Assembly: GCF_001723175.1 (NCBI RefSeq)
Contig: NC_064650.1
Location: 1,240,001 to 1,304,000 of the forward strand
Direction of reading: 5' to 3'
DNA length: 64,000 nt
From: Penicillium oxalicum
Taxonomy: Eukaryota > Ascomycota > Eurotiomycetes > Eurotiales > Aspergillaceae
In this document: positions 1-64,000 of the stretch, piece by piece
Layout of the letters: each line of letters begins with the position of its first letter
How positions within the stretch are numbered: the stretch's first letter is position 1
The notes under the pieces: generated by a model
The model's database searches: none
Told to the model about the DNA's origin: nothing
What the model saw: the letters and a program-made list of their open reading frames with translations, nothing else
Translations under genes and position numbers: made by a program

Positions 1-2323
1 GCAGTCAGCACAAAGTGCTCCCTTCACTCACACCCGAGACTTCAAGAAGCCCAGACCGCAGATCTCCAATCATTCCACGAGAACCGATTGGAATGTCAGC
101 CATCTTCACGGTCAGGGCTGAGCAGAACGCAAGTCTGAGACATGTGACATAGGGCATCTCTGATTGGCCTGATTAAGCCCCCGGCAGACGCGCTCTGCGC
201 GTCTGCCACGCGTGACGCACGCGATGGACACGCGACGGACACGCGACACGCGGGCGCGTTTCATTCCCGTTGGAGTCTCAAGGGGGAAGAGAAAGCAGCC
301 TGCGACAGGAATTCCCAGCAGGAGCAAACTCATCAGAGACATTCGGACCTCGTTTGACCCTCGTCAAGGAGATTTGGAGGAATGAGAGGGTACACTCCAT
401 ACTACAGAGGCGATGGATAGTGTACTCAGCGGAGGCGGTAATCTAGGACTACAGTAGCATGTTCACAGGTCTGCCTGCCAGTTCACCCTCCAGGGCCGGA
501 GGGGAAGGTCTCTAGGGACGAAATCACCGTCAACTGGCCTCCCGTCATCTCCTGAGCAAAGATTGAGCGGTTGCAATGGATGATTAAAATGTAGCCGGTC
601 GCCACATGATGCAATGGCCGAACGAAGATCAAGAAAAAAAAATAGCACCGATCCAGCATGATGAGGTCGTCCGCCGAGAGCCATCGCATGAGCCTGCACG
701 TCATGGCCATTGCATCACCAGTCGCACTAGCGCCTTCAGCCTGAGATGGGTTCCAATCTGGTACCTTTGCTTTTTCTTTTTCTGTTGTGCTGAAGAAATA
801 CGGTCATAATGATGCCGATCATGGATTCACAATGAGAGCGTCGAGTCCAGCTATCTGATATGATCATACCACGAGAAATTGATGCGACTGTATACTCTGG
901 CAATCCAACCCGCAGGCTACGCTATCTACACTGCGACTGGGAGGATGGCGGGTGGTCGGCCGAATCAGGAAATGTAATGGACCGTGAAAGATCCTCAGGG
1001 AGCATGGATCAGTGCACGATCCCGGGGAAAAAGCCACCACTGCAGAAACACGCACGAACACGCCCACACGGTCATTGGCGTCGTGAGTCGTGTTCGGGGG
1101 GGGGGGGGGGGCTCCCTCGTGCACGTCTCGTCGGCTGGATGGTGCTGTTGCCTTGCGTTCGGCATCCCTCGATCTGGCCTCCTTGAGAGGGTGTCTCACT
1201 GGGGGATCACCCACGAGCACCACCATATCCCGAGGGGTTCAGAAGGAACAGAAGGAGAAGAGTCACCCGTTGTAGGATAAAAAGGAGAGGGAATGCTCCT
1301 GGGTCAGAGGGAACGAAAGAACAAGGCGAACTACACTCGGAGAAGGAAGAGACAGACTACTCTTGCAGCAGCAAAGTTCCCTCTACCATCGTCACTCGTT
1401 GCGCACCACTCGGATTGATTACTGGATTTGTTTATTTTTATTTTTTTCTGGTAGTCTGCCTGTCAGCCTGAGGCAAAAGTCACATCACCCTCTCCTTCAC
1501 TCTTACGCTCTCTCTCTCTCTCTTTCATCAAAGGCCACGATCATCATCATCATTATCATCCAGAATCCTATTTTTATCTCCAATTTGAATCGCAAACCTT
1601 GAGTGGAAAACGCTGCTTTGTCCGCTGCGCCAAGTGCCTACGCTTTGGTTTCTTTCAGATCGATTCAAACAAACTGTACTCCACAGTCGAGACTGACTAC
1701 CTCTGGGGTTGTCTCCCGCATCCGTTTTGCCAATCGAGTCATTAGATTGGACGACGGGCTAGACATTGATTCTTATCCAGGATTGTTACTATTATTGATA
1801 TTGATTGTCATCATTTATTTTGTTCCTGCCATCGGGTCCATCGGGTCCCCGAAAAGAGGCAAAAAGTGGAGCTCTGACATTTTCCGCTCGCTTGCCCGTT
1901 TGCGGTTTTGGGCCCATTTTTCCTTTTATCGCGCATTCTCCCTCGCCACCCCCCACTAGTCCTCCGGCCATTCTTTCCTTTCCCTCGCAACATTCTCTCC
2001 AGCCGCGCTTCTTCCATCCATTCCACCGGGTGACACTGGTCGCATTTCCATCGCATCGAACGGGATAAGAAGCGCTTCTTGATACAAACCTCATCCACTC
2101 TTTCTCGACTCTCTTATCCACTCATCGCGCCAACTTACACCCTCCGGCGCATCCTCGCGCATCAATTTCCACTTTGCGCAATCCTTTGCGACATCGCTAT
2201 CTCTCAGACAAATCCATCGCTCTTCGTTTTCGCTCCCCTTCCCCATCTCTCGCGCGACGTCAATTTCGCCCTTGCGCACGTACGCGACCCGCCGTCATCA
2301 AATCACGCTTACCTTTCGCAATC
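1..2323. other. Intergenic / long 5' leader region, no gene seen
   Basis: No convincing coding region on either strand; the short open frames lack conserved motifs and mostly overlap antisense. The interval holds a 16-base G run at 1096-1111. The last kilobase before the first gene is rich in pyrimidines, with CT runs near 1510-1530 and an ATC-type microsatellite near 1540-1560, which is typical of fungal promoters and 5' untranslated regions. Confidence 0.5.
1096..1111 (+). repeat. Poly(G) tract, 16 bases
   Basis: Uninterrupted run of 16 G residues upstream of the first gene. Directly visible in the sequence. Confidence 0.9.
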
Positions 2324-3157
2324 ATGCTGCTACCTTCCGCTCTTTCTTGCGACGTGCGCCGGTCGTCTCGCTTCACGCCCAATCGCCTCTTCTCAACCCC
2401 TCCTCCTCCTTCGTCTTCTTCCTCCGATCCAGCATACCCGGCCGGCAATGGTCTGTTGGGTACCTGTCGCGCTCTCCAAGCACTCTTGAACGGTTCTCCC
2501 GCACCCTCTCCTCGACAGACGTCGAAGTCGCAGCGCCTTCAGAGCCCGTTGGCCATCTCCCAGCCGCGTCGCTCGCCGCGGACGCGCAAAGTCGCACGAC
2601 CTGCGTCACCCCGTCCCACGCCTCCACCGACGACGGCGGCCTCCACACCACCACCGCCCCCGTCGGCTCCCGCGCGCGTGCCGCGCAACTCCACCAAGCG
2701 CCGCCGCGCGGAATGGGACGATGAGGACAGCGATGCCGATTTCGGTCGTCCTTTATCCACACCCAAACGTCACCGTCACATGCCATACGAACTTCCTCTC
2801 GGACTCTCCTCAACCGACTTCTACTCCTTACATTCTCCACCCATCACTCAGTCACCCCCATCTCCACCGCGACGGCAACTTTTGCCCGGCATCGAGGAGG
2901 CCATGGCGCGCATTGACCCCGATGCCGCCCTGCCTTCGATTGAAGAGCCCGAGGAGACCACCCAACAGACCTATCCATCCTGCCAAGCCCACGAGAATCA
3001 ACGCTTGGTTGAAATTGTTCTGGACCGATTCCGACTCTCCCAGCAAGAATGGGACGAGTGCGCCCGGCAAATGGGCCGCCAAAATGGTGCGGATATCCAA
3101 CGTCAATGGAATAATTTGATGGGAGCAGGTCAGATCGGTCTTCGGCGCGAGGAGTAA
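2324..3157 (+). CDS. Unrecognised Pro/Ser-rich protein with a conserved-looking C-terminal segment
   Basis: Single-exon frame of 277 residues from the ATG at 2324. The frame is open further upstream, but this ATG follows a pyrimidine-rich leader and begins the protein-like sequence. Residues 1-60 contain a short ordered stretch (DVRRSSRFTPNRLF and GLLGTCRALQALL). The middle, about 60-180, is very rich in Pro, Ser, Arg and Lys, with a basic KRRRAEWDDEDSD segment that could be a nuclear localisation signal. The last 60 residues (ENQRLVEIVLDRFRLSQQEW onward) look folded and helical, possibly a small SANT-like or helical module. I do not recognise the family and assign no function. A nuclear protein is an inference from the basic and acidic composition only. 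Confidence 0.6.
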   Translation: MLLPSALSCDVRRSSRFTPNRLFSTPPPPSSSSSDPAYPAGNGLLGTCRALQALLNGSPAPSPRQTSKSQRLQSPLAISQPRRSPRTRKVARPASPRPTPPPTTAASTPPPPPSAPARVPRNSTKRRRAEWDDEDSDADFGRPLSTPKRHRHMPYELPLGLSSTDFYSLHSPPITQSPPSPPRRQLLPGIEEAMARIDPDAALPSIEEPEETTQQTYPSCQAHENQRLVEIVLDRFRLSQQEWDECARQMGRQNGADIQRQWNNLMGAGQIGLRREE

Positions 3158-4306
3158 TCTCGTCCTCCTTCTGATTTTCCAATACCGCTTTTTCATACCC
3201 TTTCTTGTACATCACGACCCTCTAATGTATCTGTCATGTCTTTGGTATCGCAGTCTTTGACTCGGTACGGTGCTGTTTTGTTCAAGCACCACCCTCTTGT
3301 TGGTGCAAGCGTTCTGTATCTTGTGAATTTCGCATCTGGCTATGTGAGATTCTCCTATTCCCCCCAGTTTTTTTCTGTGTTGTTTCTACTTTTGATTCGG
3401 CCCCGTCGGCCTGTCTGTTTGCACATCCTGTCCTGCTCCTGTCGAGGCTCTGCGAGCTCTGTATTACTATTTGTCTCATCCTGGCCCGTCCATATTACTT
3501 GGGAAATTGTACCATATTCGAGGATACCACATTGAAAAGCGATTGCATTTACCACGATGCACTGTTATTACTAAACCTCCTTTTTGCCATGAATCGATCT
3601 ATATATTTTGTAATATATTTTTGGTACTCACAATCAACCATTTCCCCGAATGAGAAATCTGTACTTGACCCAAAACCAAACAATAACAATAACAACGTTG
3701 TTGCCATGGGAAAGCAATTGGTCCCGTCTCGTATTCGCTTCAAAGCCTCAGGCCTCTCTCCCTCGAGGACTCACCCCCCACAATCTTCACGAGCAGTCTC
3801 CATCTACGCTCCCGTTTCTAACTCTCGACTAGACCTGATTTCGTTGTATCGATACCTCTCTCGTAGTCGAGTACTTTGGGGGGGGGGGGGGGGGGGGGGG
3901 GGACCATTCGGTTCAGAATGACTGATTCTTGGAGATCGTATAGAGTCGCGTAGATGGTGACGGTGAAGGGAGGAATGACTCGCCAGGCTCTAGCCTGTAG
4001 GTATCCTAGAGTCTGGCCTTTTCAAGCTCATTTATTGGTGGAAGTGGGCAGTGTACGAACGAGCACGCTGGCTTTTCAATTGCCCAGATGATGAGATTAT
4101 GTGCCGCGTGAAAAGTGAAATAATATGTACTGTCACAGGAGGGGGAGGAAGAGGAATTCAAACTATAGCCGTTGACGCCAAAACTCCTCGTCCGATATCT
4201 TTCAAAGGGCAAAAATGGACAGACAGCAAACCGGTCTATGCAAGAATTGGTAGGATGGGGGGAAAGGGGTAGTTGAGGCCATTGTTGTTGCTTTGTTTTT
4301 TTTTGT
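3158..4306. other. Intergenic, 3' flanks, contains a 25-base G tract
   Basis: No supported gene. It contains the 3' flank of the plus-strand gene ending at 3157 and the 3' flank of the minus-strand AP-2 mu gene ending at 4307, so it is a convergent intergenic region. A 25-base run of G lies at 3878-3902, and a short CAATAA-type repeat is near 3680-3700. Confidence 0.5.
3878..3902 (+). repeat. Poly(G) tract, 25 bases
   Basis: Uninterrupted run of 25 G residues in a non-coding region between convergent genes. Directly visible. Length may be inexact because such runs are poorly resolved by sequencing. Confidence 0.9.
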
Positions 4307-5878
4307 TTAAAAGCTGCAAAACACGGAGAAAGATGGCGGGTTAGTGAATTTCTGGTATGGAGGGATTTTTCCCAAGTGACGATTGAAAGCTCTTTACGTA
4401 CCGGATCTCGTAACTACCGGCTCGAGTCATGTAGCGCACCCACTTGACCGAACTGTAATTGCTCTTTTCAAAGACCTTGAGGTATCGCACCAGCAGACCT
4501 GATGAGGTGAACATCAGGATGCTAAAGGAGAGGCTGAGGGGGGGTCGACTCCAGGCCTTTTGGTGCGTCATCGCCGAGAGGGTCGCTTCCGCATTGAGAA
4601 CATATTCGCTCTGGCCCGAGAAGCGTGGAATCTTCCACACGATGTTGTTCTGCTCCGGCTCGTACTTGGCGCGACCCTGACTCGTGCGCTCGGTCGTCTT
4701 GGCCGTGTTCAGAGGGGTGGGGATCCGCACCACCACGTTGGTCGCAAATAATTTCGAGCTATAGTTGGCTTTGATCGCCACGCTGTATTCAACCTTGGTG
4801 GTGCCGATTTCGCGCACAATCGGATGCACCTTGAACGGCAGATTGACATTCTCGGTGGCGCGGTAGCGCATCAACTCAAACTCCCCGTCCGGCGGCACAA
4901 ACGAGATGATGCGATCCGCGTCGAAGCGGCCCAATTTCACACACTGGTGGAATTGACAATCTTCCAACGTGACCGAGCCCGCCGCCGCTCGGGTGGACTG
5001 TTTGTGTCCCGAGCTGCCGCCGCCGCTGCGACCACCGTTCGCTCCGGACGTGGTGCCCGGGTCGAGGAGGAGGCGGTCGTTCAGCCCAAACTTGCACTCG
5101 GGGGTTCCGGAGAGATAGGCTCGCATGACGATCTGCCCGTTCACGTCGGCGCGAAGCACCGTCCCCGTCGCGGACATGAGCAGGTTGACATCTTCGATCA
5201 CGTCGACAAACGCTTCGTTTTTCCGGTACTTGATGTCCGACCGTCGCCAGGAGAGAGCGCCGGTAGCTTGCTGTGTAATGCGGGAGGAATCCGAGGGCGA
5301 ATTGGCGATGTCGGACTTGACCCCTTCCGTTGTGATGTACATTTTTAACGTATCTGTCTCGGTATTTTGAGGATAGCCAAAGTCGAGGATCTCTGGAAAG
5401 GAAAGCAGAGAAGCAAAAAAGCAGCAACCCACTGGTCAGCCACCAGTTTCATACGAATCTGGAAAAAAGCAAAGAGAGATTGGGAGGAGAGAGGCTCAGA
5501 GGTGCTGGCCCCCTGAACGGGCCATGGATCGCATTGCTCACCATCCAGCAATTCGTAAATCAACACGAAATTATTCTTGACGGCCTCTTCGTCAAACTTG
5601 CCAAAGTAGCTCCGACCGAGCACGATGAGACGATAGAGGAATTCAAAGACCAGCGCAGCATTGGCATTACTTTTGGTCACGGCGACCAAGTAGATATTCT
5701 CGTGTTTGACATGGCTGAAGGTGGTCGAGCCCAGGGTCAAAATCGGGGAGCGGACTTGAGGATTGGCGATGACTTGGATGCGAAAGATGTCTGCCAAACG
5801 GGGACGACAGTCGCTGCGAAAGGCGCGAAAGATGAGATTCTCGCCCTTTTGATTGAACACCAGGATCCCCGACAGCAT
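4307..5878 (-). CDS. apm4: AP-2 clathrin adaptor complex, mu (medium) subunit
   Basis: Spliced model complement(4307..4313, 4402..5392, 5542..5878), 444 residues, the usual length for medium adaptins. The N-terminal longin-like domain (about 1-140) starts MLSGILVFNQKGE and carries [20 protein letters not shown], which favours AP-2 mu over AP-1 or AP-3. The C-terminal mu-homology domain (about 165-444) contains CKFGLNDR, FVPPDGEFELMRYR, VRIPTPLNTA and WKIPRFSGQSEY. It recognises YxxPhi endocytic signals and phosphoinositides at the plasma membrane. Both introns use GT..AG. The second leaves a 7-nt last coding exon (C TTT TAA), restoring the family ending YEIRF. Without this splice the frame runs on into 20 unrelated residues. 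Assignment of the family is very secure; the microexon is my inference. Confidence 0.93.
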
Positions 5879-7333
5879 GATGACCAGGGCGATATGGGGG
5901 CTTTTTTTTCAGGGGGGAGAGAGGTTGAGGAGAGCAGAAGGAAAAATGTCCGTCTCGTTCGGCCGTCCGACAGTCGGGGGAGCTCGACCGAGGGGGGGAG
6001 AGACTTGGATGTGGGGGTGAGATCGACACCGCCTGGGCCGAGTGGATCTGCTTTGGGACTGGACCAGATGCACTCTTCCACTCTTGACTCTTAACTCTCT
6101 GCAGAGGGACTGAAACTCCATTTGACTGCGGATTTGGTGGATGGAGATGCGGTTGGCGGGATCTCTGGAGTTGGAAATGCTACTCGAAAGATCAAATGCA
6201 TGCAGTGGGTTGGATCGTTTCATAAAATAAAACCCCCCCCCACCTTGATCGCCCGCGGTAATCTGGAATGGACCACCGTCACGGGAGACTTGATGGCCAT
6301 CGGCTTCATCAGCTCGTGGACTACGCAATATAGCAATTGGGTGGAATAGACGAATGTGACTCGGATTTTGTTCTCAACAATATCGGTCGCAATGCCTTGT
6401 CCGGGTACAGTGGACTCTTTTACTCCTTCCAACGTTGCATATCGCTTTCAAGTGCCACCGGAAGCGCCCTCCATTGGTGGTGAATGAATTAGCCCCAGGA
6501 CGCACGTGGCATTGCCAAGGCACAAACCACCAGGGGACCCACTGGAGATGGTCATCTGAGAAGACATCCAGACCTTAGAGGCGAAAAGCTCTCGTTCTGG
6601 TGCTGCGTGTCGTGGGTAAAGAGTGGGAGTCTTACAGCACGAGTCTCCTTCCGATCTCAGAGGCCGTGCGAGAGCGAGCGAGAGTGTTGGGTACGATCAA
6701 GAGCATTCACACATTACAATATTCCTCCTCAATCAGGACGTATTTTGGGAGTAACAGAATAGACCCCCAGTGTGAGCAAGTCAAGAGGGCAGGATTCGGC
6801 CGCAAGTGAGATTCTGCCCGTTGCTAGGGCGTCGCTTCGCATCGTGGCATGAAGGGCACAATTAGCACCGTTTTGGGCGAGATGAGAGTCTCGGCCGATA
6901 GCCACGTTGTCGATGAACCGAACGGAGAGAAAGAAGATAAAAAGCTGTGATGCCGCCTCGATCGACGCGCCAGTATGTGAATTGATATGAACAACGGGGA
7001 GCATGAGCTTCCCCCAGCCCGAAAAGTCAGATTAGAGAAGGGGAAAAATGAAAGATGCTCGCTGAAGATGCAATGTGGAAGAAGGTATGGCGACATGCTC
7101 AGGTCGAACAAGAAACCGTCCGCCAGCAAAGGATCAATGCAAAAAAAAGGGTCGAAAAGGAAAAGGAAGCCGCCGAGCCAGGGGCAGGGGATATCATGCA
7201 AGAAGCCCAAATTGCGAGCCAGAACAATCAACAGAGAGATTACAAAGGGGGAGATATACGGCCAATAATACAAGTATGGAACAAGAAAAAAGAAGAGAGA
7301 GAGGGAAAAAGGAGGAGATTGACGGAGGTCCCG
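5879..7333. other. Intergenic between AP-2 mu and Erf4-like genes
   Basis: Contains the 5' flank of AP-2 mu (minus strand) and the 3' flank of the Erf4-like gene. Open frames here are short and lack recognisable motifs. No RNA gene seen. Confidence 0.45.
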
Positions 7334-8839
7334 TCAAACGCCCGGCCCTACCCCCGTGCTGGGTCTGGTATTGGGCATCGAGGGACCTTCACTCGGCGCA
7401 ATGCCGACTTTGGGATCGGGGATCTGTATGTCCAAAGACATGTACGCGGTCCGTCGAAGACTCCAGATATGCACTCCGTCTTTGGCGCCGACGTCCCGAT
7501 TCCAGCTCTCGATCCAGGATTCCACCTGCTGCAGCTGGCGTTTGACACCCGGGGCATTGAGATCATCCCAGATCCACCCCGTCAAGAGTCCCAGGGCCCC
7601 GTCCAACCAGTTTCGGACGCTAAACGGGTCAAAGGCCTGGATCAGGCCCTCGTTGATGGTCGCAATCACGCGGCGAAACTCTTGCTCCGGCAACAAGGGG
7701 TCCAGGATCTCCGGATAGAGGTTGGACAAGGTGGGCGCCAGGTCCCCCTTGATCATCCAGTCCCGGCGGATGCGAATGACACGGGTGGTGAGATATTCCT
7801 GCGAGCCGATAGGGACGTGGGGGTTGAAGTGCGGATAGCATGGGTGCGCAGGGCCCCATGCCAGTTCGTCGGCGACGTCGGGAGGCGGCTGGCCTGTGAT
7901 GGAGGGCACCGAGGCGATCTGGGATTGGGAACGGAGAGAGGTCTGCGAGGGGGCGTGGCGGGGAGGTCGATTTTCCTCCCGGCGACGATGGCCATCTTGC
8001 CCGAGATGCACCTCCTCCGGTGGGCGCAGATTCTCTACCTCTCGGGCGGCGCTCCCTGCAAAGGCCATGTCGGTAGAGAGAAAGGAATCGTTACGCTGGA
8101 CCCGCGGGGGTAAGGCGATGCTGGTGTGTCCACTCTCCGTCTCTCCTTGGCTGCGCTCGACGGTCAAGCTGGTCGGCGAGATGGGCGATGGAGTCAAGCG
8201 ACTACGCCGACGTTCAGGCACGGTCAGGAGGGGGAAGGCGTCGCGCGGCAGACCTCGGGGCAGGCTCTCGTCCGAGGGGTGGGCCGCGATGGTGATTGGG
8301 GTGATGCGCGGGACGTGGTTCACCGGATTGGCGAGTCGAACGGCCGGAGGACGAAGAATGGCCGGGAACGAGGAGGGCGGTGCGAGTGGGACACACGGTC
8401 GTCGAGTGCGAGCAAACGGCGAAGTCGCCTCGACGGGGCGATGGTCACGGACTCCAAGAGACTCGGACCGCTGAGATCCAAAGGAGTCCCGCTCGACGGT
8501 GGCTTGTCGGGATAAGAGACGAAGAGAATTGGAGTCAAAGTCCCTCGATCGAGGCTGAGGGATTGCAAAGGACGCCGTTTTGAGGGGAGAAACCGAATTC
8601 CCCACACGGGAATGGGAAATCGGAAACAGCAAAAGGGAGAGGGAGAGAGAGAGAGGAGAAAAGGTGGAGAGGGAGAGTCGTGAACGAAAAAAGCTGCGCA
8701 AGGAGAAGGTGGTTGTGGTCAATGCGGCTGCAAAGTTTGGAAATGCGGGACAAATGAATGAGGAGGGAGGACTGTGCAAAAAATAAAATTCGGGAGGCAG
8801 TTGAAAGGAAAGAAAGAGAGAGAGAGAGATGATTCGCAC
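7334..8839 (-). CDS. erf4: Palmitoyltransferase accessory subunit, Golgin A7/ERF4 family (5' end unresolved)
   Basis: The C-terminal domain (encoded at about 7420-7870) carries PHVPIGSQEYLTTRVIRIRR, LYPEILDPLLPEQEFRRVI, NEGLIQAFDPFSVRNWLDG and LTGWIWDDLN, which match the Golgin subfamily A7/ERF4 domain. ERF4 partners the DHHC enzyme Erf2 at the ER to palmitoylate Ras. A long Pro/Ser/Arg-rich low-complexity N-terminal region precedes it, as usual in fungal homologues. The frame is open from 8839 to the TGA at 7334, but 8839 itself is a GTG. The only ATG upstream of the conserved domain in this frame is at 8068 (MAFAG), giving 244 residues. The open, protein-like sequence upstream of 8068 suggests that an unseen 5' exon supplies the start. 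The coordinates give the open frame, not a proven start. Confidence 0.72.
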   Translation of the reverse strand: MRIISLSLFLSFQLPPEFYFLHSPPSSFICPAFPNFAAALTTTTFSLRSFFRSRLSLSTFSPLSLSLSLLLFPISHSRVGNSVSPLKTASFAIPQPRSRDFDSNSLRLLSRQATVERDSFGSQRSESLGVRDHRPVEATSPFARTRRPCVPLAPPSSFPAILRPPAVRLANPVNHVPRITPITIAAHPSDESLPRGLPRDAFPLLTVPERRRSRLTPSPISPTSLTVERSQGETESGHTSIALPPRVQRNDSFLSTDMAFAGSAAREVENLRPPEEVHLGQDGHRRREENRPPRHAPSQTSLRSQSQIASVPSITGQPPPDVADELAWGPAHPCYPHFNPHVPIGSQEYLTTRVIRIRRDWMIKGDLAPTLSNLYPEILDPLLPEQEFRRVIATINEGLIQAFDPFSVRNWLDGALGLLTGWIWDDLNAPGVKRQLQQVESWIESWNRDVGAKDGVHIWSLRRTAYMSLDIQIPDPKVGIAPSEGPSMPNTRPSTGVGPGV

Positions 8840-10685
8840 AGGAATGAGTGTATAGTCGAGGTTAGAAAACGAGTGAAGAGAAAAGACAAGTCAAAGACGA
8901 TCATAAAGGAACGCAGTTGAGAAGCTGGATGAGATGCGCTGGAAATCCAGTCGAGCCAGCGTTCAAAATGGATACGCAACGCCGCTCCGTCATCGCGGCC
9001 CCAAAATGAATGGGTCTTGCTGAATCAACCAGGCGCAATTCGCAGACCCGAGAATGATCCTGTTTGTATCCTGGAGAATGGAAAATGGGCACAAAGACAA
9101 GGCAACAATTCACCTGAAACCGAATGACAGCAATGACCATGGAAAGGGAGTCCGTTGTTCAATTGGACTTGGTCTAGACCTGGGATCGCCTCGTCTGATG
9201 ATCCACGATGTGTCGCAGATCCATCGGAACTCGGGCGCGGGGATAGACCATGATGAGGAGGAGAGATCCGAGGTTGCGATTCTTCCACTCGACCAGGAAA
9301 AAAAGATAAATCCAGCTGAAGATTTGTGCAACTACACCAACGAGTTCGTTTATAGCTCCACGGGGAAAGAGTGAAACGTCCTCGTGGGACAAACAAACAG
9401 TTGGTCCATCGTCGGTTGTAATGTTTCAGGACTGGAGAAGAGCAGTTTTCGACCAAGGGAGAGAGTATATCGGCTACCGTGATGCTGCGTCAGTCATCGA
9501 ACAGGCAAACATATACGTCTACTGGACCCTTCCTGGTCAATTAGTCAACAGGAGACACTGCCCTATGATGGTCTACACGCGTGGAACCAGATCGGGTCGA
9601 TCATCAATAGCTATCGAGCCAGCCCATCCAGCAGTCCCTCCATCCGCATCGCATTCGTCAATCTCTGAAGGCATCCTCCAGCTTCATGCCGGTTGATCGA
9701 TTGTACAATATCGAGGTGCAGCTGTGAAAATAGCCGCCAACTCGAGTGGCCAAGAGCGTGTTAGCCCCGAGTTCAGCCTCGTCAACCGGTGTGTTGGTCG
9801 CATTGCTGGCACCAGTCAACTTGACTCAGAAACGTCGGGATGAACCGTTGACGCCCCGTGGTCAACTGGTCGAATGATTTCCTTCCGTTTGTACAACGCC
9901 TCCAAGCCTTGCATGGAAGATGCAGGTATTCAAGACAAGATTCGAGCTCTCCATCTAGGCAACCGCGGAATCTGGAGAGCCAAAATTGATCGACGCTCCT
10001 GAGTTCATCCAATACTCATTCTCTGACTCTTCCCCCCGGCCAAATCAGGGATCCATGTCACTGATTCAAGTCCAGCGCAGCAAACCCTCTGCTCCGACAT
10101 GACCGTGGTGCCTCAAGAACCTAGTCTCGGCGGACGCGATGTACCAATGGCCACGGGTTTTCGGTTTTGTCTTTTCGTCATAGCGCGTGGTTGAGGTTGT
10201 TGCGTGTATTGCACAGCCCCGGGCCCCTTCCTCTTCCAAAGTGACCTGAGAAGCCCTCAGGCATCCTCACAGCCAGGATCGCGGATCACAGAGAGCCAAA
10301 GAAGACAACCGAGAGAGGGTGGAGTGAACGCCTCGAATGAAATCCTCGACAGCCCCTGCCAATAGTTGGTTTGCACCGAGGACACCAAAGCGAGGATACC
10401 GTCGGTGCTGGACGCCTCACCAACACCTTCACTGGTTGCGGTTTCTCCTTTGATCTTTGGCGATCTCGGTGCAGACGTGCAGCATTCGGGGTAGATTCCC
10501 AGGGCTGATCGAGGGTCGAGGGTTTGGCTCACCAGGCACCCTGAAATAAAAAGGTAGACCTCCCCCCCTTATGAAATACCGTTCGTCTTCGTTTCTTTTC
10601 CATCATCGCAATCATACCGCTTAATTTCTTCTGGTCTCAACGTTCTCATCCATCCAATCATCTTGACCTATCTTTGGTGACAGCT
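8840..10685. other. Intergenic region, no supported gene
   Basis: Divergent 5' flanks of the Erf4-like gene (minus) and the RNase III-like gene (plus). GA-rich repeats lie near 8810-8830. Several frames of 70-140 codons occur but show no family motif, no splice logic and mostly no ATG. A missing first exon of the Erf4-like gene may lie in the left part. Confidence 0.4.
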
Positions 10686-11261
10686 ATGTCTCGTCATTCT
10701 TCATTCTCTGTCCAAGAGAAAAGTGCGGTTGAGGAGATAGTCGGGTACAGATTTGAAAATGAAGGGTATCTTTTACGCGCCCTCACCGCGAAAGGATGCG
10801 AGTTCGCCCCTCATGGGACGAACGACCGACTGGCAGTGCCCGGTGCGACCGTCCTAAATCTCGTCATAGTGGACACGGCTCACGATACCGGTCTGGGGAA
10901 AGGTATGCATCTTGTCATCGCATGAGGTGGACGATCCTGTGTGTCATCCAGCCTGCCCGATACTGATGATGTTCGGATAGAGCTGATGGACCGTGAACGC
11001 CAAAAATGGGCGTCCAAGTCATTCATCGCAAGGCAGGGATTCGCCCGAGGGCTTGACAATTATTTGCGTATTTCTCAGTCTTGCCAGGGTCACTGTTCCA
11101 GTGATCAAATGGCTACCGCAGTGGAAGCGCTCATCGCAGCAATATGGCTCGACAGCGGCAAGAAGCTGGAGACTGTCTGCGCTTCGGCTCAGCGGATGGG
11201 AATTCCACTTGCTGACAGAAATCCGGATCTAACCCAGCGCTTAGACGCCCTGGAATACTAG
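10686..11261 (+). CDS. Small RNase III-domain-like protein, probably catalytically inactive
   Basis: Two exons, 10686..10902 and 10981..11261, 165 residues. The donor is GTATGC, the branch-like TACTGATG lies about 20 nt before the acceptor, and the join restores one frame. The protein follows the RNase III domain pattern: VEEIVGYRFENEGYLLRAL (about 15-33), the signature region NDRLAVPGATVLNLV (46-60) and TAVEALIAAIWLDSGKKLE (118-136). Family enzymes use an ERLEFLGDAVL signature and a D..E pair in the last motif. Here the first Glu is Asp47, the Asp of GD is Ala54 and the later Asp is Thr118, while Glu121 remains. There is no double-stranded-RNA-binding domain. It is likely a pseudoenzyme or structural RNase III fold. 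Function unknown; relation to the fold is moderately secure. Confidence 0.68.
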
Positions 11262-12218
11262 ATCGGGATTGAGTGGGACCCCAGAGCCCCAGAGGAGAGA
11301 CATCAACCTAACCTTTGCGGTTATTGTTGCGGTTGTATACCTTCTAAAAAGACTCTTCAAGGCCCGACGCAGAGGCATCCAACAGTGCCATGGATGCCTT
11401 GCGTCGGGAAATGAGGAGTCTTTTTAGGCTGGTATCCAGCGGTTACTGTGGCAGGAAAGGTTTCCTCACGTTGACTGTCTTGTGGATATCGGGGGGAGGT
11501 TGTGGGAAATCTCTATTTTTCAGGCCCTCCATTCGAGGTCTTCTTAGGAGGCATCCACATGGCACATGGATCTCTCTGGCGAGAAGCTCCTCCAGTGACT
11601 GTTGCTCCACTCCAAAACTGGATTCATCTCAGTCATTTCTGTCTGCCTCATTCATCTGCTCTTTCCCCTTTGTATTTCCAGGTCCACTTCCAACAGTGCC
11701 TGGTATGCTGGCCCATGATTTAACATCGTGGCCGATTGCTTGAAGGTGCTTTTTTTTGCGGCTTTCATATTCTGTCACTCCTTATCACGCGCAAATCAAG
11801 CGCCTGTGAGAAATCGAACTCTAGTATCATTTCTTATGAATTTTCTTTCAGCCTAGTTATCCTACCTACTGCTTAGCCTATAATTCTGGGAATCTCTACC
11901 TCAATCTCCCAGGGCGATAAGCTTGTAATCACTGAACCGCTCAGCCAGTAGGCACTTCTCCCTGGATACAAGTCTCAGATGTGAAAGCGAGATGGATAAC
12001 ATACAAAGAGATTGCATCGTGCTACTGGTTGGACAGCTAATCGGTATCTCGCTCAGATCACCTTCATTCTTACGCCATCTTATCCCTCTTTTTCTTTTTC
12101 TCTTCAAAGGAAATACTTTATGGAACTGTAAGGTTGGCTGACGGGTCCTCTATTTGTTCGAGACAAAATACATGCATCAGAAACACTCCTCTCACCTCAT
12201 CCACCTCGGTCCAGTATG
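11262..12218. other. Intergenic region between RNase III-like and CHAT genes
   Basis: Convergent 3' flanks. Apart from the hairpin at 11344-11427 described separately, it contains partial echoes of the hairpin sequence: a GGCATCCA at 11550-11557 and CCAACAGTGCC near 11690-11700. No gene is supported. Confidence 0.45.
11344..11427. repeat. Long imperfect inverted repeat / hairpin, about 37-nt arms
   Basis: The left arm 11344-11381 and right arm 11391-11427 are reverse complements apart from about four mismatches and one unpaired base, separated by a 9-nt loop. The arms share CTAAAAAGACTC, CCCGACGCA and GGCATCCA blocks. It begins 82 nt after the stop codon of the RNase III-like gene, so it could be transcribed in that 3' untranslated region. 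It could be a structured RNA element, a small-RNA precursor or a relic of a miniature inverted-repeat transposon. I cannot separate these. Confidence 0.7.
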
Positions 12219-15200
12219 TCAAAAGCTGTCCGGTTGGGAGGATCCTCGATCCTCGTGCACAAAACAAAACCCTCCATAACCCATCAACGTAAAAGGTGCC
12301 CAAAAAAAGGGACTCGTCCAATCCAGCTGGTCAAGTACCATGCGTAACGTGAGAATCAAATACTCCGCTTCGGGCACAAAGTCGGCTGCCGAAAATCCAT
12401 TCTGTTCCCTTTGGGACCAATTCTCCATTATTTCGTCCAAAAGTTCACCCGCACTCCGCTCATTGAGCTTAAATACCTCGATTTGGGCCATTTGCAGAAG
12501 CTCTGCAATGGGCATATGCGGACTCGCTTTGAGATGGCGATAGAATAGTGTCATGATCAACATGGAGCCAAAGTCACTCACTTTCCAAAGTGAGCCGATA
12601 TATGCCTGGCAGCCGGTACTCAAGACGACATGGGAGAATCCAAGGACTTCGCTGGTGAAGGTGGCTTTGCCGAGACCACTGAGACAGGCCGCAAAAACCA
12701 GTAGATGAACATTGCTGTGAATGGCGGACATGTCGATGACTCGGAACTGGTCTGCTTCGCCAATCGAAATGGATGATAGGAGAGGTTGACGATGATTGAG
12801 GTTTCCGTGCGTTCCAACGTGCAAGATCAAGGAGTTGCCTTGAAGATGTTTGCGAAACTCATCCCGAGTCATGTGAGATGCCTCGATTGGTGTTGTTCCG
12901 AAGATGCGCGCAATCTTCACGGCCTCGATCCCTGCCATGTAGAGGCTGTCTTCTTTGGATTCGTGGTTCTGGTTTGAATTCATATCCTCGACGGGCGACT
13001 TGGCAATTACGGAAATCGTTGGGGTTTGTGAGACTGACTTCCGCTGTGCAAGGTGATGAAGGACTGTAAGGCTTGGGATTTGCGAGACTCCTGCATGCAA
13101 GATGAGTGGTTGCTCATCGAAAGGAAGACAAGCGAATGGGAAAGCCGTCAAAGGATCGGATACGGAGAAAATAACGTGCTTTCTTGCTCGGAGAATATCT
13201 TCAAAGGGCTCCAGCAATATGGCAGAAATCTGCCTGGTCAGTTCACTGAGCCTTTCTTTTCGGCTTTCTTCTTCTGGGCCAGCATATCCAGTCAAGACTT
13301 GCAAGATCTGCATCACTTGCATGGCCAGTCGCCGCATGGCGGCCGAATTGGTGGTTCCCTGATGTGTGCGCTGAATTCCGTCGGATGTAATCGCAAATGA
13401 AACACATCCACGGGGCGTGAATGTTGTCTCGATCACGAGTTCAGTCAAGCCGATGCTCTGAAAGAGAAATTTGGGTTCCGTGAGGGAATCGGCTTTCTCG
13501 ATAAAAGCCGTTGTATGGGTCAACTTCCCTCCCTGCTCGAGGTCTTCAAGGTCCTTGCGCAACTGAGTTACCTCAGCATGCTGTTCCGAACTCAGTCTAG
13601 ATTCAGCAAGTAATGACCTCAACAGACGCCTCTTGTAAATCGCCTCTGAAAGGAGTGCGATATTGCCATGGCCATCGCTTTTGAACCCAAACCTGGCCTG
13701 TGTCTGTAGAGAATCAAGTAAACTCCGTGCTCGGCTCATTTCGATAAAGAGTAGTGCATGTTCAGCCCACGAAATGTTGTCAAAATGCCCATGGTCGAAG
13801 CCCAGCAGGATGTCAAGGGGTGCCTCGTTTTGCTGCCACCGGAGGCACAAGCGTGCAAGGTTCACATACACGTCAGGCACCCATCCCCTATTCGAACTAC
13901 CTATTCTTGCATCAAGATCATAGGTTTGCATGCGACGGGTTTCTAATATTCGACGAGCCTCGAGCAGCTTTGCAAAGCTAATCTCGGGCTGTTCATTGCG
14001 CATGATTTGCCCGAAGCTGCTGAGCCGATGAGCATGACTCATTGCGTCATCATCCATGTCGTCGAAAAACCCCGGCTGAATTTCGATAATGATATCGATA
14101 AACCGCCTGGACCGTTCTCGGTCACCTGCGAAGACCGCAAAGGTGATAGCGTTTTGGGCCAGCGAGGCAAAGAATTCCTTCACACCAACGCCCTTTCGCA
14201 GTGCACCCAATTGGCCACCGAAAACCTCCTCGTCACTGATCGAGTCAAAAATCTCGCGAGCCTTGCTAGCGTCCCCAATAATTTGGCAGGCCAGAATACG
14301 ATAAAGATCTCTGGAATAGCTTTGCTCCAAGGTCGTTGTATCGTCTATGAAACGACGAAAGCTCTTCTCGGCTTCGATGACATCCCCTTCTTCCAACAGT
14401 CGACGAAAAGTGACCTCGGCCGAAGAATATCTAACTGTGGCGGCGGTCTGAGTCAGATGCTTTTGCCACATGCCTTTGATTAGGGCTTCAGACAATGGAA
14501 GCATATCGTGAGTGATTTGAATGATATCGCCGGTCTCTAGTTGCTTGCGGAATGCAATAAAGCTTTCATCATGCTCGAGCCAATGAGAGTATTTAGCACA
14601 CCATTCATCGAATCTCTCGAGATCTTCACTATATCGAAAAATGTCGACCACCTCGCTGTCAAGGGTATTCAGTATCTGGAATTTTCCTGTTGACAAGACG
14701 GTGCGGTCTATGTTGCCCACAGGAGTATCTGGAATTGATTCGAGCAGGCGATTGACCCATTCGACGACTCCATCGACTTTGGAGAGTGCCTCCTCAATGA
14801 GGATACGAGATGCATTGGCGTTGAACATGCCATGTTGTGCATGGGCTCGACACACTAGTGATTGAAGTAGCGGGACCATATCTCCGTGAGCCTCAAAAAT
14901 TGTATTTGCACACTCCCATGCAAGAATAGCGTTATCCAAATTGGAGAATTTGTACCACTCTTGATAGGCGAATCTAGAGATGATCATTCCTAGGCAATGC
15001 GCCATCACCTCGTTCTGCGCTTTGACACTCCAATCTGCGATTGATAGGGACATCACCTTGGCTCTGTCCGCACTCCCTTTCGTGATACCCAAAAGGACAA
15101 GATGAGTCCTAGCCAATGCCACGTTTGCTTCGTCTTTACCGAAAAGGGCTAGAGCCTCTTGTAACTTGAGCTCGGCCTCGGTCAGAACAGCGCAACGCTT

Positions 15201-16253
15201 TCCGTCTTGAAGCCGCTCATGACGAGCTTGATCATGAAGGAGACAACCCTGCCGCAAAAGTACGGCAGCTTGGCCACGACGGCATCCTGATCGTTGGAAG
15301 AGCTGTTGAGCCGACTCGTAGAGATTATGAACGACTGAATCATAGGTGTGGCTTAAGCAAGACTCGACAGGGCCCCACAGGACATCACTCATGGTTGCGG
15401 TAGTGGGATCGGTAATGATCATGTTCAGCGTCAAGGGGCTGGCAAATGGAGGACTTAATCTGCTATCGGCTTCCATGATTTTGGCGTTGGCCATTCCGAC
15501 AAAGTCTTCAAAGAGCTCACATCGTCGATAAAGCTCTTGCAGGAGACTCTCTGCCGCAGGGCTCTGACAGGCAAGATGTATCTCAACAATCAGTCGGAAA
15601 AGATACGTGCCTATTCCTGTCAGACCTTGCGAGTCCGCCACCTCGCGAAAGTTGCCCAAATACTGGCAATGCTGCGTGACCTCAGCACGCAAATTCTCTC
15701 TTGAGGCCTCTGTTGGACCTTTAGGACTGAGTGGGTGGTATGTGTATGCTAGGTTTCTTATCAAGAATGGAACCCCCATTACGGCGCTCAGCATCAAAGA
15801 GAATGATTGATCTTGGGGTAGACTGCATGGCGCAAAGCGAGTGGAGCTCTCCAAAAAACTGCTTGTGATTTGAGCAGGTGTCACGACGTTTCCTAGCATC
15901 GACACGTCGACTGGTTTCCCATTTTCGTGATAGAATCGAAGAAGCGGAGGGAAACGACGAGTATAATCATTGAGCGCCTTGTAGTTCGCATACCGCAGGC
16001 CCCATTCCTTGGGTAGTTGCCCAAGAAGCGCTTCCAACTTCGCAAGACTCTCATAGGCATCGGCTGGCCGACCTCTGAGTGATTCGAACACCATAGAGCA
16101 TCGCAGGTACTCGGCGTATGTTTCCAGATCCGTTGGTGAGGATGCATCGGGCCGTGTTTGGCGAAGATAATCCTCGGCCGCGTCTAGGTCCCCACGATAC
16201 TCTTCTGCAAAGAGCGACCGGCCGCATAGACCGAGGAAATAATTAAAGTCCAT
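12219..16253 (-). CDS. TPR-CHAT protein: large caspase-like (CHAT) protease with helical repeat N-terminus
   Basis: Single-exon gene of 1344 residues, starting at the ATG at 16253. Residues about 1-850 are helix-rich with tetratricopeptide-like repeats (for example EEYRGDLDAAEDYLRQTRPD and RARSLLDSLQTQARF). The C-terminal third is a CHAT domain (caspase HetF-associated with TPRs, clan CD, related to caspases and separase). The predicted catalytic dyad is visible: His1149 in ILHVGTHG and Cys1190 in LVFAACLSGLG. Typical later CHAT motifs follow, with GSLWKVSD (about 1220) and PFFWAPFTLMGYGG at the end. No NB-ARC or NACHT nucleotide-binding domain is seen. It is divergently arranged with a gasdermin-like gene 492 bp away. 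Family knowledge says fungal gasdermins are often paired with such proteases, so cleavage of that neighbour is the likely role (inference). Confidence 0.88.
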   Translation of the reverse strand: MDFNYFLGLCGRSLFAEEYRGDLDAAEDYLRQTRPDASSPTDLETYAEYLRCSMVFESLRGRPADAYESLAKLEALLGQLPKEWGLRYANYKALNDYTRRFPPLLRFYHENGKPVDVSMLGNVVTPAQITSSFLESSTRFAPCSLPQDQSFSLMLSAVMGVPFLIRNLAYTYHPLSPKGPTEASRENLRAEVTQHCQYLGNFREVADSQGLTGIGTYLFRLIVEIHLACQSPAAESLLQELYRRCELFEDFVGMANAKIMEADSRLSPPFASPLTLNMIITDPTTATMSDVLWGPVESCLSHTYDSVVHNLYESAQQLFQRSGCRRGQAAVLLRQGCLLHDQARHERLQDGKRCAVLTEAELKLQEALALFGKDEANVALARTHLVLLGITKGSADRAKVMSLSIADWSVKAQNEVMAHCLGMIISRFAYQEWYKFSNLDNAILAWECANTIFEAHGDMVPLLQSLVCRAHAQHGMFNANASRILIEEALSKVDGVVEWVNRLLESIPDTPVGNIDRTVLSTGKFQILNTLDSEVVDIFRYSEDLERFDEWCAKYSHWLEHDESFIAFRKQLETGDIIQITHDMLPLSEALIKGMWQKHLTQTAATVRYSSAEVTFRRLLEEGDVIEAEKSFRRFIDDTTTLEQSYSRDLYRILACQIIGDASKAREIFDSISDEEVFGGQLGALRKGVGVKEFFASLAQNAITFAVFAGDRERSRRFIDIIIEIQPGFFDDMDDDAMSHAHRLSSFGQIMRNEQPEISFAKLLEARRILETRRMQTYDLDARIGSSNRGWVPDVYVNLARLCLRWQQNEAPLDILLGFDHGHFDNISWAEHALLFIEMSRARSLLDSLQTQARFGFKSDGHGNIALLSEAIYKRRLLRSLLAESRLSSEQHAEVTQLRKDLEDLEQGGKLTHTTAFIEKADSLTEPKFLFQSIGLTELVIETTFTPRGCVSFAITSDGIQRTHQGTTNSAAMRRLAMQVMQILQVLTGYAGPEEESRKERLSELTRQISAILLEPFEDILRARKHVIFSVSDPLTAFPFACLPFDEQPLILHAGVSQIPSLTVLHHLAQRKSVSQTPTISVIAKSPVEDMNSNQNHESKEDSLYMAGIEAVKIARIFGTTPIEASHMTRDEFRKHLQGNSLILHVGTHGNLNHRQPLLSSISIGEADQFRVIDMSAIHSNVHLLVFAACLSGLGKATFTSEVLGFSHVVLSTGCQAYIGSLWKVSDFGSMLIMTLFYRHLKASPHMPIAELLQMAQIEVFKLNERSAGELLDEIMENWSQREQNGFSAADFVPEAEYLILTLRMVLDQLDWTSPFFWAPFTLMGYGGFCFVHEDRGSSQPDSF

Positions 16254-16745
16254 TCCTGTGCTCCTCGTAATGAAGCCGCCAGCTAGACTCGATGAGCCTC
16301 CAGTTCAGCTGTAGTCTATGTCGAAGTACTGGGGTCTCGTATCTTTCACGGCGGCACCATGTGGAGCTGTCCCACGCATCTTATAAGTGTGGTGGACCTC
16401 AGCTTGGCCCGGCAGCTCCGAGGAGAGTATAGTAGTAGTTCGTCTATCCTTACCCGTTTGGATCTTCAGCAGGCGATGACTGCAGGGGTTGTGCCCCGCT
16501 GAAGGGAGCAGAGTACGCAACCAAAACGCACGGAGAAGCCCGTAGACGGACCCCTCTCGTGGCGCACGTGTCCAGCTCGGACCCATGCTGACATTTCAAG
16601 CATCGGCTCTTCCTTTCAGCTAAGCTTCTCTTGGTGATTTCCAATCTAATAAATTCGTCAGTAAACATTTCTGGAACTCCCCGCCTTGGCAGGTCATTGC
16701 CCTTACAGCCTCTCGGATCACTAGCGTTTGTGAAAAGCAGAGAAA
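16254..16745. promoter_or_regulatory. Shared divergent promoter of the CHAT protease and gasdermin-like genes
   Basis: 492 bp between the two start codons of head-to-head genes, with no coding frame of its own. A TATA-like TTATAAG occurs at 16381-16387, about 130 bp from the protease ATG. The arrangement would permit co-regulation. No specific operator is identifiable. Confidence 0.5.
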
Positions 16746-17861
16746 ATGGGTGCTGGCAATGACGACTCGTCTTTCTTTCTCTATGGTGTCGGGGAGCGGC
16801 CCGAGGCATTAACCTTGGGTTCGTTGGTGTTGGAGAAATACTGGCAACCAATAATTGCTCGTCACTATACCCACGATCCGCTCAGGTATGAACCTCGCTC
16901 AGAGTTAGGGGCAGTCAGTTATGTGGTGTCACTGGCCAAGTGAGGCTAAGATTTTGAATAGCAGCGAAGAATTGCAAAAGCATGCATATACCACCAATGC
17001 GCAAAATATCGTTTTCCATGGATCGTCGCGTCTCTCGCCGGGAGTCGCTGTTGATGGTGCAGACATTGTCAACCTTGGCCTGGCATTCAACAGAGATCAG
17101 GATCGAATTGTGATCGCAGAAAAAGGGACTCGCATGATTCTCAAGGAGTATGTCAATGCCTTATCCTTTACTCGCCTTGCTTTTCAGGCAGTTTCGGAGA
17201 TGATTGCTAAATTACAGTGGACAGTCCTGAGTTGTTCCTGGAATCCCAGGTATTGCCAAATCCCCAGGCACAGCATAAACTCAAACTTTGGCTGTCTGCA
17301 GCGAACAGCTCGTTCATGCTCAATTTGAAATTCGCTCGTCGGCCCAAGGTGTGGCTGCTGACCGGGGTCTATGTCCTGGAGCAGACTCGAACCATGGTGT
17401 CGAGAGCAAAATCAACAGACATCTCCGCAGGCATCTCATCTGCCTTGATTGGAGCAGCTTCTGGGGTACCCGTTGGTGGTTCGGTTAATCTCGGTAATGG
17501 ATCATCATGGGAGATGGCCATGGAAGTCGCCGAGCCACACGTGTGGGCCGCTCAGTTTCGAATGCTCGACGCTCGATTTATAAAAATGGCTAAGGGGGGT
17601 CTGGAAGCGACCAAGCTACCTATGACGATTGGTCTTTATCGAGATGTCATGTCCGTGAGCATGCAACGCAGTGGGAGAACAGTACTTGAGGGTGCTGCTC
17701 TTCAGGACTCGGCACAGCTAGCATTGAAGAGCGAGCAGGGCAGCACCCATGAAGAGGCATCTGCCGAGGAGCAAGCAAGCGACGAGCTGCTGGAATACGA
17801 GAAACGGCTGGAGCAGGTAATTCGCCTTCTCGAGATTGCTCCAAAGAATCTCTTACAGTAA
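16746..17861 (+). CDS. Gasdermin-like pore-forming protein (fungal RCD-1/HET-Q1 type), putative
   Basis: Three-exon model 16746..16885, 16962..17147, 17225..17861, 320 residues; all junctions are GT..AG and keep frame. The first acceptor is a TAGCAG tandem, so one Ser may vary. The strand-rich core includes QNIVFHGSSR (61-70), DRIVIAEKGTRMIL (94-107), RRPKVWLLTGVYVLEQTRT (147-165), a Gly/Ser/Ala-rich hairpin (about 172-201) and HVWAAQFRML (214-223). This strand, glycine-rich hairpin, strand order resembles the gasdermin N-terminal pore domain. A short tail (about 281-320) is acidic and then amphipathic helical (ELLEYEKRLEQVIRLLEIAP), as expected for a small inhibitory C-terminus removed by proteolysis. 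Its head-to-head CHAT protease neighbour supports this call. Sequence similarity alone is weak, so the fold assignment needs structural comparison. Confidence 0.62.
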
Positions 17862-18087
17862 TTGAGTCTTCCAAATTGGTTTCAAAACAATCGATTTGGG
17901 AAATTTGGGTGGCTCCACAGGGTATCTTCAATTAGTATATCTTTATAGATTATGTGCAACAATTTTTTTTTCAAAAAAAAAAGGAAAATGTATGTAGGAG
18001 GCGCTTGTGCTGAAATGAGTGTGAAATCACATAACGCGCTGACGAATAGGGGAATATAGTGACGTGAAGTGTTTGGAGAAAGTTTGG

Positions 18088-21000
18088 CTATAGTTTGCGA
18101 TTCGCAGAAGCTTGCATCCGGCGCATTGCTTGACGGTGCAAGTCGGTCATGCTGCCGCGCTGCATTCGATCGGCGATAGTCTTGTCGATCTGTTCGGCTA
18201 ATTTCTCCTGAGACTGTTGTCCAGAGCCCCAAGACGCCCGCGGTCGTTCCGGATATGCCGGAGTTGGGGGCGAAGATGGAATCGAATATGAGTCACGCCT
18301 TTGGGAGAGATCATCACGCACGGATTGACGCCAAGCGGCCATAACAGCGGCAGGGCGGCCAGATTCCACCGAGGGTTGACGAGAAGATTTCTCTGGCTCA
18401 GTGATCTTGGGGCTAGTTGCCGATGCAGATCGCTGAGTTTGTCGCTGCAAGACAGCTCGACGCTTGGACAGCGGAATCTCATCGGCGTCTTCAGCGGGGT
18501 CTATGTGGTTTTGATCAACGTTCTCCTCTGGAATGGACAAGGGTGTTGAGGCAATGAGAGATGGGTCAACGACCGATAGGCGAGACTGATTTCTTGAGCC
18601 GTACGGGTCATAGCGGAGAGATGTCGAGGATACGCGGTTTTTGACCATGTTTTCACGAACAGCAAGAAGTGGTGGCGGTCCACTCCAACGTGGCGAGGTA
18701 GATGCAGCAAGTGTGCTACTGGAATGATTCTTGGGCAGGAACGGAGTCGAAGAATTTTGAGGTGAAGCGAACTGGTCGAGAGCTTCCTGCAGTGGGCTGA
18801 TGGAGGGAGAGGATAAGTTCCTACTCATGGACAAAGATGATCTGGCACCATTCGCGCTACCCACGCTATCTCGTGCTTTCAGCTTTGAGGCCCCCGAGGA
18901 TCGGAGGCCGGAGATCCCATGCGGAGGGAGATGAGATAAATCGAGACTTGTTTCTGGCCTGAAGCTGCTGCGAAGTGGCGCAGGCACAGCGTTGAGCGGT
19001 GTCTGGAGTAGTCCTTCAACGTTGACCGGGGCTGGAATCTCTGTTACTTCTGTCGACTGCTCGGGCTCATCCTGATCTGATCGCATGGTTTTGATCTCTG
19101 GGATTTCGGGAGTTTCTGCATCAGCTAAGTGTTTTGCCCATTCATTTGTCCGGAATGAGTTAACAATAGACGAGGTTTGCTCGGGAATTGCTTTGATCGT
19201 GGAAGCATCAAGCCTGACACTTTCAGTTTTCTTCAGAGTTCCCGACTTAAACTCTTGCTCTGGATCACTCGACTTGGGGACCTCTTTTGTAGCTTCCAAC
19301 GGCGCCAAATTCTCATCCTGTTCGGGGCCACTTGTCTCTTCGGGCTGCCCTTGAGACTGGGGAGAAACGGCTGGTTCTGCTTTGGAACTTGACTGAATCG
19401 TCAACACAATATTCTCGGGCTTGGCCACTTGGTTCTCTTGCTGAGCTCTGTCGACTTGAATGTTCTCTTTGTCATCAGAGTCACCATCTTCATGAATTTG
19501 AAAGTTCATCCCGCTCTGAGCTGGCTGTACGGCACTTGTGTCAGCTGGTTCAACCGCCATTTCGCGCGACGAGGCCGGGTCAGCCCGATATGCCTGAGTA
19601 TTGATATCAGAATTCGTCGCCTCGCCGAGTATTGCCTTTGGTGCTGCCTCATTTTTGAGTTCTTTCAGAGGCTCTTGTCGTTTTTCTTCGGCGATGAGCT
19701 CGTCGGTTTGAATTTCACCAATGGAGGATACATCGTCGGCAATTGCACAGAGCGACGAAGAGTCATCTTGAGTGATGAGTGCCTCCCTGGATTGGGATTC
19801 TGCCTTGATGTTGACACTTGGTGCGACGTTTCTGGCGCTTCGAACTGAAAGTCGCTTCATGAGTGAAATTCCTGAGCGGTGCCTAGAACGAGGAGTTCCT
19901 GGCTCAGAGCCAACCACGGCGCCATGCTCCGAGCTGTCGTCTCTGTGGAGGTTAGGCGCAGAGTATACAACAGCTGGGCTTGATGCTGGTCGCCCGTCAT
20001 TGGAAAGAGAGGTTGCTATTATCCCTTGGCCGTTTGCACCCAATGCCTTCCTTTCGTGCCCCTCGGCAATCTCTGATCCTGTCTCTTGGTCAATCCGAGA
20101 CACTTTATCTTGCTGTGAGTGAGGGAACTCTTTCATCTCCACCACGTTGCCGTTTTCGCCTCCAACTTTCGAAGACATGCGTTCATCTAAGATCGTCTCA
20201 GAGTGACGCATCAGCTCTGTCTCCGTCATAGAAGGCGCTTTGTGAGCGGAATCACCAGCGTAAGTGTTCTCCCACTCGGCTCGCTCTTGAAGATTCTTTT
20301 CTTCCAGTTGGCGACCAACTTCTGCGTCTGTCTCCGCACTTTTAATCTCGGCCTCTTTCCGAGATGTTGCTTCCTTGGTACGGCGTGCTTTTATGACTTT
20401 CCATAGCCGTAATTGGGCGATGACACCGAATACAGTTACAATCACGGTGATAGCCAGCTCAACGCGAATACTGCGGGTAACTGGGTAAGTATCCGTATTC
20501 AAGGGAAACATGTCCATATTCAGGCCTAACAGAGGGTCAGCAAACGTAATTTAGGTTTTGACTGTCTCAAACTGTGCATGAGTGTATTCTTACCCCAGAT
20601 GTAGGCCCAGAACTCTTTCAGACCGGCCCGGCTGTAGCAGTCGATGCCCAGAGCGATCGCAGTCGCCCCCGAGAAAGCAGTGCAAACCATGGATCCATGA
20701 AAGCGGGTGTAATGGCTGAAGGATAAAGACCAAAATCCCACCGTGAATGCAACCAGGAAGCCCGTGATCTGGCCACCATCGGTCAGAAGACCACCCGATT
20801 TGACAGTTAAGAGCCACATTCCGATGCAAAAACCACCTAGCAGACATCCAAGGCCCTCTGTGATTTCTTTAAAGATAAGGGCAAGTCCTCCAAAGACAGC
20901 CCCCGTAAAGAATACTGCGACCAGGTAGCCACCCTGCACGGCATTGCTTACTGGAGGGTTCATGACATACACGATCAACACCTGTACTTCGGTCAGCACT

Positions 21001-21630
21001 ATCCAAAGCTTGGCTTGTGTGAGAGCACTCGAACTCACCGTGACACCCAAGGCCGCGCTGAAGCTTGTGGGTAAGAAAATATGGGTCCTGGCAAAGGTCA
21101 ATGGCGATATTCCTCCGATTAGGTTGGGTGTCTCACAGTTTCTTGCGGATCCCGATGAACGCCTGTGCAGCCCCGAGAAGGAGAAGTAGTATTCCGCCAA
21201 CACCCCAAGCTGGTGTGATCTGTGGCTGAATAGGCAAGCCACCAGCGAACGCAGGCTTTGTTGCCGTTTGACCGCCACTGTTCGAGGGTGTTGAGCCCTC
21301 CAAGGACGGGATTGACGTTGCGACAGCGGCGGAGTGATCTGTCCTGGAGGTGGTCGAGTTTGTCAAATTTGCGAAAGTCTCAGCCGCTGTTGTTGCTGGC
21401 GTTTCAGTGACTGCATCCGTTGTTGATGAGACGGAAACTATCGTGGAAGAAGCTACTGGAGCCTGTGTAGGTCTGATATCAGCAGTCAAGGCAGTCGATT
21501 CTGCCACTGCTCTTTTTTCGGCCGCAGTGATGGTGTCAACATTTGATCGCGCTATGTCTTCCACGGGAGCTGACAATGAAAGGCCAACCGCTAGGGCCAG
21601 GGCGAAGCTGCTCCAGGAACTCCACCGCAT
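18088..21630 (-). CDS. DUF4203/TMEM198-like multipass membrane protein with long disordered cytoplasmic tail
   Basis: Four-exon model complement(18088..20525, 20594..20981, 21039..21087, 21137..21630), 1122 residues; all three introns have GT..AG ends and join cleanly. It starts at ATG 21630 with a signal-like MRWSSWSSFALALAVGL, followed by a Ser/Thr-rich extracellular region (about 25-135). The multispan DUF4203 domain (about 140-330) carries VLIVYVMNPPVSNAVQGGYL, ITEGLGCLLGGFCIGMWLL, SLSFSHYTRFHG and GLKEFW. A further membrane span (VELAITVIVTVFGVIAQL) leads into an Arg/Lys/Glu coiled segment, then about 700 residues of low-complexity Ser/Pro/Glu tail ending in a conserved basic motif. The related human protein TMEM198 has been linked to Wnt co-receptor phosphorylation, but the role in fungi is unknown to me. 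Confidence 0.87.
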
Positions 21631-24589
21631 CTTGTGTCTTGCTGACTCTGTGCCCACGAGCTTCCTATATGTGTCGAGACGGCGAGGCGCGAGGCAGGCT
21701 CAAATCACGAAATTCGATTCATAAGGATACCACGATAGTTATCCTTGAGCAGAATTTCTAGGTTTTAGGCCTCGCACTTGGCGAGAGAACAATTGACGAT
21801 TTCGTCACTGTGAGAGACAGGACGTTTTTGGTCGCACCACAACCCCCTGGAGGAATGCCGATGGGTGAGTTCGCTTTCTATTAGCGGGAGACGGCACTTT
21901 TGTCAGTTCACTAGGCCATTGAAAGGCAAGAATGTAAACAGTCAGGGAGAAAAGGCTCCTGCATCACAATACGGCTTCCGCCAGATCCATATACCCCCAT
22001 CGACTGCCACCGCTACTTGGCCAATCGAAAGTCCAGACGGGGCTCCTGCATCTTGATGTACATTCTTCCCGCATTTTTGGGTTTCCGAGTGTCCCTCAAC
22101 GATCAGAAAGCGGTATATTGAACAATGTATTCGACAGCCACGCGAGGTGAACAGGGGATCAGTCATTGAGAGGTGGGTCTCCTGCTTATACTTTGGTGAG
22201 ATCCACCGATCGAAAGCAGCGATGAAGCAAGGAACAGCTGCCGGAGTGGGCATCATTTTGGTGGGTCTGGACAACAAAAACAGACCAGTCGTCGACTGCT
22301 CGCTGAAGATTAGCCGGGCGCTTGGACGGCCCCGGGCAAGCCCCTTTCTTCGTCAACCACCCGCCTTCAGGTTTTCCGACTTGGATACTTTCATCGCCTT
22401 GATCTCAGACCAGGTCTTAGTCCAGTTTCAATTTCAAGTCTGAGGAAGATCCATGGTACTGCAGGTGTTCGTACACGATCAGTAAAAACAGGATGCTACA
22501 CGTATGCCGATGATCCGAGAAAAGTAGATATCAGTAAAGGTCTCTAGAGTTGTTGACCACCATTGCATGCGATAGAAGCCGAAATGCGACCAGTCAATGA
22601 TAGTCGAGAACGCTGCACATGATCTATCACATTCACTCTCGGACAGCGCCCTGCGGACTTCAATAATGCCATTGAGCGCCTCACAACAATCCTGGATAGA
22701 CTCAAAACTGTCGTCCCAGCCTTGAGGGGGCTGTATTGTCTTCTGTACAGTATAAATCTATCGCCTTTCAATATTGATCTATCGCCTTTGACATCTCCAA
22801 GTCTAATTTCCAATTTCTCTTTCAAATGATCAAGGGGGTTGAAGATGCCCATGCTTAGAGGCGCCAACGCCTGGCGTGGCTGGAGGGTACATAAGTACAC
22901 CTTCGCATGAACAGTTAATTATCCTCGACAGACAATGGTCCAGTTCACAAAAGGCTAGCTCATGAAAGTTTTCTTTGTGCTGCAGTATCCTTGCGGTCAA
23001 TGACACTCACAGGGGTCTTACACACGGTCTCGACCACCCAAGGCGCTGCTTTCTACCTCAGTCGAGGTTGAATTCAAAGAAGAGCTTCTGAACAGTGCTA
23101 GGCGAATCTCGTAGCTTGGCACCAGCATATCATGCGCCAGCCTGAAAATAAGCAAGGAATGAGGCCCATGCTCTACTTTGAGAAAGCCTGACCAGCACTC
23201 TTGGCCAGGTTCTTTCCTTTCCGCGCACAATCTTCCATGACCTCGGATGATGAAGGTCTAGTTGTGGAGACACTTCAACCTAACAACTCAGGAATTGGTT
23301 CCAGCTCTGACACCTATTAGAGGAAATCGTCTCGAACGGTAGGGTCGGGGTTTCAATGTGAGAAACATCCAGCAAGGCCTCCGATTTTGGTCGATTGCGC
23401 TCAATCTAGCATGACGGATAACCTGCTTAAAGGATGAGGCAGTGTCTGTAGGATACGGAATTGAACCAACTTTCTACGTGGATGAACAATAATTAGAAGA
23501 ATCGACAGGGCTTTATAATAGGCAACCCAGGAAGATACCTTGGCTATATGGAAAAAATATATGAATATTGACTCCCGGTGAAAAAGTTCCATGCGCTTTC
23601 TAATAGAGCTACATGTAGAACGTTTGTGAAGATGAGTCGGCAAATGTATATTTCACGGGCGGGCAGGCTCCAGTACGATGTGAATAGGTCACCCTCTTGA
23701 CAATAACAATACCTAATGATGGTGCGGCAGGCTAGGAGGTTTTGCCTGATGCCGAACTGGGCTTTCGTGTGCAATAAAGCCCGTCTTGAGCCGTAACCAG
23801 GTAGAGGATAACGACTCCCTACATTGGTAAAATTCCTTCTCGGGCAACCCAGATGCACCCATTCAAGAATTCTGCCTTGAGCTTTAAAGCGCTGCGGACC
23901 CCTATTCAGAATAGAGAGGGCGTGCATCCAGGTTATCAAGCATCAATTCACTTCACGGGGTGGATCGTGAGTAGGATCAAACTCGTCCATTACTTGTACC
24001 GTGCGATGCTAGCGATATAACTGCCTGGCCGCACCGTATGCCAAATTACAAGCAAACTATTACCACTATTTTGTTCCCGCTTCGGGTTCTTGATATGACA
24101 TTCATCTACCCTTACTCGGGCTCAGGCATTGACGGCTTCGATCTGAAGAGTCTTGTGTTTTCTATCGCTAGTAAATTGTCAGCTAACCAGGGTGTGCAGT
24201 GACCAGCGCAAAGTATATAGGGCTCTTATGGTAGAGGATTAATAGTGCAAATAGCTGGTAGGTATAATTCAGCAAACCAAGCTTCCAACTTTGTCCTGGG
24301 GACGATGACACATCACGTGCCCCGCATCCGCCATCTCCACATGCAAAGGGGCGTGATACCGTGCTCGGGTGAGCCACATCGGCGACCACGGCTTCTTACA
24401 TACAACGAGCCGGATCGAGCTAACACTCGTTTGATACAAGCCGTCGTCAAGCTAGTTGGTGAGATCATGGCAAAAATTGTGCTTTCAATGTTTGATCCCT
24501 AACCCTCCCACGAGACAAGCCACCTTCATACCTAAACATCGCTCATTTACCTCCATTGGCTGCCATTATCCTGCGGGCTGCACCTGATC
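21631..24589. other. Gene-free interval of about 3 kb
   Basis: Divergent 5' flanks of the DUF4203 gene (minus) and the auxilin-like gene (plus). Short open frames only, all without recognisable motifs or splice logic. A CACGTG core lies near 24316-24321, upstream of the auxilin-like gene. No RNA gene or transposon coding sequence was recognised. Confidence 0.45.
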
Positions 24590-27355
24590 ATGGATGATCT
24601 CAGCGGATTGAGCTGGACTACCAGCTCCAGCACGCCCAACAGCAAACCCCCTCCTATGTCATCTGGCTCCCAGATCCTGAGCATGCGCCAAAATGGAAAC
24701 TCTGGTCAAGCAACACCAATGTCCATGGCTTCAAACCGATCCAGCTCGCCTTACAAGCCATCTGCGACATCGGGAGACAGCTTCGCAAATCTAGTGTCCT
24801 TCAATACCTCAGGGACCAATAAGAATTTATCACTACTTGAGCAACAGAAGCGGTTGCAGGAAGAGAAGGCCAAGAAAGCGGCGGAGGACAGGCAGCGATA
24901 TGAAGCGCAATACGGTGGTCAAAACGCACATTTCTGGGACAGCTTGGAACACGGTCGTACCCCGAGTCCTGCGGCGGCTACGAGTACCAAAATCACGTCA
25001 CCGGCGCCCGATGATGATGGTGATCTGTTGGCGGCTTTCAACGCTGCAGCTCCGGTGGACAGCTCCACTCATTTTCCGATACCAAGCTCTAACCCTTCAC
25101 CCGCGACGAATGCAAGCTCATGGCGAGCAACGCCAAGCGGGGGCTCCGTGGTGCAGAACACATCTGGAAATTTAGACACGATGGGTGATGACGATGATGA
25201 CCCCTTTGGACTCAATCAGTTGAAACCCAAACAGGTGCCTGCCCAAATGCAAACAACAGTCGATGACGACGACGATTTCCTCGGACTGCTCGGAAAACCG
25301 GTATCAGAAGTTCCTCGTGCGCCTTCGCCTAGCCAGATGGCTCAGTCCAGGGTGGACCAGGACGTTGGTCACCAAACTTCAAAGGCGTCAAATACTCTCG
25401 ACCGTGCTATTGCCGAATTAGTTGACATGGGATTCCCGACGGACAAATCACGAGAGGCTCTAATGACAACGGCATCGGGAAATGATGTCCAGGCGGCTGT
25501 CAGTTGGCTCCTCACGCAGGCACACGCAGAGGCAAGACAAAAGTCGCAAGGACGATCCCCGACAGTCCCTCAATCGCACAATCGTACCGAACGGACTGAG
25601 AGTCGAAACCGCGAGGGTCCGTCGTGGATGAGGGAGAGTAGATCCCAGCCTACTCGATCGCGGGAGGACAGTCGAAGCCCCAGTAATGGTGAAAGAGATC
25701 CTGCCCAGATAGCCTCACAGTTGGGCAACAACTTTTTGAAAACGGCAGGTTCTCTTTGGAAAACTGGTAGCAAGAAAATACAGCAGGCCGTGAACGAATT
25801 TAACGCGGATCATGATCCCAGCCAGCCGAAGTGGATGCGAGATGTATCAGTGGCCCGCGACGAGCCGTCTCCTGGGCAAGCCCGACGTGGAGACTCAAGG
25901 GATCAAGTGCAAGCGCAGCCCCAAAACTTCACGAATGAAGCCCTTCTCCTAGAATCTCGCGATTCTGGGCCACGTCGGAAACCGGCACAAACGCAAGATC
26001 GCCACCAACCAGAGCTCGCTCGCAATGCTCCACCTCGTCAGCTCTCGCCTGTTGTCCAAACCACACAACAAGCGAATTTCCTCCAGCGACCATCTCGCCC
26101 AGGCTCTACAGATCCGAAGCCGCGTCTCTCCAGATTTGCTGCAGAGGAGCAGTCAGCGCAGGCTTATGTTAGTCCGGCGAGACGACGACGGCCTCAGCCG
26201 CCAGCCCAGCCGTCGGCGCCGGAAGTTGACCTCTTTTCCTCCCCTGTGCCCTCAGCAAAACCATCAAATAGCAGCTCCCGGCCCCCAGCACCAGCACCTT
26301 CGACGCCCTCGGCTGCCCTCCCAGTACGAGTGAAAGCCCCGTCTCGATCGATTCCATCCGTATCCGCAGAGGCACTTCAATCAACTCATCGCCATCGAGA
26401 GCAGGCTGCGGCTGCTTACAAGCGTGGGGATTATGCGACTGCGCACCAAAGCTTCTCGACCGCCCTCGACATGCTCCCTGACAAGCATCCCATAACAATT
26501 ATTATCCGGAGTAATCGAGCAATGACCGGTCTAAAGATTGGTGAGCCCAAGGGCGCCATTGACGATGCTGACGTGATTTTGAACTTAATTGGACCATCGA
26601 AAGGCGAGGATGAGACGATCGATCTTGGAAATGGAGAGGCCCCTAAGCCCATGAAAGAATTCTTTGGCAAGGCGCTCATGCGTAAGGCTGAAGCCTTAGA
26701 ACAGCTTGAACGATGGGCAGATGCTGCACAGACCTGGAAGTCGGCGGTCGAATCAGGGCATGGTGGAGGCACCAGTATCCAGGGTAGAAACCGATGCGAA
26801 AAGGCTGCTGGCATCAGCAAAGCGCCCTCGACGCCTTCAGCTCCAGTTCGGAAGCGACCGGTTCCTGCACCTAAGCGCACCTCTGCGCTCTCTGATTTGA
26901 CTGGCAGCACAAGTCAAAATTCAGAGGCCGTAAGACGGTTACGACAAGCCAACGAAGCAGCCGAGCGTGCGGATGAGGAAAGGTTCGCGCTCACTGAAAG
27001 CGTCGACGCGAGGATCGCCGCCTGGAGAAACGGAAAACAGGATAACTTGAGGGCTTTACTTGGAAGCTTGGACATGGTGCTTTGGCCCGAGTCGGGATGG
27101 AAAAAGATAAACTTGTCGGAACTCGTCCTGCCAAATAAGGTCAAGATTCAGTACATGAAAGGAATTGGAAAAGTTCATCCTGACAAGGTACGTCCGATCT
27201 TTCAACCGTCTTCATAGATACACGGCAGCAGCTGATTCATCAATATTATCCAGATTTCGACAACTGCCACTACGGAGCAACGCATGATCGCAGGCGCTGT
27301 ATTTGGTACCCTCAATGAGGCCTGGGACAAGTTCCGAGCCGAGAATAACCTGTGA
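24590..27355 (+). CDS. swa2: Auxilin-like clathrin uncoating factor (UBA-TPR-J domain, Swa2 family)
   Basis: Two exons, 24590..27187 and 27254..27355, 899 residues. The N-terminus is disordered with clathrin/adaptor-type acidic DDDPFGLN and DDDFLGLLG motifs. A UBA domain lies at about 266-313 (AIAELVDMGFPTDKSREALM). TPR repeats follow at about 599-720 (REQAAAAYKRGDYATAHQSF). The C-terminal J domain spans the splice junction: KVHPDK at the end of exon 1 (HPD at 863-865), followed by TEQRMIAGAVFGTLNEAWDK. This order of UBA, TPR and C-terminal J is that of yeast Swa2/auxilin, which recruits Hsp70 to clathrin-coated vesicles and strips the coat. It is functionally linked in theme to the AP-2 mu gene in this window, but 19 kb away. 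Identity is secure. Confidence 0.92.
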
Positions 27356-27737
27356 TCTGGGCGCAGAGCTCTTTGTCGCACAAGTTCGGCGGCAGCTCTG
27401 AGATTACGCATCAAGGCATCTGATGGTGCATTTCCCCGTGTCCACGCCTTTCTAGTTGGAGCCATTCACCCATACAGAGGTCTAGGCATAGCCTCATATT
27501 TGGCGAGCTTTCATGAATATCCGTTTAATGGCAAAGCCGGTTTCCACGTAAAGTAGTCACCTTCTATCTTCATTGGCGAATCGACTATGTTCTACGCCGT
27601 TCAAGAGTTTCATTTCATCAGGACATATGTTGTTCGAAAGGCGCTCACGATTGCGCTCGCGGAAATTTGTCCACGCCAAACGTCTAAAATTTGGATTTTT
27701 TTTTGAAATAAATGTCTTTGTGCAAAGCACAAAGACG
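27356..27737. other. Convergent 3' intergenic region with hairpin next to the TRM61 stop
   Basis: Lies between the 3' ends of the auxilin-like gene (plus) and TRM61 (minus). It contains a perfect hairpin at 27714-27736 (10-bp stem, 3-nt loop), listed separately. No gene is seen. Confidence 0.45.
27714..27736. repeat. Perfect 10-bp hairpin just after the TRM61 stop codon
   Basis: GTCTTTGTGC, AAA loop, then GCACAAAGAC. It lies immediately downstream of the TRM61 stop codon on the minus strand and so would be in that messenger's 3' untranslated region. Confidence 0.8.
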
Positions 27738-29201
27738 TCAAACGTCGCCGGTTCCTTCTGTGGGTTGCTTTTCTTGCTCCTCCTCCCGTTGCCTTCCCTC
27801 ATTCTCCTCTTTCTGCTCCTGAAGACGCAACTCCTTAAATTCTTTCTTCTGCTGTTTCCTGCTTTTCGGTGCCGGCTTGGGTTCTGCATCAATCTTGTTT
27901 GACGGCCACTTTTGCCGGCACTTCAAGTCATCCTCTTCGGACCAGTCTCGAGGAAGAATGGCGAATACCAGGTACGAGGTATGGGTCTTAATCTCTGACT
28001 CGGTCCGGTGCACGAGACGACCCATGTCATATGTGGCCTGCTGTTGGTCCTTTGGCATAGTGGAATCTTCCTCTGGCGAATAGGCCACCCTCGTGCCGTC
28101 GCTATGAGCGAGACGAAGTCTCTTCGCCCGTTCATCGTCTGTCCGCAGCTTCAACATGGCCTCGTCGACTGACTTTGGGAAGACAGTAGCTCCACGTATC
28201 CCTTCGCAATCCAGACCAATGCGCTCTCTTTTGACATCGATTCGTCGGTGATTTACCTCGACCATGGAAATGTTCAGCCACCCAAGCTGACGCATCACGC
28301 GGATGGTGCGTTCAACTTGTTCCAAGCAAGGCGAAAACGTGCAGAGATAGGTAGTGGTGTTCGGATCGAGTGGGGATTCGGCCCCGGATGGTGGCTTACG
28401 GACCAGATGCTTCAACGCAAGCCAGGGAGCCGGTAAGTCCAAGAAAATCGCGCTAGCCTTGGGCGAGCGGCCAGTGTCGGGGTCACCCAACAAGAACCCG
28501 CCTTCGTAGACATCGCGATGTGTCACTTCAACAAGACCATCTAGCCCGTGTTCTGTAATCTCCTCCTTGACGCGGGTTGCTCTTTGCTCGTGAAATTCAA
28601 AGCTGCACACCTTTCCAAGCCTCCGCTTCTTTCCCGTGGTCTCTTCGGTGGGATAACCATTGAAAACAGCGCGAACCGCTGCATGTGTGAAGGAACCACT
28701 TCCTGCTCCTGCTTCAATGACAGTACCGCCTGGGCGCGCGCGAAGTCGGTGGAGAATGTAACTGTAATCGGGCGTGTAGACAACTTGCGTTCGATGCGGG
28801 AGCGAAAGGGTCCATGACTCGGGCGTTGGATACATAAGATGCAAAAATCCACTTGACGCAGCCTCAGGCTTCTTCAAGTTAGAGCTCTCCTCTTCAGCAG
28901 GTGTCGTGGTACCCGAAGCATCCAGTTCCTCGGCTTTGCGCTTGTTTCCAGGTCCTCTGCGCCCCCGAGAGCCGGTGTCGACCTTTGAGGCGACAATTTG
29001 GGAGCCCCAAGCCTGATTGATTAAGGTGCTGTGTGGGAACGATCCGAATCGAGTGTTTGACACCTTGCCTTCCTTGTAGCCCAGGTTTTGGTCGTCTGTA
29101 GCTCGCAGAATGGTCGGAATGGTCTGATCGCGGCGCAAATGCAGAAGCGCGACATTGTCGGCTTGCGCCACGGTCCCGGGCGTCAGAAATGGAGAGGGCA
29201 T
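27738..29201 (-). CDS. trm61: tRNA (adenine-58-N1)-methyltransferase catalytic subunit
   Basis: Single exon, 487 residues, starting at ATG 29201 (MPSPFLTPG). The N-terminal part includes the family-typical Trm61/Gcd14 beta-rich region. The Rossmann methyltransferase domain carries the SAM-binding motif GGTVIEAGAGSGSFTHA (about 158-175), CSFEFHEQRATRVKEEI and the later LDLPAPWLALKHLV motif. It methylates A58 in the T-loop of tRNAs, notably initiator tRNA, as a heterotetramer with Trm6 in the nucleus. A Lys/Arg/Glu-rich insertion before the SAM domain and a basic C-terminal tail are usual in fungi. The gene is divergent from cysteinyl-tRNA synthetase and probably shares its promoter. Identity is secure. 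Confidence 0.93.
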   Translation of the reverse strand: MPSPFLTPGTVAQADNVALLHLRRDQTIPTILRATDDQNLGYKEGKVSNTRFGSFPHSTLINQAWGSQIVASKVDTGSRGRRGPGNKRKAEELDASGTTTPAEEESSNLKKPEAASSGFLHLMYPTPESWTLSLPHRTQVVYTPDYSYILHRLRARPGGTVIEAGAGSGSFTHAAVRAVFNGYPTEETTGKKRRLGKVCSFEFHEQRATRVKEEITEHGLDGLVEVTHRDVYEGGFLLGDPDTGRSPKASAIFLDLPAPWLALKHLVRKPPSGAESPLDPNTTTYLCTFSPCLEQVERTIRVMRQLGWLNISMVEVNHRRIDVKRERIGLDCEGIRGATVFPKSVDEAMLKLRTDDERAKRLRLAHSDGTRVAYSPEEDSTMPKDQQQATYDMGRLVHRTESEIKTHTSYLVFAILPRDWSEEDDLKCRQKWPSNKIDAEPKPAPKSRKQQKKEFKELRLQEQKEENEGRQREEEQEKQPTEGTGDV

Positions 29202-29512
29202 AGTTAGTGACCTGGCGGACTGGTATGAACTATTGGCAGGTCTTTGTTTTCGCGTCCTGTTTCTCAAGAGATCTGCCTGTCGAGGTTCACCAGGCCAAAA
29301 AAATTGGAGATCGACGTAGCTTGACGCGGAGAAAAAGCTGGGCCCGGCTTACTTTTCTTGGAAAATAGGGCTCAGGGTTCCGCACCGTCCAAATCGTAGG
29401 CCAATCACGGCTTACTTGGCGCGGTGGGCCGCTGCTGCAGAGCGCGGCGATGACTCGAAGGTGTCTTTTTGAGCTAAACTTACCCCTCGTGTTTATACAG
29501 TCCGCTCTCTTT
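29202..29512. promoter_or_regulatory. Bidirectional promoter of TRM61 and cysteinyl-tRNA synthetase
   Basis: Short divergent interval (about 310 bp to the upstream CysRS ATG) between two tRNA-related genes. A CCAAT box lies at 29401-29405 within GGCCAATCACGG, a site type bound by the HAP/NF-Y complex in fungi. Binding itself is inferred. Confidence 0.45.
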
Positions 29513-32052
29513 ATGCCCCTCTTCCCTCGTTCACCTCTCCTGCCCCGGCCGCGGTCTCTCTTTACCTTCACGTCAGTCAGCTTCGCTCGACCCATGTCCT
29601 CACGTCAACAGCCGCCATGGCGGCAACCGCCCACCCCAACGGGCGTAGAGCTTCCCCCGTTGCAAGTATGGAACTCGCTCACCAAGTCCAAGACGCCCTT
29701 TGTTCCCTTGGACCCATCTGGGAAGAAGGTATCTTGGTATGCGTGCGGACCGACCGTCTACGATGATGCGCATTTGGGGCACGCGCGGAACTATGTCAGC
29801 ACGGATATCATTCGGCGCATTATGCGCGACTATTTCAAGTTCGATGTCAAATTTGTGATGAACATTACAGATGTCGACGATAAGGTAGGGCGATCCAGCC
29901 CTTGCCAATATTCTGCATTTTCATGGGCGACATCTAATTCAAATCACAGATCATCCTCCGCGCTCGTCAACAATATCTTTTCAACGAATACATCGCTGCG
30001 AATGCCACCATTACACCAGAAGTCCTCGATACCGCCCAGAAAGCATATAGCGCATACATCAAGAAAAATCTCGCTCTTCTGGACCCCGCGCTGCCTGCAG
30101 CGCAATATCAAAAGGAGGTCGGAAAGACCTATGCGACAGTACTGAATGGCGGCGCTCTCCCGGGCAACGAGAAGGCCGGTGACGATGAAGCCAAAGTGAA
30201 GATGCACATCAAAACCGCCGCTTCGGCCGCTAGTGCCCTGGAAATGGCAGAGAATGGAAGCGAGGGTGACGCCGCCGCTTTCGCCAAGCTGTTCTTTACC
30301 CAGGCGCAGGATGTTCTCCTGCCCTACTTGGATGCCTTGAAGGGCTCTTCGATCGACGCGGACGACCACGGTATCTTTACCAAGCTGACAAAGAAATACG
30401 AAGATCGCTTTTTGAAGGACATGCGAGATCTGAATGTCCTCGATCCCGATGAGTTGACTCGCGTGACGGAGTATGGTGCGGAGATTGCGGATTTCGTCGA
30501 GCGCATTGTCAAAAACAAGTTCGGTTATGTGACCGAGGACGGCTCTGTCTACTTCGATATCCGTGCATTCGAGGCGGCAGGCCATCCCTACGCCCGACTT
30601 GAGCCCTGGAGCCGATCCGACAACAAACTGGCCGCGGAGGGTGAGGGCTCTCTGATTGCCAAGACCACAGAGAAGCGGAGTGCGTCCGACTTTGCGTTGT
30701 GGAAGTCATCAAAGCCCGGTGAGCCAAGCTGGACAAGTGCATGGGGCAAGGGTCGTCCAGGCTGGCACATTGAATGCTCGGCCATGGCCTCAGCCCGACT
30801 GGGCAAACAGATGGACATTCATTCCGGTGGTATTGACCTCGCGTTCCCGCATCATGACAACGAGCTTGCTCAGAGTGAGGCGTACTGGGACGATGGTCAT
30901 AAATGCGAACAGTGGGTCAACTACTTCTTGCATATGGGTCACTTGTCTATTCAGGGTTCGAAGATGTCCAAATCTCTCAAGAATTTCACAACTATCCGAG
31001 AGGCTCTTGACCGCAAGGACTGGACACCCCGCAGTCTGCGTATTGTCTTCCTTCTTGGTGGCTGGAAGGAAGGCTGTGAGATCACTGATGAATTGGTGAG
31101 CTCTGGAAACGCTTGGGAAGACAAGCTCAACAACTTCTTTTTGAAGGTCAAGGATGCCTCTGCCCTTCAAGGCTCAGGCAGTGATACCAGCTTCGCGGAT
31201 GATCTGGAAGCTGCCAAGGCTGCTGTTCACAAGCACCTGTGCGACTCATTTAACACGCCGGGTGCAATGCAAGCCGTTTCTGAGCTCATCACCAAGTACA
31301 ACACCGCCGACAAGGCGACGCTTGACCCCAAGGTCGTCGAAGCTGCTGCTGTCTGGGTGACATCATTTGTTAACATGCTCGGCCTGAATGGCACTGAGTC
31401 GGTTGAGAGCACCACAGTTGGCTGGTCAGGCATCGATGTCCCCGACGAGGCCAAGCCTTTTGTCTACCCGCTCGCCTCGATGCGAGACACGCTTCGCCAG
31501 GCAGCTCGCTCGAAGGACGGTATTTCATCGCAACAGATTGAGGAGACACTCAACACGACCTTGCCGGCTGAAGTCTCGGATGCCACGAAACCATATGCGA
31601 ATGCAGTCGCCAACTTCCGGGACAGAGTTTCCTCTTTGAAGTCCTCAGCCTCAATTGAGAAGGACATTCTCGCCCTCTGCGACCGCGTTCGAGACGTTGA
31701 TCTTTTCGACCTGGGGATCTATCTCGAAGATCGGGACAATCTCCCGGCTCTTGTTCGTCCAGTCACTCGCGAGATGATCCAAGCGCGAGAGGAAAAGGAA
31801 GCGCGTGCGAAACAAAAGCAGCTGGAAAAACAAAAGCGCGAGCAGGAGGCACTGAAGCAATTAGAAAAAGGCAAGTTGAGCCACCTGGAGATGTTCCGGA
31901 CGAACGAATACAGCGCCTGGGATGAGGATGGCCTGCCGACGCGGGATGCCGCTGGCGAGGAGCTCACGAAGAGCAGAACGAAGAAGCTCCGCAAGGACTG
32001 GGAGCGCCAGAAGAAGGCGCACGAGGCTTGGCAAGCGAGTCAAGCTAAATAA
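29513..32052 (+). CDS. Cysteinyl-tRNA synthetase, likely dual cytosolic/mitochondrial
   Basis: Two exons, ..29884 and 29950..32052. Starting at ATG 29594 the protein has 797 residues. An in-frame ATG at 29513 adds 27 residues ([14 protein letters not shown].., basic and Ser-rich) that look like a mitochondrial presequence. Class I synthetase motifs are clear: [17 protein letters not shown] holds a zinc-ligand Cys and the HIGH-equivalent [13 protein letters not shown] and FPHHDNE hold further zinc ligands, and [10 protein letters not shown] is the KMSKS loop. A eukaryote-type insertion (about 130-225) separates the two halves of the catalytic domain. The C-terminal tail is Lys/Glu/Arg coiled-coil. 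The single locus plus two starts suggests one gene serves both compartments (inference). A further in-frame ATG exists at 29450. Confidence 0.93.
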
Positions 32053-32631
32053 TCGCATTCCCCAAGACAAGCTATTTGAAAGTACAAAATAAAACGCAAG
32101 ACAGCTTGGGTGGTTCCTCTAGTGATATAAAACATGCATTGCGGGCGTTCAATTAATCTTCATTCGCCTAACTATACACACGTAATCATGCAACCAGAAC
32201 ATTTACAGTAGGTACATGATATTGCGCGAGAGAGGGGAAGGAACTGGATACCACCAATGCGCTGAGATATCTCTCTAATGGGAAATCCAGACTGGACGAG
32301 TAGATCTCATTCCTCGGCCCCGTGGACGAAAGGTGTGGCCCTCGCCCGTTGTTAAGCTTCTTGGCGATATCCCGCCAGAGTCATACTTTTTGACAGGGCA
32401 CGTGACATTTCGACGTCATCCACTTTGGACCCATGGATTCCACCTTCTTTCTAATTTCACGGGAAAATTGCTCGATTTTACAAGAGAACACGGGGATGCG
32501 TTTCAATTGATAACTCGCTGTATAGACTGCGCGCATTTTCTTCAGTGAAATTACCGCTTCTGCACCAACACGGACGGGTGTGCAGAATTCAAGGTTATTT
32601 CAGTGGTCTCAATTTTCTTTCGCACACAATC
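32053..32631. promoter_or_regulatory. Promoter region of the PQ-loop gene with CACGTGAC and GACGTCAT sites
   Basis: No gene seen. A CACGTGAC element (32399-32406, an E-box of the Cbf1/bHLH type) and a CRE-like GACGTCAT (32412-32419, the type bound by bZIP factors) lie close together about 220 bp upstream of the PQ-loop ATG. Factor binding is inferred from known consensus sites. Confidence 0.4.
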
Positions 32632-33887
32632 ATGCTTCCCCCACAAGCGGCCAATCTCAGTATTGAGGCCCTGAGTGGAATCTGTGGGTAAGTGGACTCT
32701 GAAGAGACAGGATTGTCAATTTGAAATCTCAGCAGGAATTACTTGAGTTGAGAGATTTGACCCGATGCTGACTTGAGTGTAGCTCAATTTCCATTGCTTG
32801 CTGGGTCGTGGTATTTTCGCCACAGATCATTGAAAATTTTCGACGTGGCTCAGCCGATGGACTGTCTCTTCTTTTCCTGATCGTTTGGCTCGCCGGTGAT
32901 GTGTTCAACATCCTTGGTGCAGTCTTACAGGGTGTACTTCCCACAATGATCATTCTGGCAGTGTATTACACTCTGGCAGACATTGTCCTTTTAGGGCAAT
33001 GTTTCTACTATCGAGGATTCAATATACGCGATGAGCTCTCCTCATCGTCGTCATCAGATTCTCATTCAGTTGTTGAAGGTTCGCGTGATGGCAATGAAGA
33101 AAGCGGTTCAGAAGCCAATGCGTCGCCGACGGAACGATCATCGTTGCTACCTAAGTCGAATGGGCACGCTCATGGCGAGGAGACAGCTGGGGAAGCCGGT
33201 CCAACAGGGGCTTCGACTGCACAGCGCCAACGCTCGTCTGCCTCTCTGGGCAAAGATATCGCCCATCACCACGTAGATGGCACGCACTTGTCCCCCGCCA
33301 CCCCTTTCATTGACCCGAATTCGGAACGGGCGCGTTATCAACGCCGGCGTCGTCGCATTTCGACCATTCAATCGATTTTGTTCAACACAACTGCTATTGC
33401 TCTTGTGTGCGCTGCTGGTATTCTCGGGTGGTATGTCAGCCCCGGGTCGAAGAAGTCCAAAGCAGAGCCCGAGCCCTTGACTCTTGATCCCTTGGGCCAG
33501 GCATTTGGGTACCTCTGCGCAGTCTTCTACTTGGGCTACTGCTCGCGTGTCCCCCAATTACTGCTCAACTACCGACGCAAGTCAACGGATGGAGTATCGC
33601 TCCTGTTTTTCCTCTTTGCTTGTATCGGCAACTTGACCTATGTTTTGTCCATTATGGCATACTCGCCCGTTTGTCGGGGAACCACGTCCGCTAGCAGTGA
33701 GCTTGGTGAGATGTCCCATCGCCATCGCCCGCATTGCCGCCCAGGAGAGGCGGCAGCACTCTACGGACAGTATGTCCTTGTAAACTTGTCCTGGTTGGTG
33801 GGCAGTTTCGGGACGCTGGTTTTGGACATGGCCATCTTTGTGCAATTCTTTTTGTACAGAGATGCGAAGATCTTGGACGAGGCATAA
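32632..33887 (+). CDS. PQ-loop repeat vacuolar amino-acid transporter (Ypq/Rtc2 family)
   Basis: Two exons, 32632..32687 and 32783..33887, 386 residues; the branch sequence TGCTGAC precedes the acceptor. Two PQ-loop motifs are visible: VVFSPQIIENFRRGSADGLS near residue 30 and CSRVPQLLLNYRRKSTDGVS near residue 275. Seven hydrophobic spans are expected. A long hydrophilic loop rich in Ser/Glu lies between the halves (about 105-205), as in fungal Ypq proteins. Family members export cationic amino acids (Lys, Arg, His) from the vacuole or lysosome; the human counterpart is PQLC2. The substrate is inferred from the family. The small first exon is needed to give a start codon and the first span. 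Confidence 0.9.
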
Positions 33888-34052
33888 AAATGTACATGTA
33901 CTACTAACACGCTTGATGTATATACGATGAGACAGAATGTGGAATGAACAAAGCCTAAATGGAACGACGTCAATTGAGTTTTCTTGCACGAATTCCCGCG
34001 CAAAGCAATGTCGCCATCGCGTCTTCATGGTCTCGCGATACCCTTTGGAGAG

Positions 34053-34982
34053 TCATCTTGCAATATCGGCCAAGAAAAAAATCACTGCAGTTGCAAAAGC
34101 TCTCGCATCATCCCGCCGCTCCTTGGTGTCTGGTCCAACTTGCTCCAGGAAGAGCGCCAATTTGGACTCTTTCCAACCCATGACGGGTGCGCTTTCAATA
34201 CACATCTTGGACGTGGCAAATGCGTCCATCTCATAATGGCCCTGCACCGTCAGGACTCTGCCTGGGTTATACAGTCCTTGAATAGGACAAATGGGCGTAC
34301 TGCCAATATTGATCCACGGCGCAGGCAAAGACACTGGCGGCGTATCAGACAACGTCGCCATCTGCCCCTTCTCAACTGCCATGACACGATCACCGTGGAA
34401 CATTTGAATGCGCAGCTGACCTTGCGGCAGATGCCCCAATGCTGACGAAAAATGCTTGATGAATTGGTCTTCCAATTGAACGGTATAAATGCCCACTTCC
34501 CGGCCCAGTGGACATTTTTCGACATACACGTCTCGAACGGGATCCTCGGGATCACGCACCAACGCATGAGAGATCAATTGGTGACCGAAACAGGTGCCCA
34601 TCAACCGGACCTCCGGGTAATCTTGATAGACGGTCTTGATGAATTTCTCCAAGATCTGCATCCAGGGAGACTGGGGCATCTCGTAGACCCCCGGCGAACC
34701 TCCTGTGATCAGGACTGCATCGATCGGTCTGTAAACGGGGAACTCCTGCTGAGTCGGATCGCCGCGGAGTAAGTGGAAGTCTGGATAATGTCCGCCGCGA
34801 ATGTCATATGGAGTGATGGTGATCTCGATTGGGTCTTTGATGGCAGGGTCGGATTTGTTCAAATGAGCGGTGGTCTCCTTGAGAATGTCGCGAAAGTGAG
34901 CACTGCAGAGTCCTCGTGCCTCGTAGAGGCGGCGCGCTGGGATATCGACATCCAGAACTGCAATGTGAATGTTGTGCACCAT
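34053..34982 (-). CDS. Class I glutamine amidotransferase-like protein
   Basis: Single exon, 309 residues, from ATG 34982. It carries the class I amidotransferase pattern: DAVLITGGSPGVYE (oxyanion strand, about 88-101), the nucleophile elbow LMGTCFGHQL with Cys131, and VQGHYEMDAF with His249 and Glu251. The complete Cys-His-Glu triad suggests an active amidohydrolase or related activity. Fungal homologues are stand-alone proteins related to GMP-synthase-type amidotransferase domains. No synthase partner is adjacent, so the substrate is unknown. The open frame extends further upstream only through a TTG codon, so the ATG is preferred. Its 3' end faces the PQ-loop gene only 165 bp away. Confidence 0.85.
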   Translation of the reverse strand: MVHNIHIAVLDVDIPARRLYEARGLCSAHFRDILKETTAHLNKSDPAIKDPIEITITPYDIRGGHYPDFHLLRGDPTQQEFPVYRPIDAVLITGGSPGVYEMPQSPWMQILEKFIKTVYQDYPEVRLMGTCFGHQLISHALVRDPEDPVRDVYVEKCPLGREVGIYTVQLEDQFIKHFSSALGHLPQGQLRIQMFHGDRVMAVEKGQMATLSDTPPVSLPAPWINIGSTPICPIQGLYNPGRVLTVQGHYEMDAFATSKMCIESAPVMGWKESKLALFLEQVGPDTKERRDDARAFATAVIFFLADIAR

Positions 34983-36099
34983 ATTGGACGATGATTGGAT
35001 ACTCGAGGAGTGAAATTGACCGAGTCGTGATTTGGGCAAGCCGAAGTGCAACAAATGAGCAGGGGAAAAGAACCTCTCTTCAAAATAGGTGGTAACTTCT
35101 TGTAAGACAGACTCATCGATGGCGAAGCCCTAGAAATCCCTTATGTCGCCATGTCCGATCCTTCATCCAGAAAATCTCCTCCCCCTCCAGACATGGGCGC
35201 TCAGCGCTCCGACCTCGCATCCAATCCACCCAAGTGGGAAAAAAAGAAAACAATGGACGTGTGAAATATCACACGACCCATTCGAAGGAACCTGTCTCGT
35301 AATAAAAGTTACCCTAGAGGAATTGCCATGACTCCAACTCAAGCGAAATTCGGAATCATTATGTAAAAAATTCCGTAGTCTGGGGATGTTGCCCGACGAG
35401 CTTATTTAATAGCCCCACGAGGTTGGAGGCGCATCGAGCCACTGACTGGCCGAACAAGATTTGGTCCGAAGAAGCCTAATTTGAATTAGGGAACGCGATC
35501 CACACATTACGATTCTTGTTTGGTCAAAACACTTCGGCAGTAAGAAAGATGTGCACCCAAATTCGAGAATGGGATCTGAGTGGTCAGGTTTGACCGATCC
35601 TTTTCCAAGCTTGCCCAGCATGCTTACCCCGGAGTTCCGGGATTTCCCATGGCGGATCAACATTCTTCACGATGCTCTCGATACCAGTTCAAGGCTGGAA
35701 AATTGGTGGTAGATAGAGCGAGTGATGGGTGAAAGCAGAGATTTGATGGGGAAAGGAGGTGCACTCAAAAGGTCAGATGACCAGGTGACGCGGTTGCAAG
35801 GCACCAGTTCCAGTTGTGGGGATAAAAGGAAAAATTTTTTCTCTTAATTTAGTGCATGGGCGTTGTGTGTGGTTACGCTTGCGGAGCAACTGATTTGAAT
35901 AAACGGAAGAGAAAAGAAAGAAACAGTGAGGTCAGCTTGGCGGCATCGTTACCATTGATGAGCAGGAATGAATGTGGAAAAATAGAGCCCTAGGTATCAT
36001 CACAACGGTGAATCATAATGATTGCAAAACAAAAAAGAAAGGAAAGTACCAGGGAGATCTTTCGAACTAGATGATTTGCCCGCGACTGTCTAGACGCAT
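34983..36099. other. Intergenic, about 1.1 kb, no gene seen
   Basis: 5' flank of the amidotransferase gene and 3' flank of SGT1, both on the minus strand. Short frames only. AT- and purine-rich in 35700-36060. Confidence 0.45.
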
Positions 36100-37535
36100 T
36101 CAACTGGGAGGATGAGGCTCCATTTTTTTGTTGCCAACTTCTGACCAGTTAGTGCTCAAAGATGTGCCTTGACTTTCAATGTAGCTCTTCATCATGGCCC
36201 GTCGCGTGTCCGGGTCAGCACCAGCATAGAGCTTTTTGAAGAAACCATCCACGGCGTCACCACCGAATTCCGAATCTACTGATTCTGCGTCGGACACATC
36301 ATCATCCCCTTCTTTTTTCTCGGTCGTGCTATCGCGTTTCTTCCCCTTTGGCTTCTTGGCCGTCAGATTTGACGCAAGTTTGTCCCAATCCTTGGCACCC
36401 TTTCGGGATGAGGTCGGGTAGGCTGGAGCTGAGGGTACTGGTGCTGGAGGAGCAGCAGGACGGTCTGTTAGTTGAGTGGTGGCAGATGGCGTACCCTCCA
36501 GCGCACTCCACTTCTGCCCAGGCGTCATTTTCTTGAGAATCAATTCGATCTTAGTGCCCATAACGGAGACTGTCGATGCAGCTTTGTCGATAGGGGCGTA
36601 GAATGGATCCAGAGTGAAGTCATAGGTTGGGCCCGAAGCCAGGAGAAACTGCAGCGTCACCTGTGTCGATGGGTCAGTGAGATGAGCGGATAATCATCAA
36701 TTTACAGGATCTAACGAACCGAGCTTTCCTGCAGATCCAGCTCAACGCTGTCCTTCGAGACCCCCTTCACGTAAAGAGACACCACAACAGAGTCATGTGA
36801 CTGATACCATTCATGGCGAACTTTTTGTACCGGAGCAGCTGATGCGGGCTTAGTTGTGACTTCACTGGCAGATTCTTTGAGATCTGCAGCAGCCGCAGCG
36901 GAGACATCCTTCTGACCGCTTCCTTGAGCTGTCTGACTTTGAGCAGCAAATGATTGTCCGGATTTGAGAGCTTGCCATTCGGCCTTGAGTTCGGCCTCGG
37001 TGGGAATGCGTGTATCAGAAGGGAACTCGGGAATCGAAGCTGACAGTTTTTCATCGTCGGCTTGCAACTCCGCTAACTTGCGGCGGGCTTTGGCAATCCA
37101 AATCGGCAGTTCTGCGCTGACACCGTTCTTCTTGCCTGCGGCCGATAAGCCAGCCATGGCAGCCTTGGCCTCGTCCTCTTTGCTTCGCGAGCCCTGTTCC
37201 GTGGCAGTTTTAGATTCGACAATGCCAAAAATGAACGAGGCGTCGGCATAACGCTCCAGTTGGTACAGTGCCACTCCGCGCCGCATCTGCGCTTGCAGGA
37301 TCAGCTCTCGCTTTCCACGTTCCCGAGCCAGCGCGAGAGCAATTTCGGCATCTCGAAGGGCCTCTAGGGATTGCGGCCCACCATCGACTGGTTTCACACG
37401 CGAGCGCGCGACTGCGCGCTGAATGTAATAGGACGGGGCGCGAGGCAGCTCAGTCAAAGCACGGGTATAGTGCTGGATTGCAAGAAGCGCATTAGAGGCC
37501 GCGAGAGCCTTTTCACCTTCTGCGGCAGCATTCAT
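36100..37535 (-). CDS. sgt1: SGT1 co-chaperone (TPR-CS-SGS)
   Basis: Two exons, complement(36100..36660, 36720..37535), 458 residues. An N-terminal TPR-like region (about 1-115) starts MNAAAEGEKALAASNALLAIQHYTRAL. The CS domain (about 236-325) spans the intron and includes RHEWYQSHDSVVVSLYVKGV and ASTVSVMGTKIELILKK. The C-terminal SGS domain (about 385-458) includes DWDKLASNL and DAVDGFFKKLYAGADPDTRR. SGT1 works with Hsp90 and Skp1 in assembly of SCF ubiquitin ligases and kinetochores, and in stabilising NLR-type receptors in other eukaryotes. The donor is GTTCGT, slightly off consensus. Identity is secure. Confidence 0.94.
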
Positions 37536-38248
37536 AGTTCCGGCAGAGGATTAAAGCTTGTTTAAGGCCTATGGCTAGCGTGAAGAAATCGCGGTCTTAT
37601 GGCCAACGCAGGAACGGATTCTTTTTGACAAGATTCTGAGGGTCTTTGAAGGTTAAAGTGTTTGGATACTGGAGATCCCAGATCAGTGTGGATATTCCTT
37701 GTTTCAGTCGGTCGAGATGGAATAAATCCCAACTCTTGGGAAATAAAGATCGATGAAGGAGTAAGTTTGATAGAGTTCTACCGCTTTCTATGGCCAGAGC
37801 TCCGGTTGCCGCCCCACTTGAGTTCCAGCTCACCTCCCGTCAGGCGCTGGAGAGTGAGATTATGTAATATGGAAATCGCCCCGACGGTGGCCCTGCAGGT
37901 CACGGCTACATGCTAAAGTACAACAATTCATCACCTGGAGGAAGCTTCTACTTGAGGCGAGGGGAATCTGACTAAGTATTAGAGAGGTATTCCTTCAAAG
38001 GTCATTCTTCTATTGATAGACGGGCACGGCGTTACCCGCACTCAAAGTAGTAGATCGGGCCGACAGCTTGTGATTGTCCAAACAAGTACCTCATTGCTAA
38101 CTGGCAGCACTACAGCGCGCACGAAACATGAACGAATGACGGAAAGTGCAAAGTTCAGAAATAATAGCTATGGATTTCAGGTAAGACACTAAATGGTTCA
38201 TTAAAAAGGTGTAAGATATTATACAATGCCGGATAAGGCCCCCATCCA
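37536..38248. other. Intergenic, about 0.7 kb, no gene seen
   Basis: Holds the 5' flank of SGT1 and the 3' flank of lanosterol synthase (both minus strand). No frame or RNA gene is supported. Confidence 0.45.
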
Positions 38249-40641
38249 CTACTGGAGCTGCTCATCGCCAAACTTCTTGCTGTAAAGTCCGAGGGCTCGA
38301 ATCGGCCAGTAGAACTTGTAATTAGGGTAGGAGATCATGCTTGGAAAAAAAAATAAGAGTCAGATTTCAAGCTCATCAGACATCAAAAAGGGAAACCTCA
38401 AGGGAGACATACCAGGATTGATTGAAAACTCCTTCGATAGACTCTTGCAACCACTCGCCGTTGCGTTGTTGACGTGACATGAGCAATTTTATGCCGCGTT
38501 GCAACGGCTCCTTGTGCGGGTAGTCAGCCTCCATGAGAGCAAGACACGCCCAAGCTGTTTGCACCACCTGGGATTTCTCATGTTGGACGTAGACATGCTT
38601 CTCGCTACTGAGGTAAGACTCGCCCCACCCGCCATCCTCCTTCTGCTTGGAGATCAGGAATTCACAGCCCCGACGAGAGTTATCGCTGGTCGCGTAAGTC
38701 TCGCCGATACTCGCCAGACTCTCCAAAGCGAACATGGCAGCATAGGTGAAGCAGATGCCCCATGACCCATACCAACTGCCGTCGACACGCTGAGCACGCT
38801 TGATGTAGGCAACGGCCTTCTTCTTGGCAGCCCGAATCTCATCCGCGCGGTAATCCGGGTAGAACTTGCTGAAGAGGGAAAAAGCAGTGACGGATGCAGT
38901 GGTGCACTCTGGGTAGTCATAGCCGATCATGATACCACCAAACACCTCGGCCGCATTCAGCCACTCGATTTTAGACGAGCCCCGGGTCGTCTCGTACTCG
39001 GTGAAGCCACCGGTTGGGTTCTGCATCAAGAGGAGGCAGTCGACGCTGTCCTTCAAACGATCCAGAGAAATCAACTCGGGGAAATTGTGCATCCTCTGGA
39101 GCTGGATCGTGGATCGTAGGCCCTCGGCGGTGCAATCGCTGACGGTATAGCCTTGGGTCTTGTTGCTAAAGGGCCAGGCACCCTTTCGGTGTTGGCGATA
39201 GCACTTCTCTTGGTCCGGCACATTCTCTCGCAGTTGGTGGTCGTCGATGAATTCCAGTGCTTTGAGCAACATCGGCCGCCACTTGGGATCGTCGGCGAAC
39301 CCAGCCACTGAAATAGCTTGCGTGGCAAAAGTGGTATCCCAGACCTGAACTCCGTTAGTGCCGTTAGCCAGCATACCCTCATCCTTCATCCACATGTAAT
39401 CATTCAACCGCTCCCGGTGTCGACGGACTGAGTAGCTGTCGGGACCTTCATGAATGAAGCATGCAATCATGTTTAGAGGATTGCTGACGGGTCCCAATCC
39501 CGCATAGTCAGTGTTCTCGTCTTCCATCCGGATCAGTTCCCAGGTCCAGTCCTCCGCACGCTTGCTGATGGCGTTGATACGGAGGAACGGATTCCACACG
39601 CGGACAAGCAGTTCATTGAGACCGTTCAGAAGCATGGTTTTGGGGTAGTAGTTGTCCGCGGCGTGAATAGAATTGCGGTGCTGTGCGAAATTGATCGAGT
39701 CATACGGCTGAGTGTACAATTCCTCTCGAATTTGCCTGGTCAGATCATCCAGGGGATGGGACCATTTCTTGGACCAGATGTAGGAGAGCGGGAGAAAGAC
39801 CTGGCGAATGTGAATCCACCATCGCCAAGGGGCAAAAGGAACCCAGTCAGGGAGGAGCCTAGGTGGGTAGATTCATTAGAGCATGTTACCGGTCCGGCAA
39901 TTACAGACGGACGTACCAGATCTCAGGAGGCACAGGGTTCACTCCCTCCCAGCTCATCACGCCCAAAATGCTTAGCCAAGCCTTGGCCCAGTGCGGACCG
40001 TATATGGCACCTCCAAACTTGTGCAGAAGGCCACGGGCTTTGATCATTCGAGGATCATCTTCACCCACACCGACCAGACGCAGAGCCACGTAGTTCATGG
40101 CGGTGCCAAAAACCGAGCTGTGGGCTTCGATATGCAATCCCCACCCGCCATCTTCCGGGTTCTGACGGGCAAATAGATACCGCTTGATCTCGGTCGCATA
40201 CTCGGGAAGAATAGGGGTCTTGGTCACATACCAGGTGATCAAGATACCTGGCAGGAGGAACATCGGACCGCCATACTCACAGCCCCAGTTCCCTGGCCCG
40301 AGTTGCAGATGTGAGAAAAAGGAAAGACCGTTCTCAGCAGCTTGGCGCGGTGTTTTGGCCTCTGGTAGCTCTGGAAGACCCTGGACAATGAACCCTTAGT
40401 CGAGAGTCATATTGATCCATGATTGTATGAGACTCACAGTTGGTAATCCAAGATTGTACTTGTCTGCAATTGTCTGTGGCCAAGCCTCATTTTCCTCATC
40501 TGATTCTAAATACTGCCATGTCTGGCGACCAGCATCATTGACCAATCGCCAACGAGAGTAGTCAGTCTTGAGATCTCCATTGCTGTCTGGTTTGAGATGG
40601 CCCTGAGCAGAGCTTCTCCAAGGTCCAATGTGTGAAGCCAT
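38249..40641 (-). CDS. erg7: Oxidosqualene cyclase, lanosterol synthase type
   Basis: Four exons, complement(38249..38339, 38413..39858, 39917..40380, 40438..40641), 734 residues, the normal length. It cyclises 2,3-oxidosqualene to lanosterol in ergosterol synthesis at the ER/lipid particle. The catalytic acid motif DCTAE is at 464-468. QW repeats are visible (EDGGWGLHIEAHS, GGFTEYE, DGSWYGSWGICFTYA, EDGGWGESY). Splicing of the last intron gives FNQSCMISYPNYKFYWPI, close to the NKSCAIS motif that I recall distinguishes lanosterol synthase from protostadienol synthase, so lanosterol is the likely product. No secondary-metabolism genes flank it, which fits a primary-metabolism role. Some Eurotiales carry several cyclase paralogues, so this need not be the only copy. 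Confidence 0.92.
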
Positions 40642-41435
40642 TGTAAGATGTATAGCTCCCTTTGACTGCGAGCTTGCAAAGGGTCTAGCAAAGGGTCTAA
40701 CCTCGCCTCTATCGATTGGCGATAAAGTGGATAAACATCTCGGGGGCCGCGGGCACAGGAACTGGGGGACGGTGTGACGGGTCGGAGGTGCCTGGAACAG
40801 CTGACTCAGCATTCTCAGGGCTGCCGTGTATAACGAAGAACCGGAAGCTTGAGATGCAATCCAGCACTGCCTCGTGGATGTGCCTTTTCAGTAACACTGA
40901 TGATGATCACTTCCGTCGCATGAAAAACCCCGACTCTTTATTATTGAGATTGATCAATTGGGGCTCCTTGTGTCCGACAAGGTACTGTGGCCTTTTGACA
41001 TGGCCACAAGTGCGAATTGTGAATCTTTCAAGCTTCGAGTCTTGGATTGGGCGGCCTCGCTATGACGAGATCTGTTCTCCTATATGAGGCCCCTGATGGA
41101 ATGTGGATCTTTCAATTGCTGTCTTTCTTAGGCGATTCTGCGGTAGCATGATGGGCGACTTTTAACTATGCGGGTGCTCAGGCACTGTCGTACTATTGAT
41201 CGTCAATTGATGGTAGTTCATACATGTAGAGGAGCCTCACACCTAGGGCCGGCATGCTCATCCTCTATTCGTCCAGTGAGGCTGTAGAATAGAGCAGCAG
41301 TAGCAACATACTAGGTCAGTCTCGAGGTCACGTTTCCAGTAGTCACGTTTCTCCATCACGTCTTCAGGTGACAGCCAACTTGTCAGTAAAGTCTGATGCG
41401 TGATTGAGACTAGCTCATGTTCCTCGATATCAAAT
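40642..41435. promoter_or_regulatory. Divergent intergenic region between lanosterol synthase and SPO11
   Basis: About 800 bp separating two head-to-head genes. No coding frame is supported, and no specific regulatory element can be named with confidence. Confidence 0.4.
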
Positions 41436-43040
41436 ATGTCTCTGCCGCTTGTTCGATTGCCCTCAGATGGCCTCACCCCGGACGAAAGCCAGAATCTCGT
41501 GCGCAGGTTCATTGACAACGTCCTCGTTGATCTACTTGACCAACTCTCTCTCTGCCCATCTGAAGGAAGACCATCGATTACCCTCCGTCGCAGATCCGGC
41601 CAAACACGATGCACAATCAATCCAAAGACCGGAGCCCTTGAGTCGAGTATCCACGCTGACACCTGTCTCTCCTATTCATGGCCCGGAAGAACAGCCTTTG
41701 AATCGTGGAAGTTCAGTAAGAACAAAGTTGCATTCCTGCCACCTCTGGATCTCCTCCAGAAATAAGCTCATCTTTCCTCCTCCGTAGCCGTGATTCTCCG
41801 GATATTGTCCATTATTGATGAGATACTTCACACGGGCCAATTGGTCTCGAAGAGGTAAGCAGGGCCAGTGCTGATCCCTGGTATTTCTCAATACAGGCGT
41901 ATAGACCCAATGGTAGCTAAGCTGCTGCTGCCAGGGATATTTACTATATCGACCCGGCATATTTCAAGTCGCAGCAGACCGTCAACACTATAATCGACGA
42001 TCTCGCTTTCACAATTGGTGTGGACAGGACATTCTTGAATGTTGTGAGTCAATATGCGATTCCGCGACGTATTATTTGGTTCAAAGTTGCCTGTAAGCAC
42101 TAATATCAAGCTAGGAAGCAGCCAGTAAAGGTCTCGTCGCCGGACGCTTCAGACTCGAGCGTGAGGGTACTATCATTGTGGATGCGAATAGCGGCGAAGT
42201 AAGGCACATCTTTTTTGATCCTGGGGGGTTCTAGACAAGTCGTCGATCTGACACCGGCTAGGACACGACAATCCCTCGGGTGCAAGATTCCGATGTCATC
42301 GAGATTGAGAGGGCTCGATGGATCTTCATAATCGAGAAGGAGGTATGCCTCTGGCCCCGCGTTATTGATTCCTCCCAAAGAGTGGTGGGGGGAAGAGACG
42401 AGTCCAATAACCTCTGATTAATCATAGGCAGTCTTCCACCGGCTGGCCCGAAGCAATTACCCTAATCGAGCGATTTCAGGCGATGGAATATTGTTGACAG
42501 TAAGCAGAGATAGTCCTCCCAGAACGCGTTTCCGACTACCAAGACGTTGCTCACACATTGACGCTCAAACAGGGCAAAGGCTATCCAGATATTAGTACGC
42601 GCGAGTTTGCGCATCGACTCTATCTCATTTCCAGAAAATACGAGCGGCCGCCACGTTTTTATGCCTTGGTGGACGGCGATCCGCATGGGATGGCCATTAT
42701 GTCCACGTACAAGTATGGGTCCATGGCACATCTTCACGAGAATGCCAAATTGAGTCTTCCGGGTCTAGCGTGGCTGGGTATTAGGGTTGCCGATGCAATC
42801 CTGGTGTCTGAATCTCCTGGTGCTGGTCAAATCCTCTCTCTGACGGCCAGTGACCGGAGAAAGATTCTCGCCATGCTTCGTAACAACCCAGTGTGGGCAA
42901 GTGACGGGCCAGAGCGGGAATGGGTGGCTGAATTACAGCGCATGTTATTGTTGAACGTCAAGTCGGAGATTGAGATGTTATATGATCAAAATGGTGGTCT
43001 TGAGGCTTGGATTGATCGTAAGTTGTTTCGTCAAGCGTGA
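41436..43040 (+). CDS. spo11: Meiotic recombination endonuclease SPO11 (topoisomerase VI A-like)
   Basis: Seven-exon model 41436..41715, 41788..41854, 41935..42043, 42115..42198, 42262..42342, 42428..42499, 42573..43040, 386 residues; every junction is GT..AG and in frame. The winged-helix (CAP-like) domain ends in LVSKRDIYYIDPAYFKSQQ; the catalytic Tyr is one of Tyr119/Tyr120. The Toprim domain carries RFYALVDGDPHGMAIMSTYK, with metal-binding acidic residues at Asp265 and Asp267, and the Toprim-side motif WLGIRVAD. SPO11 cleaves DNA as a dimer in meiotic prophase to start recombination. The C-terminal residues (IDRKLFRQA) follow a possible GTAAGT donor, but the only nearby acceptor would give a 37-nt intron, so I kept the frame unspliced. 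An intact gene implies retained capacity for sexual reproduction (inference). Confidence 0.9.
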
Positions 43041-43345
43041 CTCCACCTTTCCAGATCAGCCTGTTATCTGTAGTGTTCACATGTTACTCGTTCTGGTGAC
43101 TGCCCATGTCGGCTTCTACCGATGTCAGTCAGCTTGACAGCAACTTAGAAAAACCATCTCCTGAATGACACGATACATTGTTTGTCCACGAGAACGCTAC
43201 ATATACACCGAAGCTGCGCACGTCTCAAACGCAATCTTCCACATAAGCCATGCAACCTCTTCAAAAAAAAAGCATGATGACCGGACACCATACATCAAAG
43301 CATAATCCCTATTTTTCGCATAAAGAATGTCCAAGCAAGCCCGTC
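43041..43345. other. Convergent 3' intergenic region
   Basis: Separates the 3' ends of SPO11 (plus) and UBC7 (minus). Nothing else seen. Confidence 0.45.
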
Positions 43346-43929
43346 TCAAAGGCCCAGACCCTTGCGCACCTCATCCCGCACCTTTTGCTCATATTCACTG
43401 CGATGCTCGCGCCACATTTTAGCAGCCTCGACATTGGCAGGGCTTTCATCATTCGGTTCCGCAAGCATACTCATGACTGAAATGAGAATCTTCTCCACAC
43501 TCTGGATGGGGGACCAACGTTCAGATGCATGTTCGTAGTGATTCGGATCATCACCGGGTGGGTGAAGGATGGAGATGCACACGGTACCATTCGGATACAC
43601 TGAAAAAAATCCCAAGAAATCATTAGCAAATCTCAACTCCCGTCTAAATACCTGGTGTCTCAAAGGACTGCAGAACTTACCATTTGGGTGCCACACTCCA
43701 CCACCGATAAACTTCATAGTAGGAGGGCTCAGAGGGTAGTCTCTCGGGAACTTCAGCTCAGCTGCGAATACTCCTCCTTCAAAGGGGTACCACCAGGCCC
43801 CTCAATCAGAGCTTCCCAGTAGAACAAGTCATCTTCAGAAACTGGGCCAGCCATAATACCCTCGGGCGGGTTGGTCGAAAGGTTCTTGTATTCATGGATG
43901 AGGCGCTTCTGGGCAACTGAGGTGGCCAT
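43346..43929 (-). CDS. ubc7: Ubiquitin-conjugating enzyme E2, UBC7 type, with an apparent 1-nt frameshift
   Basis: Two exons, complement(43346..43599, 43681..43929). It starts [18 protein letters not shown]. The last exon has the active-site region [20 protein letters not shown]; Cys is about residue 91, and the acidic loop after it is specific to the UBC7/UBE2G class. These E2s act with Cue1 and Hrd1/Doa10 in ER-associated degradation. The first exon reads correctly to IEGPGGTP and then continues in the next frame as [13 protein letters not shown], so one base appears missing in the CCCC-TTT run at 43781-43787. Restoring the frame also fixes the splice phase, which argues for a single-base deletion. 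A sequencing error is more likely than a broken gene. I do not give a repaired sequence. Confidence 0.85.
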
Positions 43930-44509
43930 GATCACTGATCGAAGGGAGGAGAGGAGCGGAGAGGTTATTGATGAGACGGTCAAGAGCTGGAATTGGGCTG
44001 TGTCACGATAAGGTTGATGGGGCGTGTCGATGGGTGGCAACTCGGGATGTTTCCGCGCACTTCTTTCAGTTGTTGGCTCACGAGGATACAATGCGGGGAA
44101 GCCAAATGACAGAGTGGAAGCGGGTTCGCAGGAACTGACAACAACCACTGTGATCGAGAGAGTAATCAGTCGGTGCAGAGAGATTCAAATTGAGGGCATA
44201 GACTGCCGCAAGAGGTTGAAAAGATGAGATAAGACGGGAAAACCGCGGGGGTGGAAGATCTTCAGCTAAATGGACTCGACGTGGTGCCCCACAAGCCCAA
44301 TCCCGACGTAATGAAGCTCTTCCCTCGCACGTGCACATCCACCCAACAAGAAGGCTCTGTACAGCGTATAAACTGGCCCAGAAACAAATTGGCCCCAAGA
44401 GGTCTCCTGAATGGAGATGATTATTGTACATGAGATAGCGATGTCATTTGTGTGGGAAGGTATCGTTTTGGTAATATTATATTATACACATCAATGGTGG
44501 CTCTATCAA
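43930..44509. other. Intergenic, 5' flank of UBC7 and 3' flank of the scramblase gene
   Basis: 580 bp, no supported gene. Short frames overlap each other and have no motifs. Confidence 0.45.
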
Positions 44510-46278
44510 TTAGAACCAGTCAAAGTCGTCCCCACCACCTTCGTCCGATCCGTCATTTCCCCAGGGATCCTGGAATTCATCTTCACCCCAGGGATGTTGA
44601 GGAGATTCTTCTGCCCAGATGTCTTCAGGCCGGCTGGGTTGTTCTGACATTTGCTGGTCGGATGGTGGCACATTAGCCTGACCAGGGGCAGAGGATGCGG
44701 GCGACTCGGGAGCTTGCCCTCCAGACATGCCCCGATGCATCGCGTCGTATCCAGCCATGGCGCCAGCACCTGCAACGCCAGCTGCGACATCACCAGCAAC
44801 ACCCGCCCCTCGACCCAGTGCACCAGAGGCAACCTCGCCAAGTGCACCTGCCTCGCCTGCCGCGGCACCACCAGCTGCGGCACCACCGGCTGCGCCTGCC
44901 GCTTCCCCGGCGGCTGCGCCCCCAGCCGCCGCCTCTCCTCCAAATCCAGGGAACCAGAGAGGCATGAAGCCAAACCCACCCGACCCACTATGCCGACTAA
45001 AGTAGTCAAAGTCAATGCTGACCGCAGTCGCGAGCATCACTGCTCGCTGATCAAGCGTCATCCCAGGAGTATGATGAGCCTGTCCCGCCGAGGTCTCACT
45101 GCCTTGTCCCGCGGCATCCATGCGTAGAGCATACATTCCGGTATCTGTGAAGATTTCTCGAGCGAATCCGGCAAAATTTCGGTTCACAGATCCAATCATT
45201 CGATTCTCGGCGCTTAAAAGTGAAAAGTCCCACGAAAGAAACGGTTCATTCACATAGGCAAATTGATTAAACTCGCCTTGGCCGTCGGGTGAACCCTGAG
45301 CAACCTGCAACTGCTGCTGTTGCGATAGTCCTGATTCCGCCAGGGGGAATTTGTAGGTACCCATATCTGTGTCAACGTTGGGGGATGGATGAAAAGTGAA
45401 TAGATTGTATTTCCGTCGCAGAGGCGCCCACTGCTGCTGGGCCTCACCGATCACTCGCATCTGGGCAAAGTCTAGCGGAGACACGCGAGCGTCACTTGGT
45501 GGCGGGAAGATGGGTTGGATGGCCACAGGAGAGGCTGTAGAGGATGAAGCGGAAGAATTGGAGAAGCTGGACCCTTGACCTAGAGGATCGTAGACTTTGA
45601 TGCGAGAATTGATCCAGGAGAATGGGCGATGGAACTGTATGTGTTTTTCTCCCCTCAGTAAACGGAACGACCCATTGCGGGGAGGACAACTTACTCGGAG
45701 AACCTCATTCATTTGCCTGTCAAAGACATGAGTGACAAAGCTCCGATGCGTACGGAACCACTGCCGTGCCATTGTGTTTGCCATGCCTTTTTCTTGCTCC
45801 GCCATGTATCCGACATGTGCTCCTCCGGCATCCATGATGACGTATTTGTTCGCTTGTTCGAATCCACTGCACAGAGCATGTCAGAAGAGCACAATCTGAT
45901 GGAAACATGATGAATTTCAACGTACATCATGAAATTTAACATCTCCAGCTGTCGCTGCACGACCAGCCCCGAGTTGGCCAAGATGTTTGTCGCCGGGTGG
46001 TTCTCTTTCAATACCCCATTTGGATCTTCGGGTAGATGCACCGGAGACAGCAACGTATTCTGCGCTGGATCATAATTGCTTGCCATCGTGTCAATGCTCT
46101 CTTGCGTCGGTATCCCGATCGATGCCTTTTCATCTGCTTTTCGCGGCTGCGGAACCTGTCTCGACCAACCCGCATTCTTACGGGGGCCGAGACGAGAACC
46201 TCTACCGCGCAGGGACGACAGTGGTCTGCGTTGCAGGCCTCCTCCCTGCAAAGGGCACCAGAGCCTTCTGCTCAACAT
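44510..46278 (-). CDS. aim25: Mitochondrial phospholipid scramblase family protein (Aim25-like)
   Basis: Three exons, complement(44510..45634, 45695..45866, 45926..46278), 549 residues. The N-terminus (MLSRRLW.., Arg/Ser-rich, few acidic residues) resembles a mitochondrial targeting peptide. The scramblase domain follows: NILANSGLVVQRQLEMLNFM, EQANKYVIMDAGGAHVGYMA, RSFVTHVFDRQMNEVLR, FHRPFSWINSRIKVYD, EPFLSWDFSLLSAENRMIGS and DTGMYALRMDA. Fungal members are annotated AIM25 (altered inheritance of mitochondria) and may move phospholipids or sense stress. The C-terminal 110 residues are extremely Gly/Ala-rich and then acidic. The second intron (60 nt) is in frame and stop-free, so its splicing rests on GTAAGT..TACAG and on the family alignment. 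Confidence 0.88.
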
Positions 46279-47044
46279 GATGGATGTTTGGCCCGGTATT
46301 TTGTGAAATATTGATGGCGACAGACACGGTAGTCCGGAAGGGAAAAAAAAAGTGACAAAAAGGATAATTAAGCTTGGTATCATGACGGAGGATCGCCCGC
46401 GGGCGGGGTTAACCGGATTTAATCCGCCGGATCTTCACATGCGCCTTCGTGCCTCTCAGCCTCCTCTTGTGTGGGAGCCATCATTTTGAGCGATCGGAAA
46501 GCACATCTGAACTGACTGGCTATAGCTGTGGTCGAAACTACCCTCTCAAAATTCTTTGGTCTTGGAAATACTCGATCACTACTCGAAGGAGATCTGGCGT
46601 GCCAAATACGGTCCCGATGCATGCGGCAAGTTGAAGGCTGTAGCCCCAATACCTCAGGTCTACCAATAACTCTAGAGACATACGGGACTTTTCCGAAAGC
46701 ACATATGTAATCACCGGGCACTAATTACAGTGCCCATATTCCTATGCTTTCCTGGAGCTCCGACTGGAGACCGAACGCACATCACACGCAGCAGTCATAT
46801 GCGAAATTGAGCCCAACTACTAACCCTTTTTGAGGATCTTCCTGATTCCATGTGGAATGGAGGAGTACTTGAAAGTACTCAACGACAAATAAGCCAGAAG
46901 AAAAAAGCTCGATGAAGTAAAGCCTGACGCTGAGCCCAAGACACTGCCAGATTTTTGGAGAACGGCGAAGCAGGAATGCAGGCTTATGTATATACATCGT
47001 GTAGGGACTCGGCGTAGCTGGACGGACACCATGCGTCTGAAACA
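46279..47044. other. Intergenic, about 0.77 kb
   Basis: Between the 5' end of the scramblase gene and the 3' end of LCL2, both on the minus strand. No supported gene. Confidence 0.45.
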
Positions 47045-47490
47045 TTAGAGGAGACCCTTGCGAGCCAGCTCAATCTTTCGAGTCGCCTCGCCGGCTTTAA
47101 ATCCACCCCTGGAGACGCAGATTGCGCTCCCTTCGCCCAACTCAACTTTCTCTTCGACATCGGGGTGGGCGCATGGGCAATGATGAGGGACGGCCACGCA
47201 GGCGAGTGTGCCAGGGCAGAGGTAGTTGCTGCATTGCGCTGTACATGGTTCAGAACATCAGTGCGCTGTCTCAGAAAAAGAAATCCTGCAACGACTAGCT
47301 GTCAGTGCTTACCTTGTGCCCACATTTGCTGATAGCGACCGCTATCACTCGGGACATTCTGAGAGCCCTGGCGATGACCTGGATGTTGCTGCCCGCCGCC
47401 GAACATTTGTTCGAAGAATTGAAACTGAGCTTGAGCCATGGTGGCCAGCAATAGGAGGGACCAGAGACTCGAAATGAAGTTGCGCATCAT
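47045..47490 (-). CDS. lcl2: Long chronological lifespan protein 2 homologue (LCL2), secreted/ER
   Basis: Two exons, complement(47045..47238, 47313..47490), 123 residues. The N-terminal signal peptide ([22 protein letters not shown]) ends at a likely AQA cleavage site. The mature protein carries [22 protein letters not shown], a compact Cys-rich block, and the conserved end [20 protein letters not shown]. This matches the fungal LCL2 family, named from a yeast lifespan phenotype and linked to ER-associated degradation. The ATG pair at 47490/47487 makes the exact start ambiguous by one residue. It is divergent from the mitochondrial L27 gene. Confidence 0.9.
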
Positions 47491-47711
47491 TTTTTTATTT
47501 TCCAGCTGTATTCATGCAATGCGAAAATGAGAAAAACGAATGGACTCTCGTTCACATTGGAGTTATGTATCTCGTTGGCCATTATTTAGATGATGCCAGC
47601 TTACGGCACAGGCACGTGACGCCAAGCCCTGCACCTCCGAGAAAAAGTTCCCCTTGTAGCTTTCATCTCCGCATCGTGACTTGGCCGTCAATTGCCAAAA
47701 AATAAACAACA
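47491..47711. promoter_or_regulatory. Divergent promoter of LCL2 and mitochondrial L27, with CACGTGAC
   Basis: 221 bp between two start codons. A CACGTGAC E-box is at 47614-47621. It is the same octamer as the one upstream of the PQ-loop gene. Use of the site is inferred. Confidence 0.4.
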
Positions 47712-48530
47712 ATGTTGCAGCCCAGACTTCTAGCGCCCATGAGGGCGCTGGAGCGAGCCATTGTCCCATCCGTCCGATCATATTCGACTGCCACCCGTCC
47801 GCAGTCCATCTTCCCGCGCTCCTTCACGGCGCCGGTCTCGATCCCGAAGACAACACCCGCCATTCCGCGTACCCTCCTCCCATTCTCACAAGTTCGTTTC
47901 GCCTCGCACGCTTCTCAAGGAACAGCCAATCGACACTCTCGTGATCCCGCTGGAAAGCGTCTTGGTGCCAAGCGCACGGGTGGTGAATATGTCGTCCCCG
48001 GATGTATCATCTTCCGCCAACGAGGATCGTTATGGTTCCCCGGCGATAACTGCGCTATGGGTCGGGATCACACAATCTACGCGACTCAGGCCGGCTACGT
48101 TCGATACTACTTGGACCCGGAACGTCACCCCGATCGTCGATACATTGGTGTGGTCTTTGAAAAGGACGGAAAGCTTCCACATCCCCGAAACGCGCCCAGT
48201 CGACGCAAGTTGAACATGACCACGATTCCCCGAGCCGAGCCTGTCGAATTCCAATCTGACTTGGTCGCTTCCATCGACGAGAGCGGCACCCAGGTGGGCA
48301 GTGTCGAGGCTGTCAAGGCGGATTCTGGCCCCCAGTTGCGACCTGGGTACATGTATCGCGAAGCCAACTGGGTGATTGGTCGTGCTGCCGAGAAGGCTGG
48401 CATCATCGCTCCCTCATACAATCGCAAGGACCGATGGCTTGCGTGGAGGAAGCGACAGGCGCGTGCTGAGCGGGCCGCCCAGATGAAGAGTCTGAAGGGC
48501 AAGAAGAAGTCTTCAAAGAAGGCCAAATAA
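47712..48530 (+). CDS. Mitochondrial large-subunit ribosomal protein bL27m
   Basis: Single exon, 272 residues. The N-terminus is a mitochondrial presequence (MLQPRLLAPMRALERAIV, rich in Arg/Ser). The bL27 core follows, with RDPAGKRLGAKRTGGEYVVP, IIFRQRGSLWFPGDN and GRDHTIYATQAGYVRYY. L27 contacts the peptidyl-transferase region of the ribosome. Residues about 140-272 form the longer C-terminal extension seen in fungal mitochondrial L27 (yeast 54S L2/Mrp7), ending in a Lys-rich tail. Identity is secure. Confidence 0.93.
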   Translation: MLQPRLLAPMRALERAIVPSVRSYSTATRPQSIFPRSFTAPVSIPKTTPAIPRTLLPFSQVRFASHASQGTANRHSRDPAGKRLGAKRTGGEYVVPGCIIFRQRGSLWFPGDNCAMGRDHTIYATQAGYVRYYLDPERHPDRRYIGVVFEKDGKLPHPRNAPSRRKLNMTTIPRAEPVEFQSDLVASIDESGTQVGSVEAVKADSGPQLRPGYMYREANWVIGRAAEKAGIIAPSYNRKDRWLAWRKRQARAERAAQMKSLKGKKKSSKKAK

Positions 48531-49800
48531 GGTTGCAGCATGTCGTTATAAGCCATGACTTTGATTGTTGTTGATGTTTTTTTTTACCAAGCGATTCCGG
48601 GGAAATGCGTTTTGCTCTTCTCTTCAATTGTACAATAGAAAGAGTATTATTTACAATATTTCTCAATATGTATGTGACACCACTGCATTCCAATCTAGAT
48701 TTACTGCCGCCATGAGTTTGGCATGAGTCTTTATTGCTCTGAGACAGACGCCCCATGGTTCACTCTATTCTATCATGGGATCGTGCTGAGGGACGACTTG
48801 GCCGTCCAATGCGTGGGCGGCTCGCATCTGGGTCCAATTACGATCAAGTTTGATCTCCCGTGTCCAAAGGCAAAGAGTCTTTCAAAAGATGACAATTTTC
48901 GATGGTCATCGTTTTCGACCATCGTCATGCGAGTGAATGAAGCCCTTAAACCTGGATACGCTTCAGGGCAGGTGCTAACAATTCAAGGCACCCGGCCAGT
49001 TTATTCCATGGACCATTCAGGCGGTAAATCACCGACAGCGATGCTCCTCGTCCAGACATTGATACCTTGCTGCTTTGAAGCATTGCGGTACGACGCGGGT
49101 GCAGCGGAACCCGGTGATGAGAAGCTTTCAGGCTGAAAACCCTTCAATTACGGGATCGCACCTTGAATGGTCATGATTGATGTAGGATTCTTTACACAAG
49201 TAGCTCAGCAGGCCTGGGACATGCATACTTCGAGGTTGTCACGTTTCGTCAACCGTGTCTGATAGGAAGAACACATCACTTGCACTGGGGAATGGGATTT
49301 CAAAGGCGAGACCGGACTGGTTGAGGGTGAACTGGCGGTATCCTGGAGATATTGTCTGGCCCCTAAATGCCAGATGAGACACCATTTGGGATGGCGACGG
49401 ACCTATTCGGGGCAGGAACAATTGGGATGTGCTAGCGCGGACCAGAAGTGTTCAATGGAAACTTGGAGGGCCATAGGTAGAGGCTTAAACAATTACTTCG
49501 CTCTACGCAAGATCTGGGAAATGAAGTTCTATTAAGATGGGCCATAACTCTGCAGTTGATAGATGACAACCTACATAGGGGTTATTTTAACAGTTTTCAT
49601 GCAGTATCTACCATGCAAGTAGGTAAAAAGCCACGGGATCCTATAGAGAAATTGTATTGGACAATCTAATAACACAGCAACAACCAAGCAGCTACCCGAG
49701 AATGTCATAGCTGAGATATCAAATTGGACTGGGGCAGGGACAGGAAGCTATGTTCGAGCCGATAAATGTATATAATATGGATATGAGATGGACGCGTTCC
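48531..49800. other. Intergenic, about 1.27 kb, no gene supported
   Basis: Convergent 3' flanks of the L27 gene (plus) and the Rad9-like gene (minus). A 137-codon ATG frame at 48723-49136 (plus) has no recognisable features and is not called. Confidence 0.45.
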
Positions 49801-52800
49801 TCAATCTTCGAAAATTTGACCCAAAATCAAGCTTTGGCAGATAAATTCACTGCTGACGACCTTGGGACCGAGTAAGGAAGCCAGCGTAGGTCTTCCTGCA
49901 AGCATGGTCGATCGTCTTCGCTTTCTTCCTCGTGATACACTCGAACTCGAGGTGTCAGAGAACATAGATTTGGCAGTGGTTTGGTCTGCGTCATCCACGT
50001 AGACAAAGTCCCAACTCAAGGGGGCCGGGGTGCTATCAGGCTTGAATTCAACCATCTTTTTAGCGGTGTCGAGATCTGAGACTTGCTCTACCCGAGACGC
50101 ACCCAAGGCAAATGTGAGAAAAACGTAGGCCTTGCGTCGTCCCTCTGCCGTACTGCGCCCCATCACCACCAGCACTGATTTCCCTTCGAGCAATCGGGGC
50201 CGTGAAGCGATGGTGTCCGAGAGACGGGCCTCCAGAGGCGGAATTGGGGCCATCACTCGAGATCTCGTTGCTCCGTTGAGATACTGAGATTCGCCAGCTG
50301 GCAAGAGGTAGGTGTCCCAGTCGAGGACTCGGCCTTTTGTGATACAGTCCTCTACCCATCGCCCAGAGAGACACGGAATGTTAAGCGCTAACGCTTGCAT
50401 GTACTTTTCACGTCGAGAATGGGTGTCAGCAATCAGACACGTGAAGCCAAGCTCCACGGCGTCCTGGGTGAGACAAAGTCCACTGGCTTTGCTCGCTCCA
50501 CGCTGGTCGCTGTTCTTCTTGGGAGTCTCGGGACAGGTCGGGTCAAACAGTTCCGTAAATCCTTCATTCAACAAAAGCCCGCCATGCTCTCGAATCAACC
50601 TTGTAACCCGATTCTTCGAGACTTCGTCGTCTTTATATGAAATTGCAAAAGCCATGTTCGCAAAGAGAGGAGAAGTGTCCGGCAGGTTGCGTACGGAGCG
50701 AGTGTTTGGCGAAAGTGGCAAGGAAGAAAGCAACGACGAGGCACGAAAGGTCGTTTCTTGCAAGATATGCTCTGGAAAATGTAAGGACTCTCGGTCCTTC
50801 AATCGGTTCCACAAAATGTTATCCAGATAGATCCGCGAGATTGGCACCTTGGTCAAAGTCTCCGGCGGAATGACTCCACCTTGCGGCAAGGTCTTGCGTT
50901 GCTTCGATGCCAGAATCAAAGTGCTGTGACCGTGGACATCCGTCTGTGGATAGAGCCCCGTCGCTGCAGAGCGTAGAATCTCTTCCCGAGTGAGCTGATC
51001 ACCAAATCCTCGGATAACATGCGCGACCTTGGGGAAATTTGGCATGTCGACCTTCACCTCATCACCGATGCTTAGGTCAAACCGCTTCACAGCACCTTTT
51101 ACCACCTCCACTGGAGCACTGCCGTCGAATTGCACCAAAAACTTACCCTGAGTCACTCCAGAAGGAGCCCCAAAACATGTTCCTGGGTAGTAAGCGCGTT
51201 TTTGTCCTTGCCATACAGCAATGACTTGATTTGGGGCAGCGAGTCCCGTTATATCATTCTCGATCGCTGCCATGACCCTCTGCAGCTGTGGTATTGTTGA
51301 AGGGCTTTCCGAAATTCTGCTTCTAGGTTGCAAGGGCATATTTATCGGCGACTCAACGTCGGTAATGTCAGACGACAGGACCTGCTGCCTGCGTGGGACG
51401 ACTTGCTTGACGGGTGACACCTCGTCAGGGAATTTCACAGGAATCCGCTGAGGTGGTGGATCTGGGGATGCAGCAAGCCGGGTAATTCTAGACCTAGATC
51501 TTCGTCGAGCGCTTTGCTCCGGACTTTCAATATCCCACACGGACCCATTTCTGCGAGAGGGTGGCCGGGATGGGGCCCGAGATGGAGCCCGGGAACGAGC
51601 CCTTGAAGCAGGTCTTGATGGCGCTCGTGAATTAGCTCGTGAAGCGGACCGATTTGCCGGTCTTGAGCGAGATCGCGAAACCGCCCGTGAAGTAGATCGC
51701 GAGCTTGGCCGAGAGACAAGGCGTGATACGTAACCCGGTTGTTGCTCAATTGTGGTGGCGGGGACCTGAACAGCTAGCATCTCTTGTGAACTTGGTGGGG
51801 GCTTTTCAACCCTTGGTTGTACTTGGCTTGGGACAGCACTCTTCGCTGGATAAGTGCGCGGAGTGGAGGGAAGGGTCATGTTCAAAGGCCTGATGCTTTG
51901 GCCCAACTGAATTCGACGTCTCTTTCTCGGACGCGAGGGTGAACCATCGATCAAGGCGTTGAATTCCGCATCCTCGGTAGTGAAAAAGTCGAGACCCCAG
52001 TCTAACTTAGCGTCGATTTGAGGGGAATCACTGGCCGCTATGGCCGTTAATGCTCGCCGCTGTCGTCCGCTGGGACTTGACAAAATTTGGGACGGTGCCT
52101 CTTGCGCTTGCAGTTGCTTGATGGGCGAAGATTGAGTATAAGATGGCCGAGGTCGCGAGCGTTGGCTCGCGCTTTCAGCTCGGAACATTGGAGGAAGATC
52201 ATCATCTTCGTTACTGATAGCATGGCCATTCGATCCAGCTTCCCATTCACCTGGCCGATTTTGATTAGGGCTGGTCTCGGGAACGCTAGTGATACGGGTT
52301 ATATCACTGATCTGTGGACGCAAGTGCACAGGTGTCTGTGTCACCTGTGAGGGTAGCGACGAAGATTTCGGTTCCATGCCCATTTCCCTCCCATTGTTCG
52401 CGGAGGTTGGAGCTTCCCGGTCCAAGGTCTGGTTGGAGTCAATCTGCCTGGTTCCGTAGAAAGAGGCGACTGGCTCCCGTGGTGCTTGTATGGCCGAATT
52501 GGAGCTGTCCTCGAGGAAAGCAGTCGACCCAGGGCGAGGTGTAGGAGGTGAGGAATGGACACGGGCATGAAGAGGGGAGTCGTGCTCAACACCGGACATG
52601 GCATTCGCGTCATTTACCTCGGTGAGTGCGTAAGGGACCGCTGATGTTTCATCATCAGGCTTAGGTGACTGGTATGGAGTCTGCTGAGAATTTTGGACCA
52701 TCACCTGCGACGAACGGCCAGAGTGGTGATCATTCACGGGCACAGCTATGGATGCAGAATCATGAATTGGATTAGGGCCGATATGATTAGCCATACTTTC

Positions 52801-53874
52801 GTGGCCATCGGTTGCAAGAACCTGGGAAAGGCGGTCGTGTGCAGTGTTTGTGGCATCCATATGAAGCGGTGGTCCATGGTAATTTTCCTTGTCTTCTTCC
52901 TGGGAAAGCATCGTGTCTTGCGATTGGGGAACTTGCGGACCAAGATCTTCCTCTTGCTCTGTCTCTTCTTCGCTCCCAGCCTCCTCGACAGCAACATCCT
53001 CCGGAAGATCAGTCGCTGGATGCATTGGCGATGTATCCGACCGGCTAGTGGATCTGGAAGGAGCTTTTAGAGCTGCAAATTGGGCAGCAGTTTCCTCGTC
53101 GATTCGGCGCATGCGTCGTGCATTCTCGACAAAGGCAGGCTCTTTGTAGAATTCATGGTCAAGCTCGTCGCTTGTCTGCATGTTATCTGCTGAACGAGTG
53201 AGCCTTTCTCCCAGGGACTTATCACGCCTAGACTGTGAATCCTTGAGCGAGATATAATGCAGATTGGGCTCTGAAGACTCTCGAGAAAACCGAATCGGTC
53301 GCTCGGTCAGTGGCGAGGACACGGCATTAGTGATTCGACGATGCTGAATGGGAAGATTCGGGGAAGGACGGTCGGATATCAGCTCCAGTTGCTCCGTATG
53401 TACCAAAGGCGACGATGGGGCCTGTGTCGCTTTAAATATCTGGCTCAGGGCCAACATTCCCCCACTTGACGGAATTTCTCCGGCCAACGGATTTCGTGGA
53501 AGTGTGGGAGTTCGTGAAGATGTGCTCGGCGTTCGATGTGTCTTCACTGCGGTGCCAGGAGTTCTCGATAGAAATCGCTGAGATTCGGGGAAGAAGTCGG
53601 GGTTGTATGCCGTCGGAGAAGAGGCAGTATCATCGAAGTTGCTGTCCTCATCCTGTTCTGGAGACGTCATAATATCTCGCCGAGTAGTATCAAATTGTGA
53701 TAATAGGTCGATATGCCCGCTGTCTCCCTCGTACAGGGTTCGAAGAGTTGCTTCATCGGCGCCGGTTTGAGAGACTCGATGACATATCGATTCTCCATTC
53801 TGTCGGATAATGCTATCGTAGACGGACTGTGACACGACTTGCGTGTCCCCGGGCGCAGCCTCCGGGGAATCCAT
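49801..53874 (-). CDS. Rad9/Crb2/53BP1-type DNA damage checkpoint mediator
   Basis: Single exon, 1357 residues, from ATG 53874 (MDSPEAAPGDTQ). The frame is open about 55 codons further upstream but only to a GTG. The first 850 residues are disordered with many SQ/TQ sites (for example DTQVVSQSV), the cluster type phosphorylated by ATM/ATR kinases. A Ser/Arg repeat region (about 710-780) is built of SRPSSRSTSRAVSRSRSRP-like units. A Tudor-like domain lies at about 880-955 (NQVIAVWQGQKRAYYPGTCF). Tandem BRCT domains follow at about 1070-1200 (MAFAISYKDDEVSKNRVTRL) and 1230-1357 (GKSVLVVMGRSTAEGRRKAY). This order is that of fungal Rad9/Crb2, which binds methylated and phosphorylated chromatin at breaks and recruits the effector kinase. 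Family is secure. Confidence 0.9.
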   Translation of the reverse strand: MDSPEAAPGDTQVVSQSVYDSIIRQNGESICHRVSQTGADEATLRTLYEGDSGHIDLLSQFDTTRRDIMTSPEQDEDSNFDDTASSPTAYNPDFFPESQRFLSRTPGTAVKTHRTPSTSSRTPTLPRNPLAGEIPSSGGMLALSQIFKATQAPSSPLVHTEQLELISDRPSPNLPIQHRRITNAVSSPLTERPIRFSRESSEPNLHYISLKDSQSRRDKSLGERLTRSADNMQTSDELDHEFYKEPAFVENARRMRRIDEETAAQFAALKAPSRSTSRSDTSPMHPATDLPEDVAVEEAGSEEETEQEEDLGPQVPQSQDTMLSQEEDKENYHGPPLHMDATNTAHDRLSQVLATDGHESMANHIGPNPIHDSASIAVPVNDHHSGRSSQVMVQNSQQTPYQSPKPDDETSAVPYALTEVNDANAMSGVEHDSPLHARVHSSPPTPRPGSTAFLEDSSNSAIQAPREPVASFYGTRQIDSNQTLDREAPTSANNGREMGMEPKSSSLPSQVTQTPVHLRPQISDITRITSVPETSPNQNRPGEWEAGSNGHAISNEDDDLPPMFRAESASQRSRPRPSYTQSSPIKQLQAQEAPSQILSSPSGRQRRALTAIAASDSPQIDAKLDWGLDFFTTEDAEFNALIDGSPSRPRKRRRIQLGQSIRPLNMTLPSTPRTYPAKSAVPSQVQPRVEKPPPSSQEMLAVQVPATTIEQQPGYVSRLVSRPSSRSTSRAVSRSRSRPANRSASRANSRAPSRPASRARSRAPSRAPSRPPSRRNGSVWDIESPEQSARRRSRSRITRLAASPDPPPQRIPVKFPDEVSPVKQVVPRRQQVLSSDITDVESPINMPLQPRSRISESPSTIPQLQRVMAAIENDITGLAAPNQVIAVWQGQKRAYYPGTCFGAPSGVTQGKFLVQFDGSAPVEVVKGAVKRFDLSIGDEVKVDMPNFPKVAHVIRGFGDQLTREEILRSAATGLYPQTDVHGHSTLILASKQRKTLPQGGVIPPETLTKVPISRIYLDNILWNRLKDRESLHFPEHILQETTFRASSLLSSLPLSPNTRSVRNLPDTSPLFANMAFAISYKDDEVSKNRVTRLIREHGGLLLNEGFTELFDPTCPETPKKNSDQRGASKASGLCLTQDAVELGFTCLIADTHSRREKYMQALALNIPCLSGRWVEDCITKGRVLDWDTYLLPAGESQYLNGATRSRVMAPIPPLEARLSDTIASRPRLLEGKSVLVVMGRSTAEGRRKAYVFLTFALGASRVEQVSDLDTAKKMVEFKPDSTPAPLSWDFVYVDDADQTTAKSMFSDTSSSSVSRGRKRRRSTMLAGRPTLASLLGPKVVSSEFICQSLILGQIFED

Positions 53875-54736
53875 TTTGCCTGAAACTCTTGCCTGTTTCA
53901 CGAATGTCTCTTTTCCGGCTGCCGCTCTGTGATAGCTTTTTATAAGTTGCGACGCATTTCGCCGAGGTTGTGACAAGGAAGAAGATCTTTTGGCGACGGA
54001 ATTGGTTGGGTTTAGTGGGTCGATTGAAGACGGCGACACGTCACGAGGGAAAATGTGGGAAGAGTGAAGATGGACAGGATCGGATCGCCCTGATGAAGCA
54101 ACAGCAATGTCCGCTGGGTCAGAAGAGAATGATCGGGGTAGTTCGGGCTCCTGAAGATGTCAAGATCAGTCCAATGAGAGCCTGCCGAGCCGCAGGTCGT
54201 GACATACTAATCCCAACGCGACGCGTTGTAGCTTGGCAATATCAAGGCTGTCCTGCGTCTCCATTTGATCGCCAGAAGCGACACCTTAACACGTATGCCT
54301 CGTTATGACTGTTATCGTTTGAGCAAATTTGAAATGAAATAGAAAATGACTGGTCTTACTTGGAAGTCAACGTTTGTCAACCTGGATACTGTACTGTAGA
54401 ACACGATTACCGGACACGAGACGCGTCAATCACGTGCGGTCATTGCTCACTAATTTAGCCTAATTAGGGATAGCGCATCCATAGAAGGGCCCGGGCCGCG
54501 CCCGCAAATGATGCTGTGTGAGCGTCTCAGCCCTGGCATAGGCTAATGTCCATATCTATTCGAGTGCTTAGGTATCAGGGCATTCTCATTTTCAACAAAG
54601 ATCCACGAAAGTTTCCGAGTTTTGAGGGTATTTAGATTTGGTCAGCTGAATTATAATACACTAAGGTACATGAACACGTGGAAATGCTCGTGAAGCACTG
54701 TCCTGAACATGGTCCAAATGACACTGTCTGAACGAT
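53875..54736. other. Intergenic, 5' flank of the Rad9-like gene and 3' flank of SEN2
   Basis: About 860 bp. It contains a CACGTG core near 54431 and a CG-rich palindromic GGGCCCGGGCC stretch at 54487-54498. No gene is supported. Confidence 0.4.
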
Positions 54737-54742
54737 TGCAGC

Positions 54743-56137
54743 TTAATCCCGCGTGCGATTTGGAACCCATCGTCGAAGAAGGAATTCACGAATCCGATAC
54801 CGATTGAGATCCGCACCAACGTCTGCAGGCCTTCCGGCAGGAGGGGGAACGTCAACGTAGCAGATGACCAGACTCTTTTTCACTTGAGCCTGTACGCGAT
54901 TCACACAGTGTAGCCACCACCAGCTTCGAGATTGCTTTTCAGTCGCGTGTTTCTTGAGATCTTCCGTTGAAGACCAGAACTCGTGACTGTAAGATGGAAT
55001 AATGATGACTGCGAACTCGGCGTGAGAGAAAACCGGCCCACGGTTGTAGAGAAGATAATCGGTTCCGAATTTCACTCCGGAGCGTACGACCCATCCGAGG
55101 GAGCGGAAGTGATGGTACACCGCGTATGATATCATGAACGGGTCATCAACCTTTAGAGGACCACCCTCGGGACGGGGAGGGTAGTAAGAGTGACGGCGAA
55201 GGGTGTTCAGGAGAGACGGAGTCGGAATGGCGACATTGGTTGTGCGGTCGACGATGCGCAAAGCGCCCAGGGCGTAAACCAAGAAGAAAGCTTCTTCGTT
55301 GGAAAGTTGGAGATGCTCTTCGTTGTCAAAAATGTCCAAATCCAACTCGTCATCGAGGTTTTGAATCGGAGTCGTGGAGATCGGCAGAGGCCCCTGATTC
55401 TCGAAGGGCGAGGACAACGAATTTGTCGAGTCAACCAACTGGGCGGTCTCTCTGTTTTGCATTGCTTGTTGCCGTCTCTCGAGGAACTTGGCTTCCATGG
55501 CTCTCTTCACGGAGAACTTCTCCACAGAGATGGCGGGTGCGTCTGCAGCCTCATCCACCAGGAGTCCATGAGAAGCGCCGTTTTCACGGGCGGCAGCCTC
55601 AGCCCTCAACCTCTCTTCCACAGCAAGCTTCTCATGTCTTGCTCGCTCAAGCTTGAGCTGCCTTCGTTCAGCCCGACGTTTCCTTGTAGCCTCTTCAACC
55701 GTGCTTCCGCCCATCAAACCCCTCCTCTTTTTTTCCTGCTCCAGCCAAGTAGGCTCACTTCGACTCAGACTACCTTTACCGAAGAACCCCATCTCCCACA
55801 GAGCTCGGATCGTCTTCTCATCGCTAACATGGACGGATGAGGTAGCCGAGTCGAAGTATGCAGAGAGAATTTCCTGACGAGGAGGGGAGACAAGAAAGGT
55901 GAGGTACGAGAGGGCAACGCTTATGATAGACAGAGGGTTATGAGGAATTACTGAAGGAACGTGATGCACATTGACTGGAAGAGGAAAGCGATGAATGTGC
56001 CTGTAATTTGGTCTAGGAGGCCGGGAAGCCCGAGGTGGATGAACCTTCTCCGACACATCTGGTTTTGCAGCAGTCGACTCTATCGTCGACGCGGCTGCTT
56101 TCACCCCCGACAAAGGAGGGGCCACGGGCTCGGCCAT
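54743..56137 (-). CDS. sen2: tRNA-splicing endonuclease catalytic subunit SEN2
   Basis: Single exon, 464 residues, from ATG 56137 (MAEPVAPPL); the earlier in-frame codon is TTG. The C-terminal nuclease fold contains FRSLGWVVRSGVKFGTDYLL and YNRGPVFSHAEFAVIIIP, then QAQVKKSLVICYVDVPPP. The triad of the Sen family is a Tyr in the DYLLY segment, the His of FSHAEF and the Lys of VKKSLV. It is the subunit that cuts the 5' splice site of intron-containing pre-tRNAs, working with Sen34, Sen15 and Sen54. The N-terminal half has a Lys/Arg/Glu coiled region with EKKRRGLMGGSTVEEATRKR, also typical. Identity is secure. Confidence 0.93.
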   Translation of the reverse strand: MAEPVAPPLSGVKAAASTIESTAAKPDVSEKVHPPRASRPPRPNYRHIHRFPLPVNVHHVPSVIPHNPLSIISVALSYLTFLVSPPRQEILSAYFDSATSSVHVSDEKTIRALWEMGFFGKGSLSRSEPTWLEQEKKRRGLMGGSTVEEATRKRRAERRQLKLERARHEKLAVEERLRAEAAARENGASHGLLVDEAADAPAISVEKFSVKRAMEAKFLERRQQAMQNRETAQLVDSTNSLSSPFENQGPLPISTTPIQNLDDELDLDIFDNEEHLQLSNEEAFFLVYALGALRIVDRTTNVAIPTPSLLNTLRRHSYYPPRPEGGPLKVDDPFMISYAVYHHFRSLGWVVRSGVKFGTDYLLYNRGPVFSHAEFAVIIIPSYSHEFWSSTEDLKKHATEKQSRSWWWLHCVNRVQAQVKKSLVICYVDVPPPAGRPADVGADLNRYRIREFLLRRWVPNRTRD

Positions 56138-56840
56138 GACAGACAAGCAACTACAATGTGATAGAGGATCCTATTCTGATACTTTCGTCAGCATTCTCGT
56201 TCAATAACGAAGATGAGTGATGAACAAGTGTAAGATGACGGTTTTCTCAGATACCGTTGTAGTCAATTTAAGCAGATCACTGACAGGCAGCTAGAAATCA
56301 AGGTGCCACCTGCCTGGGCTTAGGTGTAAAGGTCATCATCGAATGGAGGGCTGGGGATAGGCAAAAAGGAGGAAATAGCTCGCGAGAAGCTGAGCTACCA
56401 TCCACCTCGGCTGAGCTTACCTGGTGACTGCGAGCTCTGAGCGAATGTGCGGGAACCTTGCTCAAGATGATCGCTCGGACAAGGCCGAGCAGGCTTTAGC
56501 TGTTTAGTCAGTCGCTGGAGTTCTCATTGCTGCCTTTGCATTATCGGCTTGAGATTTTCCATGTACAAGAGAAAAAGGAAAAAAGTTGCAGTTTGGCGGG
56601 CGTGGCATTTCAATTTAAGCGGGCTGCGATGACTAAGCTCCCGGTGCGGTGAGTTGCCAACCGTCGACGGACCTACTCCACTCGGCGGCATCAAAAAATT
56701 CCTCCGCTTCACGATTGACGACTCAAGGACGACCACCAAACCGTAATCACCCTCAAATTCCGACAAGTAAGTCAACTCCCGAGTCTCTGTACTTGATTTT
56801 TGTCTTTCATTGATCTTTAAACTGATCTTTCTCATCTAGA
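56138..56840. promoter_or_regulatory. Divergent intergenic region between SEN2 and NOP10
   Basis: About 700 bp between head-to-head genes. Both encode RNA-processing factors. No specific binding site is called. Confidence 0.35.
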
Positions 56841-57264
56841 ATGCATTTGATGGTATGTCTAACCTGTGCTCGCCGTCACACCGAATGAAACCTCGCTTCC
56901 GCAGAACGAAACGATCGCGTCAGGTCCACACGATTACTGACATACTTTCAAAAAGTACACTCTGGGTGCCGATGGCAAGCGTGTCTACACGCTGAAGAAG
57001 GTCGTCGATGGCAAGGTGTCCAAGTCTGCGTAAGCGCTCGGAGTATGATCCTTCAAGATGGGCTCCATGGCTAATTCTTAACAGTCACCCTGCTCGCTTC
57101 TCTCCCGACGACAAGTACTCCCGCCACCGTGTCACCCTGAAGCGCCGCTATGGTCTTCTCCTCACCCAGCAGCCTGGTACGTGACATCTTTGCGCCCCTC
57201 ACTTCCTCGAACTTCCGCCCATACTAAGACTTTCATTATTGCAGAGGAGGTTCCTTCATCTTGA
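56841..57264 (+). CDS. nop10: H/ACA snoRNP subunit NOP10
   Basis: Four exons, 56841..56852, 56956..57029, 57085..57176, 57245..57264, 65 residues. The first exon encodes only MHLM. The whole protein carries the family hallmark: [19 protein letters not shown], then [19 protein letters not shown] and [16 protein letters not shown]10 is a core protein of H/ACA ribonucleoproteins that pseudouridylate rRNA and, in many eukaryotes, stabilise telomerase RNA; it bridges Cbf5 and Nhp2. All introns use GT..AG and preserve the frame. The gene would be missed by single-frame searches because no exon is longer than 92 nt. It converges on NOB1. Confidence 0.93.
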
Positions 57265-57681
57265 ATTATTAAATAAAAAACTGGGATACTGGATTTTGGG
57301 GGGTAAAACCCCTGAATATTGGCGCTAGGTGTTAATTGTACAGGTTGTGGATGGCTGTGATCTGCATTGCGTTGGCTGAGCTTTACGATAGCCAAATCTC
57401 ATTCGATAAACCCCCTCCGGCCTCGAATACTCTGCCCTTCAATGATAACCGTATATTGGGATTCATGGTTTTACCAAGAATTCAATTGCACCATCTTCTA
57501 AGAGAGTCTCTCTTCTTGATCTGTAGCACAAGTCGCAACCGATCTCTCGACGCGGTGGATCAGTGGCACCCACGATCAGGTCGTCATTGGAAAAATGAAA
57601 ATGAAGTAAAAGACTTTTGAAAAGTGCCAATGAAACTCCTGTCTAATAATCCGTAATGCAAAATGCACCGTGTACAGTACT
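57265..57681. other. Convergent 3' intergenic region between NOP10 and NOB1
   Basis: No gene or RNA element seen. AT-rich just after the NOP10 stop. Confidence 0.45.
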
Positions 57682-59037
57682 TTAGCGCTTCCTTGAGTTG
57701 ACATTGCGGCCAGCGCCAACTCGAATGCGTCCACCGGATTTGTTACGCTCACCGGTCAAGATACCGGGGAGATAATCCTCATCCATTAGATCACGCTCAC
57801 GGCGTTGACGCCGCTCCTCTTCAACTGTGGATCGGACGTACTCCTTCTGATCCTCGGCGAAGATCAACTCAGTACCCCAGCCTCCCTTTCCACCACCACC
57901 TTTCCACTTGCCGTTGGCACTACCGGCAATAGGCTTGGGGACGCTGAACCGATTTCCACGATTGTTCCATTGCATGTTCTTCTTCAAGTGCATCGTAAAC
58001 TGGCCATTCGCGGTAGTGGTGCATGAAACACGGGTGAGAGTGTCCTTGCCGCAGCGAGGACAGAACTGCTTGTTCATTTCCTTGGTTGTCAAGAAACAGC
58101 CATGGCAGCGCTTGATAAACGACTTCAGGTGTTGGACTCGTTGAAGCGTCGTGGTAGAGAGCAAGTTGAGGTTCATCTGCAACAAGACATTTTGGCACTA
58201 CAACCGGGGGTCAGGTCAAGTCATCGACGAGAACACATTGGGGTGGGATCTTACAGCAAAATCGGTTGTCATGGTTGCAACCTGCATGGTCTTTGGTTCA
58301 GCACCATTGCCTGACGCTCCACTCTCGTCGCGGGCCAGCCGCTTCTTGTAGTTGGTGGGAGTGATCCATTCACCACCATCCGAGTCGGCTGCATCATCTT
58401 CTTCCTCATCCTCCTCGTTCTCTTCGTCGAGGTATTCCTCGGCGATGGTTGACTCCGCCTCAATGTTTTCTGCAACGATCTCGGCATTGGAAGAGGGCGT
58501 TGTTTCCTCCTCTGGCTGCTGCTGCTGCTCCTCTTCTCCCTTTTTGTCCGTCACTGATGCTTCTGCCTCCTCGTTGGTTGCTTCCTTCTCGGTGGGCGCA
58601 GACTCTTCCTCCTTGCCCTCCTCCTTCTTATCTTCCTCCTTCACTGGCGGTCTCCCGTTCACGCGCTTCTGGCCTGGAACGCTTCGCAGACGCCAGTCGC
58701 CACCATTGCGCTCGCACTCAATTTCGTAGGCGAGCGCCAGTACTTCGATATCGACTCGACTCAGGACGGATCGATCACCTGTCTTGCGGGCGAATTCGCT
58801 GATGACGTTGAAGCTTTTAGGCGTAGGGGTGCGTTGCTTCAAGAAAGGCAGATAAAGGGTTTCCACTCGAGCACGGGCGTCGGGGTCGCGAATCTCGTTG
58901 ACCACAGCGGGAGTGGTAATGATCTCGTCGCATTGAGCCAGCAAGGTTGAAAGTGGCGGGGTATTTTTGATGATAGGACCGGCATCCAGCACGATCGTGT
59001 GCACAGGTTTCCCTGAAGGCGCTGTTGCATCCGCCAT
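57682..59037 (-). CDS. nob1: NOB1, 20S pre-rRNA D-site endonuclease
   Basis: Two exons, complement(57682..58197, 58255..59037), 432 residues. The PIN domain (about 12-115) starts with VHTIVLDAGPIIKN; Asp18 is the first acidic catalytic residue and NEIRD follows. A long acidic Glu/Asp/Gln region (about 125-235) is as in fungal NOB1. After the intron, CQNVLLQMNLNLLS leads to the zinc ribbon CHGC..CPRC (Cys292, 295, 307, 310) and the Gly/Lys-rich tail with GGGKGGWGTELIF. NOB1 makes the final cut that generates the 3' end of 18S rRNA in cytoplasmic pre-40S particles. Identity is secure. Confidence 0.94.
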
Positions 59038-62000
59038 GGTGTGCTTGATCCTTCGAATTCAGAAAATTCGAGTATGCGCCAAAAAGCAACTCAAATATCG
59101 AACGTGTAACTTTTTTCTTCGAGGCGGGGAAAATGTCGCTTCCCGAAATGGTGCGAAAAGGGAAATTTCTCACGGGCGATGGTCAGTGCGCTTATCGTTA
59201 TCTTATCGTCTTCCGCCCTCCGAAAGGCCCAGCTCACCTGAGGTTGGGCTTGCACGCCTATCATTGTCATGCAACCTTTTTTTTGCTTCAAGTAGGAAAT
59301 GTTAAGAATGGATTAGTGATTCATCTGATTGTCGGTTAATGTACAAGGTGCCTAGTCTTACATTCAGGATCTGTCATTCGATCCCTGGTCTTTTTCCACA
59401 TTACCGGTCCTCGCCCGGGCTCGAGAGCAATATTTGAGCCGCATCAATACATCTACATATTCTGTACATAGCACTTCCAGCTGCCCTCAGGTAGTCCCTA
59501 GAAATCTCATAATTCAGTGCCTTGGTCGCCGATGCACGTTAAGCTTGAATGGAAAAACGCACTCCATTTATTATGCCATTACCTATATTAATTATTCATT
59601 CTTGAAGCCGGGGGGGGGGGGGGGGGGAAGTGCACAGAGGCCTATAGGTTCCATCGTGATCAATATTCTCGCCGGGCCCGGCTCATGGGGGAACATCCAT
59701 TATAATTGATCTCGGGCACTTTTGGGCTTTATTTGAATTCACAGCTACTAGGTCCCGATAGACCTTTTCCACATGTTCATCAGGCTCTATGCAGCTGCAG
59801 CAATGGCATATTTCATTCTGAGTGATTTGATCTCTCCGGTCATGGCAACCAGCAACGAATGACACACCTCTCGATTAAAACAGTACATTAGGTACACTTC
59901 CATATATAATGGCATGCTACGGGGCGAGTACAACCTTGAATTATCGCACCCTCATATATACTCACGGGAATTTCGCATACCTAGCACTAGTGCCTACTTG
60001 GGAACCTTGAATGTTCGCCCATTGGAATCCGGGGGACAGAATTCGAATTGAAGGAACAATGACCACCTTGAAATGATTGGGAATGTGATATCCAGGGGAC
60101 TACTACTTTGTTACAAATATAATCATTACACTTGGTAGCTCCTGGACTCTCTACCTTCATTGACGTACTTGTGAACCTGGACGTCGATCAATCCACCTAC
60201 CCCGAGCTATTTTCTATCTTCGCATTTCTAACTTGAAATTGATTCTCCTTCTCTTCTAACCTAGTCTATGTATGTTTCATCCATCATTCCTCTGTCTGTG
60301 GAAGCGGTAAAAACGGAGGTATTTCTTTAAGGGATGAATAAGGTGAAGTAACCCCCGGGACCTCGAGATAACTTAGCGCTTAGGCTTGTGTCAATGGCCA
60401 GGCTCTGTCGATTGGCCAGAACTAACAAAAAAATTGATGCTGGAAACCGTGCTCAGCAGGTAGATGAAAAGGACGTCCCCAATCTAAAATTGGCCTGGAA
60501 TATTCATGTACGTGTCAGATCAGTGCGTTCTGCCTTGCCGGCATCTTGCAGATTTGACAGGTGGAGGAGGGTCTCCCCTACGTCAAGTTGGAAACAGATT
60601 GCTGTAGCCAAAAGCGGCCTCTGCGAGCCATGTGCTCCCCAGTCTTTCATCCCAGAAAATTGGGCTTGCCCCAGATGATCTCTCCGCATTGAAGTCACTC
60701 ATGAAGGATTGTACCCTGTAAGTCTTGCGCCCGGGCGGTTTCCATCTTGCGAAGGGTCGTTGTAGGACCGAGAGCGCAGGTATGATGTATGGGCACCCTA
60801 AGCCGAGGCGAAAGAAGCCGCCATTGCCCCTTGGCGCATCCCATTTTAGTTCTGTGAAATGAAATTCTCTCTCATCCAAGAAATAGATTGGCAAAGGCTA
60901 TATTAGGAAGCACTGTAGCTTTGAAAGGCATCATGAATTTCACCCTCCGATTTATTTACACACTTGTGTTCAAGATCATGTGTCCTGCGACCGTACGCCC
61001 CATGCCAAAACAAGAAGGTATTCAGCACGTACAACACATCAGACATACTTTACAAACGAGTCCTCAATGCTATGAAATGACCAACAGGGAGTTTTGACAC
61101 AATTGAGCCAGGCTTCTAGAAGGTCCAGTCCTGGCCTTAATGGATTTAATATCAGATTGAGTTGTTACCACAGGGATGTTATGTATTCGCAATAGGACTT
61201 CGGTACTTGCAAGGGTGAAATTCCCCTTGCCGGATGGATCCGTCAATGAATTGACTTTTTCGACCTCCGTTGAGGTGACTACGGGACAATATTGAAATTT
61301 GCCATGTTCAAGGCTGGGGGAGCGAGTTTTGATCTACCATTCAATTTTTGAATCTCTTACCAATTTGTGACCCGCTCAAGAATTGATTCGCCCAGCAGCA
61401 GGTTTTTTTTCTAACTGGATCAGATGGTTTCTACCAAAATTGGGTCATCATGCGAACGGACTGTCACCTTACTCAGTCGAATGGAAGACCCAAATTGAAA
61501 TGTTTGCTGCCCAGGACGGGAATGCACCCGCTAGGCCTTTTGACAGTGAGTGAGCTCCTGAATCCAGAGCGATTTAGTCTGGTTCTTACCGAAGTGATTC
61601 CATTTCAAATGCTGAATTTGTATAATAATCCCCTGATTTTCATCCATCGCATCTTTCAATTATTGTAATGACCTACAGATGAGGTAAATTCGAATGAATC
61701 TATTTCAATTGATTCGAAATGGCTATTTACAGTATGCCGCTTGTACACTCCACACAGCTGCTGCCCCAGATCGGAACACACGTCTGACATCAGCCTATTT
61801 GTCACCGTTTCGTGTCGCTACTAATAAACAGATATAGACTTGAAATTCGATTTAAAATGATTGAGAAACACGTGGAAGACGTGTGCAAACGTCCCATCAT
61901 CGTTCAGACTATAGTCGAGCCAAGCTGTGTGACATCTTCGAGGAAAGAATGGAAAGTTTCAGGGGATTCAGAAGGAGGCCGATTTGCTTCGTCAGCTTAT

Positions 62001-62991
62001 ATCTAGAGAACAAGATACTCCAGCATGAATGATGAAGATAATGTAGTAGTATGTTCAGTGGAGATCACGTTGAATCTGTGGACTGAGGTAGAATAATGCG
62101 GCCGAGTGCGATACGATGTTTCTATCTTGTGAGACTCTTCTCAGACCCTCAGATCTGATTGACACCATCCAAGACCACACACAAAGAGGTATTTTCACTT
62201 AATTTATCACTAGAGCTTTGTCTTTAGCTCCATGATTAATCATCAAGTAGACGATGCCTGAATTTTAATGTGTTAAAGCCTACTTCGATGCCTTCAGTAG
62301 CCAGCAGCACTGATCGTACCTGACCAAACTCAAATTTAGCTTTGTTTCACCGAAACTCAAGCCGAGTGTCTTTTGACAGATGACTCATTACCTGCGCAAT
62401 TGAATATTCTGAAGAGCTTTGTTCATATTGAGGCAGGTTGAAAGGCTCGGACGGCTTTGCTCATCCGAGAACACGGCCCCTTGCGCTTTTGGTTTTTACT
62501 CTATCCCACTCGTAACCTAGGGATCAAAATGAGACGCATGAACGCAGTGGCAAACCTTTTAAATTGGAGACTTCGGCTGTCATCATGCAGGGAGTCCGTC
62601 TTGAACACACTTTTTTCCAGAGAGGGGCGATTAGCGAACTCAGTTCTTGATCGCAGTTCTGCCCAGTCCAAGGTGGTTCGATTCTCGATTGAATCGTCTA
62701 GGTGTTTGCGATCAAAGCTTCAGGTAGAGTCTGATCTGAGTTTCGGCAGTGTTCACTCTCATTAACACACTGTCAAAGGCTAATTCATCATTAGCTTTGT
62801 TTCTCTTTCGACTGGGCTTGGTACCTGATTCTATCATTCAATTCCAGGCAAACCACCCTCTCAGTTGAGCCCTTCCTTTGGTGGCCCTTTCACAAAGTTG
62901 AATTCTTCTGATTTCGCAGCTTCTATTCTGACAGTTATCTCTTAACCATCTCAAAGCGAGGGTTGAGAAAAATCCGAGTCGGGTGTTGAAG
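59038..62991. other. Gene-poor interval of about 4 kb
   Basis: No supported coding gene. Frames are short and disconnected and show no transposase, helicase or reverse-transcriptase motifs. An 18-base G run lies at 59610-59627. The region 60900-62400 is visibly AT-rich. It separates conserved housekeeping genes from the receptor gene at the window end. Confidence 0.5.
59610..59627 (+). repeat. Poly(G) tract, 18 bases
   Basis: Run of 18 G residues in the gene-poor interval. Directly visible. Confidence 0.9.
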
Positions 62992-63956
62992 ATGGACTAC
63001 CTTGAAATTCGCGATTCAAATCTCTCACACGAGAATGGCAACCCCTATGTATCGTCTCGTGGGATGCAAGGTCTTGTCATGAGCGTGGTTTTTACCTCGC
63101 TGGCGGCGTCTTTTGTGGTGGTCCGTCTCTACACTCGGATCAAGTTTTTACGACGCCTAGAAGCGAATGACTGGATGATTGTTGTCGCACTGGTGAGCTC
63201 TCCCCCTCCCCAAAGTCTTGGAGGTCTGACAGCTTTTGAAAAGGGCAAAGCTTATACATCGAGTAGGTCAATTCATTCATCTTCATGGGTCTGGACATTG
63301 TCGAGGCTACAAGCGGAATGGGGATGCATCTTGCAGACATACCACCAGAAATCCTTGAAAGACAGATGAAGGTACTTCAAGTTGACTCAAGGAAACAACA
63401 ATAAATCTGGCGTGTAATTGACTCTTATTCAATTTCAGGCATTTTGGCTCACGATACCATTCTATAATGCAGCCGTACTATGCGCAAAGGCGTCTATCCT
63501 GATGCAGTATTTCCGTGTCTTTCCAACACGACGCATGCGCATCGTCTGCTGGGTATTGATCTCCATGTTAGCCATCTATGGTACCTGGTGCATCATCAGT
63601 GCTTTTTTAACTTGCATCCCTGTCGCCAAGTTCTGGAACCCTACCCTCCCAGGGTACTGCCTGAGTCGTCCGGGGCTGTGGTTTTCAAATGCCAGCATGC
63701 ATATCACTACCGACCTCGCCATCTTGATCATTCCAATTCCGGCATTGATTGCAATTGATATACCCAAGAAGCAAAAAAATTATCCTTATGATCATGTTCG
63801 CGCTTGGAGGATTGTAAGTACTCACCCCCTCTCAACTCGACATCAACCTCAATCACACTCCAGAACTCGAACTAAACGGTCAATCTAGCGTCTGCATTAC
63901 AAGTATCATTCGTCTAATCAGCTTGAAAAAAATCTCCGACTCGACTGATCCAACCT
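62992..63956 (+). CDS. Rhodopsin-domain (PTH11/SAT4-like) integral membrane protein, 5' part, with apparent frameshift
   Basis: Exons 62992..63192, 63267..63371, 63439..63813 and 63889..63956; the gene continues past the window. It begins MDYLEIRDSNLSHENGNPY. The rhodopsin-like fungal domain shows VVVRLYTRIKFLRRLEANDW, MGLDIVEATSGMGMHL, ASILMQYFRVFPTRRMR and FWNPTLPGYCLSRPG, with repeated hydrophobic spans. These multipass proteins include host-sensing PTH11-type receptors; the ligand is unknown. After IPKKQ, the run of seven A at 63773-63779 pushes the frame off: the next base frame reads ILMIMFALGGF and joins correctly to VCITSIIRLISL. One extra A, likely a sequencing error, explains this. 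The 3' end is unseen; a 25-base C run follows the last donor. Confidence 0.85.
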
Positions 63957-63974
63957 GTACGTTTAAATCGCAAT

Positions 63975-63999
63975 CCCCCCCCCCCCCCCCCCCCCCCCC
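63975..63999 (+). repeat. Poly(C) tract, 25 bases, at window end
   Basis: Run of 25 C residues within what should be an intron of the receptor gene. Directly visible. Confidence 0.9.
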
Positions 64000-64000
64000 T

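Follow-up and report, generated by a model that had tools for sequence, protein, structure and literature searches.

A TPR-CHAT protease gene and a divergently transcribed gasdermin-like gene of Penicillium oxalicum: a probable cell-death module with a likely link to Aspergillus fumigatus hetB

In a 64 kb stretch of the Penicillium oxalicum genome (30.8 Mb, 17 contigs), here called the window, a TPR-CHAT protease gene and a gasdermin-like gene lie head to head. We propose with good confidence that they constitute a two-gene, pyroptosis-like cell-death module, in which a solenoid would act as sensor, the CHAT domain would cleave the gasdermin, the gasdermin would form a pore and the trigger would likely be non-self. 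Activation of a gasdermin typically consists in the proteolytic loss of its inhibitory C-terminal part, upon which the N-terminal domain forms a pore. Both genes of the pair are intact, and searching the genome yielded one copy per gene, counts to be taken as lower bounds; because of these single copies, together with 81 homologues listed for the gasdermin-like protein and at least 77 for the CHAT protein (E ≤ 1e-20), the observation of the pair goes beyond chance. Its most useful part, absent from the earlier note on this DNA, is a link to hetB: through its family, the pair, with a TPR-CHAT protease for which a good structural model was obtained, is tied to a locus shown to govern incompatibility between A. 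fumigatus strains. What caspases and gasdermins do in pyroptosis has its counterpart in the protease-gasdermin pairs of fungi, and most of their triggers are unknown according to the part of a review available to us (PMC12881547).

The protease gene is a single exon of 1344 codons (12219–16253, minus strand), and the earlier note's reading of it holds: the frame is open throughout and P0082, 99% identical, has equal length. The CHAT domain (Pfam PF12770, caspase/separase clan; residues about 1005–1325, 12279–13241, minus strand) scores 117 bits against a cut-off of 24. The proposed His/Cys dyad is intact, with His1149 in the motif HVGTHG (12807–12809, minus strand) and Cys1190 in FAACLSG (12684–12686, minus strand), two residues that we take to be the catalytic pair. 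Neither is substituted in the 77 listed homologues: the His is found in 76, with one gap, and the Cys in 75, with two gaps. The predicted structure, built for residues 150–1344 (pLDDT 83.9), contains the protease fold and, N-terminal to it, the helices announced by the earlier note, so that the TPR-CHAT architecture is predicted with high confidence. The helical-repeat, TPR-like part covers modelled residues 150–921 (13491–15806, minus strand), in a model starting after residue 149; Pfam TPR families exceeded their cut-off in none of the eight sequences tried.

The same protease fold is also attached to a scaffold of helical repeats in the type III-E CRISPR protease Csx29/TPR-CHAT (Craspase) and in separase, with 10–18% identity in the structural alignments, but those proteins have other partners and triggers (a guide-RNA complex and cohesin, according to the entry titles). 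Among the matches listed, the closest named relative of the CHAT protein is from P. diatomitis (68%), and the only clearly distant named one, from Paramyrothecium, is 25% identical. The CHAT tree comprises 51 of the 77 listed homologues plus the window protein. A divergent clade, 42–44% identical to the window protein, holds P0148 and P0145–P0147, from P. longicatenatum and unnamed samples. The PADLOC model BovA (PDLC03832) weakly matches the CHAT core (E 5.4e-05; residues about 1128–1232, 12558–12872, minus strand), which may hint at kinship of this core with a bacterial defence protein.

The gasdermin-like gene starts on the other side of an intergenic region of 492 bp (16254–16745), bracketed by the two start codons and equal in length to the distance given earlier; both promoters presumably lie within it. 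Splice choices were enumerated and then compared with the residue spacing of homologues at the first junction. The preferred model has three exons on the plus strand, at 16746–16885, 16962–17147 and 17225–17861, the last including the stop codon, and encodes the 320 residues previously claimed. Intron donors are GTATGA and GTATGT, and the preferred first acceptor ends at 16961. The orthologue P0001 aligns from residue 1, with 90, 84 and 75% identity over the stretches of exons 1, 2 and 3, respectively, and the spacing at the first junction is that of 51 of the 52 homologues tested; a 319-residue model using another acceptor was rejected on this same count. That version, which differs by one residue, served as query for the Pfam scan, the homologue search, the single-sequence PDB search and the tree.

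The closest named gasdermin-like relative is from Penicillium ucsense (81%). P0080, used as a more distant query against the window genome, retrieved nothing beyond the window gene. As for a second gasdermin, contig C7 gave a single weak hit (E 0.02), in a frame that is presumably coatomer-alpha-like, and this hit was attributed to chance. Among the homologues, P0055 (478 aa, Penicillium occitanis) carries in addition a DUF4267 domain (PF14087), either a fusion or a merger at gene prediction.

The assignment of this protein to the gasdermins comes from structure prediction. A template-free AF2 model of P0001, 81% identical to the window protein, was of moderate confidence (pLDDT 58.6, pTM 0.56). 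Searched with Foldseek, it returned gasdermin entries at ranks 1 to 16, and at ranks 1 to 8 upon re-alignment. The top matches span fungal, bacterial, Trichoplax and mammalian gasdermins, with RCD-1 listed first; the best Z was 7.9, in the middling range, and the first rows were tied. We thus assign a gasdermin fold to the 320-residue protein with moderate confidence, and the fold check proposed in the earlier note came out in favour of the gasdermin reading. The strands and the Gly/Ser-rich stretch claimed there are present, strands being defined by DSSP on the P0001 model: the hydrophobic stretch (residues about 172–202, 17412–17504, plus strand) lies between model strands 151–170 and 202–225 and may be a putative membrane-inserting hairpin.

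The protein ends in a short C-terminal region (17724–17858, plus strand) made of a linker, residues about 276–292, and an amphipathic helix, residues about 293–320, as delimited from conservation, the model helix at 293–311 and the hydrophobic moment. With conservation computed over 52 of the 58 rows of alignment A2, the six partial or odd-length rows (P0047, P0055, P0058, P0059, P0067 and P0076) being left out, the linker is weakly conserved and the helix conserved. The highest hydrophobic moments of the protein fall within residues 292–319, in agreement with the amphipathic helix described before. We regard this helix as a putative inhibitory tail, with a putative cleavage site within the linker or immediately ahead of it.

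The family's gasdermins escape standard annotation. Pfam gave no gasdermin match for the 320-residue protein; for P0001, NCBIfam gave two matches at chance level and PADLOC none. Searches of phage records gave no match. A solved gasdermin was likewise not retrieved among PDB sequences with phmmer (single sequence) or hmmsearch (58-row and 35-row profiles), searches which distant relatives can escape.

In the module that we propose, the TPR-like solenoid would sense a trigger and keep the CHAT cysteine protease inactive until then. Once triggered, the CHAT domain would cut the neighbouring gasdermin in or near the linker, with loss of the short amphipathic helix that would keep the gasdermin monomeric until its removal. 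The freed N-terminal domain would insert beta hairpins into the plasma membrane and assemble an oligomeric pore, leading to death of the hyphal compartment. Recognition of non-self once hyphae have fused would be the likeliest trigger, given that the family very probably includes the CHAT allele of A. fumigatus hetB. For this pair we infer the cleavage, tail inhibition, pore, killing and trigger; the gasdermin-like fold, at its moderate confidence, and the linkage of the two genes in relatives support the earlier interpretation as a protease-gasdermin cell-death module.

This scheme has precedents in the accessible parts of two reviews (PMC12881547, PMC10197012), which describe protease removal of the C-terminal inhibitory part and pore formation by the N-terminal domain, and with which the background given in the earlier note (HET-Q1, RCD-1 and protease neighbours including CHAT types) agrees. 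Clustering with a protease gene is stated for more than 80% of the gasdermin genes of fungi (PMC12881547, in part), and for about 19% a CHAT gene is no more than 10 kb away (PMC10197012, in part); the window displays this trait with its CHAT gene 492 bp away. Podospora anserina offers a precedent: there, a CHAT protease with TPRs was found to activate the gasdermin clustered with it (Clave et al. 2022, via the available part of PMC12881547). The organisation of the window pair would accommodate each step of this scheme. The two parts and their clustering are the same here, whereas the named relatives of the present family are, among the matches listed, mostly from Penicillium, Aspergillus and Talaromyces. 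The het-Q1/het-Q2 system of P. anserina also places a gasdermin with a short cleavable tail under protease control, both tail function and protease control being putative in our case. However, HET-Q2 is a subtilisin-like serine protease and its gene and het-Q1 are idiomorphs of one locus rather than neighbours (PMC12881547, in part).

Linkage in related genomes was another check put forward in the earlier note. Adjacency was read from the locus tags within homologue names, 54 gasdermin-like and 38 CHAT entries being tagged. The tags are consecutive in 19 of the 23 same-prefix pairs, from 23 different genomes, which denotes adjacency, not orientation, and which does not refute the module. Moreover, a longest contig of equal size is listed for both proteins in 31 pairs, including 21 of these 23. 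Among the listed names, 31 of the 54 tagged gasdermins and 15 of the 38 tagged CHAT proteins have no same-prefix partner; the names represent one entry per 90% cluster, and unpaired tags are not evidence of absence.

The four non-consecutive pairs, all counted in the total, are from A. heteromorphus, A. lentulus, P. longicatenatum and A. fischeri. For A. heteromorphus, the longest contig listed is of equal size for both proteins and the tags (BO70DRAFT) are probably non-positional. A. lentulus IFM60648 combines a gasdermin of class I with a CHAT protein of class II (classes described below) at distant tags. The P. longicatenatum CHAT protein belongs to the separate divergent clade and the listed gasdermin is not adjacent. 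In A. fischeri the gasdermin (GB937_001757) and the CHAT protein (GB937_001771) are 14 tags apart, with longest contigs of equal size, a gap suggesting that adjacency is not essential.

The gasdermin tree (52 of the 81 homologues plus the window protein) separates two gasdermin classes in the relatives of A. fumigatus, a group that we take to be Aspergillus section Fumigati. Each class occurs in A. lentulus, A. turcosus and A. udagawae, and between-class identity within one of these species is 64–68%; the two A. lentulus class II gasdermins, P0051 and P0059, are mutually 71% identical. Members of the two-class modules are the gasdermins P0015, P0021, P0033, P0042, P0048, P0050, P0051 and P0059 and the CHAT proteins P0138, P0149 and P0154. 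The two classes are more likely separate loci of patchy presence, because A. lentulus IFM60648 holds the mixed combination mentioned above at distant tags; trans-species alleles are less likely for the same reason. The within-species gasdermin pairs compared in Penicillium share 93.5–98.7% identity (P. malachiteum, P. herquei, P. verhagenii and P. brasilianum).

At the hetB locus of A. fumigatus two idiomorphs occur: the first encodes a CHAT protein of 1,327 residues, the second a protein of 149 residues in which no domain is predicted. Either one expressed in the opposite background gives an incompatibility phenotype, and among 46 assemblies from A. fumigatus and three relatives, 22 carried the CHAT allele (PMC11138114, available in part). 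The CHAT family of the window contains an A. fumigatus member, P0143, of exactly 1327 residues and 44% identical to the window protein. From species, domain and exact length, P0143 is very probably the HetB CHAT allele. It is sister, in the CHAT tree, to A. fischeri GB937_001771, which lies 14 tags from a gasdermin of the window family. A. fumigatus itself has a gasdermin of this family, P0034 (312 aa, 58% identical). Unlike the window, where both genes stand side by side, hetB holds either the CHAT gene or the other idiomorph, and no gasdermin is named in the part of PMC11138114 available to us.

The chances appear to us evenly divided on the following proposal: in Aspergillus, the family gasdermin would be the executioner of HetB incompatibility, the HetB CHAT allele would act as sensor protease, triggered by the 149-residue product of the other idiomorph, and Penicillium would keep protease and gasdermin side by side as one unit. 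If so, a CHAT-based incompatibility would have its protease, its gasdermin substrate and its allelic trigger all named. The HetB authors considered the protease target and the involvement of a gasdermin still to be verified, an important next step (PMC11138114, in part). The present pair offers a named candidate target, found in many Penicillium and Aspergillus species, for the allorecognition protease HetB. A literature search, outside which most subscription journals lie, returned no paper naming the family gasdermin as HetB target and none naming protease, gasdermin substrate and allelic trigger of CHAT-based incompatibility together; among the papers listed, hetB appeared only in the 2024 paper PMC11138114.

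Three other readings can be weighed against a cleavage-activated allorecognition module. The one closest to it alters the trigger and not the mechanism: the pair would be a general switch for death in response to stress or pathogens, or a regulated secretion pore, and A. fumigatus hetB a later co-option. We give this reading somewhat less than an even chance. Members do occur across many Penicillium and Aspergillus species, and reviews, in their accessible parts, propose that fungal allorecognition genes arose by exaptation of death pathways already in place and that secretion roles are possible (PMC12881547, PMC10197012); yet HetB, alone among probable members in having a genetic role, acts in incompatibility (PMC11138114, in part). 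We find it quite improbable that the gasdermin is lethal without being a CHAT substrate, the two genes sharing regulation or a sensor and gasdermin variants pairing in the manner of RCD-1 without cleavage. In favour of this reading, Neurospora crassa RCD-1 (8jyx, 8jyy, 8jyz), first listed in both fold comparisons with the P0001 model, is activated when two allelic variants meet, without cleavage, unlike the module that we propose (PMC12881547, in part). The 14-tag gap in A. fischeri points the same way, as do the A. lentulus gasdermins P0015, P0051 and P0059, which at 64–71% mutual identity indicate that divergent gasdermin variants exist within one species. However, the 93.5–98.7% identity of the within-species Penicillium pairs argues against this reading, and a conserved helix behind a variable linker is what is expected of a cleavable tail. 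Clustering with proteases is moreover the rule for fungal gasdermins, and the Podospora TPR-CHAT protease activates its gasdermin (PMC12881547, in part).

The third reading is that the 320-residue protein is a MACPF/cholesterol-dependent-cytolysin-like pore former or an unrelated beta protein, its gasdermin assignment being an artefact of a weak model. We hold it to be very improbable: the uninterrupted series of gasdermin entries at the top of both rankings came from a template-free model, and in its size and its short C-terminal tail the protein resembles microbial gasdermins.

The escape of these gasdermins from annotation also shows in P. herquei. A 2026 study of this species searched for gasdermin-like proteins via the HeLo domain and reported no executor, divergent gasdermins being possibly missed (PMC13311144, available in part). 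Two P. herquei genomes, other than the strain of that study, encode a family gasdermin (P0026, P0044), and in strain N7540 the CHAT gene adjoins it, with consecutive tags.

Around the pair, 16 of the 20 other window frames scanned match Pfam families (E ≤ 0.001), mostly of housekeeping types, and no third gene resembling a part of the unit was seen among these 20. A ribonuclease III-like frame (10926–11261, plus strand), slightly under the Pfam cut-off, lies next to the CHAT gene on its 3′ side. Further away, a frame at 38376–39872 (minus strand) carries squalene-hopene cyclase-type domains and probably encodes a sterol cyclase.
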